Source: Ustilaginoidea virens
Taxonomy: Eukaryota > Ascomycota > Sordariomycetes > Hypocreales > Clavicipitaceae
NCBI RefSeq assembly: GCF_000687475.1
Contig: NC_057316.1
Coordinates: 4,030,001-4,094,000, forward strand
Length of the DNA: 64,000 bases
Direction of reading: 5' to 3'
The position numbers and the translations under genes were made by a program. Positions 1-64,000 of this stretch are shown piece after piece (position 1 is the first letter of the stretch; every line of letters begins with the position of its first letter). The notes under the pieces were generated by a model. The model was not told where the DNA came from, ran no database searches, and saw only the letters and a program-made list of their open reading frames with translations.

Positions 1-734
1 TAGCTAGCTAGCTCCCTCCATGCCCCAGCAAGCACCAAACCATTGCGTTCGCAGTCTCCGGGCTTGAAGAACTGCCCGCTTTCCAGCCAGGCGCCGCCTT
101 TGGTCCCAGCATTCAGTCGGACGCTTTGACAAGACCTGCCCTGTGCCCTGTCAGCGACGGTGGCCTGACGTCTCCCCGGTCCAACCCTCTGGTTGCTGTT
201 CCACGGTGAAGGAGGGAGATCCCCCTCTCCCTGGCCGTGTCTGAGCGGCGTAATGCAATTTGGAACACTGTTTCACCCCTTACAAGTCTCGCAAGTTGGA
301 TTGATTGAATCTCAAGGTAGGGACAAGGCTTTAGATAACCAGATAACCTTAACACTGCGTCTCTAATTTCCCGCTCCAGGTCAACCAAGCATCATCCCAG
401 CCAGTTACAATATCTTGGGCATCTCATCTCGCCGTATACCATCACAGGGGCGGCACTCTGTTAAAGTCGCCCGGCATATTTCATCCAGCTCTTCCCCCAC
501 ATCACGAAAACGAGAACTCAAGCCAGCATTATAAAATCCTTATCCGGCCAACCCTAATATTAACCTGATCCCCGAGAGCCTTTGACTTTTGCAGCCAAAC
601 TGGCTATAACGTTATTCCGCCTCGGCTCGATTCAACCACGTCAGCGTCTGCCCCACGGATCCTTACTTCTTCGTCAGCCATTCTCCCATTCTCGTCCCTT
701 GAACGCGCATCGTACTGTATTCTGACAGCCTGAC
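1..734. other. 5' intergenic stretch, no gene seen
   Basis: Only short unsupported open frames occur here. The last 200 bases are pyrimidine-rich and precede the F-box gene start at 735, so they probably hold its promoter and leader. The first 12 bases are a TAGC tandem. Confidence 0.5.
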
Positions 735-2506
735 ATGCGCCAAGCTACTCAACACAGTCCAACGCGTGAAGAGCCCGAGAGACACACCATAACCCTCTTC
801 GATGTCCTCCACAATTCCTTAATCCTCCGTACCATTGCACCATATCTGCCTATTAACAGTCTTCTGCAACTATCGGCATCAAACAAAGAGTTCCAATCCC
901 TTATCTACAGCACACCTGGTGTTTTTCGTCACCTCGACTTGACTCACATTAAAAGGGCCAAATCCGATGTACCCATCGACAATGGCGGTGAAAGATGGCG
1001 CAATGTTCAGCTACATGATGGTCTGACCGAGGATGAGTAAGTCGAGCGACCACAAGGATCTACCCCAAGTCAAGTCGAGCCGTTCCGCTGAATAGACCAA
1101 GGTACTACTCTTCCGGGCCGCTGGGAGGTATTTTCAGCGTGCTCCGTCAGAAACACATTCTGCAAGATGTTCAGACTCTCGTCCTGGATGGCATGTCGGT
1201 AACGGCTGACTTGTGTTATGCTATCATCAACGACGCATCATACAGCGTCCGCATCTTGTCTATACGGGAAGTAAGGAACTTGAACCAGGGCAAATTGCGG
1301 GCGGCTTTGCAGTATAGCTGTCGACCAGGTCGCCCAAAGAATTCGCCTCGAGTCAAAGCTTTGTATGTGTTTGGGCCCCAAGAGTCTACTCGGCGTGGGA
1401 TTCACAACAGCTCGTTTGGTCTGGGTTGGAACCACAAAAGCAAGCCGGCTCTTACTTGGTCATTGGCACAAGAGGGCGAAGACTGGTGGTCAAAGAAGGG
1501 TCGCATACTCACGCGCCGGATCTCTCCGGAATGGGTGAACTGCATGGCAGCTTGTGCAGGACTCATAGCATTTGATGCAGTCCTTTGTCAAGGGCCCCGG
1601 CATGTCAACTCGCCTGTATTTGGATGCCCGTCGATGCCTGCAGATACTGCCCCGGCTGTAGCCTCGCACGCTTTGGGCGGCTGTGATGGGTGCGGAAAGG
1701 CACCGGAAGGTCTACTAGCACAGGATGCATCCTCGCCTTTTAGTTTGCCGCTGCTCACTCCTCTCCCGATCTTGACGTCTTCTGTTCAATCAGCAACGCG
1801 TCCCACTCAGCGCGGCCTATCCTTTGTGCCACGGTGTTTCGACTGCATCCGGGAACGATACTGCACCTGCTGCAACAAGTGGTGGTGTGAATCGTGCTAT
1901 CAGCTCCCGGGACATTCTCAGGACGTTGGCATGAATAGTTTTCTCGTGCTGGATGATGATAGTGCGGCCAGTATCGCCCAGATACTGGATATGCAGGAGG
2001 CAGTATCCAAGACCAAGGTACGACACGGCCACCACTTGTTTCCAATGTCCAGCAGCTGGAGTGGCTGCAACGGATGACACTCAGCAAATGCTGTGCGGCG
2101 AATGTTACCTCGTGTGTAACTACACGACGGACAAATTTCTCTTCTTTTTGTGGCATCCGCTACATCGTCTCATATTTGGGGGCTGCTTTTCGCTGACTGG
2201 TTTCCACTAGTCCCGGGTGTCGAAAAGCTGCTGGGAATGCGGCAATAATGTAAGTCTGCTGGTTGTCAGACATGTCAATGTGCTTGGTCTCACTCTGTCG
2301 TTCAGTGCGATTCATGCATCACCAAAACTCAAAGAGTATGCAACAAGTGCTGTGCCGGATATTGCACCGTTCACAACGAAGGTTCATCCTCCGAATTTGT
2401 AAGTGACGTCTTTGTTTACCGAAACAACCCAACAACGCTAATACATATTTTTTTTCGACAGTGCGATTGGTGTGTCTCCCGCGGTCGTGGACTAGGACGA
2501 CAGTAA
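735..2506 (+). CDS. F-box protein with Cys-rich zinc-binding C-terminus
   Basis: Six exons fit: 735-1036, 1102-2017, 2085-2111, 2211-2249, 2306-2398 and 2462-2506, giving 473 aa with all phases closing. Residues about 20-60 (FDVLHNSLILRTIAPYLPI) look like an F-box, the Skp1-binding part of SCF ubiquitin ligases. The middle resembles the variable region of fungal F-box proteins. From about residue 360 there are many Cys pairs (CFDC, CTCC, CESC, CGEC, CWEC, CDSC, CNKC, CDWC) that look like a multi-zinc module. The exon 3/4 join is the weakest; a second pair of sites gives a slightly different junction. Substrate-adaptor function is inferred from the F-box; I do not recognise the tail as a named family. 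Confidence 0.7.
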
Positions 2507-3308
2507 GTCAAAAGACAACTATTTCAAATTTGGTTGATTTCCTCCATAACCTGACTCCTTTGTGAAGGGAACCGAAATCGACTGGCATGAAGAATGCACT
2601 GAGTGGTGTACCTACGTGTCTCACACGACGCAGAATGAGGGATGCTGTGACAAGACCACTTCTTTGAATGTAATTTTATTTTTGGCTGCAAGACCCCCAG
2701 CCCTTTCCTAAAAAGGAAAGAGAAAAAGAAAAGAAAAGAAAAGAAAAGAAAAGGGCTGGTTGGTTTCGTATTCGAGCTGAAGAACTCGGCCTTCTCAAAT
2801 AACCGTCACAGGTGACACTGTGACGGGAACGACTGGTATGATGAGTTGCTTTTCGGCAAAATTCCCCTCCATCAGATAGCGATATATGCACACAACTCTA
2901 GTTAGTTTAGAAATGCGTTTCTCAAAGATCAGGCTGCTTGTATCTAGTACAGAGACACGTTAAACACCCCCCCCCCCTTCGAGTTTCCGAGGTTTCGTGC
3001 AGTGCAAATGCGTCTCGTGGCATTTTGACAAGATCTCCTTACACACGTTACGGTAGTAGGGTTTAGATATCCAACCCGCGGGCGAGTGAGTGAGCGCATC
3101 AGCGAGATATCGTCAAAGCGCGTCGTGGATCCAACCTCGTTTCGCATACCTTGTCTTTGACGTACAGATAGGACCCATGCCACGATTAGTCGGGAAACTC
3201 TCCACTCCGCTTTGCACGGTAGCATGGGCAGCGTGTAGATGCTTCCTTTGTTCCGAGGTCCGGACGAGTCCGGGCGCCCCGGGGGGGAAGGGGGGGGGGG
3301 GGAATGTC
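2507..3308. other. convergent 3' intergenic region
   Basis: This lies between the 3' ends of the F-box gene and ARP6. It holds an AAAAG-type purine tract at about 2719-2753 and C and G runs at 2968-2978 and 3282-3302. No gene is supported. Confidence 0.5.
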
Positions 3309-4802
3309 TTAGGCAGCATCGAAGCCGGCGGAAAATTTGCGCGCCACGACAGTCGGGCCAAGCTCATCATACTCCATCTTTGTCACGACCAGCTTCTCGA
3401 TATCGGCATGGGTGGCGAGGTTGGCAGCTCCGCGCCAGGTGCTCGTGATAGGATCCGCTGGGCGCGCCACGCGGACCACGCAGTCATCCGGGAATCGCTG
3501 CACCACTTCCTTCTGGAGACGCTGAACGAATCCATCAAAGAGCGAGTTGCCGCCGACGACGACAATGTTGGCCAGCAGGCCGGGCCACAGGCCCACGGGC
3601 AGCTCCTGCAGCGACTGGCGAACCAGGTCAGCCAGACCCGGTTGGCGCGTGCCCATGTCGGACGGGTTGAAGAGAATCTCGGGCACGGCGAAGCGCTCGT
3701 TTCCAAGGGTCAGAATATCCTCGTCTCCGTCGTGGTTGGGCGCGGCCAGTTTCCTCGTCTTGCCGTGTCTTGCGGCGTCGTATTCTCGCAACAGGCCGCG
3801 CGGCCTCGCGTGGAAGTCTGGCAAGACGTAGTCTTTGAAGACGCCCGCGCCTGCCAGGTACGAGGGACGGGTCTCGCCCCTTGTTCCCTTCCACGTCTTT
3901 TCAAGGTCGGATTTGAAGTCGAGGGAGACGTGGCACGCGGCCTCCTTCATCTCGTTGACGATATATGTCTCGTTGCGCAGGTCGAAATGCCGGAGAGACA
4001 GGAGGCGCGCCAGGTAGTTGGTCAGGAGCTTGCCTCCGACGTCCAGACGCCTCACGGCAGAGTGAAGGGGTTGTCCGCGCAGCAACGGCGTCACGGTCGT
4101 GTGAGAGTAGCCGGAGTCGACCACCAAGAGGACCTCTGCAGGTACATTTGCCGCCGTTGAAGCATCTCTGGGGGTGCGAAAAAGGCTCTGGGCATCGAGA
4201 TAGGCGTTAAAGCTCGGACCTGGAGGGCGCAGGGGAAAAAAAAAAGAAAGAAGAGAGACAAGGTTAAGATTGCAGGTTCCACTACATTACAATGGGGATC
4301 GGGGCACGTTCGGAGTGGAATCCGATCCGCAGTTGAGTCCGATCTGGGGCTTTGTGGGAGGCCTACCAACACCACGGTAATAGCTGGCGAAGCCATACTC
4401 CTCAAACACAACCTGGTCGCAGTTTGACTGCAGGGAAGGGAGTCCGTTGGGGGGCTCGGCTAGTATCAGACGCATCTCGGCGGGGTCGCGCTTCGCAGAG
4501 CCGTCGCCAAGCAACTCTTGGTCCCAGATCTCTTTCTGGGCTTCCCAGCTGACGATGAAGCCCCTCTCGACTGGGCGCCGGAAGTGCATCTCTCCATAGT
4601 CGGGGCATTTGGCAAGGTCGGATGCGACGTAGATCTTCTTCTTGGAGCGGTCTCGAGCGATGCAGTTGGGGATGACGCGCGGCTCGTCGATGCGACCGTC
4701 GGCTACGCAGCCGGCTTTCAAGGTGTAGCCGCCGTTGTCGACAACCAGGGTGCTTGATGGCCGAGAAGGCGAAGCTGGCTTGGCCTTGCGTCCGCCCGCC
4801 AT
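3309..4802 (-). CDS. ARP6: Actin-related protein 6 (Arp6), SWR1 chromatin remodeller subunit
   Basis: Two exons, 4802-4367 and 4219-3309, give 448 aa, close to yeast Arp6 (about 438). The N-terminal actin-fold phosphate loop reads STLVVDNGGYTLKAG, followed by RVIPNCIARDRSKKKIY and FVEEYGF-type actin segments. The second exon carries VVDSGYSHTTV, the second phosphate-binding loop, and a C-terminal NIVVVGGNSLFDGF. Arp6 belongs to SWR1, which exchanges H2A for H2A.Z; this is family knowledge. I chose the Met at 4802 because actin homology starts soon after it. An in-frame upstream ATG at 4919 would add 39 low-complexity residues. The intron (4366-4220) joins GVG to PSFNAYLDA in frame. Confidence 0.93.
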
Positions 4803-5528
4803 GGGATTCTGGATGGTGAGCGTGGGGAGAGGGCAAGGTTCGTGGGCGAAGAGGCCATGCTGGGGGTTGATGGAAGAGGTTTGGGGGAAACGAGGTTGGT
4901 TGGAGGAAGCCGTTGGCATTTAGGAGGTACCAGACCCAACCTAACCTCAACTACCTACCAGGTAGGTACCTACCTGGTAGGTAGGTAGGTACCTAGTAGG
5001 TACCTGAGGTAAGATAAGAAGGGTCAACTGGGTTCTGTACCTGCACGTAACTGCGGCGTGCCGGGTAGGCAATTCGAGTCGAGCACGACCGACCCGAGGT
5101 GGACAAGGCCCCGGTTGCCCTCGTGCTTCCTTCTACCAGGACGGTTGCAGTCGAGTTTTTCAATAATGCAATGGCATCGGTACTCTAATCTTTGCTTTGT
5201 TTCCATGTTGTATTTCATTCTTTACATTGCCTGGCTCCATCCTGGAGTCTCCAGTTGCTTTTTCGAGCGCCAAGGCGGTTCCAAGGCGGCGCAACCACTT
5301 GAGAGCAAGTAAAGGCAGGATACGACATAGTCAACGCGAGGATGCTCTCCATGGACACAGCACAGCGTCTGGATACCGGGGTCAGTAGTACTAGGAGTGC
5401 ACAGCCCAGGATGTACATACACATTGACGTAGACCCGACCCCCAATGAGCCAAAACTCTTGATTAGCTGTGCCGAGTACGTCTCCATGCAGGCAGCCAGA
5501 CAGAAGGGTCAAGTGACTCAAAAGTCAT
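4803..5528. other. ARP6 upstream region with GGTACC palindrome cluster
   Basis: At 4955-5009 there is a dense cluster of overlapping TACCTACC, GGTAGG and GGTACC units that can fold on itself. The rest up to the ARA2 stop has no supported gene. It should contain the ARP6 promoter and the ARA2 3' end. Confidence 0.5.
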
Positions 5529-6734
5529 TCAGATCCTGGGGTTTTCCAGGATATTTTGGGGTATCAGGCCCCATCGCTGTGCAACGGCGTCGATGGGGAT
5601 TGCGCCTTTCGTCTGGCGCTTGTTGGAAAACGTCTTCCCCCCGCTCTCCCAGGCATAGTCTTTCCAAGGACCAAGCCTCGGCCACATTTGCTCTTTGACG
5701 AGTCGCTCAATCTTGTCTCTCCTGGCCGCGGCAGGCTGGTCGGGCTGGCCGCCAAAGCCGACAACGCTGTTCCACAGAGTCCAGGTTTCTTCGAGCTCGT
5801 CCACGTTGGAAACCCCCATCACGGTGATGCCGATGCGCCGTGGCGAACCAGACTCGTCAGCTGCAGCGTCGGAAGCGAGAGCCTGTGGGTGTGCCGCGGA
5901 CCCAAATGGTGCGCCGACACGAGCCCAATTCTCCAAGGCCCATCGAATAGCCACTTGCTCGAGCTGCTCCCCCGACTGCCTCGCGATTCTGGACAGATCC
6001 CGGCAGGCACTGCGCAGCTGAGGCGGAGCGGGATGCCACGAGGCCATCGGGCCGTTGTCGGCTCCTCTGGTTGTGATCAATCCCATTCCCAGCATGCTCG
6101 CATTCAGCACGCATCCCACCCGGGCCTTTTGCAGCCGCTCCAGAACATCCCGTCGCCCTAGCTGGCTGTTCTGGATGCAAAAATGGGAATACGACATGAT
6201 GGCATCCAGGGCTTCTCCAGTCTGCTCCTTGACCATCTCGGCCAGAGAAACCAGCACATCAATCGGATAGCCGCTGATGCCGACGTAGCGGATGAGTCCC
6301 TGGTCTCGCATGCTTCGCAGCTCTTGCACAGCCTGCAGCACCTCTGTGGTCGAGACAAACTCGGCATCGTGGGCCAATACTAGGTCGAGATGCGGCGTGC
6401 TGAGACGGTCGAGGCTGCGGCAAACGCTGTACCGAATCCACGAGGGAGAATAATCAAATTCGTCGTTGGTAATGCGGCCAGCTTTCGTGATGAGAAAGTA
6501 GTCGTCCCGACGCGGAGGCGGGGTCACGGCTCGGAGCGCATCACCGAGCAGCACTTCAGAGGGGCCATAGTAGGGCGAGGTATCAAATGCTGCAATGTTG
6601 AGTTCAAGGGCCCGACGGACGATTTCATTGTAGGGCATCTGAGACGGGTCGTGATTATATTGGTAATTGAACGTGGCCGTTCCCAACACCAGGGGGGGCA
6701 GGACCTGCGACAGCGGCCTCGGTTGAGGTGCCAT
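5529..6734 (-). CDS. ARA2: NAD-type D-arabinose 1-dehydrogenase, aldo-keto reductase
   Basis: An intronless 401-aa aldo-keto reductase. The tetrad residues can be placed: Asp in AAFDTSPYYG, Tyr in the same segment, Lys in LITKAG and His in LVLAHD. SPYYGPSEVLLG and YVGISGYP are typical of the L-galactose/D-arabinose dehydrogenase branch, and the C-terminal extension fits fungal Ara2. Yeast Ara2 oxidises D-arabinose to the lactone used for D-erythroascorbate, a cytosolic antioxidant; substrate here is inferred from that similarity. A residue-290 region insert (SDAAADESGSPRR) is low complexity. Start: first Met of the frame, eight residues before the conserved PPLVLGTATF strand. Confidence 0.85.
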   Translation of the reverse strand: MAPQPRPLSQVLPPLVLGTATFNYQYNHDPSQMPYNEIVRRALELNIAAFDTSPYYGPSEVLLGDALRAVTPPPRRDDYFLITKAGRITNDEFDYSPSWIRYSVCRSLDRLSTPHLDLVLAHDAEFVSTTEVLQAVQELRSMRDQGLIRYVGISGYPIDVLVSLAEMVKEQTGEALDAIMSYSHFCIQNSQLGRRDVLERLQKARVGCVLNASMLGMGLITTRGADNGPMASWHPAPPQLRSACRDLSRIARQSGEQLEQVAIRWALENWARVGAPFGSAAHPQALASDAAADESGSPRRIGITVMGVSNVDELEETWTLWNSVVGFGGQPDQPAAARRDKIERLVKEQMWPRLGPWKDYAWESGGKTFSNKRQTKGAIPIDAVAQRWGLIPQNILENPRI

Positions 6735-7881
6735 GGCGTTTCAAGAGCAAAGGGTTGCTCGACGGAATGCTGTCGTGTGCTAGACAGGACACGCAAATGT
6801 CATCGTCTCACAGTATATGGTATATGCTGTTTTCGAGCACGGGAAGGCAAGAAATCAGGGACGGGATGCCGAGGGCCGCGGGTATACAAACTATGAGGTG
6901 GGAAAGTGGAAACTCGAGACGCAGAAGCCCCAAGACTGAGCGTGAGTGAACTCTCACTCTTATTCGTCCAGTATTCGTGTCGTGAAGAGGACCCACCAAC
7001 CCTTGATGAGTTGGTATGTATGCCCGTTTAAGACTCGTCAATTGGAGCTAGGGCATGGGTTTCGTGGACATGAATTGGACTTGCCGACAATGTTGAGGAG
7101 GGGTCGCCGGCACAAGTTCCGTCAAGAAGGTTTAGCTGGAGTCTGGACTCAACTTGCCGCACTGATTACTATTAATGGTTCTACGGAGTAGTTCCAGGTT
7201 GCATCGCCAACGGATTTGCAGCTGTGACGCCAGGATCTGCCAGTGGGAGTCGGCTGTCAGATTGGCCAGGAAAGAGGGAGAGAGGGAAAGACAAGGAAAT
7301 AATAAGAAAACAAGAGAGAGAGAGAGAGAGTATGCCCCTAGATTTTTCATAGTCTTTTCTGCCATCTGCTCTGGTACCTTGACCGCCAACCAACCATCTT
7401 GGAATATCCTCGCCCCCCTGTTCCTGTTCCTGTTCCTGTTCCTGTTCCTGTTCCTCCCTCGGCGCAGCATCCAACCGCTGCCATGATGCTTCTTTTGACG
7501 GCACAGAGCGCTTCAAGAACCTGTTCCCAGCAGCCAGCCCAACAGTTGGATCGCATGTAGACTGGACAGGCACTTGACAAGCCACGACCACAGTTTTGAC
7601 CTTGAACGAACGCACTGTATGCAACAAGCAAGGTCTTTATACTGAAACAAGTTTGCAAAATTGTGCGGAGAGGTAGGCAAATCCCCATTTTCTACATTAG
7701 CTTAATTGATACACGATGATTTGGCCAACAATTTTAACGTTTTACTCTACAGGATTGACATTGATTTATTTTTCCAAACACCTCATCGCTCAAATTCACA
7801 AAGGGTATGCGCACTTTCGAAGCCCGTCGCCAACAATCCAGCCCCTTCCTTCACCACTCAAAAACGTGTTTCGCCTCCGCC
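6735..7881. other. intergenic, ARA2 promoter and transporter 3' end
   Basis: No gene is supported. It holds a GA tract at about 7312-7330 and a TTCCTG hexamer tandem at 7418-7455 (about six copies). Open frames through the hexamer are repeat translations. Confidence 0.5.
7418..7455. repeat. TTCCTG hexanucleotide tandem
   Basis: About six perfect copies of TTCCTG. Being a multiple of three, it opens repetitive frames on both strands that do not resemble genes. Confidence 0.9.
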
Positions 7882-9706
7882 TTACGCCTGAGCAATAGGC
7901 TTCTCCATGTAGTTGCCTGTGCCAACAGTCTGGGAAAAAGTAGTGGTGGGTTTCCACTTGGCCGAGGTACGAGGAGTAGTCTCTTCCATCATCTTGTCGA
8001 CTTGCTCGAGAGAGAGACCCTTGGTTTCCGGAATCAGGAAGTAAGCATACACAAAGGCGCACGAGCAGAGACCTCCCCAGATGAAGAATACCGATGACCT
8101 CAGGTTGCCGCGCTTTTCACCAACCATGTATGGGGTGATGACGGCAATGATGGTGTTCCACAGCCAGTTCGAGGCGGTGGAGAGCGCAACACCACGAGAT
8201 CGAATGGGAAGAGGGAAAATCTCGCCAATGACGATCCAGGCACCAGGACCCCACGTGGAGGCAAACCAGAAGATGAAGATGGAAATGAAGGCAATCTGTG
8301 CGTTGACGGCCGGGACATTGTCGGCCAAGTGATTTTCAGGGTTCGCGGGATCGGGGTGAGTGTGGTTGAAGCCAACGGTAACACCAATAATGGCCACGAG
8401 GAACTGACAGATGAGCATACCCGCAGCACCGACGATGAGAATGGTGCGGCGACCAAATCTCTCGACAGTCCAGAAAGATAAGGGTGTGGATAATACATTG
8501 ACAAGAGTGAAAATCAAAGACATCAGAAATATGTTGCTGATGGCACCGGTGGACTTGAGGAAAGGGGTCGAGTAGTAAAAGATGAAGTTGACACCAGTCC
8601 ACTGCTGCATCATCTGCAGGGAAGTACCAAGAATGGTGCGACGGAGGTTGGACTTGCCGCTCCAGATACTGCCCTTGAAACAATTGGCCCAGCTGCCAAA
8701 CCAGGTGGTTGATGGAATGAGAGCACGCTCATACTCCTCATTGGCAATGATCTCGGCCAGCTCTGTCTGGACATACTCGGAATTTGGAGGCTGACCACGA
8801 ACTCGAGAGAGGGAGTCGATGGCATTCTGGATCTTCCCCTTCTTGACAAAGTAACGCGGGGAGTCGGGGAGGAAAAGCAACCCGATTCCGAGAATCAAGG
8901 CCCAGGGAAACTGAATAGCAATGGGAACACGGTAGGCACCCGTGTTATCGTAGTCCTTGGCGCCATAGACAACAATGGACGCCAACATGATACCAATGGT
9001 GATGCAAAATTGGTAGCCGGCAACAAGGGCACCACGGACCTTGCGAGGACACTACATCGAACCTGTCAGCACAACTACTCCGCTATGGTTGGCGAAGGGG
9101 GAGGGGGGCGGGGGAAGGGTGTTGGGAAGGATTTTGGAAAAAAAAAAAAAAAAAAAAAAAAAAAAGGAAAAGACATGGAATCGGCAGGGGGTGGAACAAA
9201 CGCGCGCCACTAACAATTTCAGACATGTACAGAATGACAATGGCAGACTCGAAACCGACGCCAAGACCAGCAATGACTCGACCAGCAACAATAGGGCCCA
9301 GGGCATATTCGGGGCTGGTGATCATCTGAACGGCGCAGCCAAGCGCGTAGATGGCGCAACCCATAATGACGGTCCATTTGCGGCCGATCCAGTCAGCAAC
9401 GTCACCAGCAATCAAAGCACCAAAGAAGGTTCCGCATGACAAGATGGAGACAATCAAAGAAGTCTTTGATTCATCGACTTCCGGGGCACCGACGTATTCG
9501 ACGGCATTAATGAAGATCTGGGAACCCAGGACACCGTTAATGTAACCGGAGTCCTAACCGAAGAAAATACCACCGAACGAGGCAAAGGCGCAGAGAAGAT
9601 AGGCCTTCCAGGTGACAGGAGCCTCGATGTGTTCGACGTCAGGAGCAGTACGAAGGGCGATGGAGTCCTTTCGGTCGTCTGCCGACCTATCGACAGTGTT
9701 GGACAT
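7882..9706 (-). pseudogene. MFS hexose transporter with in-frame TAG in exon 1
   Basis: Exons 9706-9215 and 9051-7882 would give 553 codons of a 12-TM sugar transporter. Family marks are present: GRKW after TM2, EICPRKVRGALVAG, PDSPRYFVKKGK, RFGRRT and the C-terminal PETKGLSLEQVD. It is closest in style to high-affinity glucose transporters or sensors of filamentous fungi. Codon 51 (9556-9554) is TAG where the family has Tyr (FFG-Y-DSGYINGV), so translation would stop in TM1. The rest of the frame is intact and the splice sites are good. The cause may be a recent nonsense mutation or a base error in the assembly; C-to-G is not a RIP change. The intron contains a 28-base A run at 9138-9165. 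Confidence 0.85.
9138..9165. repeat. A28 homopolymer inside the transporter intron
   Basis: An uninterrupted A run on the plus strand (T in the transcript) inside intron 9214-9052. In sense it adds a very long T tract upstream of the acceptor. Confidence 0.9.
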
Positions 9707-12700
9707 TATTGCTGTCGACGATGGGGCTGGCTGGTAAATTTCTTCCAGCTTTCGTCTGCAGCGGCTGGATTCTCGGCAATTGTCGAACAAAAGAGTTGGG
9801 AGTACTTTTACTTCTTGACTCGCCAAGTTTTTTCCTGGAGGCAGAGAGACAAAAGGTGCCTTCTGATGTGGGGCTGGAAGGGAAAAGCCCGTGAGACAAT
9901 GGAAGAGACGACACGAGGAGCAAGGCAGGTCCTAAAGGGATGGGTGAGAGGGTGGAGGACGACCCTTTTATTTAACCCACGAGCCAGCGGAGCAAGCGAT
10001 CAATCCTCGTTCCAGAGTCTCAGAGTTGCATTCCGCGCTTCATTGACAAAAGTGGCTCTTGCGGGTGAAGACCCGCGGATTCAGCTTAGGGCAACATTTA
10101 GTAAGGAGAATGAGCCGCCATTCCTGCAGGGGTGGCGTTTGCCCACATAACGCCAGCAAGGAAGCGGAGCTTTTCTCCAGGTTTGGGTCTGCATATGCAT
10201 GGCCATGCCGTCAAGCAACAAGAGAAAAATCTGTAGACATGTGGGGGGAGGAAGGGAAGGAGGGCAGGGGGGGTAGGGGCGGTCTTGGGCCTTGGCTTGG
10301 TTTCTCGCCCTAGGATCCATCGTCCAACTGACAGGTTGACGATGGATGCTAGACCCCAAGTGGTCAGACAACCAGACATGAAGAAAGGAGCTGTCTGGGG
10401 AAACCCGCGTGGGAGATTGCGGGGCCCAGACTGGTCTGGGTTACGAGGTAAGGCCGATGATGGTGCCAGATGGAGGCAATGGCCCACATCGGTTGACGAG
10501 AAGCGCCGAGAAGGGCCGGCTCTGGAGAAGCTAACGGAGGGTAGTTTTTCTTTCCCGCGCTTCGAAGAACCGATGGGCTGCTGAGCGAAATGGTCAGATG
10601 ACTGGTAGAGGGTGAGAGTTTGTCGACGATGGGCGAGACTCGAGGCGAGAAACTAGCGGCGACAACGGTCAGCAAATGCCCGAGGAAGCCTAAACTCTGG
10701 CCCGTCTTTTTCTTTATGGCCCTCGGAAAGGCATATTAGAACTTGGAACCAGAGCTGCTAGGCGACTCGTGACTCGTGACGAGTGACGAGTGACGAGACA
10801 ACCTCCACGCAGCACCAGGGTCAAGGGACCTCTAGTCAGACTCGGGGCTCGGGAGCCAGGAACTTGAAGAGGAACAGCAATTTCCTCCACGTCGTCAGCG
10901 TCAGGTGGCGTAGAGGGAGCGGTACTTGAGCGCTGGTGGTGAACGCTATTCAAACCCTAGCCCCGAACGGGTCGAGATTTTACCCGTCGGAATTGGAACG
11001 ATGATGACATTGGACAACGAGCTGCCAAAGGACCAAGGTGGTCACAGGATATCGTGGACTCATGGCATCACTCCAAAATTGCAGATGCGCAGCATCCCCT
11101 ACGGAGTATTTCAACGCTGGACGCTGGACGCTGGACGCTGGAACCCACGCCGCAAACAATTACTTGGGGCGTAAGAGCATCATTTCCGTATTCGCATCGT
11201 GGCAAGTTCAGCTGCGAGTCTGCGACCGGTCAAATTTACTCGGAAAAAACATCGTCTTTTGAACGGGCAGAGAGACTCTTCTACCAGGGGCAGGCAGGGA
11301 TGGGGACCAACCAGTTACCAGACCAAGGTTTGGTGAAGAAACGGTATTCTCGGGAAATAGTCGCACAAACGAAAAAAGTACAGAAAGTACGGGGGTACTG
11401 CATAGCCTCTATACCTACTCCGTAGGTACCACGACCTACCTACAGTGTGTATTTTCAGCCCGTGGTAAGACGGCTTCGAAAACATGACCGGGGGGGGGGA
11501 TCAGACATTCCAGCAACAGCAAGTACGGAGTAGCGAGAAGCTCTCCGCCCTTGCAGGGAACTGGCTAAACCGTTGTTTGGTTCCTGTTTACGGGGGGCGA
11601 AATGCAAGGTGGATTTCAAAGTCGTTGTTTTCCATTCGCAGGTTCACTTCAAAGAGGCAATCAATCCCGACCGGAAAAGCTTTTGCAATCGTCAGCTGAC
11701 GCCCTCATCGGCAGCCCAGCCTCGAATCAAAACAAACCCTCAAAGTGGACACTTAATGGGCCCCGTTCTCACGGCAACTAGTCCTTTTAGCTGGACACAT
11801 GACGCATCCCTGTCAGGGCCACTTGAAAAATCCTGGGCCCGTTTGGTGAGGCGAGACAATGGACAAGGAAAATTCATCCACGGGGGGCGCAAGGCAAAGG
11901 GCCAAACGGGGGCAACTTTTCGGTCCTTCTTGAACGAAGCCTAACGAGTTATTACTAACCAAGTACATACTACCGAAAGCCCCGACGCGTCCAACTTGGA
12001 CTTGCAATACTACGCACTTTGATTCCGTGGCCGACTCAAATCGTGGCAAATGGATGGCTTAGGGCCATTACGGCTTGCTGCAGCTGGCCGGTCGGGTTAA
12101 GTGGTTATTTATGCCCCAGACGCTTGCATACCGCATGCATGCGGTCTGACAAAGACTAGTATCGAGATGGTTGTGTGGGGGACAAGCGCGATGGGCATGT
12201 CGGTTTCCGTCCCATCAACGTCCTGAGAAGAAGAGAAGCCACTCGGCCACTCGAATCGACCCAGACTATGTAGACTTGGCCCGCAGGCGCATCGGCAGGC
12301 TGACCCAAGCACAGGATAGCCACAGCAAGCCGCCGGTTGGAGAGCACTTGGGCGGTGGCGGTGGATTTGGCCGAGATGTCGGATAGCTGAACCGAGCCAC
12401 TACCTACCTACCTCCTAGCCTCAGGTAGGTTACATGGGCGCGATACGCACGCACGCACGACTCTGGTGCGGCCGGCCTACTGCTTCATGACCATTGACAA
12501 CTATTGATGACTCTGCCAGCCACAGTAACCGTGAGCGTCTACTCCGTGCAGCGCGGGGGGGAAAGAAAATGCAAGCATTTGCAGTGAATCAAGTCGTTGA
12601 TTCTCTCGTTCCGTGCTGACTCTTGCTTGAGCGCTCTCCGTTTATGACGCCTTCCGTTCGTTCGTTGACCAAATGAAGGGGAAAAAAAAAAAAAAAAAAG

Positions 12701-12994
12701 AGCAAGCCGCCAATAACACTCCAACGATGCCCCGCTGCCGCCAGGCGGTGCGACGGGACATGAGAAATATACATCTGAGGCGCTGGCGACACCTAGCCAG
12801 GTTTACAAGGGTTTACAAGGTATGTTACATGTTACATATGTAGCACGGAGTATGTGCGGAGGGAGTACAGAATACTATGCACTCACTATGCCACGCGCAT
12901 GCTTACTCGGAACAAGATTGCACCTACGGAGTACTGTACGGAGTACTCCGTAGCGCACAGCATTCACGAGTCCATGCGCAAAGCGTGGATGGGG

Positions 12995-13048
12995 ATGGCA
13001 AGGCAAGGCAAGGCAAGGCAAGGCAAGGCAAGGCTAGGCAAGGCAAGC
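12995..13048. repeat. GGCAA pentanucleotide tandem
   Basis: About ten copies of GGCAA with one T variant near 13034. Two overlapping open frames across it encode only repeat peptides. Confidence 0.9.
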
Positions 13049-14940
13049 CTGTCTGTCTCAAGCGATGCTACGGATACGACGGCGCGTATCAGACACAGAC
13101 AGTCCAGTCCAGCTTCGGTCCGAATAAGCCGAGCCTCCTTCTTCATTGTCTCGATGGTTTGTTTCAGCGTGTTTCGGCGCATACGCAGACGGCGACGCTC
13201 CAACGAGGCGAGGCATATTTACTTTTTGACTGCGCCGATAAGCACTTTCAAGACGCGCGGTTGGCGGCCAGTTGCCGATACGATGCGACACCCAGCAGCA
13301 CCTGCTGCCCAGCCCTCGTTTTTCTTTTTTTCTTTTTTCTTTTTTCTTTTTCTTTTTCTTTTTCTTTTCCCCCTCCGTCGGGCTGCTTCCTCCTTCCTCT
13401 TGCGTCCGCTTCACTCACGCCTACAAAGGACAAATTTGTTGTCGTTGCGTCGGTACCCGGTGCATCGGGGCGATTTTTCGCGGCCATGGACGGACAACAA
13501 GACAATAAAAAGAAGAGAAAAGAAAAGAAAAGAAGAGAAAAGAAAAGAGAAGAAACAAGAGAAAGGCAAAGCAAAGCAAAGCAGAGCAAAGCAATGAAGG
13601 GGGACTTGGCAGCCGGTCAAGATGGCACAGGCGAGCTTTGGTGTAGTCCTTTTCTCTTCTTCGCTTTCCTTTGCTTTGCCGCAACGCCAATACAAAACGT
13701 CAGCCTATGTTCCTCGTCCGGCTGTCCCTGTGCAGAGCATTCTCTGGCCCTCCAGCCAGCGTGTCTTTGTCTTTCACCTGGATCTTGGGTCACTGCGTCG
13801 CCGTACCCGTGCGCAGTGCGCATCATGGTGCAAACAATTGACCGGCGTCCCGCCACTCAGTCGCGTAGTGAGTCGTGACACCCCAGGTCCTGGAGGCCAG
13901 GATGCCTGCCTCTCTGCCGACCCGAGGCTGGAAAGGGACCGGCGCGTCAGCCTGCCACGGGAATCAGACTTCATTCCTATCTGGACTGCACTACACTGCA
14001 CTGCACTTTGGCTCTGTTCCTTTGCCAAGCAATCGCAAATCGGTACAGCCGTTCAAGCTCTAGTGACGGCCATGCCGCCATGTCGAAGCCGGCGTCTGGC
14101 AGTCCATATAGATGCTATGTATCAAGTCTGGTGGAACCGCACACTAGGCAGGGGCCTACGGTTTCTGCCCCCCCTCCCCCCCCCCCCAGGAATAACATGC
14201 TTTGTTTGTCCAAGACGTCAAGAGGCGGTACGGTACGCGCTACGCGGCAACCCGGGTCGGACACCGGACGGATAGATGGGATACGCAGTCGCCTTCTCTC
14301 CTGACTCGCGTGTCCGTCGGTTTGCATTCCCACGGCGTTGACTTCCCGGTGTTCCCGCCCAGCTTGTCACTCTCATTGGCCTCATTCAATCAGCGCTGCC
14401 TTGGCTTCCTGCACCGTTATATATTCAGCCGGGCCGGGGCCAGGCCCGATCGATCTGCTCGGTACTCCGCACCCCGTACGACATCATGTCCATGTCCGTC
14501 CGGCTTTCGGCTTCCGGCTTCCGGCTTCCGGCTCATGAAACCCGGGCGTGCCTGGTGCAGCCCAGCCGTCCCACGGCCCGCTATTTCACGTCGCATCTTT
14601 TGCCTCCCCCCTCGAGCGTTTGGCTGCTTCACTCGCGCGGGCCGAGTCGACATGGCCCGAGGACGGATTCACCCCTGCCCACACATACATGATGATGCCG
14701 CGCGATCCCAATGAAATTCCACCCCGCGCAGATACATCACCACCAAGGGGCATCCGTGTCGTCCTCGGGAATGCAAAAGCGCAGCTGTCTACTAAGCTTT
14801 CTACCAAGCTTTCAACGTGCATGCATGTATCTGCTCGGGGTGAGCCTGACAAACACGCCATAGATTGCTCCCGGTTCCAGAGGCGGATAAAACAAGCCGC
14901 CGGGCAGCGGCGACGGGGCCTCCTTCGGCAGGGAGAAGGA

Positions 14941-14988
14941 ACTGACTGACTGACTGACTGACTGACTGACTGATGAACTGACTGACTC
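14941..14988. repeat. TGAC tetranucleotide tandem
   Basis: About eleven copies of CTGA/TGAC with one interruption (TGATGAAC). The antisense frame reads as repeated Ser-Val-Ser-Gln, a repeat artefact. Confidence 0.9.
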
Positions 14989-15686
14989 ACATGTTGCAAG
15001 TATGACACATCAGCACCCGACATCGAGGCCCTGGGGCTCCTCTTCTCCCCTCCCCCCTCTCCCCGGGCGCCGACTTGAGCAAGGAGGGGGGACAAGAAGG
15101 AAGAAACAAAGACGCGTGACAAGCAAAGGATGACAAGCAGGGGCAGCAAGGGCAGCCGGATCAGCGGCATCTGCCGGGCAAGAAGTGGCAAAACTAGAGA
15201 GTGGAAAAGCACCAGCCCGACTGCTCCGTCCGTCCGTACCCGCGTAGCAAGTTGGCCATAGTGGCCGGGTGGTAGGGGACGAATGTGTCTGCGTGCCTTC
15301 CAACACACACAACACACGCACACACGCGCACGCACACACACAGGGCTGAAGTGCATTCTGGGGAAATTCGTGTAAGACCATTGGCTTGCCTCTAACAACG
15401 TGCTCTCCAAGGGTGTGGCATTATCACAACACACACACTCTTGGCACCAACATCAATCATGGATCAACGTGGCAGGATTGGAGCATTGGAGCTCAAGACT
15501 ACCCGGGTACGGAGTAGCGTCCAGGATCATCCTCCTGTATTCCATCGTGGGGACATCTCGCACACCGTCTATGCCTGGGTTTCAGCTTCCCAACCAGCAC
15601 AACAGTCACGCACGCACAAGCACGAGATGGAAACCTGCTTCTTTCATCATCTTCTCCCTTTCCCCCAGCCGACTAACTGTTTGTGC

Positions 15687-15714
15687 CAGCAGCAGCAGCA
15701 GCAGCAGCAGCAGC
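15687..15714. repeat. CAG trinucleotide run
   Basis: Nine CAG units. One plus frame reads poly-Gln but its flanks do not look like a protein. Confidence 0.85.
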
Positions 15715-16144
15715 TTCCACTTGGATGCAATCACCGCGCAGATTTCATCGGTACAGAATCGACGGGCGGACGGCCTTGTACAAGTCGTCATCCGGTCGTT
15801 GCCACATCAATCCCGAGCGGTTGTCGACGGCGGCAAACATGTCCACCTGATCCCGAATACTTTCCGCAAATAGCTGCGAGACTGAAGAGAAGAAAGCAAT
15901 AAAAGTCGCCACAGCTCCCAGGTTACATGTGCACTTTGCGGGCCGAAACATGTATGTATACATGTATGGGGAAAAAAAAAAAAAAAAAAAAAAAAGGGTG
16001 AAAAAGATTTCAGGCCAGTCTAGGTATCACTTTCATAGCTTCGTTATAGACGTATGGCAGGGAGCCCTTCGCCAACAGACATATATTCTCGAGAGAGCAA
16101 AGCGCCCCAGGACGCTGCAAGTGTTGTGAGCTCGCGGCAACATG

Positions 16145-16938
16145 TCAGTCGGAAAGGGTAAAGTTGTAATGTTCTAGATAGGTAGCTGATGGCTCGATCC
16201 AATCAGGGATATCGAGACCTTCACTGTCAAATAGCATATCTGCTTCATTTTCCATGTATGTATAAGAGTCCCAATTTGTTGTGGCTTCTTCTTCATGGCG
16301 ATAATTCTCCGTGGGTTGCCCTTCCAGTATGCTGCGCGAGGAAGGCTCCTGCAGCCGCATTCTTCTGGATTGATGAGTCGACGTGCTACTGCAAGTGGTG
16401 TCACCTGGTTCCAGAGAGGGATGAGCCGCAAAGAGGTGGCCTAATTGCATGGGGGGATTAGGACCTACAGGGCAATCACAAAGCGGTAAAGAATGGAAAA
16501 GGGGGATGGGGAGATGGGGAGATGGGGAGAGGGGAAAGGAAAGAGGGGAGGGAGAGCGAGGAATCCAGGCCAAATCTTACCTTTGACCAGTTTGACCTCG
16601 GTGTTGCGCCTCAAGAACCCCTGCACCCAATGCTTGCCAAGAGGCTGTTGGTCGCCGTGGACTACCAAGATGCGGCTGGCGAATTCCTCAAACTGTACTT
16701 GGGTCGGGGGGACGCCAAGAGCAGCCAGGTGGAAGATCCAGCGGGACAGCAGCTTCTCTTGCTGCCGCGAGAAACGCTGACGGCACTCATGGGCTTCGGC
16801 ATGCGAGATGCCTCCATTGAGACGATCCTGCAGCGTGGCTCGGGGGATGTGCCATCGCTTGGCGGCGGACCGTTGCGAAGTACCTTGCTGGACCTCACGA
16901 ACAGCTTCCTGCAAGTCCCTCTCGGTGTACTTGGGCAT
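16145..16938 (-). CDS. Psq/CENP-B-type HTH protein, transposase-derived, no DDE domain
   Basis: Exons 16938-16581 and 16404-16145 give 205 aa with closing phases. Residues 1-45 (MPKYTERDLQEAVREVQQ, then SQRSAAKRWHIPRATLQDR) form a psq-type helix-turn-helix. Residues about 50-118 (FSRQQEKLLSRWIFHLAALG, GKHWVQGFLRR) match the Tc5/CENP-B HTH found at the start of pogo-like transposases. The DDE nuclease that normally follows is absent. After a 176-nt intron comes an 86-residue acidic tail (EEEATTNWDSYTYMENEADM) like an activation region. It may be a domesticated DNA-binding protein or the stub of a decayed transposon. Start: Met preceding YTERDL, the usual N-terminus of the family. It stands alone inside the gene desert. 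Confidence 0.68.
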
Positions 16939-19900
16939 TTGGGGTGGCAATTGGGGGGGGGGGGGGGGGGGGATGATTCGCGTTCTTGGCTTGGCGTCTT
17001 TCTGATGCAGCAAGGACTCCAGAGGGGGATGCGAACTGGGGGGGGGGGTGGGCAACGGGCAACGGGCAACGGGCTTGTAGAGAAGAACCAACGAGGAAGA
17101 AGCCTGGGCTCAAGCATGTGTTAGAGAACTTCCAGGGATGCCATGATGGCTGGTGCAGAGTTGACGAAATGGCCAGGTAATGGGTGAAGAGAAGAGATGT
17201 GGGAGGCGGCCACTGCGTCCTCAAATAGTCGGAAGAATAATGAATAATGGGAGTACGGAGTACAGTACGGAGGACGGGCCACGACCACGCAGCACGCAGC
17301 ACGCAGCACGCAGGCAAGGAAGGAGCAAAGAGGGAAAGAGGGGGGGTTGAGAGAAACGAAAAAAGAAAAGAGGGAAAGGGAAAGGGAAGGCGCGGCGCGG
17401 CGCGGCGAGGAGGAGTGCTTTTGGGAAGAGGAGAGGGGAGGAGGGAGGAAGGGGGGGGGGAGGAGGAGGAGGGCCTGGCGCTCCGTCGTGTCGCGGGCGA
17501 ATGGGCCAGAAGGGAGGAAGGGGCCGCTGGCGCGGCACGGTACGGTATGGTACGTAGAGGCACGTACTCCAGGACCACCAGACGGATTTGACGGGTCCCG
17601 AGTCGAGTGCTGGTCTGGTTTGCAGGAGGTAGGAGGTAGTTACCCAGGAGGGCAAGTCGTTGTTGCGTTGCGCTCATGTACTGGCACAGGTAGGGTAGGC
17701 GTAATTGGCAGAGGGTGGGGACCTGAAGATGCAGGCAGGAACAGAATAAAAATAAACCAGACAAGAAAAAACCACGGTAAGCGCGTTGTATTTTTTCTCA
17801 CATGCAGTTTTCCGAACTTACTCGATGGGGGGCAAGGGGCCTGGAGGGGTGGCTGGGTCCTGGACGCTACGGGCGTGGGTGAGCAGGTTGGTGCGGCCGG
17901 GGGGGGGGGGGGGGTAAGGGGGTTGGGAGCCCCTTGAGACGATGAAGGGGGCAGCAGAAGCAGCGCAGCATTAAAGCACTGGATGGAGCCAGCTTGCCCG
18001 AGGGGAGAGGGGATGAGTTGGCCGTCCGGTCCATGTCCTTTTCGGCACACCCGCAAATGACATGACGGCTGGGGGAAAACAACCATTGGGTGGGCAAAGC
18101 AGGAACATTGATTGAAGGATATTAAGGAGGCACAGCACAGGCAGTGGCGAGCACCGACGACGGGGCCAGACCAGCCAAGCCGCGGGTCACGCTGGTAACG
18201 GCCAGTGGCAACCAGACTGACTGCTGGTGGGGGAGGCGCAGCGGGCAGCGGGCAGCGGGCAGCGGGCGGCGGGCACTGACCGGGGGAGCGCTTAGCAGCA
18301 CCAGACGTCAACTGAACTGAACTGAGTTGAGGTCAACTGGTCAATTGACGGGCACCAGCCAACCAACTCCCGCAGACACGATGAATTGATGGCAACTTTG
18401 GACCCCGTCAACGAGAAAAGATTTTTTATTTCTTATTTCTTATTTTTCATTTTTATTTTTATATTTATTTGCTTTTTTTTTTTTTTTTTTTTTTGGTTTT
18501 TGCGCGGCGACGACGGCGACCTTTCGAATTTCGGGTGTGGGTGGCGGGCGGCGCCTTGAAAATGGTACAGTACACACGCGAGCCCAAAAGAAAAAGGGGA
18601 AAAGGGGGGCAAAAGGAGAAAAAGGAGAAAAAAGGAGAAAAAGGAGGAAAAAAAAAAAAAGGGCCACTGCGGCAATGGGCATCATGTTGCCGGCTTGGCT
18701 TATTCATCCGTGCCTCATTGCCCTCCCGCTCGCCCCATCCCGCATCCACGTCCTCAAAACGCCTCCTTGTTATACTCCTCCGCGTGCGCGTAGACTGCAA
18801 GCATCCAGTCTGTTGGCGCCTGGGTCCTGGGTCCTGGGTCCTGACCGCTTATTTTGTTGTCCGTCTTTTGGTACCATCGTCGTCGCGCGTCTAAACCAAA
18901 GTCAAGAACTCGGCATCATGCTGCCAAGTTGCCAACCAGTTGCAGAGTCCAGACTCCAGCCTCCAGCCGGCAACCGCGATTCCCTATCCCCTCTCACGGT
19001 CACATGCAATCGAGACATCCGGAGCACAGGGCACGGGGCACAGGGCACGGGGCACGGGGCACGGGGCACGGGGCACGGGGCACGGAGCATTGTTGATGGG
19101 GATGCTATGCTATATAAATAGCGAGGACGGAGCACCGAGTACCTGGTAGTTTGCTGCATGTCATTCTCGAATCTCGGCCCTGATGACGCAATGGCGCAAC
19201 CATACGGTGTAGGAATAGGAACCGGCGACCCGTCTCTCTCCCTACCCCTTCCCTTGTTGCCTGGCGGCTCTCAAGCTACCTAGAACCGAAGTGGCAATGA
19301 GTTCAAAGGTTCCCATCCCAGTTGGAGGGACGACGTGACGATATACGCCAGTGGAAAAGGACGGGTGGAGAAAGCCGAGGATGAGCATTCGCAGAGTTTG
19401 GATTCCCGGCTGGCCCTTTGGGCTCCAATGCAATGTACCGAGTAGTCCGTTTTGTCTTGTTTATTTGGCCCCATCTTTTGCGAAAATGGCCGCTGACGGG
19501 GCCTGGCTGCACTGCGCCGACTATAGCAGTCGGGAATCTGCAGAGCCAAGGGAGTCGAGTCGGCACATGCACCTTGCTGTCGCCATCGCTCAAGCCGTCC
19601 GTCAACTGCTGCTCTCACAGCTCGAAAATTCTTCATGTGCTTACCAGGCATGAGCTTCAGACGCCTCGGCACCACCGGCGTCTGGTCGTAGCCGAGCCAG
19701 CCCAGCCCAGCCCAGCGAAATGAAAAGAAAACAAAAATGAAGAAACTCAATTCTGGGTGTCAAGTCCGTTCAGACCATGCCAAACCCCGCAGCAATTTCC
19801 TGGACCATATATAACCTTTTCCCCCCCGCGCAACCAGGCTCCATCGAGTCCAAGTCTAGTGTTGGCTTTTCATCTTGGCTGGCTGTTTAAGTGGCTTTTG

Positions 19901-22900
19901 GCTGAAGCCGCAGGATTGCGGCAATTATATCGACGGCTTTGCTCGCATAGCTAGCGTGTGTTGTCTTTGTCTTGTATGTTGCCTGCTATCCGACCACGCA
20001 GTTTGAAAAATTGCCCCCTTTTCCCCTTTTCCCCACCCGCTTACTCTGGACGTCCGTCCCTAACGGAATACTCCGTACTCCGTACTCCGCAGCCCAACGC
20101 TTGTCGAACCGTAACCTGCTTATGCACAATGAATAGGATGTGGTCCAAGCTCCATCGCGCGCCCGGCAATATGCCCTAAAAAACCATCATGTACTCCGTA
20201 AATGGGGCCGACGTTTGTTGCCCGGGGGGGTGGCATGTCCTCGAGACCAAACAGAGTGGAGTCTCTGTTGGTAGCGCGACCGAGACATGCGAAAACTATT
20301 CGGTTGCCTTCGGAGGCCTCGCTCGGATTAAAGCGATCCGAGACGGGGACCCTGCCCCTGACCCTGCCCCTGCCTTTGCCGACGCCGACGCCGACGCGCA
20401 CCATTGGATGGATCACGTCGAATCCGTACTATCCGTAGATTGCCGTCGGGGTGCTGATTCCGGATTGTTTCCTGTTGGTTCCCGTACCATGACGAATTTG
20501 GTCATGGCCGCGGCCGTGCCCGCAAGCCCGCTTCAATAGGTAGCTGGTTCCCAGTATCGCTCCCAAGACAATCCTGGGTGCAGGAGAGGAGAAAATTAGA
20601 AGAGAAAAGGAAGAAGACGAACGGAAGACGAACGGAAAAGCACCACGAAGGGCGAAGAAACTCTTTCGTGCCAAGATGCAGTGCAGACAATTGGCGCAGC
20701 TGGCCGACGTAGAATATGAGGCGGGGATGAGTAAGATCGAGGAAGGAGCCGCCGCCTTTGCTGAAACCTGCGGTTAGGCTGCCCCTTCCTGTTGAGTTTG
20801 ATGATTGATCCCACCCGTCTGGAGACTCATTTAGCAGGTACCTACCTAGGGTAGGTTAGGTAGGTATGTACCTAACTGCCCCTTTCTGTTTCCACGCCTC
20901 GCGTCTCGAACCCTGCCTCCTCCTTGGACTTGTGCATCGCCACCTTTGCACATTTATTAAGGTTGATGTTCTATTTGTCAATGCTCATCTTTCATCCCTA
21001 CCGAGTACTCCGTACAATTGCTACTTTTTGCCCTTCACCCCCTCCCTTTTGCCCGATTTGTTGTCATTCTGGGCTCCGGTGGCCATTATGTAACATGAAC
21101 ATAACATGACGCAACCGCCAGCCCCTCTGTCGAATACCTGGGCGAGGCAATTCTCAACAATTTCCGTGCTTTCGGCATGTCGCCCGCTCGTCAGCCCTGC
21201 TAAGACATTGCAAATAGCGGGAGGTAGTTGAAGACCTCTCGGTGCTTATTTCGAGCCATCCTATCGATTGAACTGGGAGTTTGTGACGACAAAGAAAGAG
21301 CTGAGTTAAAAAATCCCGACTTCAACCAACGGGAAACCCACGCCCGATTCAAAGCGACTTGCCAAGTGCCAGGTGGCCGAAATGGAGGTAATTATGCTCG
21401 GCCAGCCGTTGGTCAGAGCAAAGCGGCCACGTCAGACTGGCGGTCGAATGCGTTTTCTTGTGAACAGCTGCCAGCATGTATGTATGTATGTATGTATCCA
21501 TCCCATCCCATTGGAAGATGCCAGGCAGCGTCTGGTTTTTGGACTAGCTCGTAGGTACGGATGGATTGCTCATGTCGGATTCTGATCGTCGCATGTACGA
21601 GCTAACAAATCTATTCGTGCCGTGCCCGCCTTGGGTACATATTGCCTGCCTGCCTATGCCAGGCTTTTATCGTATATTTCCACTTCCTCATCGCACTGTG
21701 CAACCGTGCACTGTGCAACCGTGCAAGTCAATGGGTTCTGCAACCCTAAGGTACCTAGGTACCTACCTACCTGAGGTGCCCACGGCAGAACAGTCTGGTG
21801 CATTCAATGTTCCATAGGAATCGCTGGATTTACCAAGGATATCCCCAAAAGCTCGTTGCATTCAAAGTAGAGGCCCAGAGGCCCACGGAGTACGGAGTAC
21901 GGAGTACAGAGTATGCGTGTGCTGAACTGGCTCGAGCCAGTCGTCAAGTAGCAGCCGATGCCGAGATCCCAACGCACCACCCATCGTCGACGCTCATCGT
22001 ATCACGAAACTTTTATCCATCAAGACCTCCATGACTTTACAAGTTAATCCAAAGCATGCAAAGCTCGCAGGTTGGCGATACTTTCTGACCGCTTGCTTTT
22101 TCATGCGGGGAAAGTTAAGTGGCTAATCTGCCTGCGGAACATCTCGTTCCTGGAGACGTGGTCACAATCAAAGACAGGCAACGATCTTACCGCCGATAGT
22201 ATCTGACGAAGCCCGGCTTATTTACAGCTGCAATCAAATCGCCCCAGGCATGGGTTACGTGAGAGCGCATAATATCAGTTCGCCGTATCGTGAACTTTGA
22301 CAAACGAACCGAAGGCCAAGGTTTCTTCCTAATCAATGTGCCAACATCGATTTGTCCATTGATTTGGCGTCGATATTGCACTTGCTCCAAGAAGTCCTGT
22401 CACCGCCATCACCGCTGGGTGACCATGACTACCAACCTGCTGCGAAACAACAACAAGATTCCATGCAAATTCTCCCAATCTTCCATGTGCCCTGAACCAA
22501 AGTGGAGCTCTCACACAGGAGGGAGGAGGCATGGCTAATCCAAATACGTCTCGAGAGGGCACCAGGGGTAAATAGCCGTTTACGAACCGGTCCGAAGGTT
22601 CGAACGGGCTTTTCACTCTCGACGAGCGAAACTATGGGCACTAGTGCCCAGGAAGCAAGGCACCCCGAATAGAGCCTTTTCTGCCCCTCTGCAATGGGAC
22701 AAGGTTGGGCACTGGGGCAGGCTCATGCTCCTGCTGGTCGAAGGGCTTCGGATGCTCTGAACGCTTCTCGCACCAATTGACACTATCCAACGAGGCTGTT
22801 GAGTTTACTTCACAGGGCAAAACTACGTTCCGGCAGGCCAGGAACATGCCCTCTTGCACGAATAGCGGAGTCTTTGGATATCGCCATCAACGTGGTTCAT

Positions 22901-24374
22901 ATGGTGTTGCTCCAGGTTATTTCCCTCGCACGCCGCTGGCAGATTTTCCGGGATTTGGGGCCGTGTTGTGCTTAGTCTTGTTTGCTCCGCCACAGATTCT
23001 GTCCTCTTACCTCATCATCATCATCATCATGTGGTGAGTTTCTAGCTTGTTGACTCGTTTTCACCACTGTTTGGTCCAGCTTTTGGGAAGCTCGGGACGT
23101 GCAAGTCTACCAGAGGCCTTGCCGTACGAGAACTGGGACGCTCTCATGTGCTTCTCCGCCGAGAGAGATGGTATGGTCAACTGGAAGATACGCAAGCATC
23201 CGGAGCGCCTACATGATGGACGCAATGCGTTTGTTTTGGAAACATTGAAGCGGCAGCCATCTCACTTCATACGCTCGATATACAAATCCTGGGCAGGACA
23301 TGTCACGCCCGCCTCCTTTGGGTTCTGCTTGCTGAAAAGGCCAGAGATGAGTTTACCGGGAGCACTCGCGGCTTCGGCCAGTGTTGTCGCAGTAAGGCCA
23401 TGTGTCGAGATGGAGAAGTCGCGGCATCCGGCCCAGGGCTGGTTCCTCGTTTTCCGATGAATGTGTTGACTGGAAAGAAGGCAATTCCATGGTGGCACGG
23501 ATCTATATGAGTGAGACATGCGCCGTACAAGGATAAAGGATAAATTGGAGACAAGGAAGGTATCTGTTGCATGCGTTGGCCGCGCCCGGCTTGGCACTGT
23601 AGAGAGACGCTGCTGCGGAGGCATCTTTTTAAAGTTGAGTCTAGTAGCCACCTAGGTACCTACATGTACCTAGGTACCTTAGTTGATACAGATGTAGACG
23701 CTCCGACAGGTACCTAAATTAATAAGGGAAGGAAACGGAATAAATCGCGCAAAAGCTGGAGCCGCAGCCGCAGCCGCAGCCTGCATGTACTCCTTTGTCG
23801 TGGATCGAATGAGACCTTCTCTGCCTGCCCTCCCTCCACTGGACTGACTCTAGAGATTGTAGCGACTTGTACTCTGTAGTCTGTACCCCGTACTCGGTAC
23901 TTCCTGCGGAGTAACCAGACGCTGGCCTCCACTAAAGCGGAAGGAACAAAGAGCAGTCTCGTCTAACGCCTAACCCCACCCATTGCCCATTGGCCGTCAG
24001 TCGTTGTCTTGTAGGTGTGGGGAACACTGGTCGATCGATGATGCATTTATTAAACTCTTATTAAACTCCCCCCCCCTCACGGATAAGAGGCCGCCACTGC
24101 CTTCCCCTCTTTCCTCCGACATACAGACCTTTGCCTCGTTGCGTCAATAAAAAGGAATTCAAAAAATAAAATAAAAAAAATCAAAAGAAAAAATCGGAAG
24201 AACCTTCCGCCATTCTTCAACCCCTACATCATAGCACGATTGGGTACGCGCCGCAAAATGCGTCTGAGGAGCTCAGCAACGCCTCTCGCAATGGAACTTA
24301 TCAAGGTCGAGGTAAAGTGATGCCAAGAACGCAACCGGGTGTTCATTCGCGTGCCGGCCATTCGTCGCTCCCGC
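16939..24374. other. gene desert, right part, simple-repeat rich
   Basis: I see no convincing gene. Long G or C runs occur at 16957-16972 and 17902-17914, purine tracts at 17330-17480 and 18580-18660, and a GGCAC tandem at 19026-19088. TACTCCGTA motifs lie near 17254, 20070-20090, 21005, 21890-21905 and 23885; GGTACCTA clusters near 20837-20875, 21750-21775 and 23652-23690. A 137-codon frame at 23047-23460 has ordinary composition but no recognised domain and no strong start context, so I leave it uncalled. The last 100 bases belong to the THI5 leader. Confidence 0.45.
19026..19088. repeat. GGGGCAC-type minisatellite
   Basis: About eight copies of a 7-mer close to GGCACGG/GGCACAG. No coding meaning is evident. 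Confidence 0.85.
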
Positions 24375-24512
24375 TCCAATCATGATGCCGGATGTATCGA
24401 ATCCCGAGCTTTCCGCTCATGATGGAGGTAGGGCGGGACGGGACGTTGGCGACGTGGTTGATCTGAGAAATACCGGTGAACTTGATCTGGATAATACCAG
24501 CGAAAGGATTTG
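24375..24512 (+). promoter_or_regulatory. TPP (THI-box) riboswitch in THI5 leader
   Basis: Two conserved blocks of the thiamine-pyrophosphate aptamer are present in order and spacing: CTGAGA at 24463-24468, followed by ATACCGGTGAA, then GATCTGGATAATACCAGCG at 24484-24502 and AAAGGA. The first is the pyrimidine-sensing J3/2 block, the second the pyrophosphate-sensing P4-P5 block. A P1 pairing AATC (24378-24381) with GATT (24507-24510) is possible; P3 looks long, as in fungi. It lies about 110 bases before the THI5 ATG. In Neurospora NMT1 the same switch controls alternative splicing in the leader; candidate donors here are GTAAAG near 24311 and GTGAAC at 24476, with an acceptor near 24575. Those splice choices are inference. 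Confidence 0.93.
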
Positions 24513-24621
24513 CTTCTTGAAGACTCCCCCCTTCTCTCTGTCCTTGGACCACTCATTCGAGGACCAACTGACTAGTGTAGCATCGTTTCCCAACTGCTGT
24601 GCTCAAGACCGCGTTGAGTAA
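24382..24621 (+). promoter_or_regulatory. Upstream ORF spanning the riboswitch
   Basis: An ATG at 24382 opens a 79-codon frame that runs through the aptamer and stops two bases before the THI5 ATG at 24624. It would exist only in leader RNA that keeps the riboswitch region. In Neurospora NMT1 retention of such uORFs under high TPP blocks translation of the main frame. The peptide itself has no recognisable features. Confidence 0.55.
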
Positions 24622-24623
24622 AA

Positions 24624-25934
24624 ATGGCGACCGATAAGATCACCTTTCTCACCAACTGGTAGGACCGTGACGGAACCCGGCTTGCTTGCGCATCTGGCTG
24701 GCCATGACACTGACGTGACGCTGTACTTGCACTTGACAGGCATGCTACGCCTTACCACGCTCCGCTGTATTTGGCCCAAGCCAAGGGCTTCTTCAAGGAA
24801 GAAGGCATCAAGGTGGCCCTGCTGGAGCCTAACGATCCAAGCGTGAGCTATGCAAAACCCTGCCTGATCTCTGTCCCGGGTGGACGCGGTCAGCTAACTC
24901 TGCAAACCAACCCCACTAGGACGTCACGGAGATTATCGGCAGCGGCAAAGTCGATTTAGGCTTCAAGGCCATGATTCACACTCTAGCTGCAAGTGAACCC
25001 CCCTCCTCCTTATCCTACCCGGCCAAAAATGCGATGGACGCATTTTGCACGATGCACTGCAATGCACTGCCGCTCCATCTTAAGGCGAGGTGCTGACAAG
25101 TTCCGGCTGCAGGCCAAGGCTCGCAACTTTCCCGTCGTGTCCATCGGCAGCTTGCTGGACGAACCTTTTACCGGCGTCATCTACCTCGAAGAGTCCGGCA
25201 TCACGACCGACTTCCGGTCTCTCAAAGGCAAGCGCATCGGCTACGTCGGCGAGTTTGGCAAGATCCAAATCGACGAACTGACGTCCCACTACGGCCTGAC
25301 CCCGGACGACTACACCGCTGTAAGGTGCGGCATGAACGTCTCCAAGGCAATCATGCAGGGACATGTCGACGCCGGCATTGGTCTCGACAACGTGCAGATG
25401 GTTGAGCTGGAAGAGTGGCTCGCCAGCCAGGGCCGCGACAAGTCTGGAGTGCGCATGCTGCGCATCGACGAGCTTGCCGAGCTCGGCTGCTGCTGCTTCT
25501 GCTCCATCCTGTACATTGGCAACGAGACCTTTGTGTCCAACAACCCGGAAAAGGTGCGCGCCTTCATGCGTGCCGTCAAGCGGGCCACCGACTTTGTCCT
25601 TTCCGACCCCCGCCAAGCCTGGGATGAGTACGTCGACTTCAAACCCGCCATGAAGTCGCCGCTCAACTGGAAGATGTTTGAGCGCAGCTACGCCTACTTT
25701 TCGCAAGACTTGAAGAATGTGCGGCGAGACTGGGACAAGGTGACCAAGTACGGCAAGAGGCTGGGTGTGCTGAGCCCCGACTTTGAGCCCAACTACACCA
25801 ACGAGTTTCTCACCTGGACTCTCGAGCCTGACTCTGCGGACCCCACGGGGGATCAGAAGCGCATGGTCGAGCTGCAGTGCCATGTTGCTCGCTGCGGTGG
25901 TTTCCGCCGCCTGCCCGGCGCTGTGGGGGCTTGA
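24624..25934 (+). CDS. THI5: HMP-phosphate synthase Thi5/Nmt1 (thiamine pyrimidine)
   Basis: Four exons, 24624-24658, 24740-24842, 24920-24988 and 25113-25934, give 342 aa, the normal size. Thi5 makes the HMP-P pyrimidine of thiamine from its own active-site His and bound PLP, using iron, as a single-turnover enzyme. Visible marks: N-terminal [20 protein letters not shown], the Lys and His in [11 protein letters not shown] (Lys62/His66 of the Candida enzyme by family knowledge), and the iron-binding CCCFC in [14 protein letters not shown]. The third intron (24989-25112) appears to be GC-AG, with donor GCAAGT; only that choice keeps [12 protein letters not shown] in frame. The gene sits directly behind a TPP riboswitch, so repression by thiamine is expected. 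The last 15 residues are atypical but the stop is clean. Confidence 0.95.
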
Positions 25935-26509
25935 AAGACGTGGGATGGGGAGCCTGGAAAACGGCCCAAGTTGCCTCTTGCTCATTCTTTTCGTCTGGCA
26001 CAGGAGTGTCATGGCCTCTCTTACCAGACCAACTGGTTTTACTTTGTTGGTGGGATCCTGAACGGAGCGATTCGGAAACTGGCAAGGAATACGCTAGGTA
26101 GCTTGGGAACCAGCCAAGGCACAAGAAATGTGGTTCCTCCTGGCTTGACTTGGCTGGGCCACGGTTAAAACCTGAAAAAAAACCCTCCCCCCCCCTAAAA
26201 TAGCCTACTGGTAAAGTGCACGTCTCAAAACAAAAACGAATGCACAGTGTATTGGTTCAGACATGTGTCGTTGCGGTTATTGTTTCCATCCATGCACAAA
26301 GCAAGGCGCACCAAATAGCGCCCCGCCCAAAACACGTGAGCAACGGAGTGATGGGTGCGTGCGTCACGGTGCACGACAACGAAGCAGGACTGGGGAGGCG
26401 GCTTGATTGTGCCCACTCTGGTGTTCCGTGATGACGTAATGTGATTGGTGATTTGATGCCGGGGTACATCCGTAGACCTCAATAAACCACCCGATACTAC
26501 TCCGTAAAT

Positions 26510-26557
<48 letters not shown>

Positions 26558-26817
26558 GAATCATCTTTTACAAGCCGCCATAAATGCCAAAGGCACGGGA
26601 GCTTGTTCGCGGTGGGAGGGGTACTCAAGGAGTGAATGTTTCTTTTTTTCACAAAGAATCTATACTAGCGTGATGTAGGCTCGTGCCAAGTTACAAAGCA
26701 ACAAAGCATAAAAAAAAAAATAATAAGTAGCTAAATCAAATAAAAACTACAAATTAACAGATCCAGGGCACAATCGCCCGCAAGCTGGAAATACCGTGTC
26801 TATCAAACCGTCGCGAC
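25935..26817. other. intergenic, THI5 3' side, with CA microsatellite
   Basis: No gene is supported. A CA run lies at 26511-26557 and AT-rich sequence at 26640-26760, probably the 3' end of the minus-strand secreted-protein gene. Confidence 0.5.
26511..26557. repeat. CA dinucleotide microsatellite
   Basis: About 23 perfect CA units, directly preceded by a TACTCCGTA motif. Confidence 0.95.
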
Positions 26818-27368
26818 TTATTCGGCATGGGGCTTGGCAGGTGTAAGGCCAAAGGTAACTGCAACACTGGTCTCGTAGCATTCATGGTGACCCGCTCCCG
26901 GAGCATAGTGCTTGTCGCAGTTGGTGGGCATGGCGCCGGTGCCAGAGAAGTAGACGCTAGGGAAAGGAGTTAGCGAGGGAAGCAACGTCTCCGGAGAGAG
27001 CGGGGGAGGGAGGGCTAGACATACCCTTTACCGCGGTAGTGATGGATCTGGAGGGCGTATTTGAAGTCATGACCGTCGTACGGAATCAAAGCCCAGCTGT
27101 AGTCTGGTTTGGCGGAGCAGCGGACGGGGAATTTTGTATCCATCGGGAACGAGACGCCGCCATGCACGTCGCAGGCGTAGATCTGGTTTCCGAGTTGGAG
27201 ATTAAATCGGACCGAGTCGAGCTTGGTCAGGCCGTCCTTGTCAACCGTGTCACGGAGCACAAAGTCCACAATATCCACGTTTTCCACGGGCGGATTAGCA
27301 TCTGCGGCAGGAGCGGCGCTGACGGCGGCGGCGGCCAAGAGGGCGGTGATGGCGGCGATGGACTTCAT
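26818..27368 (-). CDS. Small secreted protein, four cysteines, unknown function
   Basis: Exons 27368-27025 and 26956-26818 give 160 aa. The first 18-19 residues (MKSIAAITALLAAAAVSA) are a clear signal peptide, followed by a short acidic stretch (DANPPVENVDIVDFVLRD). Four Cys remain (YACDV, VRCSA, TNCDK, HECYE), enough for two disulfides. No domain is recognised. Size, secretion and Cys content fit a cell-surface or effector-like protein, but this is only a class description. It lies next to the gene-poor stretch before the second secreted gene at 29754. Confidence 0.75.
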
Positions 27369-29753
27369 TTTGAAATGGAGAAGCGAGGAGACGACTGTTG
27401 ATGATGATGATGATGATGAAGCTGATTGCAGGTGAGAAAAAAAAAAAAAAAAGGCCAGCAACAGGTTCGACCTCGTGCCTTTTATACATGGAACGCGACA
27501 TGAGCTGAGCTCATGCTTGGTAATTAGATGATCCGGACGTGCCGCAATCCTGGCTAGTCACGAGCGATCCGTACTTGGGCCGCAGGGATGGAAGAGATGG
27601 AAACTGGCTGGCGAGACGAGGCGAGGCGAGGCGAGGCGATGGGATGCCGTATCGACATGCACACGATACCTTGTCGCCAGGGGCGCACGGATCCGACGGC
27701 CTCCGCCGTGGCTCACAAGCAACTGCCGAGACTCCCATCCGCGACGTCATAAATGTCCAGCCCAGCCGGTCTGCGACCGGGGGGGTCCCCCCTTCGGCTC
27801 GGTCACGTTTGTCGCGGAGCCTCGTACTCGCGGTGAAGCCATCACGGATTCACCGGCGCCCCGCCACGCCAGGGCAAAAGCCACAAGTTGGCCGAGTGGG
27901 TCGTTTCCAATATTGGGCCCCCCGTGGCTCGTATGCGAGGTTGCGTCACGCCCACACGGGAAAAAAAGGGAAAAAAGGTTTCGCTCTCGGGCGCCAGCGG
28001 GATTCGCGGCTCGTAACGCTGGGGGGTTCGAGGGGTACCCAGGGTGCTCAGCCCCAGCCTCCTTCGGTCCGCTTTTACGCGCCGGTCCGAGCCACCAAGG
28101 AGCGGATCCGAGGAGAGGACGGTGTGCGAACGAAGCGCTAGGTAGGGGGCTAACGACTGCGGGAGCCGTCGTATTCGCTAATTCCGAGCAGCCGTGCGTC
28201 TCGTCTGTCTCGTTGCCCGCGGCCGATGGACGTTGCCGTTGCTGCTGGGGGTGGTTCAGATCATCAGTCAGGTCAGTCAGGTCAGGTCAGTCAGGCCAGT
28301 CCAGGTTGTTTTGTTGGGTTGGGTGTTGTTTCTGGGTCCTACCGTCGGACGGTTGCCACGTGACGCAGATGAAATCAATAGCATCAATGCATCCGTCCAT
28401 CTGATTGATTGGCTGCGTGATCCACAGGAGGAAGGGGCACCTGGCTCGCCTCGCCTTCCTCCCGTCTGGTTCTTCTCCATGGCCTGCCTGCCTACCTCTA
28501 CCTCCTACACTCTCCAGGGACAGACAGCTGGAGGTCTTGCTTTGCTGTTGTGGTCAACAGGTACCTCGTCTACTACCTAAGGTAGGTACCTTGGGCAACG
28601 TAAGGCGCTTTTGTTCTCGCGCCCAATACATAACAGCAACCAGCCAGATCAAACGCGTTTGAGCCCCTTTTTACGTGCTTACAATCCAAAGCCGTGGCCG
28701 TGCGTCAAGCGCCCATGAAAGTGCTCGCGAGGCAAGTAGCGAAGCAGAGGGCCCGACAAGCCCGCCCACGAGTCAACGACGGTTCAACGTGCACGGTCTG
28801 GCTGCCTGCCTTGCGGCTTTACTGGGGCTTTGTATACTGCGACTATGCTCAAGGTACCTGGTAGATAGCGACATACCAGGTACCTAACCTAACCTAAACC
28901 AGCACAACCTAGCACGCAACACTATTATTAGAAAGAGAAAACTTAAAAGATTACTATTACTGTTGATATTAACCTACTGCCCTTTACTACTGCCTTATCT
29001 TACCGCCTTATTGTTCAACGCAACGCAACGCAACGCAACGCAACGCACGCGCCACCAATTTATTTATTTATACGAAAAAGTACAATGTTCCGACACGTTA
29101 CCAACTTTATCGACCAATTCCTAACCGATCCGGAGAGGATGTCTCCACCGGACGCCCCATTGTATCTTGGATGGGGAAAGCGGGACAGAGCCACGCCCTT
29201 CGCGGGCGCACTAGCAGGTATGTTGTTGCACGTGCCTTTCGGTTTCTTCGCAAGTCTCCATCCAGGCAAAGAAAGCTCCGCTTTCCCCATGATGACATAC
29301 TCTAGGTACTCGGTAGACTGTAGACTGCGGGCGGTTCGTTGCTTTCAATACGTCATCGAGGTCCAGGACGTTTGGCATCGTGCGAGATCTTGGCTTACCC
29401 TGCGGCGTCATGTTCGTACTGCAGCTCATCTAACTACCTCGAGAAAGGGTTTTTGACTTGAAGTGAAAAAATGCGGCAAAGAAGGGGGCCAGCTTGGTTT
29501 ATGCGCTCACATTCAGTTAAAGTTTTACGTGCGCGCGGTCGCTGTCGACTCAGCGCGCGTCGGAACGGCCCAGCCTCTCTGTATAAAAGGACTCTTGTTT
29601 TTCCTCAAAATACACTCTCATTCATTCATTCACTCATTCAGTCAGTCATCCATTCATTCGACGCTCGTTGGCAACTGCCTGGCCGCAGCGCCCCGGTTTC
29701 CTTTGCCGCCATCGATATACACCACCGTTCCGTTCCGGACCTCAAACGCTACA
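27369..29753. other. gene-free stretch between two secreted-protein genes
   Basis: No protein-like frame is convincing. The 200-codon frame at 27539-28141 is basic low complexity. 27770-28200 is strikingly GC-rich, with a near-perfect hairpin at 27775-27804, and could be a fragment of a mobile element. Later parts hold TCAGG repeats (28265-28300), GGTACC clusters (28560-28592, 28853-28893) and a CAACG tandem (29020-29050). The last 200 bases, including TATAAAAG at 29582, look like the promoter of the CVNH gene. Confidence 0.45.
29582..29589 (+). promoter_or_regulatory. TATA-like box of the CVNH gene
   Basis: TATAAAAG lies 172 bases before the ATG at 29754 and is followed by a C/T-rich leader with ATTCATTC repeats. 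Placement suits a fungal core promoter for a strongly expressed secreted protein; this is inference. Confidence 0.4.
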
Positions 29754-30332
29754 ATGAAAGCCGTAGCCGTGGCAGCCGTCCTTTCGCCGGCATTCGCTCT
29801 TGCGTCGCCGCGTTTAGGCCTTGATGTGGAATCCGGAGCCACTCACGTCCTCATGTCGCGAGATCCGCTTATTGAAAACTCGTGCAAGGATCTATCTCTG
29901 TCCAGTGACCATACGGTTCTCAATGGCCAATGCCTCAATTCAAAGAACCAGTGGCAATCAACCAGTATTGGTCTCTCTACTTGCATAGCAAACAACGACG
30001 GAGTTTTGCGGCCTGCCAGGGGGTAGGTTGCCGCTTTGCCGCGTAAAATCACGTCCCTATGCAATATGAGAGTGCTAATACCTACCTACCTACCCAGGGG
30101 ACAATTTGCTGTCTCTTGCGACATGAGACACTGCGGCCTTCTTAAACCCGGGACTAAATACGTCTTCGCTTGCGATTCTTGCAAGAATTTTGCAGGGGAG
30201 TTAGGCCATACTAGCATTGAGTTGGGTTCGTACAACTGCCATAATTATTCATCACCTCATGTTGTCTTGGCTAATGAGATGATAGATATGGCTGTATATA
30301 ATCTCTGGGGCAACTTCCATTGCTCAGCCTGA
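29754..30332 (+). CDS. Secreted cyanovirin-N-like (CVNH) lectin
   Basis: Exons 29754-30022 and 30098-30332 give 167 aa. A hydrophobic N-terminus (MKAVAVAAVLSPAFALA) is a likely signal peptide. From about residue 40 two CVNH-type repeats can be read: SCKDLSL, LNGQCLN, TSIGLSTCIANNDGVL, GQFAVSC; then YVFACDSCKN, HTSIELGSYNCHNYSS and a final NLWGNFHC. This is the fold's pattern of Cys after the strand turn, T-S-I-x-L and N-x-D/N-G. CVNH proteins bind high-mannose glycans. Most fungal members lack a signal peptide, so secretion makes this one notable. Sugar-binding residues cannot be judged by eye. Confidence 0.7.
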
Positions 30333-30784
30333 TTCTGAGCGGGATCCTTTTCTTCTTCTCTCTTCTTCTCTCTTCCTCTTTTTTTCCCCCTCTCTTTTTC
30401 CTTTTTTAAAAAGAAAACGGCAGTTTGTTATTTTGCCGTGGCAAATCCTGGAGCCGAGAGATTGGAAAGGCTCTTTGATGAGGCTGAGGCGATGCGGGTC
30501 CGTTTCTGGGGTGCAGCCAATCGGATTGCACCATCCTGTCTGTTCTCCGTAAACGGTGTTAGACGCTGTAGAGCTAGCCGCACCAGCCAATGAAAAAAAA
30601 ATGTATAGAATCCCCCGGTGAAAAAACCCCCCAGTGAAAAAACCCACGGTGCCTTCAACAAATCAAAACGCGCGGCCCCACCAAGCCGGCAACAACAACA
30701 TACATTCGCTGTTCCGTGCGAATCCCGCCATGGTGACCACCACCACCGCCAACTCGTGACGGGCACCTTTCTTTGCGCGCCGCC
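30333..30784. other. CVNH 3' end and GPN2 promoter
   Basis: A polypyrimidine tract at 30350-30405 probably belongs to the CVNH 3' end. The rest leads into GPN2, with CCGCCATG around the ATG at 30785. No gene seen. Confidence 0.5.
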
Positions 30785-32112
30785 ATGCCCTTTGCACAGC
30801 TGGTTCTCGGCAGCCCGGGCTCTGGCAAGAGCACCTACTGCGATGGAAGTAAGTGCCCAGTTTGTTGACCCGTCTTCGCCGGCCCTTTGGTCCAGAGGAC
30901 CCCCGTCTGGTGCGACGAGACTGTCTCCTAGCGTCGCGGGGGGGGGGAGGGGGGCTAAATCTCTCACTCTCTCACTCTCTCTCTCTCTCTCTTTCTCTCT
31001 GTGCCGCACCCCCAGTGCATCAGTTCATGGGCGCCATCGGGCGAGCATGCTCCGTCGTCAACCTCGACCCTGCCAACGACCACACGAGCTACCCTTGCGC
31101 CCTCGATATCCGAACCCTCGTCAAGCTGGAAGACGTCATGCGGCAAGACCAGCTGGGGCCCAACGGCGGCATCTTGTACGCCCTCGAGGAGCTGGAGCAC
31201 AATGTGGACTGGCTGCAGGATGGCCTGAGGGAGCTCGGCGACGACTACGTCTTGTTCGACTGTCCGGGGCAGGTTGAGCTGTACACGCATCACGCGTCGC
31301 TGCGCAACATATTTTACAAGCTTCAGAGGTCGGGATTCAGGGTACGTAATCCGGCTGTAAATCTTTGCCTGTCCGTTGCCGCAGGCCTGGTTAACACCTT
31401 CCTTCTGTCTGCCAAGTTTGTCTGCGTGCACTTGTCCGACTCCATCTGCCTGACTCAACCGTCCTTGTACGTTTCCAACGTCCTCTTGTCCCTCCGGGCC
31501 ATGATCCAGATGGACATGCCGCATGTAAACGTGCTGTCCAAAATCGACAAGGTGTCTCTGTACGACGAGCTGCCCTTCAACCTCGACTTCTATACCGACG
31601 TCGACGACCTGACACATCTGACACCATTTCTGGAAGCTGAATCGCCGGCTCTCCGCAGCGAAAAGTTTGCCGGACTCAACGAGGCCATTGCCAAGATGAT
31701 TGAGAGCTACGGGCTGGTGCGCTACGAGGTGCTCGCCGTCGAGAACAAGAGGAGCATGATGCATGTGCTCCGCGTCATTGACAGAGCCGGCGGGTACGTC
31801 TTTGGCGGGGCCGAAGGCGCCAATGACACCATATGGGCTGTGGCGATGCGCAACGAAGCCTCCATGATGGACGTTCAAGACGTACAGGAGCGGTGGATCG
31901 ATGCCAAGGATGAGTACGATCGATTGGAGCGAGAAGCTGACGAGGAGCAAGCGAAACTGGCCGAGGAGCAGGGCACGGAGCCGGAAACGCCAGCTCCCTC
32001 GAACCCGTCTTGGCCGGCCGCGGTGCAGGGGGGGGGTACGGATCCTTATGCTGATTTCGGGGACATGTCGATTCCATCTAGCAGCGGAATCAGAGTCGTT
32101 CGGAAAAATTGA
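30785..32112 (+). CDS. GPN2: GPN-loop GTPase 2 (RNA polymerase assembly)
   Basis: Exons 30785-30848, 31016-31341 and 31417-32112 give 361 aa. The P-loop is LVLGSPGSGKSTYCDG, the GPN motif sits in QLGPNGGILYALEELE, DDYVLFDCPGQVELYTHH covers the G3 region and HVNVLSKIDK the G4 base-recognition motif. GPN GTPases help assemble and import RNA polymerases II and III. The C-terminal 70 residues are acidic, Pro-rich and unconserved, usual for fungal GPN2. Intron 1 is CT-rich. Intron 2 (31342-31416) is exactly 75 nt without a stop, so retention would add 25 residues; the family alignment (GFR-FVCVHLSDS) says it is spliced. It converges on POP5 with only 64 bases between stops. Confidence 0.95.
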
Positions 32113-32122
32113 TACCCTCTTG

Positions 32123-32156
<34 letters not shown>

Positions 32157-32176
32157 TTTTTTTTTTTTTTTTTCCC
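32113..32176. repeat. CT and T tract between convergent stops
   Basis: A CT dinucleotide run (about 32123-32148) merges into a T run of about 25 bases ending at 32173. It must serve as the 3' untranslated DNA of both GPN2 and POP5. Confidence 0.85.
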
Positions 32177-32880
32177 TCAACCAGCCTCTTCCTGCATGTC
32201 CGACATGTCTTTCACCTCTGGGCTCTCCTTGTCCACGATATCGAGCAAGGGCTCCCTCTGCTGGAACCATGATGATTGCGAAAGCTGCGACGCAGCATCT
32301 GAACGCTGCTTGACTTCCAGGAGGAGCTGCCTCGCCTGGCGGATAGCCTCTTCTTCCACTTTCCGGATGGTGCCGCTGACGCGCACGACGCGGAAAATGC
32401 AGGGTCGCCCGTCTTTGGTGGGAATGCGGTCCATGCAAGTCAACGCGGACCACAGCATCCGGTAATGAGCTCTAGGGCACCTCAGGATGAAAGTAGACGT
32501 GGCAAGAGACAGGTATTTGACTGAAAAAACGAGAGTGGCAGGGTCAGCGTGACTGGATATCCGTAGCAAAGGGATTGATTGTAGATGTCTTCTTCTTTTT
32601 CTACTTCTTCTTTTTTTTTTTTTTTTTGCCCCTGCTTTCAAAACGTGTGGCACGACTCCTCCTTACCTGATAGTGTTCCTTCAAACGCCCCCAAGCCACA
32701 GTCGCCGAACAAAAGCGCAACGTGCGCCCTGATCCCTTTCAGCAGAGCCTGGGGCGTCAGCGTCTCCCGAGTCGGTTGGTGCTGAACCACGAGACTGGGG
32801 ACGTTGTGCGTGGCGGCGTTTTTGGCGTCGGGGGGGTAGATGATGTTGACGAGTAGGTACCGTTCCTTGATGCGAACCAT
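32177..32880 (-). CDS. POP5: RNase P/MRP protein subunit Pop5
   Basis: Exons 32880-32667 and 32520-32177 give 185 aa, near the yeast length. The start MVRIKERYLLVNIIYP is the signature N-terminus of Pop5. LLFGDCGLGAFEGTLS-VKYLSL and the later RVVRVSGTIRKVEEEAIRQA are the conserved core strands and helix of the family. Pop5 binds the catalytic RNA of RNase P (tRNA 5' maturation) and RNase MRP (rRNA processing) in the nucleus or nucleolus. The C-terminus is acidic and Gln-rich, as in other fungi. It is divergent from CNXE, sharing a 431-base upstream region. Confidence 0.95.
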
Positions 32881-33311
32881 GATGGAGGATTGTTGGGCTG
32901 GATATGAAGGCTTGCTGCCGGTGCGCGTGCGTGCGCATGCGCGGTGTGAGAGGATGAGAGGATCGAGAAATATGCTGCGTACAGTACTGTACGTACTGTA
33001 CGTATGTACTATACGTACTGTACCGTGCCTAGGCGGAGTCGTAGGTACTGCACCAGACCTGATGGGGCAAAGCCGCCACTTGGTTAGGTACCGGGTAGGC
33101 GGCTTAGTGGGTGGGTACATGTTCAAAATGTCAAGGGGACTTGACTTGGTCTGGGAACAAGTCGGCATCCAGAGTCGAGTCGTTCATCAGTTGCAGTTGC
33201 AAAGCTGCTTCGCATCCTTTTCCGACAGACCAGACTCTCTGCTTGCTCACTCCCGCGACATCTCGACCCTCCCCTGATCTGGCTGATCGAGTCTCCGGAC
33301 AAACCATCCAA
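32881..33311. promoter_or_regulatory. Divergent promoter region of POP5 and CNXE
   Basis: The 431 bases between the two start codons contain overlapping palindromic TACTGTACGTACTGTACG units at about 32975-33020 and GGTACC sequences. Both genes must be driven from here. Confidence 0.55.
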
Positions 33312-35589
33312 ATGGACGACAGCCCGTTGACCGCCGCGATCCTCATTGTCTCCACGACAGCAGCCACAGACCCATCCACCGATGCGTCGGCCTCCGTCCT
33401 TCGCCGCGTCTTGGGCGACCAAGGCGGCAAATGGACCGTTTCGGCAGAGGCCATCGTCTCGGACCACTCGCCCGCCATCCAGAGGCAGATCCTGCACTGG
33501 GCGGACCGCCCCGATGCCCCAAACCTGATCATCACGACCGGCGGCACGGGATTCGCCGTGGCCGACGGCACTCCAGAGGTGAACGAAACCATTGAGCCGT
33601 GCCGTGTGACGTGTGACGCGGGCGTTGGTGTGCAAAAGCCGCAGAAGATGCCGTATTGACCGGGCTCTCTCCCCCCCCCCCCCTCCCAGGCTGTCCACCC
33701 GCTTCTTCACAAGCAGGCCCCGGGGTTGGTCCATGCTATGCTGTCCTCGTCGCTTGCGGTGACGCCATGTAAGTCGGTCGGGGGGGTGGCGCACACCCGC
33801 TTCGGGCTCTCATCCTGCCCGTGTTCTGGCTTTCCAATCAGCCGTGCGTGTTCCAGCTGACAAAAACCCCCTCAACCAAGTTGCCATGATGTCCAGGCCG
33901 GCGGCTGGCGTGAGGAACAAATCCCTCGTCGTGACCCTGCCTGGGTCTCCCAAGGGCGCCGGGGAGAATCTCCAAGCCATCATCAAGACCCTCCCGCATG
34001 CCTGTCTGCAGGCCTCGGGGGCAAACTCGCGAGCGTTGCATGCTGGGGGCCTGGCGAAGTTGGAGTCTGACGCGGGGATAAGCAGTCCAAGGGCCCAAGA
34101 TGGCCCATGCCACGACCACGACCACGACCGTCACCATCACCATCACCATCACCACCATCATCAGCATGACCCCCACGGCCACGGCCACGGCCACGGCCAC
34201 AGAACACCAGTGAGGCACACCAACCCCGACGCCCGAGCTCCTTTGTCCAATGACCCCGCGCTCGGCCCGACCCGCCGTCATCGGCAATCACCGTATCCAA
34301 TGCGCTCCGTGGAGGAGGCCCTGTCCCTCATCCTCGAACACACTCCACCCCCCGACACGTACACGAGTCCGGTAAGCGAAGAAATCATCGGATCGGTCCT
34401 GGCGCAAGACGTGACGGCCCAAGAAGACGTACCTTCCTTCCGCGCCAGCATAGTAGACGGCTACGCGGTGGTCGTCCCCAGGGACGGCAACATCAGGGGA
34501 ACGTTCCCGGTAGCGTCAGTGTCCCACGCTGCCCCCGGCGAGATCAAGCCGCTCAACGAGGGCGAAATCGCACGAGTCACCACTGGAGCTCCCCTCCCGC
34601 CCGGCGCCACGTCCGTCGTCATGGTCGAGGACACGATCCTCCAAACCGTGACCGACGACGGCAAGGAAGAGAAGGAGGTGGAGATCCAAGCCCAAGGCGT
34701 CAGGGAGGGTGACAACATCCGCGAGGTGGGCAGCGACATTGCCCGAGGGAGCGTGATACTCCAGAGTGGCGAGCAAATCTCCGGCACCGGCGGAGAAATC
34801 GGCCTGCTGGCTGCCGTTGGAGTGGCCGAGGCCAAGCTCTACCGCAAGCCCGTGTTGGGGATCCTGTCCACGGGAGACGAGATCGTAGAGCACGACCGAC
34901 CGGGACCCCTTGGTCTCGGGGAGGTTCGGGACACGAACAGAATCACGCTCATTTCCGCCGCGAAGCAATGGGGCTACGAGGTCATGGACCTGGGCATAGC
35001 GAGGGACAAGCCCGGCTCGCTCGAGGAAACCCTGCGCGGGGGGTTGCGGCAGGCCGACGTGTTGATCACCACGGGGGGCGTGTCCATGGGGGAGCTGGAC
35101 CTGCTGAAGCCGACGATTGAGCGGTCGCTCGGAGGAACCATTCACTTTGGCCGAGTGGCCATGAAGCCCGGCAAGCCCACGACATTTGCCACGGTCCCCG
35201 TCAAGGACAACAGCGGCCGGCGCGTGTCCAAGGTCGTGTTTTCCCTCCCGGGGAACCCGGCCTCTGCGCTTGTGACGTTTCACCTGTTTGTGCTGCCGTC
35301 ACTGCATCGACTATCCGGCGTGTCGCCAGCCGGCTTGCCCAAGGTCCCCGTCGTCCTGGGGCACGGGTTCCCCATGGATGCGAGGCCCGAGTATCACCGC
35401 GCCGTGGTGACAGTGGGCGGCGACGGGGTTCTGGTTGCCAACAGCACGAGCACGGGAGGGCAGCGAAGCTCCAAGGTGGGCAGTTTGCGGGCAGCCAATG
35501 CGTTGGTCTGCCTGCCCAGTGGGAAAGGCGAGATGGCAAAGGGATCCGTGGTCGATGCCTTGCTGATGAGCTCAGTTCGGCAGAGTTGA
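33312..35589 (+). CDS. cnxE: Gephyrin-like molybdenum cofactor synthase (MogA-MoeA fusion)
   Basis: Exons 33312-33578, 33690-33768 and 33881-35589 give 684 aa. The N-terminal G domain (residues 1-about 165) has LIITTGGTGFA and MMSRPAAGVRNKSLVVTLPGSPKGA, as in MogA and gephyrin; it adenylylates molybdopterin. The C-terminal E domain (about 215-684) has VDGYAVV, VTTGAPLPPGATSVVM, LITTGGVSMGELD and SLPGNPASALV, as in MoeA; it inserts molybdate. Domain order G-E equals gephyrin and Aspergillus CnxE, the reverse of plant Cnx1. The linker is unusual: alternating HD, a run of ten His, then HGHGHGH, which could bind metal. Moco serves nitrate reductase, xanthine dehydrogenase and sulfite oxidase. The intron 2 acceptor AAG was chosen because it restores TPFAMMSRP. 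Confidence 0.94.
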
Positions 35590-35881
35590 AAGCTGGGACG
35601 TGAACCGTCGTCATGAGAGGTTTTTTTTTTTTTACAACTACCAGCCGATGTATACATGCCGACTCCTGGGAAGGGTATGTATGGTACAGAAACGTGCGAA
35701 AAAAAGAAAAGAGAATATCCCATGGCTCAAGTGACCTTCCAAACGCCAGGACCAAATGTTGTTTTGTTTTCCGTAGTTTTACGCTCGGTGCCATGCAAGG
35801 ACGGGGCGTCTTTTTTTTTCGTCCCACAACGGGTCAAGACGGCATCCTGGGGTGAATTTATGCATCATGTGAGACGATGGT

Positions 35882-35925
<44 letters not shown>

Positions 35926-35992
35926 CGGCCTCTGCTCTAGGCAAGGCAGTCAGTCGTCCGCTCTACCCGCTCCTATGCGCGTCACCATCTGC
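35590..35992. other. convergent 3' region with T43 tract
   Basis: Between the stops of CNXE and VMA16. Shorter T runs occur near 35623 and 35812, then an uninterrupted T run at 35883-35925. No gene seen. Confidence 0.6.
35883..35925. repeat. T43 homopolymer
   Basis: Forty-three T on the plus strand, among the longest runs in the window, between two convergent genes. Confidence 0.9.
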
Positions 35993-36613
35993 CTAGGTCG
36001 TCGACCCAAAGTCCGGCGCCTTGCTGGAAACCAGCAGCCCGATAATGAGACCAAACAGACCCAAGACGGAGCTAAAGATTTCAATGACGAGAATCTTGAC
36101 GAAGCTGTTTTGTGCACCGATGATTTTCCTTATTAGCCGCGCAGCCCTTGTCGCACACGTCTGCATGGGAAAGGAAGGAAACAAGGAAGACAGGAAAGGA
36201 AAGGGGGGAAGGGGAAATACGCACAGCGACGGGTCAGCAGCGTCAGCCAGAGCAGCACCGGATCCGTTGATGCCGACGGCCACACCGCAGACCAGGTTGC
36301 AGAAGCCGACGGTCAGGCCGGACCAGAACAGCGCGAAGCCGGTGTAGTAGGCGGCGGGCGAGGACATCTGGGCCACGCCTGTCCTGTCCACCTTGGCGGA
36401 GAAGACGATGGCCATGATGACGCCGTAGATGGCGACGACTTCGCAGAAGATGATGGAGATCAAGTTCTTTGTGCGGATGCGGGGGGCCTTGACGCCCGCG
36501 CCGAGGATGGAGGACCCGGTGATGAAGATGCCCCTGAAGCATGGCATGGCATGGCATGGCAAGTCTGTCAGAACAAAAAGTCGGCCAAAAAGCTGGGCGT
36601 CGTTTCCGGACAC

Positions 36614-36666
<53 letters not shown>

Positions 36667-36971
36667 GGGGGGAAAACCCACCACGCGGCGCCGACGACGG
36701 ACAGGCCGATGCACAGGGCGATGCCCAAGTCGGCCCATGCGTAGGGCGAGACGGATTCGAGGAAGGCGCCGACGTTGAAGGCCTCGCCGCTGCCGGTGAA
36801 GAGCATATCTGCCGACAACGACGTGTTTAGTCCTGCGAAGGCGCGAAAGCGCGAAAGCGGCCCGGGGGGTGGTGCACCGGAGGGGGGGAGGGGGGTGCGC
36901 GTTCAAGACATACAGGCTCCCACGACGAGGAGGGACGACGCGACGGCGCCCAGGCCGTAGTAGTAGGCCAT
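35993..36971 (-). CDS. VMA16: V-ATPase proteolipid subunit c'' (Vma16)
   Basis: Four exons, 36971-36914, 36808-36682, 36533-36225 and 36104-35993, give 201 aa. The protein is almost all membrane helices, with five segments: [75 protein letters not shown] and [19 protein letters not shown] among them. The buried Glu that carries the proton is in FCEVVAIYG; the RIRTKN loop is also typical. Vma16 sits in the rotating ring of the vacuolar V0 sector. Intron 2 (36681-36534) contains a GA run of about 46 bases. It is divergent from TOA2 and convergent with CNXE. Confidence 0.95.
36617..36662. repeat. GA dinucleotide run in VMA16 intron
   Basis: About 23 GA units; CT in the VMA16 transcript, close to the donor of intron 2. 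Confidence 0.9.
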
Positions 36972-37595
36972 GACAGATTGTCGGCGGAACTCGACGAGCA
37001 AAGGGAACGCACGACGAAAGCACGACGAAAGCACGACGAAAGCGCAACGCAGCGGCCGAGACGGAGCGGAGAATGAGATCTTGGGGCCGGCAGTCGAAGC
37101 GGGTGTTGAGCGTGGCGTGATGCGTCGTGCCAAGTCGTGCGAGGCGTGCGAGGCGTGCGAGGCGTGCAAGGCGAGAAGCAAGCAAGTCGTGAAGCAAATC
37201 GTGAAGCAAGTCGTGAAGCAAGTCGTGAAGCTCTCTCCATGTTCCAGGACGGGATCGACGTCACATGATTGCAGGGGCGCTTAGTCAGGATCGAGCAGCC
37301 CAGCCCAGCCCAGCCCAGCCCAGCCCCTCCCTCACCTTTCGTCTCAGCCGGCCGCTTCCAGCTTGCACTTCCAGCTTGCATCACTTCCAGCTTGCATCAC
37401 TTCCAGCTTGCATCCCTTCCAGCTTGCATCCCTTCCAGCTTGCATCCCTTCCTACAACGCTACGTCTCCCCAACCCGACGAAACCAACACACAAGCCCAA
37501 GCCGGCCTTTTCTCCCGACCGAGCCAGCCTTGCCCCCGAGCCAGCCTTGCCCCCGAGCCAGCCTTCCCCCTGAGCCTCTCAACCCCCCGGCAGCC
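36972..37595. promoter_or_regulatory. Divergent VMA16/TOA2 promoter with several minisatellites
   Basis: Three tandem families lie between the starts: GCACGACGAAA (37009-37043), GAGGCGTGC and CAAGTCGTGAAG units (37136-37231), and CTTCCAGCTTGCATCA units (37355-37452, about six copies) inside the likely TOA2 leader. CCCAG repeats lie at 37298-37326. No gene seen. Confidence 0.6.
37355..37452. repeat. 16-mer minisatellite in TOA2 leader
   Basis: About six copies of a unit close to CTTCCAGCTTGCATCA. Period 16 with minor variation, on the sense strand of TOA2, about 145 bases before its ATG. Confidence 0.85.
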
Positions 37596-38157
37596 ATGGC
37601 GTCCGGAGCCCAGTCGTACTACGAGCTCTACCGTCGAAGCAGGTACTGCCCGCCACGCCAAAGGCCGCCCAGCGAGCAGGCACCCTCAAGCCCAGCGCAC
37701 CCTCTTCCAAAAAACACAAAAAAAAAAAAAAAGAAAAAAAGACTAATCCCCGTCCCGGACAGCATCGGACTCGCCCTGACGGACACCCTCGACGATCTCA
37801 TCAGCGAAGAGCGCATCAACCCGCAGCTTGCCATGAAGATTCTGGGCAACTTTGACCAGGCAATCACCGAGGCGCTGCAGAAGGGCGTCAAGAGCCGGCT
37901 GCAGTTTAAGGTTGGTTTTCTTTGGCCACCGCTCCCCCCACCGCGCCCCCCCCCCCCCCCTCCCTCGCTCCCTCGCGTGTGTGCTGACGAGCTGGGAAAT
38001 CCAGGGAAGCCTCGACACGTACCGGTTCTGCGACGAGGTGTGGACCTTTTTGATCAAGAACGTGACGTTCAAGATGGACAATGGGAGCCAGTCCGTGTAC
38101 GCGGACAAGGTCAAGATTGTCAGCTGCAACGCCAAGAAGCCTGGAGAGGGGCCGTGA
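37596..38157 (+). CDS. TOA2: TFIIA small (gamma) subunit Toa2
   Basis: Exons 37596-37642, 37763-37910 and 38005-38157 give 115 aa, the family length. [22 protein letters not shown] is the conserved four-helix N-terminus; [15 protein letters not shown] follows, then the beta-barrel part with [19 protein letters not shown] and [12 protein letters not shown]. Toa2 pairs with Toa1 to stabilise TBP on TATA DNA in RNA polymerase II initiation. Intron 1 holds an A-rich run before its acceptor and intron 2 a C run. Downstream on the same strand is the TMEM42-like gene. Confidence 0.97.
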
Positions 38158-38786
38158 AGAGACGACCAGGCGTCAAAAAGGGAAACAAAAGAAAAAAAAA
38201 AGGGGGTTTTGTTTCGAAACGGCCTGTGTTGGCGCGGTAGCAAGTTGCCTATGCTGATGCGGTGGTCCTTGAACATGTGTGCATTTGGGGTGGGGGGTGG
38301 GGGGCCCTTCTCTTTCTCCTGGTTTTCCTTCTTTTTTTTTTCGTTTTATTCTCTTTTTCATCATCGTGTCCGGGTTTTTGACCCTGTGCGATTGGGAGTT
38401 TTGGCGCATCAATACCGGGGGATTTGCAGAAAGTAGACTTGCTCGTAGTGCCCAGGCCTGGGGCTACATAAAGACATTAGCTCTGAACACATTGATCATC
38501 CGTCTCTGGCCTGGCCGGCAGTGACATCACCGGGCACCCACCCCACCTGCCCTTGCCCGCTTGGCACCTGCCTGTCTATGGCTGGCACCTGCCTGTCGCT
38601 GGCTGGCACCTGCCTGCCGCACCTGCACAGCCGCTCAGGGGCCGCCCTACTCAGCCCAGGCAGCTTCCATCCTCTATCCAACCAAGGTGAGTCGACATCG
38701 TCGACATCGTCACATCGTCACATCGTCACATCGTCACATCGTCACATCCGACAGGACCATCACCGCCCCTCGCAGCGCTTTGCGCC
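38158..38786. other. intergenic, TOA2 3' end and TMEM42 promoter
   Basis: Holds T-rich tracts at 38325-38360, TGGCACCTGCCTGTC-like repeats at 38560-38612 (three copies) and a CATCGTCA tandem at 38696-38748. No gene seen. Confidence 0.5.
38696..38748. repeat. CATCGTCA tandem
   Basis: About six units of an 8-9 mer (ACATCGTC) just upstream of the TMEM42-like start. Confidence 0.85.
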
Positions 38787-39704
38787 ATGGTCCGCCAACG
38801 ACGTCTCCAACACGCCGACCCATCATCGCCCGCCATGGCCATGCCCGAACCCCCCGCGCAGCCTGCCACCACCACCACCACCACGACGCCGTGCCATTCG
38901 TCGCCCTCCCAATGGATCGTCTACGCCCTCGCCAGCGGCGCCTGCGCTGCCCTCAACGGCGTTTTCGCAAAACTGTACGTACGTCCGACTCCCCCCCCCC
39001 CCCCACCCCCCCCCGCGCATCAAACAAACAGCCCGATACTCAAGAGCAGCCGCCGGATAAAGAACAACCACAGAGCTCACCGCAAGCCTCTCCCGATCCG
39101 TCGCCCGCATCCTCTCGCTCTCCCACCATGAAACCGCCGTCCAGGTCATCATCCGAGGGGTACGTGTACGCCACGTCGACGAGAGAAAACAAAAAAATAA
39201 AAAGAAAAAGGCGCCCGTCCGGGCTCGCTCCTCACCCAACTAACGCGCGCAGGGCTTCTTTGCGCTCAACCTCACGTTCAACGGCGTGGTAAGTGCCGGC
39301 CGCCCCCGTCCGACAATGCACCCCATGCTCGTCCCTTGCACATCTATACATATACACATATAAAGAAAGAAGGAAAGAAAACTCACCTGTAATTGTCCAA
39401 GATGTGGACCTTGTTCACAAAGGCCCTTGCCAAAGGCTCGTCTACCACCCAGGTGTCCGTCATCAACACGTCGACCAATTTCCTGCTCACTGCGCTGCTG
39501 GGGCTGTTGGTCTTCTCGGAGGCGCTGCCGCCGCTGTGGTGGGCGGGTGCGTCGTTGCTTGTCGTCGGCAGTGTGGTGGTGGGCAGAAACGATGAGGCTG
39601 CTGGCGGCGGCGGCGGCGGCGGCCGTGAGACGGCTTCCCAGGGGGGAGGGACGCGGGCGGATGGCGAGACTACTCCCCTCGTCGGGGACGGATGTGCAGA
39701 ATGA
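38787..39704 (+). CDS. TMEM42-like EamA-family membrane protein
   Basis: Four exons, 38787-38974, 39063-39159, 39253-39288 (36 nt) and 39402-39704, give 207 aa. After a Thr/Pro-rich N-terminus come the TMEM42 marks: WIVYALASGACAALNGVFAKL-TTTELT, then VIIRGGFFALNLTFNGVMWTLFTKAL, STTQVSVINTSTNFLLTALLG and LPPLWWAGASLLVVGSVVVG, about four to five membrane helices. The family is related to EamA drug/metabolite transporters but is half-size, so it may act as a dimer; no substrate is known to me. The C-tail is Gly-rich. The exon 2 acceptor at 39062 was chosen because it restores AKLTTTELT. A second in-frame Met at 38835 is also possible. Confidence 0.85.
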
Positions 39705-39897
39705 GCCTGTTGATGACTCTGCGAGGTAGGGGGGTCGAAGCAGCTCGAAAAGATCAAAGTGCGATAACTGCTCCCCCCATTCTCCATGGGGTTCCAAGCA
39801 CTGGTCGAGAAGATGCATGGCCAGGTCATGCATGACCAAGAGGAAGCATAAAATAAAAAAACAAAACAAAATAAAGTAACATAAAATAGGCCCCAAT

Positions 39898-39942
<45 letters not shown>

Positions 39943-39979
39943 CTGGTACCGCCGTATGTGTTACGGTCACACTTGGTCG
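39705..39979. repeat. Convergent spacer with A42 homopolymer
   Basis: Between the TMEM42-like and CLC stops. An A run covers 39899-39940, preceded by AT-rich sequence. Together with the T43 tract at 35883 it places homopolymers of over 40 bases at two successive convergent gene ends. Confidence 0.85.
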
Positions 39980-42923
39980 TCATTGTCTAGTCTCTAGCTC
40001 GACTCCTTCCTCAGCCACATCCTCGTCCCCTTCGAGGATCGGCCCGCCTCCCCGACCTTGCATCCCAACCTCGTCATGGCCGCTCAGCTGTATCCTACCT
40101 CTCGATGCCGTCGACACATGCCCGCTCAGCCAGCTTCCAGCCGTCCGCAGAGTATTCCACAGCTGCTCCTGCCCCTCGCGGATGCGGTGGTCGTCCTTGG
40201 GATTCTCGGCGGCCTCCACCTTGAACTGGTACTTGAGACAGTCCTTGACGGTGACCAGGCCGGTCAATCTGCCGTGGTACTCTATCAGCACCACGCGAGG
40301 GCCGATCTTGCGGAACAGCTCCATGACCGTCTCCAGGGGAAGTCGGGGATGCGCCGTGACCGGCGTCGCGTCGACGTAGCGGCTAAAGTCGAGCGAGGTG
40401 GATGCCGTGGAGTCGATGCAGGCCGTGACCGTGACCGTGACCGTGGGCGTCATGGGCGTGCGCGACGTCGCCGCGGGCGGGGGAGGTGCAAACACGCACC
40501 TGGCGTCGGGGCTGATGGCCCTCTCGCGTCGGAGACGGTCGATGGCGTACCGGATCTCCGTCCGGCCAATGTACCCGACCAGCATCCTTGCGCCGGCGTC
40601 GTCCTCCACGACGGGGAAGCCCTGGTACTTGTCGTCCCGGAGCAGTCGCTCCACCTCGCGCAGCGTCAGCCCGTGCGCGGGCAGGGACACGACCGAGGTG
40701 CGCATGACCTGCGACACGGGGACGCCAAAGTTGTGCTCCTCCTTGTTGTCGAGAAAGGGGAACCCGCTGAACCAGATCATCCGGTCGGCGATGCCGCCCT
40801 TGCCAAAGGCCTCGCTGACGGCCTTGGTGACGCCGACGACAATCATGGTGGGCAGGATGTACGTGAGGGCGCCCGTCAGTTCGAACATGATGACCACGAC
40901 CGACACGGTAAGGTGCATGATGCCGCTGAGCGCCGCGCCGGCGCCCAGAAACGCGTAGGTCCCCGGCGTTATGCACGGCTCGTCGGGTTTGCAGGCGGAG
41001 AAGAAGAGGCTGCCGGGGTTCGCCTCGTGCACGGCTTGGACCAGGATGCCGACGGTCCGGCCAAAGGACGCGCCAATGGCCATGGACGGCACGAAGATGC
41101 CGGCGGGCACCTTGCACCCGTACGAGACGACGACGAGGAGGATGCGCAAGCCCGTCGCCATGGACAGCGAGACAACGTTCCAGAACCGCCTGTCCGTCTC
41201 GCAGAGCCCGTGGTAATCCTCGGAGCCCTCGCACTCGAGAAACAGAATCTCCATGCTCTCCGTCATGTCGATTCTCAGAAACGCGTTTGGGTAGCAGATG
41301 ACGGCGGTCGCGGCGGCCAGCAGCGTGGCTTCCACGACGGCGTACTTGGCCAGGTACTTTTTCCGGAACGCCTGCGCGCGCAGGTTCCACTTGATGACCA
41401 AGGCGCCGTACAAGCCGCCGAACACGCCGATGATGATGTAGAAGACAATCTCGAAAAAGTGCCAGTCCCGGTCGTACTTGACCTGGAACATGACCAGCTG
41501 ACCGGTGCGGAAGGGGTTCATGGCGGCAAGCACCGCCGTGGCAACGAGGGCGCAGAAGTAGCTTCGCCACATGGTCTTGAGGGGGAAGTGGTTGGACATT
41601 TCTTCCAGAGAGAAGAGCACGCCTCCGATGGGGCTGCCAAAGGCCACGGCCACGCCAGCCGCGGCACAGGCGCTGAGGATCTCTCTCGTCTTGGAGGCGT
41701 TGCTTCGGTACTTTGCAAAGAGTCGGGAAATGACGTTTCCCGTGCACACAGCGTAGTGGACGCTGGGGCCTTCCTTGCCGACGGACAAGCCCGACGCAAT
41801 GGCCAGAGGAAGACAGACGGACTTGATGACCAGGGTCCAGAAGCCCAGGAAGCCCTTCATGACGAAGCCCGCGATGATGCACTTGATTTCGGAGATGCCT
41901 GATCCGGCTGCATAGGGAGCGAATGACTTGACGAGCGAGGCGGAGACGAAGGCGAAGCACGTCTGGGTTGAGACATTGCACCAGTGAGGTCAGTAGGTGG
42001 CGAGCGAGCAGCGTCCCACGCACGGCCCGGCCCATCCACGGCCGCGCCGGCAGAAGGAGGGGAAAAAGACGAGACGTACTGCGAAGACAAGATAGAAAAC
42101 GTAGTTCAGGGGCTCGAATCCTGTCCAACGATGCCAGTTGGCGCACCCTTGGACCGGGTCAGGTCAGCCGGCTGAAGCAGTGCACGGAGTTTTGGCCCCG
42201 GGGCATGACACGGAGGGAGGGGTGGGAGAGACGTCTGAAGCTCACCGTTATCCTCGCCCCAGCAGCAGAAGTTCTCGTTGAGGTAAAAGGCGGTGGTGCA
42301 ATATCCCAGCTTGACATCCGACAGCCACTCCGTTATGATGTTCAAGAGAGCCGCGTTGAGACCAATGGCCGCGCCAATGATGGTGACGACGATCCAGCCC
42401 TGGGCAGCGTCATAAGAAGCCCATACTCGATAGCGCCAGCCTTGCTGGCCTCGCTCGTACAAGCCCGCTGCTCTTTTCTGCCTGCTTTTCCGTCGGGCTT
42501 GTTCGCGGGAGGCGTCTTGAACCCAGTCTGCAAGGGAGCAAATATTACTATACTGAGCGAAAAGCCTCGGCTGATTCAAGACGACGTCTTGTCCGAGGCC
42601 GAGACACAATGTCTGTGCAAAATACCTATCGTTGTAAAGTCCTAAAACGCAAACAAGTCAACAGGTCAGCAGGTCCACAGGTCAACATGTCGCCGTGGAT
42701 ATCCGGAGGGAGCCAGAGGGAGCCAGCTGGGCGGAAAGAGGCGTGCGCATACTTCGTATCTTTTAATCTCGGCAATTTCCTCCTCGATCTGGGCTTCCCC
42801 TGGTGGCCCGGCGGCAGCCTCGCCGCGCTCAGCGGTTGAAAAGGCAAAGGACAATCGGGAGGCGGTGGACGGCCGCCGTATGTTGCCAGGAACGCGGCCG
42901 GCGGAGGTGGAATGCACGCTCAT
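39980..42923 (-). CDS. CLC-family chloride/proton antiporter (Gef1 type)
   Basis: Five exons, 42923-42753, 42641-42626 (16 nt), 42527-42246, 42147-42080 and 41962-39980, give 839 aa. Selectivity and gating motifs are in order: GSGISEIKCII, GKEGPSVHY (with the gating Glu) and PAGIFVPSMAIGASFGR. GSGISE rather than GSGIPE is also found in yeast Gef1. Many membrane helices are followed by two cytoplasmic CBS domains (VSQVMRTSVVSLPAHG, QGFPVV; and RLPLETVMELF, GRLTGLVTVKDCLKYQ) with an insert of TVTV repeats between. Such proteins exchange chloride and protons in Golgi, endosome or vacuole membranes and support copper and iron loading. The micro-exon encodes DFTTI and joins IKRYE to DWVQDAS. Confidence 0.94.
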
Positions 42924-43707
42924 GATATGGGCAGGTGTGTCATGCTGTCGGCTGTCGAGTTGCGAAGGAGCCGCGCCGCTTGTGGGATGAGAAAGGCGCG
43001 CGGCTGATGAATGGATGAAGGTGCGAATGGGCGGGTTGGTCTATCTACGGCTCTATGCACGGGGACATGTCGTGAAAGGCGAAGGCGGGATCAATCGTCG
43101 GGGGATTTCGGTCCTCTGTGACGGTGGCGGTGATGGTGATAGTCTGACGGTGATGGTGATGGCGATGGCGATGGCGATGGCGATGGCGATGGCGATGGTG
43201 ATGGCAGCACCGAGCACGGAGTGCAAGTTACTTGGCCTGGTGTTGTGATGCGCAACCCACGCACACGACCGACCCGACCCGTCCGCAGTTCCGAGGCTTG
43301 TTTGCTACCCTATACCCAGCTGGCCAGAGGCAGGCCGCAACTAACAGAACCTGACCAATCAACAACCAATTAACCAGCCAACCAACCCAACCAACCAGGC
43401 GGCCTCTATTGGCCCCACCAGTCTCCTGTTGCATGGCCTTGGCGCTTGAGTTGGCTGCAGCGCCAACTCAACCCCATCCAGTCCATCCCACCACCTACCA
43501 CCTGCGGACGCGTGCCGAGACCCTGCATGATCGCGTCTTCATCTCGCCATGTCATTGCTGTCCAGCTTTCATTGAGACAAGCCAAGCCATCCTCATCACC
43601 AGCCCTCCCTCACCAGCCTTTCCTCACCGACCACCCCACCCCTCACCAACCGTCAAAGACGAAAAGCCGGCCTTCGCACCGCCCAGCTCGTGCAAGCCAC
43701 GCCCGCC
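42924..43707. promoter_or_regulatory. Divergent promoter region, CLC and DPB3-like gene
   Basis: Contains a GATGGC hexamer tandem at 43149-43206 and AACCAACC-rich sequence at 43360-43400. The right half is a C/T-rich leader of the DPB3-like gene. No gene seen. Confidence 0.55.
43149..43206. repeat. GATGGC/GATGGT hexamer tandem
   Basis: About nine units; three open frames across it are repeat translations. Confidence 0.9.
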
Positions 43708-44576
43708 ATGCCCTACAACGCAAATGCCATTCCTCCTCGCAGAGAGCCCACCGGCCAGACGCAGCTCCCTCGTAAGTCGCCAGCCCTCCAGTCTTCCAGT
43801 CTTGCCGTCCTCCTCTGCTGCTCCCTCCCTTCCCCCCCCCCCCCCCCCCCCCCAACCAACTAACCAGGTCAAGTCTCTCGCGTAAAGAAAATCATCAACC
43901 AAGACTCTGACGTCCACATGTGCTCCAACAATGCCGCTTTTGTCATGACCCTCGCCGCCGTAACTCAACCCCTTCCACTCCGCTCCATTTGTGCCCAAGA
44001 CGGAGACAAAAGTCCAACAGGCCGCTGACGATCGACTTGCCTCGGTATCCCTCCCTCCAGGAAATGTTTATCCAGCACCTGGCCGAAGAAGCCAACACGC
44101 AAGCAAAACTGGAGCGTAAGCCTAGAAGGAACATCCAGTACAAAGACGTCGGTACGTTTGACTCCCCCTTCCCTGTCGCCGTGTGGAAAGGGTGAGAGAG
44201 CGAAAAGAAGAAACGAGTCAAGGGAAAATAACCGAGCGCCGCTTTTCAAACAGCCAATGCCGTCTCGCACCAAGATCACCTCGAGTTTCTGGAGGACATT
44301 GTTCCCAAGACGGCGCCGTACAAAAAGGTCAAGGCTGCTGCGGAAACTACCCAGGCGCGGCTCCGGGGCGGGAAGGTCCCCGAGCCAGTTCAACAAGATT
44401 ATACGCAAACGGCTATGGACAGAAGTGGCGGCCTGATTGTCAACGGAGCGAGCTCTGCGTCCATGGTCCCTTTGAGGACGAATGATAGGCGGGAGGACCC
44501 GAGCGAGCAGCTGCGGTTGGCGATGAGACGAGCAAATGGTTCAGAGAGGGATGGCGACATCACCATGGCGGGCTAA
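43708..44576 (+). CDS. Histone-fold protein, DNA polymerase epsilon/CHRAC subunit (Dpb3-like)
   Basis: Exons 43708-43771, 43868-43959, 44061-44151 and 44254-44576 give 189 aa. Residues about 22-100 form a CBF/NF-YC-type histone fold: QVSRVKKIINQDSDVHMCSN, AAFVMTLAAEMFIQHLAEEA, NIQYKDVANAVSHQDHLEFLEDIVPKT. The last segment is typical of the Dpb3/CHRAC-15 branch, which pairs with Dpb4 in DNA polymerase epsilon and ISWI-type remodellers. The C-terminal 80 residues are a low-complexity tail. Hap5 is less likely, since its HAP2-contact sequence is missing. Intron 1 contains a C17-18 run. It is convergent with LEA1. Confidence 0.88.
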
Positions 44577-44896
44577 CTCGAACCACCTATATACCCATCA
44601 AACAACTGGATAAAGCAAGGACGCGGTCTTTTGAGATCCACGAGGCTTGGCCGCTGCGCTTGGCCATGCAAAGCAAAGCAAAGCAAAGCAAAGCAAAGCA
44701 AAGCAAAGCAAAGCAAAGAAAAGCATTGAGGGCCACCACCCCGTCGTATCGCATGTTCGAATCATGATCACGCAGCCGTAATTCCCTCGGTTGCCTTTTT
44801 CGATCAAAACCGTCGATTCTTTTTTCCGTTGCGAGCTAGCATAAAGTCCCAGCCCAAAAGAGACCACACAGTAGATACAAACCCGTGAGCGCCTGC
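44577..44896. other. convergent 3' region with AAGCA tandem
   Basis: Between the stops of the DPB3-like gene and LEA1. An AAGCA pentamer tandem lies at 44667-44724 (about eleven copies). No gene seen. Confidence 0.7.
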
Positions 44897-46149
44897 CTAT
44901 TCTTCCATGGCGTCCGCGTGAATGCCAGCCGGTAGTCTGCCCTCGTTCAACTCCTTCTCCAAGGCAACAATCTCCTGCAAACTGGTTGCCTTTCTGATCC
45001 TGTCTTGTAGCCGCCTCTTCTCTTCGTCCGTGAGCTTTATCCTGGACAGCTTGGACCGGGGCGCTGCCGATCCATTGAAGGAGGCGCCAAGCGTCTGGGA
45101 CCTTTTGCCCATTATCTAACCCGGGATTCTCGCATCTTAGCCATGGCCGCCCACGACGGTCGCACGGAGCTGAAGCAACACCATGCCCAGCAGGGGAAAG
45201 CACGCACCTCTAACGCCAGCGCCGTTGGCTCCTCTTCCGTACCAAACAACTCCCGGCCATGCTCCCTCTCCGCCTCCTTGACCTTTGCATAATCGAGGAA
45301 TCGAACACTCGGACACCGCCATAAAACATAGTATCGGTAATGCTGGATTTTTTGTCGTTTCCCTCGCATTAGCAGCCACACACGAAAGAAAAGAAGACAG
45401 TCCCTTTAATTCGCCTCTACGAGGCAAAGAAGAGGAAGAAGAGGAAGAAGAAGAAGACGAGCAAGAACAGGAAAAAGGTACAGGGTCTGGTCAGTGTACA
45501 CACCTCGTTCTTTGTCACGGGATTATCCGCCAACACCAAATGCGTCAGCCTCCCAAACTTGCTCAGGACATCCAGGTCTGCCAACTCCTCCAGCTCGTTG
45601 GACGCCAAGACCAAGTTGGCCAGATTCGGGACCGCAGCAGGGAGCGTCCCGTGGATGCTTGCGACGCGATTCCTCGCCAGCAGAAGGGTGGTTATGCGCG
45701 GCGAGAGGGGGAAGTTGCCCAGGACCTGGATATCATTGTCCGTAAAGTCGATGGAATCATGGGGCTGCAAAGCGTCCCGTCAGCCCTGGGGAGGGGGGAG
45801 AAACAGAAGCAAGGGCGGGGAGGGGGGTGCATAACACAGAAGAAGAAGGGAAAAAAAAAAAAACAACAACAGCAACAACAACAACGGCGAAGCCATACTA
45901 CGTACCCCAGCAGCGCCAAGGTTCTCGATTGCAGGAATTCTATGTCCTGTAATGCCGCAAGTACGGGAAAACAAGAAACGAAAAAAAAAAAAACCAACGG
46001 TTCGCATCAACTTCTAGCTCGAGATCAAGATTTTTATCATGTCATGTAGCATCTGCTCTTTTCGACGCACCTCGCAGATCCAGCTCGCGCTCCTTGAGCG
46101 GATTCAGGTAGGACAGGGAATCGTGGATGAGCTCCGCCGTGAGCCGCAT
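44897..46149 (-). CDS. LEA1: U2 snRNP protein A' (Lea1)
   Basis: Five exons, 46149-46071, 45946-45906, 45764-45504, 45342-45208 and 45115-44897, give 244 aa with every phase closing. MRLTAELIHDSLSYLNPLKERELDLRGHRIPAIENLG is the hallmark start of U2A'. Leucine-rich repeats follow (IDFTDNDIQVLGNFP, ITTLLLARNRV, LANLVLASNELEEL, LTHLVLADNPVTKNEHYR) and the cap YYVLWRCPSVRFLDYAKVKEAER. The C-terminus has KRRLQDRIRKATS. Lea1 binds U2 B'' and loop IV of U2 snRNA for branch-site recognition. Intron 2 (45905-45765) is rich in CAA and A runs. The 41-nt second exon is short. Confidence 0.97.
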
Positions 46150-46694
46150 GGCGAAAGAACGGTTACCTGTGTCGAGGGGGCGAGAAAAGGAGGGGAGACC
46201 GATAAGAATGCTGATTGCGAATAGTGTCGTCTTTCGCACGGTCGCTGCGACCCGGTCCCGTTGAGTTGCTGCGTCAGAGAGAATTTTTGCTCAATGTCGG
46301 TGTTTCTCGTCTTTGCTGTCTTTGCTTGTCGTCGCCTTTTGGGGGGGGTCTTGGGCGGGCTGGGTGGCGCCCCTGGCCCACTTTATCCGTGGGGCTTTCG
46401 CGTCGTGCTTTGCTTGGGTCTTGATTGGTCGGTAGCAGCGACATGCAGACAATGGCGATGGCGGCAAATCACCAATCCCAATAGATGCAAGGACACGTAC
46501 ATACGTACCAAGTCAAGTCGCCTTTGACTTTTGTATAAATGAGAGAATTTGGCGTTTGGTGCCGTCAACCATACTCGGCAGTAGTTTTCTCGGCAGTGGT
46601 TTCCTCGGCTTTGTTTTTTCACAGAAAAGAAAAGAAAAGAAAAGAAAGAAAAGACACACTGGTGACTGCTCCCCTTGGTTTGCGGCATCCGCCA
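46150..46694. other. LEA1 promoter and VPS15 3' end
   Basis: A GAAAA tract lies at 46623-46653. CGGCAGT(G/T)GTTTTCTCGGC-like direct repeats lie at 46575-46610. No gene seen. Confidence 0.5.
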
Positions 46695-49600
46695 CTACTG
46701 AAACACAAACACCGACCCGGACCGATCAACACTCACGCTCATCGTGTACGGATACTCCAGCACCGCCACGTCCAGAATAGCATCCAGGTGCGACTGCAGC
46801 AGGCGCTGCTGCTGCAACGAAACCACCGTCGACCTGGGCGCCCTTCCGCTGGGGCCTTTCCCCCTGGATGACCCTCCTCCTGTTCTGCCGCCGCCCGCCT
46901 GGTCGCTGCCGGACGCCGACGAGGCGTGCCCGTGGGCCTTCTCCACGCTCAACGCCAAGGCCGTGGTGGGATGCGTCGCAGAGTACGTCGGCTGCTGCTC
47001 GTCCCAGGCCAGGCCGCTAAAGACGCGCGACATCTCGATGCGCGAGATGTCCCAGAAACGCAGCTTCTTGTCTGACCCGCCCGTGATGATGAATGCGTGG
47101 CGCACGTCGCGAGAGCCTTCGGCAGTGCCTGTGCCGGCCACCATGGCTCGCACGCCGCGGTCCGCGTTGCTGGCTTCGCTGCTCTCCAAGTTGGTGGCAA
47201 AGCGGCCAAGCATGCCCTCGGCCTTCTTGTAGTCTTCGTCTTCGTCCACGTCCCACGCGCTGTACCCCCCCCCCTGGCCGTCCCTGCCGTTGCCGCTCGC
47301 GCGATAGATTTCCCGACACGTGGTTTTCTCCAGGTCCCATACCGTCACCTCGCCTTGGCCCGTGCCGCCAGAGATGCATATCCACTTCCCGCGACCCTTG
47401 GTGGGATGGATGCACATGCGGTAGATGGCGCCCTTTCCCGGCACGCCCCATCCGCGCAACCTCATCTTGAAGCGCAAGTCCCACAGGTCCACAGCTCCGT
47501 GCGACGTGCCGACGCATAACCAGTTTCTCTTCCTGTCCAGGCAGAAGCAGGTGGGGGCACCGTGATGCACCGGGTTGTCCAACGAGTACAGGGCCGCCAT
47601 GGTTCGCAGCTCGATTCCGAGAATCCTGCACCGGTTCGTGGCCACTAGCAACACCGAGTTGCTTTCCTGCCTGAAATGCTCGCACCAGACGGCAAACTCC
47701 CCCTCTGCAAGTGCGTGCTCTCGCACGAGCCGCAGTTTGCCGTACCGAACGACCCCGCTGGTGGAAACAGCGTCCACCTTGACGACATGCACGCTCCCAT
47801 CCGACGCGCAGCTGACAAAGCAGTGCGAATTCTCCACGAAGCACAAGGCCAGCACTCTGGCCCCGTCGGCATGCTTGTGCGTCTGTCTAGACCGGTGGCT
47901 TATGTTCCGCTCCAGTCTTGCCGTATCCCAGACCCGGACGCAGCCGTCGTTACCGCCCGTGATGAAGAAGACGTGGTCGGGAGACGCAACAATTCTGTTG
48001 ATGGGCCCCTTGTGCTCGCCAAACGTGGCTATCCAACGGCCTTCCGGTCTCCAATGTTCCTCTCCAGACTGCGCGCTGACCGCTCGGGCCTTGCTTCTTG
48101 CTATAGGCTGCACCATGGGCCCGAACTCCAGGATGTCTCGGGGGAAGTTGTCAACATACATTTGATCCAGCATTCGTTGGATGCTGGGATCTCTTCCTTC
48201 GTAGGTGTGCCTAGCTGGCTTGGGGCCTGGCCCGCCTTCTTGGTTCTCGCGCGTAGGCGTCACGGAGATGATGGGTGCGTTTTGAGCAAACGGCCCCTTT
48301 ACCTCCCCAAATGCGTTGGTGTCACTGGTGCTGGTCTCGGCTGCTGACTTGTTCCCGTCCTTCCTGTCGAGGAGACTCAACACGCTTGATTGATGGCGCA
48401 TGGCTTTCCTCCTTGATGAGTAAGGTCCGTCGTGCGGGAACACGTCATCGTTCGCAACGGTTCCACCAGCGGCTCTACAGTCAACAAACTCTTTTCTCGA
48501 ATGCCGCGAGCTAGCCCGTGAGCTACCTTCTGGTAACAAGAGTTTCCGCGCTGCCGAAGCCGAAGCCGAAGCCGATGCCGAAGCCGAAGCCGATGCCGAT
48601 GCCGATGCCGATGCCGATGCCGATGCCGATGCCGATGCCGATGCCGATGCCGATGCCGATGCCGATGCCGATGCCGATGCCGATGCCGATGCCGATGGCT
48701 GTGCTCCGGCGCTCTGTGCCCTGTTCTTGTGGGAACTTGGTAATGCCTTCCTTCTCCTGCTCACGTCGTCGTCTATAGTCATGGCCGCATCCAGTAAAGC
48801 ATCTGCAATGGTGTACGGCTCGGCCGGCGAATCAAGGTCGGGGGTCATGCTCGGATCGCGAAGCGGTGCGTCGTTGAAAAACACGGTTTGCGGTGTAACC
48901 CCAAGCTCTTTCAGCGAAATCAGACCGTTCTGGACGCCTGGGGTTGCGGTCGCGGCTGCAGAGTCGCCAGCTTTGGACTTGGCTTTACCGAGTCTCCAAA
49001 TATGTTCACCGAGAGCCAACAGCTTTAGCTCGTCGTCTGCCTCGAGACCAAGCTTTCTCAGCTTGGACAGCCATTGCTCGTCTTCTTCGCTTCGCGCAAT
49101 CCTGCTCATTGAACTGACTTTGAGATCTTTGGAAGCACGGGTGCCTGACGGTCCAAAGGCCAAAGATTGCATCTTTTGCAACGGTTTCCAAAAGGAACCC
49201 TTGTCGGCCTGACTTGCCCATGTGACGGCCTGTTCGAACACGGCTCTGGTCAGTGGCTTCTTCAACGAATCCAGCATGCCGAGTTCGTCCAGCTCAACCA
49301 GAGTTGCTATTTTGAAGTAAGGAGCTACCAGGGGGAGAAGTATGCACCGCACGTCGGCCGGGTCGAGAAAGGCGACGGATTGGGCTAGGAACTCGGCAGC
49401 GGCCTCGCGTATCCATATGTTTGGATGCATGGTGAACCGCCCGACGAGGTCCACGAGATCCCAAATCCTGGGCCGAGACAAGAGGCCAAGGCCGGCAAGT
49501 TGTGCGAGCGAGTGCAGTGCTGCCTGCACCACAGACTCTTCGGCATCGGCCAAGGTCTGAACCATGAGCGGCAGCATGAACTCTTCCAAGCTGGTGCTGC

Positions 49601-51578
49601 CGATAAAGGCGGCGATGCCGACGACAGTATCAAAGAAGGCGCATTTGAGGGTCCAGTCACGGTCGTTCAGATAGGTATTCAGATGGGTAAGCAGGACGTC
49701 ATTGGACTGCTCCTGGAAGAACAAGCAAAGCTCCGGCACGGAGGCCAGGAAAGCCCGGCGAACATGGACATCGGCATCCTCAACCAGCTGTTTCGTATGG
49801 CTCTCTAGTATTTCGAATAATTCGCGCCCGGCATTATCAAACACGCTTTCGAAGTTGGCCTCGGCCTCCGCGCCAGGCTCGACTTCCGGATCCGCAATGG
49901 GCACAGATCGGTCGGCTCGTAAGCTAGACGCGATTTCCAAAAACCGTAGGGAGGTCGATGCGAGACTCCCGATACACGAGGCATAAGTGGCTCGCACCAG
50001 AGAGCTAGCTGCGCGCGACCTCGACCCTAGCGCAATTTCCAGACGAGGCAGGACATACTCGACCATGATGTGAGAGTTGATGGGCGTCGGCATACGGACG
50101 AGTTGAAGGAGTTGTGTAATCGTTCTGATGGCTGCGACTATGACCACATCCGTCTCCTCCTTCTTGAGCAGCGTCATGAGATACGGCAGCACTCTGTCCA
50201 GTTTTGCTTCATCCGTCAACCGCTCGGAAAAGGCCAGGAGGATATCGCAAGCCCGGACTCTAGATGATGCTCTGGCCGTGGTTCTCATCGACGAGACTAG
50301 CAGCGTCAGAAAGATTAACGTACCGTCGTCCTCTGGCGGCTCCAAGTCTGCTGATACCACATGCTCGTGATGGGGGATGCTCAGGCGCACCGGAAAATGC
50401 GCCAAGCTCAGTCGGGACATTGGCGAACACTGGCGTGGCAGTCTCTTGCCTGATCGGTAGCCCAGGAAATAGGAAATCTTGTCAAAGTCGTAAAAGACGC
50501 GGTCAATCCTGTCATCGGATTCGCCCATATTCTTCTGACAGCTCGACATGGGACTGTTGCCAGAGGTTGGATCGGTAATAAGCTCCATGTACTGGTGCAG
50601 AAAGCTGTAGAAGTAGCTCGGAAAGATTTTTCCTTTCCAAAATTCAAGGTATTGCTCTGCAGAATAGCGCTTCTCCGGATCCAGCTGGATCATGTGTGCA
50701 ATCAGGTCCCGAACGTCCTTGTCGGAGATGACGCTCAGATGGGTGATGACGGGGTCGTATTCGGCCCGCCGGTACTTGTAGAGCTGGGCGAGGCTGAAAA
50801 TCTCGGATTCGAGAAACATTTGCGCAATAACGCAGCCAGCGCTGAATATATCCATGGCCCACGTCATCTTGGTCCCAGTTGGCGAGCCGTCCCCAGAGGC
50901 GTAGAAGCGCTCAGGCGCAACGTAGCAAGTGCGTCGACCGGACGTGTCGAAAAAGTACGAGAAATCCCCAGGGTTGTCGTCGGGCAGCAGGACGGGTTTA
51001 TACGCTGACGAGAAATCGGTCAAGTACAGCCAGTTCCACGACGTCACCAGCACATTCTGCGCCTTGATGTCCCCGTGATAGACGTCACGGGCATGGCAGT
51101 CTCGGAGTGCGCAGAGGAGCTGGAACGCCAGCCATTTCTTTTCGATGTCCTCGAGAAAGGGACGCGTGCTCAGGCGATCGTAAAGTGAGCTGTACTGAAA
51201 CTGGCGAACAAGGTACCCGTTCGTTTCGGTCTCGATGATGCGTTGGAAGGCCAGAGCGTTGGGCACGTCAGCCAGGGCTTTCCGCTCCTCTGCAAGTCAC
51301 GAGTCAGAATAGACCGTCTTGGGCTTTGTTATTCTCGGGCCAACCAACTGGTGCTGCTGCTCACCCAGGATTTTCTTCTTGTACTGTTCAAGGTTGACTT
51401 CGGCATATGGCTTAAGCAGGACCTTTACCAGGACGACGCCGTGCTCATGACGACCTCGGATGCTCTTCATGAAGCGCGCGTTGCCGATGCTGCGTTCGTA
51501 CTGCACATCGTGCAGCTGCGGAACATGGATGCCAGCTGAGCCGGCCGACGGCGTCGCCAACGAGAAGCCTTGGCCCAT
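46695..51578 (-). CDS. VPS15: Vps15 protein kinase, regulatory subunit of Vps34 PI3-kinase
   Basis: Exons 51578-51365 and 51289-46695 give 1602 aa. The start MGQGFSL fits N-myristoylation. The kinase domain (about 30-300) has the divergent Vps15 catalytic loop VYHGDIKAQNVLVTSWNW and DFSS in place of DFG, then CYVAPERF. The middle (about 340-800) is HEAT-type helical repeats (FMLPLMVQTLADAEESVVQA). After a low-complexity linker come WD40 repeats (HKGPINRIVASPDHVFFITGG, VRVWD, GAVDLWDLRF, EVTVWDLEK, DKKLRFWDIS) up to the stop. Vps15 anchors and activates Vps34 for autophagy and endosomal or vacuolar sorting. The linker has an Ala-Ser tandem encoded at 48551-48697. Its start is divergent from nothing; the next gene upstream lies on the same strand. 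Confidence 0.97.
48551..48697. repeat. GCCGAT hexamer array inside VPS15
   Basis: About 24 units of GCCGAT or GCCGAA in frame, read on the minus strand as alternating Ser-Ala codons. Length in multiples of six keeps the frame, so copy number can vary without breaking the protein. Confidence 0.95.
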
Positions 51579-52663
51579 CCTCGCAGGCAGTTTTACGCGG
51601 CGGGAATTTTGGTTCCGGTTGCTTTGATTCTTGTCACTGATATCGACCACTCACTGCGAGCGGCGACCTGAAACTATCGTCGTGGCCGTGACGGGCAGCT
51701 CGTCGTCATCTTCGCCGTCTCACGCCTGGGGAGATGAGCCTCTTCGATTTCGCAGGCCAACAAGACAGGATCGATTCAAACCGAGGCTTCTTCTCTTGGA
51801 CAAGCACGGATTTTAAATCGTTTGCCTGGCGTGTGCAAGAAAGTCCTAGCACCAACGACTGATGGTGGATGGACATGGGCATAGGCATGGGCATGGGCAT
51901 GGGCGTGAGCAAGGGCATGCAGGGATCGAGTCGTTTCTGCGAGCATGTCATCGAAGAAATGGTCACCTCGACGGATCGACGGAGACAAACAGACAAACGA
52001 GGTCGCTGCCCACCCCGAGTGGGGCCTGTGGGTGGCTGGGTGGGGCAGCACGACCACACGTCCGTCTCGTGTCTAGGAAGGGCCGTCGACTCGTTAACGG
52101 TGGGCTCGTTCTGGGGGTGATGATGGAAGTTCACGGCCACCTGGGGACGACTGGGCTTAAGATGGACATGGCAAACTCAATCTTACTCTCAAGCAGTACT
52201 CACATGGAATACTTGGCAGCTGCATCAACTCTGTAATAGCGTTGGAGCGAGACAAAAGCACTAGAACTAGGCCAAGAAATAGCGATTCACCCCGGCTTCT
52301 CACCACACATTCACAAAATGCAATGGACGGGCCTCCAGATTCCACTGTACATGCAAGGTAAGTAACGGGCAAAGGAAAGAAGAAAAAAAAGAAGAAAAGA
52401 AAAGAAAAAAAAAATTCAGCCCTGGCCACTCGGACTTCAAGTTAGCCCAAAAATCAAGGGTTTCCTCGGATGCAATACGCTCCAAATCATTGCCGTTATC
52501 GAATGCCCCGTGAAAATGCAACCCGCGATTTGCTCATCGTTGCAGCGAAGCCATTTCTCCTTGTCCTTGTGAACTGGATGCAAGAGAAAGGAAAGGAGGA
52601 GAGAGGGGGGGGAAGGGGGGGAGACAAGGAACAGGCCGGCACGAATCGAGGTGGTCGCTCTCT
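51579..52663. other. VPS15 upstream region
   Basis: Contains a CATGGG hexamer run at about 51870-51904, a purine tract at 52376-52411 and a coding-like frame on the minus strand at about 52430-52520 (see findings). No complete gene can be built here. Confidence 0.45.
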
Positions 52664-53842
52664 TCAGCAAGCTTTGCTGCGCATTAATAGAGTGGATTGA
52701 TACTGCATTCGGGGAAGCTCACTGACGAATCGTTCATCATCCGGCTCCGAGTCAACTTCTGGCGTGCCTCCGCGCTGCTTGGTCGGTGACAAGTCCGTGG
52801 TCGAGCGTTGCTCCTTTTCCACGATCGTCTCGTCTTGAGGCTCGGAAGCCACGTCTCGTCTCACGCTAGCCGGGCGAAACACGCGTGCATCCTCCGTCTC
52901 CTCAGCTTCCTCGACAGGTCCAGAGTCGTCCCGCTCCGCTCGATGAAGCTCCTTTCTGGATGCTTGCAGTGCCTCCACGAGAAGGACCTGGATCTTCCTG
53001 ATATCATCGAAACAGTTTGCGTCTCTCAAAAACTGGTGTGCCCCATGTTCACACGTGCTCTGCACAAGATCCAATATTTTGTCCAGTGAGTCGTACATGT
53101 CCAGAGGTTCACCACGGCCGTAAGACGACTTCTTCTCCAAGCTCGGCTGTCCGTTGGTTCTGGGGCCCAGATAGCGGGAACTCATATATCTCAAGGACGG
53201 AAGGGCATCCACTGCAAATCTTTCGTCGCTGGACCGTTTGGCATCGTTTGCAATCTCGATTTCGGCCATGCGCTTGATCTGGGCAACTTTGGCTGCCATT
53301 CTGGCCTTGCGCATGAGATTCCTGCTTGACGAGATGAATTTGACCATTTCATCGAAAAAACTCTGCACATAACTATCGTAGTACACAATGATAAGATCGT
53401 GAGTGATGTATCTCGGAGGCACACCTTCAGCAGACACGATGGAGCCGGCCGCCATTTTCTTCTTTCTCTTCTGGGCCAGAGCGCGTGAGTGAGCAATTGC
53501 AGCCTCCAGGGCCTTTTGATGGAGTTCTGCCTCACGACTCCCGCTGCCAGGAATTGGCAATGATGCGAGTTCTACCTGAACATACTCGGAGAGCACCGGG
53601 AGAGTCGTCCAAGGCGACTCATGATTCGTTGGGATATGGTCCGGGACATTGGGGTCCACAAGCCCATCATCATCTAGTTGAAGCGCCCGAGTGATGCTCT
53701 CGATCCAGGGCAAGTCGGAAATGACATCAGCGTTGGCCAGGGTGGCGAGCTGGACCTGCCTGCGGTCTATCTGCCCAGCAAGATGTTGCAGACGCTGCTG
53801 CCAGTCGGGGATGTTCTCGGCCAGACCTCTGAGGGCATCCAT
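52664..53842 (-). CDS. Conserved-looking coiled-coil protein of unknown function
   Basis: A 392-codon frame without introns. I do not recognise the family. It has a regular amphipathic start (MDALRGLAENIPDWQQRLQHL), a basic patch KRKKK at about residue 125, a Tyr-rich segment YITHDLIIVYYDSYVQSFFDE near 145-165 and a long basic helix (RNLMRKARMAAKVAQIKRMA). The C-terminal third is acidic and Ser/Thr-rich. Codon use and the lack of low complexity support a real gene. Near the end, GTCAGT (52726) or GTGAGC (52722) could act as donors to a further exon around 52430-52530; otherwise the stop at 52664 ends it. The start Met at 53842 is the first of the frame. Confidence 0.72.
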   Translation of the reverse strand: MDALRGLAENIPDWQQRLQHLAGQIDRRQVQLATLANADVISDLPWIESITRALQLDDDGLVDPNVPDHIPTNHESPWTTLPVLSEYVQVELASLPIPGSGSREAELHQKALEAAIAHSRALAQKRKKKMAAGSIVSAEGVPPRYITHDLIIVYYDSYVQSFFDEMVKFISSSRNLMRKARMAAKVAQIKRMAEIEIANDAKRSSDERFAVDALPSLRYMSSRYLGPRTNGQPSLEKKSSYGRGEPLDMYDSLDKILDLVQSTCEHGAHQFLRDANCFDDIRKIQVLLVEALQASRKELHRAERDDSGPVEEAEETEDARVFRPASVRRDVASEPQDETIVEKEQRSTTDLSPTKQRGGTPEVDSEPDDERFVSELPRMQYQSTLLMRSKAC

Positions 53843-54073
53843 GGCATGTTGTGAAAGTCTGCTTCCCTAGATGGAATCGTTTGTCGTGCAATCGGAACGG
53901 AGAAGGGTAGCAGCGCCAGGCTTTGAAGGCCGGAGGCGGTGCGGCGAGCCTGCGAGGAATGCCGAGATTGGACGATGATACAAAAAAAATAAAAAAATAA
54001 AATAAAATAAAAAAAAAAAAAAAGACTGTTTCGATCTCGACAGGCGAAGATATTTGATGCCGATCCGTGGTCC

Positions 54074-54128
54074 AGGTCCGAGATCGGGTCCTAGATCGGG
54101 TCCTAGATCGGGTCCTAGATTGGGTCCA
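54074..54128. repeat. 12-mer minisatellite (AGATCGGGTCCT)
   Basis: Four and a half copies with one T variant in the last unit. Confidence 0.85.
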
Positions 54129-56694
54129 AGGCAACAAGACGGAGAAGCCGTTGGGATTGAGCGAACTAAGTTTTGTAAGAGCGGCAGGTGCCGGCCACAG
54201 GAAAAAGGGAACCCGAAAAGAAGAGAAAGAAGAACGGTCTCTTGTCCCCGGGGATGGCCGTCAAAAGTGGGAATGTTGAAGACGAAGATGTCGTTGGGTT
54301 CGGTGGGAGAGCAAGAAGATTCACTTCTCCTCCTCCTCCTCATTCTCGTGGGCATGTGGAGATGGAAGGATTGGAGGGGACTGATTGGACGGATACTGAG
54401 GCTGAAGATGGCCTGACTCCTACAAGGAGACTTGACTAAGTCTCGTCCCCGTACACCCACTTCGCTCGGTGGCAGGTGCTTGACTAAAAAGTGGAGGATT
54501 CACGACATGGCCACTTGAAGAACCACGGCGACTGGAAACTGACTTGGTTTGGTCGCAATGGCTGTCATTAGCAGGTGATCTGTGGATAACGTTTCTCTGT
54601 CATGATTTACGAGCATCACGTTAGGAGGTACGAGGTAAGGTACCCAAGGTACGAGGTACGAGGTACGAGGTAAGGCACGGTACGGTACTTCAACACTTCA
54701 CTACCTTATCTCCTACCTTAGGTACCTACCTTGGGTACATAGTACGCATTGCGTAGGACGACGACGGAGAACGGAGTGCCCCATACTCCGTACTCCGTAC
54801 TCGGTAGAGTTGATCGATCGTCAGACTTGCCACGCGGTTCCCCCTGCATGGCGCGAGATTTCACTTGGCCCTTGGTTGCTGGCCCTCTAGGTTGGATCTT
54901 GGAAGTGGGCTCGTGGCAAGTCAGTGCATGCAGCCATGCAAGTCTGGTTGCCGCGCACAGTGCTGTTGAGCTACGCACTGTGCGGCCGTGTCCCTCGTGA
55001 GCGGCTGGTTTGAAATGGATTCAATCCAACTGAAGAAGAAGAATGAGGTCGGTCAATCCCAGCCTGGGTCTTGGTCAAATCGGCATGACGCAAAACATCA
55101 AGTTGAATAATCCGGTTTGATTCCTGAACCCCACATGTCTGCTAAGACCTCGCAAACATTTTTACCCAAGCCCCGTGGCTAAAGCTGATCAGAACAAGAA
55201 TTTTTTGCCGATCTGAAAGGGTCGGCGATATGTACGGACGGACGGACGGACGGACGGACGTGAAGTGCAGCGCAGTCTGCCGATTCAGCCGCCAAATCAC
55301 ACACCTCCGTGGGCGGGCAAGTGTCAATCAATTGCATCGTCCTCGACATGGTTCAGAGTTAGTTACAGTACTACTTTGGGGTCCATCGTAGTCCCGAAAA
55401 TGGTCGCGCGCCCTCGTCTCCACCGGCATGTTTGCTTGGGTGTTTCCTTGCACCGCACAACATAACATCCTGGACCTGACGCTCTACGAAAAATTTCGGA
55501 AGCGAGGCGGCTTTTCTCCTTGGGGCTTTGCAAACACGCCTTGTGTGGCCAGGAAAGCGGAGGAATTCCATGGCCAAGGAAAGCTTATTATTGCCGGGGC
55601 CGTATTCCAAGCCTTTCCCCGACAGAACAAGGCGCCAGCCTTTTGGAAAAGCCGAGAGACGAAGGATACAGGCAACGATACTTCATACGAGTAAAATCTA
55701 GTATATTGCTAAGTATTTTTTATGAAGTAGAATGGCGTTGGCAGAATGGCGTCGGCAGAACGGCGTTGAGCAGGTAAAAAAAAAAAAAAAAAAAAAAAAA
55801 GCATGAATTCCGCGCTCGAGTGCCAAATCTCTTAACCCCAAGAACCATAGAATGCTTGGTCTCTCTTTTCGCACAACACAGTAACCAGGCAAGGCGGAAT
55901 TCGAAACAGCGGCCTCGTTTATGCATCCTGGCGTTATTCACGCGACTTTGACCCACCGAGAGAACGTGTCGTCTGCAGCACCCATTCTTTGCATCTTGCC
56001 AATGTGCCTTGCCAGCTTATTCAGCCCTTCGGGGGGTAACTCAGACGACATTGAAAAATGAGTCTTCCAAAGGGACACTTTTTTTTTTGTAAACACGTTT
56101 TCCATACACTCGGGTTAACGGCATTGTGTTCTGAAACGCTGCATCGGTCGTAGTAGGGTGCTCACGAGGATGCAGGACCATCGGTAACAGCTTCAGCGAT
56201 TGTGGCAACCTCAACAGCCTTCTCGGAGGCAAAGACCCCAACAAGCAAGTAGGAAGGTTTGACGTTTGCGAACTACAATATTGCAGTTCAAGGTACTGTT
56301 GCAGAATAGCCAGAGGTTCATCAATGTGCGGCTTCTGCATTTAACGTGACGCGTGGCTATGGGCGTGATTTGCGACTCGCCTACCTTTACCGTGTGTTGA
56401 TTAGTACGGGATCGCCTTATCAATAGTTCTTGCCTTGTCCAATTGCCAGAATACCTTGGGGAGGACGGAATCGGAAGTCTTTATCATTTCTGTCCTTTTT
56501 GTCTTTCTTGGATGAAAAGGTGCGCCAAGTTGCTCGTCGGGCTCTTCCTCCTTGATATCGGCGGGTTGCTAAATTGCAAGGCTGATGGATGGCTCGACTC
56601 ACACGAGACACGCGGTGTTTGTTTGAATAAATCTTCCTTGGGCCACTCGGGATCGTGACAGTTACAACTGCCGAGCTTTGCATCAACGGGCAAG

Positions 56695-56732
<38 letters not shown>
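56695..56732. repeat. A38 homopolymer
   Basis: Thirty-eight A on the plus strand, about 45 bases beyond the stop of the minus-strand oxidase-like gene, so it lies in or just after its 3' UTR as a T run. Confidence 0.9.
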
Positions 56733-56735
<3 letters not shown>

Positions 56736-56778
56736 AGGTGGGGGGGAACGTACAGCGCTGCTGGCAGGAGCAGACATC

Positions 56779-57624
56779 TCACGGCCAAAGCTCGGTCACT
56801 TTCCATACCTCGTCCCCGCCAACAGTCCTCTCGAGGAGATAGTTCCACCGTCGTCCCTTCTTGGCGTCGGACAAGTCGACCTTGTCCACCTCGGCCGGCA
56901 CAATGATCAGGACCCTGAAGTTCTTCCTGGCCACGTCGTCGTCCAAGTCGTCGACCTCCTGACCCAGGCCGAGCCCGTCGAAACAGCCCGCCGGCGAAGA
57001 GAGCGGTGTGCCCGGAGGGGGGTTTCGAAAGGAGCCTCTCATCAGCGGGCTCAGGTTCCCGAAATGGGCCGTGAGCTCTCTGCTCCAGCTCCACGACGCG
57101 ACGTTGCCTCTCACCGGGCGCATATACGGCGCGAGATGCTCCCTCACGGAGACGTCGCGGTCGGAGTCGATGTCCGGGCCGACCATGCAGACGTGGCCCC
57201 TGAGGCGCCACTGGGTCATACGGTCGGGGACCCAGAAGACTGCCTCGATGGGGCCGCCAACGCGGGACGACGCCGACGCCGACGCCGACGCCTTGCCGCC
57301 GCCGCTGCTGCTTCTGCCGGTGCCTTGCGAGTCCAACATCTCGCCGACTTTTTCCATGCGCACGTCCGTGGTGCAGGTCGGCAGGTCGGTTTCATACGTG
57401 TGGCTGGGGTTGAGAGGGGCTGGGTTCTTGTTCTTGCTGTTGGGCTGGAGCGAAGCCCACATGCCACGGTAGACGACTGTGCGAGCTCTCGGGAGGAACT
57501 GGGGCGTCTGGGGGGATGACGGCGACGATGCCCTGTGGAGAGAGCTCAGTGTGAAGGTGGGCGATTTCATCGATTCCAGGTCCGAAGTGAAGGCATCGCG
57601 CCATGGGGCCGCTGCTGTCGCCAT
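56779..57624 (-). CDS. Pyridoxamine 5'-phosphate oxidase-like FMN protein (Alr4036 family)
   Basis: A single-exon frame of 281 aa. The N-terminus APWRDAFTSDLE, the strand RTVVYRGMWA, TDVRMEKVGEML and IEAVFWVPDRMTQWRLRG follow the order of the split-barrel flavoprotein family near cyanobacterial Alr4036. The ending RRWNYLLERTVGGDEVWKVTELWP corresponds to the C-terminal WxxxR...W strand of PNP oxidases. Some members bind FMN; the true substrate is unknown, so I do not call vitamin B6 synthesis. An Ala-Ser insert near residue 115 is a GCCGAC hexamer repeat (57270-57295). The upstream side is a long G-rich run on the plus strand. Confidence 0.78.
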   Translation of the reverse strand: MATAAAPWRDAFTSDLESMKSPTFTLSSLHRASSPSSPQTPQFLPRARTVVYRGMWASLQPNSKNKNPAPLNPSHTYETDLPTCTTDVRMEKVGEMLDSQGTGRSSSGGGKASASASASSRVGGPIEAVFWVPDRMTQWRLRGHVCMVGPDIDSDRDVSVREHLAPYMRPVRGNVASWSWSRELTAHFGNLSPLMRGSFRNPPPGTPLSSPAGCFDGLGLGQEVDDLDDDVARKNFRVLIIVPAEVDKVDLSDAKKGRRWNYLLERTVGGDEVWKVTELWP

Positions 57625-58850
57625 GTTCCAGGGGGAGGGGGGAGGGGGGAGGGGAGGGGGGGGGGAGGGGGGGGTTGACAGCCGAGACGCTCGATGGCTG
57701 CCACTTGCCGATAGTCTCGTGTAACCCGGCCGGGTGGTTCTCGTTTCCTTGCAAGGGGGCGGCGAAGAAAGAAAATTTTTTTCTTTTGGCCCTCGAAGAA
57801 ATGTGGTGAGATGTTAAGAAGCTTCGTTCGGATCCTGCTACTGCCCCCCCTCGATCAGGCGCCGGCCCCACTCTTGCCTCATGGAGCAAATCCTTACGAC
57901 GGACAAGATCTACCTGCGGGAATGTAGCATGTACAATGTAGCACGTTAGGTTTGGTGGTTTTGCAGGAGCTTCTACCTTGGGAATGTGGGAGTGTGGGAA
58001 TGCGGGAATGCTGAAAGAACTGACGTAGGTACCCATCCACGTCTATTAGCGTTTCGGCAAAGCAGTCGGCAACTAGCCACCAAGGAATGAAATGAATGAC
58101 TGAATGATAAACCCTTATCCCCACCCCACCCCTTTGGGCAGGCGGGTCCGGGGCGGCTTTTTGCCTCGGCTGTCCGGACACAGTCACCCCAGTGCCTTCG
58201 CCCTGATGCTGAACCGGTCAGCCGCTAACCATCGGCGCTGCCAGACGCTACATACATATGTACTTTGCAACCCGACGGAAGCCCGGTGGGCACCCAAGGT
58301 TCCGCCGCCGCATCACCGTCCAATTTCCAGTAGGTACCTACCTTAACATTGGGTAACTAAGGTACATACATGCCTTGGGTAAGTTAGTCGCGACGACCAG
58401 ACGGACCGGACCTACAGTCCAGACCGCCTTCGTACCGTTGCTAGGCGCGCGGATTTGACCAAGTCAAAACACGTGGTCTGTAGTACGTGTCTCCATAATT
58501 TTAGATGAAGCCAAGCCCGCCAGATCATACATGGCCCAGATGATGGGCTACAGGCATCGAGGCCAAGCAAAATCAAGCGGACAATTCTGATTCCTGAAAG
58601 TCGAAACCGTGGGGGAGGAAGGTGGGGGTGGGGTGTAAAAACCCAGCAGGCCAACTCCTACCTTACCTTAGGTACCTACCTCCTAGGTAGGTACCTAGGT
58701 AGGTACCCAGAAAGAAAAGTCCGTTCAGTGGAGTAAGCCATGCGAGGCCCTACCTCCGGTCCGACAACCAATCGGATTATTGCATGCGATTGCAGTCGCA
58801 GGTCCCACCCCAACGTGAAACGGCAGAGTTGGGGGCAGGGAGACTACATA
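57625..58850. other. Upstream of oxidase-like gene
   Basis: 57630-57675 is almost pure G with single A interruptions. Later, GGTACC palindrome clusters occur at 58331-58385 and 58660-58710. No gene seen. Confidence 0.5.
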
Positions 58851-59608
58851 TCAACCGACCTATGCCCCCCCCTAGTCATTCGACCCCCCCATAATAACTT
58901 AACAGACCTGACCAATGCTCTTTCCTAATATAGAGATACGCTAATAAATAGTAGTAGATCCTTTAATCTATAGTAGCCACTAGACTATAAGTATCTTTAT
59001 ATATATTTTTCTATGGTGAGTGACTTCCCTTATATTTTTACTAGGTATCCCTACCTAAGAACCTAATATTAAAAGTAAATAAAGTACCTTTATATAGATT
59101 TTTCTATAGAAAGCGACTTCTTTTCTTTTATTAGGTAGGTACCTAGGTCCTTAGGTACTGTACGTAGAAAAAGTAAAGTACCTTTATATATATTTTTCTA
59201 TATAAAGTGACTTCTTATATTTCTACTAAGTACCTAGTATCTAGGTATTAGGGATAGAAAGAGAAGTACCTTTATATATATGTTTCTATAGAAAGTGACT
59301 TCTTTAACTTCTTTTACTACCTAAGGTACCCCTACTATAGAACCTAAAAAATAGTAGAGAAAGTACTTTCCCATATTATTTTCTATATAAAGTGACTTCT
59401 TTAATTTCTTTTACTAGGTACCCCTACCTAAAAACCTAGTAAAATATCAGAGAAAGTACTTCTCTATATAGTTTTCTATATAAAGTGACCTGACCCACTA
59501 TTCCCTAATAAACCAATTATATTAAGAGTATAGCCCACAGCAATGGTCAGGTCAGTTAAGTTATTATGGGGGGGGTCGGATGACAAGGGGGGGACACAGG
59601 TCGGTTGA
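58851..59608. mobile_element. 758-bp inverted-repeat element (MITE-like) with internal tandem array
   Basis: The two ends, 58851-58919 and 59539-59608, are near-perfect inverted repeats of about 70 bp. Each reads TCAACCGACCT, a C run, GTCATYCGAC, a second C run, ATAATAACTTAAC and GACCTGACC inward. Only about seven positions differ. The interior is very AT-rich and holds six tandem copies of a 93-bp unit. No open reading frame of note lies inside, so it would need a transposase from elsewhere. A clear target duplication is not visible: flanks are ACTACATA and CCTGTACC. The class is therefore open. Confidence 0.88.
58983..59490. repeat. Six-copy AT-rich tandem array, period about 93 bp
   Basis: A conserved AGTGAC core recurs at about 59019, 59112, 59206, 59294, 59391 and 59484, spacings 93, 94, 88, 97 and 93. 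Each copy has CTTTATATATATTTTTCTAT before it and a TAGGTACC-type segment after it. Copies differ by scattered substitutions, so the array is not new. Confidence 0.9.
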
Positions 59609-61429
59609 CCTGTACCCTCGGTCCCATCGGATGATCTGAAACCCGAGTTTCGGTGCCGTTCCTTGATGCAGAAATCCAGGATCCAGCCCTCCCGACAAAA
59701 TCAATCATCAAAGCCAAGTGCTTGCACGTCCGTATGTCCCCTATGAATATTCTGGATTCGTCAACCTCCCCTCCATCTAGGTGAGGTGCTCATCAACAAG
59801 CAACCGTCGTCAAGACAAGATGGCTGTGGTGGCACATGACTGGGAGATTCGAGAGATCCGAGCTTTACCTTGGCGGGCGCTTTGCTTCACCATACCAACA
59901 ACTTGACATGGTCAAACATAAGCAGCATCCTGTTTCCAGACAAAGTCTTCCGACTGGTGCGTATCTTCGAAACCGTGGTTTGAGTTGTACGTGACTCGAG
60001 GGCCAAGTCCGTTCAAAGACACTAGTCTCGTGTTCCGGAACTTCCCAGCACATAGCACGCCATATTCGGCGGAAAGTTCCGGCGAAAGTTAAGGAGGAAT
60101 CAAGGTAAAAACTAGTCCTTGAAAAATCAAGGGAGCGCTCCGTGCAGAGGACGGAGTTGCTCTGCTCTCCCCCAGGACCCCAAGGTATACCGAGTATGGG
60201 GAATATTGTGCACAACGTGCCTCTCGTTAATGACACGTTTTCTTTCTTTCTTTTTTTTGTATTCCCTTTTTTTTCTTTTTTCGTTTCCCCCTCCCCCTTC
60301 CCCCCCCTTTTTTTTAAATTCTTTTTTATAGGTGACGGACCTGTCACATTCCAAAACTGATGAAAACCATGTGGCTAGACAGCAGGGGTCCCAAAGGGCC
60401 AAGATGAAAAAACTGATAAATAAGAATAAACGAGTAAAGTAACAAGAGAAAGAGCAAGGCGAGAAGAGAAGCAAAGCAGAAAAGTCTTCATCATGTGGCT
60501 TGGTCAGATTTGACCAAAACCAAGTGAATGAATGATATTTGGTCGATTCGGTGTCGGTGGGACAGACGTGGACAGACGTGGACAGACGTGGACAGGCTCG
60601 TCTCGGCAACGAGGCGGCAGCTGAATGCAATGCCGGCTTGCCGGCTTGCCAGCGACAGGGTTGTAATAAGTGGAACTCTCTGGCCGGTTCGAATGCTGAA
60701 CCGTCCCCTGGTCGATTTGTACGGGCCGTTGCCAAGTGGGCGTTTGTGCCATCATTTCCGAGTTATGTAGTAAGTCATAGGCTAAAACGGGGCCAGCACA
60801 TTGATGATTGATCTAGATCATGCCTGGTCTATTGAGTAAGTCTACTCCTTACTCCGTACCACGGCACGAAACCCGGTACATGGGCACGTCATTTGAATTT
60901 TTTTTTTTTTGTCCCGGCCCAATTCTTTTACCACTGCTTTGCGGGTTGTCGCCGTCGCTTGTCGATCTTTGGCGCCCATGGCCCATCAAGAATATGAGAC
61001 TGCGCGCGTGCCGACGAACAACGGCTGGCGGATATGCCCATGGAAAAGATGCCAGCCTGGTTGAACTGGACATGATGCTGCCATGGCCTCGGGGCGTGAG
61101 CCACGGCTGAGCCTCGACTGCAAGCCGTCTGGTAAGCTGTACGGAGTAAGCTGCAAGGTGTAAGCGTACTCCCGTACTGAGTAAAAATGATCAACAACCG
61201 TCAGAGTGCCGACGGTCCAGCCCAGACTCCAGGCTGGGCCCAGGAACGTGGGCAGGTGCGGGGCACCGCTGTTTCCTACATACTTGCCTGCCGCTCCTAC
61301 TTGCCTGCCGCTCCTACTTGCCTGCCGCTCCTTCTGCCTGCCGCTCCTGCTGCCTGCCGTCCCTACTGCCTGCCCGCCAGGCTCCTGCTGCAGGCGTGAC
61401 AGAAGGCTTTAAAAAAGAAGAAGAAGAAG

Positions 61430-61466
<37 letters not shown>

Positions 61467-62245
61467 TGCCTACCTACCTAAGGTACCTTAGTTGGCCTTG
61501 GCCATCCATCTCTCATGCCCGGTACGGTACGGTACGGTACATACGGTACATGCTTATTTGCCCTCCCGAGCTACTAGTCCCGACTCCCTGCCTCCTTGGG
61601 GATCCATCGAAGAGGGCCCAGGGCCGGTTGTGGTGTGGCGTTGTCCAGCCGTTGCCAGCCAAGCGGCAAGCCTAATTTTGCCCAGGGGTTCTTTAGTACT
61701 ATCTGCTATGTACTATCCGCTCACTTATAGCATCAAAGTCCCTAAACGCAGCACCATGGTCGGTGACCTCACACAAGCAGGTCCATCTTGGAGCTCCCAA
61801 ACTCATTGGTGCGGAAAACACAGAAAGCCTCAACAGACCCAAACGCTTTGCTCTGGCCGTGCTCCCTCGACTGTTATTCCCATCTTTTCCCCTCTTCTTG
61901 GCCTTCCCCTCCTTGCTCGTTTGCTCCCTTTTCTTTTTTCTTTCCCCGGCTTTCTTTCGGCCTCGTTGACCAAGTTACTCAGTCCGACACCCCCCCCCCC
62001 CTCCCTCCACCAAAAAACCCTCCGGTTTCCCCCGTCAACCCTCAAACTCCAAAGCTCCTCCCCCCCCCCCCCCCCGTCATTCGTTATTTCCTTTCACCAG
62101 ACCGATGCCACTGAACTATTATTCCCGATGTCCTGGTCCTGTTGGGTCGCAAACATCGCAGATCTTCCCCCCCAAGCGTGCGCCTTACAACCAACACGGG
62201 GGGCGAATCATCGCTGTGCTTCTTTCCAACACTGTAAGCCCGCAG
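59609..62245. other. gene-poor stretch and TF promoter
   Basis: No convincing gene; the long plus frames at 61492-62487 are Pro/Ser-rich leader translations. Contents: polypyrimidine 60238-60325, a GACAGACGTG 10-mer tandem at 60562-60593, TACTCCGTA at 60848-60858, a GCTCC/TGCCTGCC tandem at 61286-61385, A33 at 61430-61462 and C runs at 61991-62003 and 62061-62075. The last part is the leader of the zinc-cluster gene. Confidence 0.45.
61286..61385. repeat. TTGCCTGCCGCTCCTAC minisatellite
   Basis: About six imperfect copies of a 15-18 mer built from CTGCC and GCTCC. Both plus frames read Ala/Pro/Leu repeats. Confidence 0.8.
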
Positions 62246-64000
62246 ATGGACTCGTCGCTTTCGCATCACGCCCACCATCGGCATACCGGCATGAGAGAAG
62301 CTTCTACCACGCTGCCGCCGTTGGGTCTGAAATCTCACCTCGACTCTCCCACGGGCATTCCCTCGTCCAGTCTCGTACAAGGCCAGATCCATGCCTATCC
62401 TCGACATCCTGGCCCTCCGAAAAATGTCACCGCAAGTACCGCCTATCAAGAGCAGCCAAGTGGCGAAAGATCTCCCGGCAACAGTGACGAGCCTTTGAAA
62501 AAGAAGCAAAAGCGGAACAAGCCTACGCTGTCATGTCACGAATGTGTAGAGCGAAAGACAAAGGTTGGTCTCATCTTCTTCCCCGGTTTGACGCGGCACC
62601 CAAGTTGCCAACCCATCCCTCGCTTCCTCGGCTTAACATGCCACCGGGGGCTGGGACACACAAGACAGAAAGGCGACAGAGGGAGGGAGGCAGGCAGGCA
62701 GGGAGGGCGGGAGTGAGGTGGGGAAAGGAAAGAAGAAAAAGGAACCAACAGCTACTCGAGCATCGTTGACAGACACAATGCCACAAGCTGCTCGCCTATG
62801 GGACCTGCTTTCTTTGGCCTTTTCCAAAGCCCACTCGTCGTGACCTCCAAGCTAGGGCTATCGCGGCCTCGTTGCGATATCCTGGCTGGGTGAGGGAGCC
62901 TCGGCGTATGCAAGCGCAACGATACTGCGAGATATGACATCAGCACCCATCCGCAACGTCGCACAGCGCTGATTTCAGCCTTCAATTGCCATTACACATT
63001 ACACGTGTGTCACCCTCGAAGTTTTGCATCAGTCACAAGGGACTGGCCAGTTACCCGTCCATATTCTCTCAGGGAAAGGGGTCATTCGATAATAACAGTG
63101 GTCCCGTAGCCCAACGGACTCGTATACGCAAGTGTTTTTGAAATTCAGAAAGGGCTAACCATGTAAATAGTGTGATAGAGGTCGGCCGCATTGTTTAGCT
63201 TGTAAGTCTTGTTTGCGCAAGGGGCGGGGATTATGTCGATACTCCATACTACATGCTCTGTGACACTTGGGCGTACAATGGGGCTGACAAGTTCGATAGG
63301 CATCAAGAGACAGACAGAATGTCGATATGCACACGTGGCGAATCTGTTGGAGTAGGTTTTTTTTTTTTTTTCACTTTTGCAGCAACAAAGTAAGTGGGCC
63401 TCGCTGACCCGTTCATGTTCTAGAGAAACGTCGAGATCTGCTGCAAATGGCCATCGAATGACGCGGCCCCCGAAAAAGAAGAGCGCCGGCGACGTGTCCA
63501 CGACTGTTCCCAACATTGCGGACAGGGGCGCCGTTAAAAATCAGGATGCCTCATCCCGCGGAGCGGCGGCCTTGTCCATCGGGTTACTATCGCACGTACC
63601 TTACTCAGTCACCGAGGCCAGCAATGTTTTTGGTATTGGATCTGAGCACCCATTGGCAAACTACTGGACGTTTGAGGGCGGCTTGCCGGAAGTCATTTCT
63701 GTCCTTCCAGACAAGGTTCAGGCAGACGCCCTCGTTGGTCGGTATTTCGAATGCGTCGATCCCGTCTATCCCATGATTCACCGTCAGACTTTTTATGCAG
63801 ACTATGAACACTTTTGGCGCATGAATGTCGAGGAGAAGAACCAGATGGACGCTGCCTTTATTGCCTTGATATTCGTCATCTTGGCACTCGGCGCACAATT
63901 CACCACGTGCAAAAGCCCGAAAGAGCGCAAGCAAACGGCCGAGTTTTACGCTTCGGCTTCTAACCGGGCGCTGCGAGTGTCGTCGTACCTGAGTACTGCG
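62246..64000 (+). CDS. Zn2Cys6 fungal transcription factor (3' end beyond window)
   Basis: Exons 62246-62563, 63171-63201, 63300-63351 and 63424 onward keep phase and rebuild a standard zinc cluster: CHECVERKTK in exon 1, CDRGRPHCLA in exon 2 and CIKRQTECRY in exon 3, spacing C-2-C-6-C-6-C-2-C-6-C. A basic KKKQKRNK precedes it. After a Lys-rich linker (TRPPKKKS), the start of the fungal-specific regulatory domain is visible (VQADALVGRYFECVDPVYPMIHRQTFYADYEHFW, ALIFVILALGAQF). The first intron is 607 nt, long for this genome. Target genes are unknown. I chose MDSSLSHHAHH at 62246; an in-frame Met at 62105 would add 47 residues. Confidence 0.9.

Follow-up and report, generated by a model that had tools for sequence, protein, structure and literature searches.

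The inverted-repeat element at 58840-59619 of the window (the whole stretch of 64,000 nucleotides that was analysed) is very probably one copy of a young, multi-copy and non-autonomous DNA transposon family, a MITE of Mutator type. A preliminary description had offered a MITE as one of two possible readings, and that reading is borne out by the many copies found in the genome, by the exact 9-bp target duplications that flank 36 of 41 of them and by a long element sharing the same ends. The features of the window copy, whose ends were set by comparison with other genomic copies, are as follows.

58831..58839, + strand: left 9-bp flank, gggggcagg; 5/9 mismatches against the right flank
58840..59619, + strand: complete MITE, 780 bp, GAGACTACATA...CCTGTACCCTC
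58840..58919, + strand: left terminal inverted repeat, L type; outer 11 bp GAGACTACATA, two C runs
58974..59502, + strand: six units of ~93 bp; unit consensus core GTACCTTTATATATATTTTTCTATAGAAAGTGAC
59505..59538, + strand: right subterminal stretch, also common to both ends of a long array-free element
59539..59619, - strand: right terminal inverted repeat, R type; outer 11 bp GAGGGTACAGG
59620..59628, + strand: right 9-bp flank, ggtcccatc

The terminal inverted repeats with two C runs had been given as 70 bases long; repeats and C runs are present, and comparison with other copies moves each limit outward by 11 bp. The resulting repeats of ~80 bp fall into two gapless blocks, with a complementarity of 84% (51 nt) and 94% (36 nt). 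No ORF of at least 80 aa overlaps the element, as had been noted, and its GC content is 33.8% compared with 55% in the window. The six-unit array was recovered as first described, with start-to-start distances of 93, 94, 88, 97 and 93 bp and each unit refound by a profile built from the six; all units point in one direction and lie between, not inside, the inverted repeats. A DNA search of plasmid records gave no match.

Across the assembly (37.16 Mb, 8 contigs), a 26-base end pattern was matched 165 times with at most three mismatches, and the reversed control gave no match. For a gene of the window, of which 552 aa served as query, the best named protein matches include Pochonia (77%), Conoideocrella (76%) and Metarhizium (76%), which points to Clavicipitaceae. 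Narrower patterns, allowing at most two mismatches, identified 85 L ends and 77 R ends. When opposite ends no more than 30 kb apart and of opposite types were paired, 70 L-R pairs were formed and 22 ends stayed unpaired. Most pairs (65/70) are short, from 591 to 1266 bp, and they occur on all seven large contigs; six measure 591-604 bp, seven 653-705 bp, 31 761-804 bp, 15 850-899 bp and six 1117-1266 bp. Short, non-coding, bounded by terminal inverted repeats and present in many copies, the family has the make-up of a MITE, and its copy number is at odds with the single copy at a fixed position that had been named as an argument against mobility. An apparent older and degraded relative, with the end GAGTACAAGTCAACCAACC and decayed units, lies at L018:330-745, ~0.75 kb from a young copy. 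Nothing on this MITE family was found in the literature, which is weak evidence of absence.

Target duplications were scored in 41 distinct complete copies without forcing the end types. Exact 9-bp duplications flank 36 of these copies, and 38 have one with at most one mismatch. At other lengths, exact flanking duplications were seen at 6 bp (two copies) and 12 bp (one copy), and never at 7, 8, 10 or 11 bp. Three more exact 9-bp duplications were read by eye in L075, L076 and L077. An L end is paired with an R end in 41/41 copies, and the orientation within the locus is one way in 18 and the other way in 23. The 1480-bp flanks of 30 copies have a GC content of 46-65%, none of the 60 being below 40%, and these copies therefore sit in GC-normal DNA rather than in AT-rich blocks. 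Tc1/mariner or pogo elements, suggested by CAACCGACC beside the C runs, are defined by a TA target duplication and were rejected on the 9-bp duplications; hAT elements, defined by an 8-bp duplication, were rejected on the count of exact 8-bp duplications (0/41).

The window copy (L001) is one of three among the 41 that are without a duplication, together with L036 and L054. A near match to its right flank, ggtcccacc, occurs at 58802-58810, ~30 bp left of the left end, and may represent a displaced target duplication or a chance resemblance. A search for a reciprocal recombination partner gave no genomic match for one of the two possible junctions.

The profile of the six window units counted four units in five of the 41 copies, five in one, six in 31 and seven in four, and the length classes of the copies track this number of ~93-bp units. 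Four of the six copies in the 1117-1266 bp class were inspected: L066 has six units, L075 six and L076 seven, the latter two with inserted sequence, and L077 has seven strong unit matches, two neighbouring ones being separated by ~300 bp. The earlier idea of a MITE that seeds tandem repeats found no footing here. Arrays hold four to seven units and none of 44 copies checked (the 41 plus L075-L077) exceeds seven, so that satellite growth is without support. A satellite-type array spread by recombination, with the inverted repeats as by-products, would account for tandem units and for integer changes in their number, but it sits badly with exact ends and exact 9-bp duplications in 36/41 copies, with the occurrence of short end pairs on every one of the seven large contigs and with this ceiling of seven units, and we consider it extremely improbable.

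Several copies have themselves been targets of insertion. An LTR-retrotransposon-like family (Copia by eye) has inserted repeatedly into the MITE family, its long partner and one MULE derivative (L063:1308, L066:2210-2549, L075:213-551, L074 at about 756, L069:824, L079:1765 and L078:312). Three of these insertions lie in arrays (L063, L066, L075) and break at one unit motif, roughly GGTA(C/T)CC(C/T)TAC. In L076, an insertion between the last unit and the right end is flanked by a direct repeat of roughly 60 bp (TGTTGCACCAAAAGTGTGACGCC...) and holds a tRNA-like GGATTCGAACC stretch in which ARAGORN found no tRNA; it is perhaps a SINE.

The second of the two initial readings, a structural element, gained little support. 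On this reading the unit hairpins would act as RNA or chromatin signals and the copies would spread only as passengers; in its favor, two of the six units fold better than shuffled sequences (z -2.7 and -3.6) and some contain a 15-bp imperfect inverted repeat. Against this, the other four units have z between 0.0 and -2.0, compensatory change was seen in 0/10 predicted pairs of the unit hairpin across 12 hand-picked units, and the best Rfam matches reach about 22 bits where the thresholds are 72 and 99, which makes a structural or RNA element highly unlikely. The repeat unit had also been said to contain TAGGTACC, the palindrome scattered through the spacers of the window. It is present, in exact form in only two of the six units (59136-59145 and 59415-59422), but the special link to the spacers did not hold: over the whole window 31 occurrences were seen against 0.73 expected, and 28/31 lie outside the element, which therefore points to a general habit of the local sequence. 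As an observation on the window itself, TAGGTACC and AGGTACCT palindromes exceed expectation some 30- to 40-fold (31 against 0.73 and 19 against 0.57, respectively).

Regarding the superfamily, the 9-bp duplication of the MITE falls within the range of Mutator elements, MULE target duplications being given as 8-11 bp in the available part of PMC6446971. Long terminal inverted repeats, a further mark of Mutator, measure ~80 bp in the MITE and roughly 110 bp in its long partner; the same portion of that source gives 85-99 bp for one fungal Hop subgroup (PMC6446971). The genome also harbors PF10551 at two loci, with stops inside and without the ends of the MITE. These loci (L068:3014-6142 and L067:2981-6124) hold elements of 3.1 kb that are 95% identical to each other and have 113-nt inverted repeats, GAG...CTC ends and the 9-bp duplications CGATTGCGG and GGGGAAGAC (read by eye). 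We take this resident MULE to be Hop-like from its PF10551 domain, not from a tree. A genome search with it listed 99 matching stretches, including paired ends ~0.7 kb apart. The inverted repeats of the MITE match those of the resident MULE no better than shuffled sequences do (p 0.80 and 0.97); hence what carries the Mutator assignment is the length of the duplications, the GAG...CTC letters at the ends of the MITE and the length of its repeats. The same MITE could belong to another superfamily making 8-9-bp duplications, for which Merlin- or KDZ-like elements are candidates, and owe its Mutator look to coincidence. That dissimilarity of the inverted repeats and the lack of a MULE domain found in the long partner lean this way, but the duplications are exactly 9 bp (exact 8 bp in 0/41), and GAG...CTC ends with 9-bp duplications recur in the resident PF10551 element; we judge this unlikely and keep to the Mutator assignment.

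An autonomous partner with the same ends had been envisaged from the outset, and a long element with these ends does exist, in which no transposase was recognised. It is one of five long pairs. Those at L063 and L069 are MITE sequence interrupted by the retrotransposon-like insertion, and at L070 an AT-rich stretch of about 7 kb splits the right inverted repeat; these three were rejected as autonomous partners. In the 27-kb pair C1:4327794-4355233, array units adjoin both ends. The fifth, C3:3629457-3642323, spans 12.9 kb between an L and an R end, is flanked by the perfect 9-bp duplication CATGCATCG and, in the 0.9 kb next to each end, shows no convincing array unit, the best match scoring 3.8 bits. 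Positions 666-780 of the window element match its left positions 1-114 at 85%, and positions 667-780 match its right end (1-113) at 88%. Over roughly 110 bp, the two ends of the long element resemble each other as well as the right end of the MITE; with the left end of the MITE the match covers 75-80 bp.

Parts of the interior of the long element recur at two further end-bearing loci with 91-93% identity. The left interior (1760 bp) is found at C4:4308691-4310453 and, in two pieces, at C3:4236465-4237335 and C3:4244743-4245632, and the right interior at C4:4379134-4379924 and C3:4247527-4248317; smaller pieces lie on C6 and at C3:1562898. In register with the C4 recurrences are an L end at C4:4307892 and an R end at C4:4380007, 72 kb apart, and in register with those on C3 an R end at C3:4248400; at the C3:4236 kb locus there was no L end within two mismatches among those listed. 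A retrotransposon-like insertion occupies the 12.9-kb copy from 2.6 kb inward, and the coordinates of two copies suggest that without interruption the element would measure about 5.3 kb. The 12.9-kb copy was examined outside C3:3636001-3641449 and the middle region in the sister copy L080. In windows of 200-250 bp, GC content is 20-31% in the left interior and 17-28% in the sister copy, and both carry stops in all frames. A Pfam search of 14 X-coded frames from stretches of these two heavily mutated copies retrieved no family at the cut-off, the sole sub-threshold match in the long partner being PF14607 (GxDLY; E 0.01, 16 bits against a cut-off of 27), and protein searches with two frames of the long partner gave no match at E <= 1. 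RIP-like mutation has by now ruined the long relatives, which may once have supplied the moving enzyme.

The MITE copies themselves are closely similar. Thirty six-unit copies share 91.9-99.7% pairwise identity (mean 96.8%), with 99.4% over the left 60 bp, 91.7-99.1% in the middle stretches and 96.5% over the right 57 bp. An 81-bp left-end query starting at 58840 is identical at 34 of the 40 places scored (out of 164 candidates), the window's own included. Within the set of 30 six-unit copies the window copy is isolated, its nearest neighbours being at 96.7%. Its composition is marked by few CpA+TpG (37 seen, 87 expected from base frequencies) and many TpA (128 seen, 85 expected), the opposite of the rest of the window (CpA+TpG 8556 against 7805 expected, TpA 1820 against 3125). 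Differences between copies are not centred on CpA: among 46 C>T column variants, 13 stand before A and 22 before T, and among 28 G>A variants, 8 stand after T and 14 after A. We read this as a founder shaped by RIP and then amplified with little further RIP, although AT-rich low-complexity sequence by itself could mimic part of the pattern. The resident MULE copies give no clear RIP index (0.98/1.37 and 1.03/1.22).

The unit core aligns to the inner half of the inverted repeat of the resident MULE, AGAGAA--AGTACCTTTATATATATTTTTCTAT-AGAAAGTGAC with AGAGAACTTGTACCTTTGCACCTA-TTTTCTATGAG-TAGTGAC, with p about 0.0007 against shuffled targets and 0.0017 for shuffled queries (3000 shuffles each); this likeness was found after the fact among five comparisons of AT-rich sequence. 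In a search of 187 kb of genomic sequence and 200 shuffled MULEs, the top matches of the unit profile were stretches beside L018 (36.5 and 34.2 bits) and L028 (19.1 bits), and the next best unshuffled ones were three of the four MULE ends, at 8.7-9.2 bits with E of only 0.8-1.1. The fourth MULE end was absent among the 25 matches listed, and one of the 200 shuffled MULEs reached 9.6 bits. The MULE deletion derivative L078 gave 12.4 and 7.7 bits with the unit profile. We treat the unit core, on this weak hint, as a lead that may mark a candidate transposase-binding site. Extending it, the array could consist of amplified putative transposase-binding sites that derive from the inner inverted repeat of another MULE, a Hop-like one, so that the MITE would have gained four to seven docking sites for the transposase of a second MULE, with a founder stripped of CpA by RIP and copies offering genome defence little to mutate. 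This broader proposal is a tentative one, which we hold to be rather doubtful.

The history of the family may be pictured as follows. The founder probably arose by deletion from a longer element that bore the ends now seen in the MITE, and the AT-rich tandem array would have taken the place of the gene region of that element. A transposase made elsewhere would bind the ~80-bp inverted repeats and move the element, with insertion at the new site through a 9-bp staggered cut, of which the duplications are the trace; the enzyme might come from a MULE that escaped detection or was lost, or act by cross-mobilisation. The classes of unit number suggest that the array later gained and lost whole units.

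This work adds a recently active and abundant Mutator-type MITE family, together with its long dead partner, to a fungus with RIP-like marks. The number of units can readily serve to mark the lineage of an element. If the unit core were a transposase-binding site, the classes with four, five, six and seven units would form a natural dose series relating binding sites to MITE movement. Finally, the RIP-like make-up of a young family makes the escape of 'pre-RIPped' elements from genome defence testable.

Among known systems, MULEs of the Hop group of Ascomycota resemble the MITE family in their 9-bp duplications and long inverted repeats, but no transposase was recognised for the MITE family, and its inverted-repeat sequence is unlike that of the resident MULE. 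Two animal elements come close in structure. From what the accessible text of PMC3169594 relates, Tm1, a Mutator/Foldback element of root-knot nematodes, shares 9-bp duplications, a short outer motif that differs between the two ends, tandem repeats that vary in number and the coexistence of MITE-like and transposase-bearing forms in one family. In the same account, its tandem repeats are mostly of 14 bp and lie inside the inverted repeats, whereas here a single array of ~93-bp units, all in one direction, occupies the space between them. Tetris of Drosophila virilis, as portrayed in the portion of PMC4079207 at hand, is also non-autonomous, with 8-10-bp duplications and variable internal tandem repeats, and has been suggested to be a Mutator member. 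Its repeats are part of the inverted repeats and have expanded into satellite arrays (PMC4079207), whereas arrays here stop at seven units or fewer in 44 copies. A Foldback element of the Tm1/Tetris type was rejected, the window units lying between the inverted repeats and not within them. In a fungal plant pathogen, short MITEs occur near genes and are less affected by RIP, as stated in the available section of PMC9970103. The present family is likewise short, recent and set in GC-normal surroundings; it differs from those MITEs, as they are depicted there (PMC9970103), in that the element itself is poor in CpA/TpG, as if its founder had passed through RIP before amplification.
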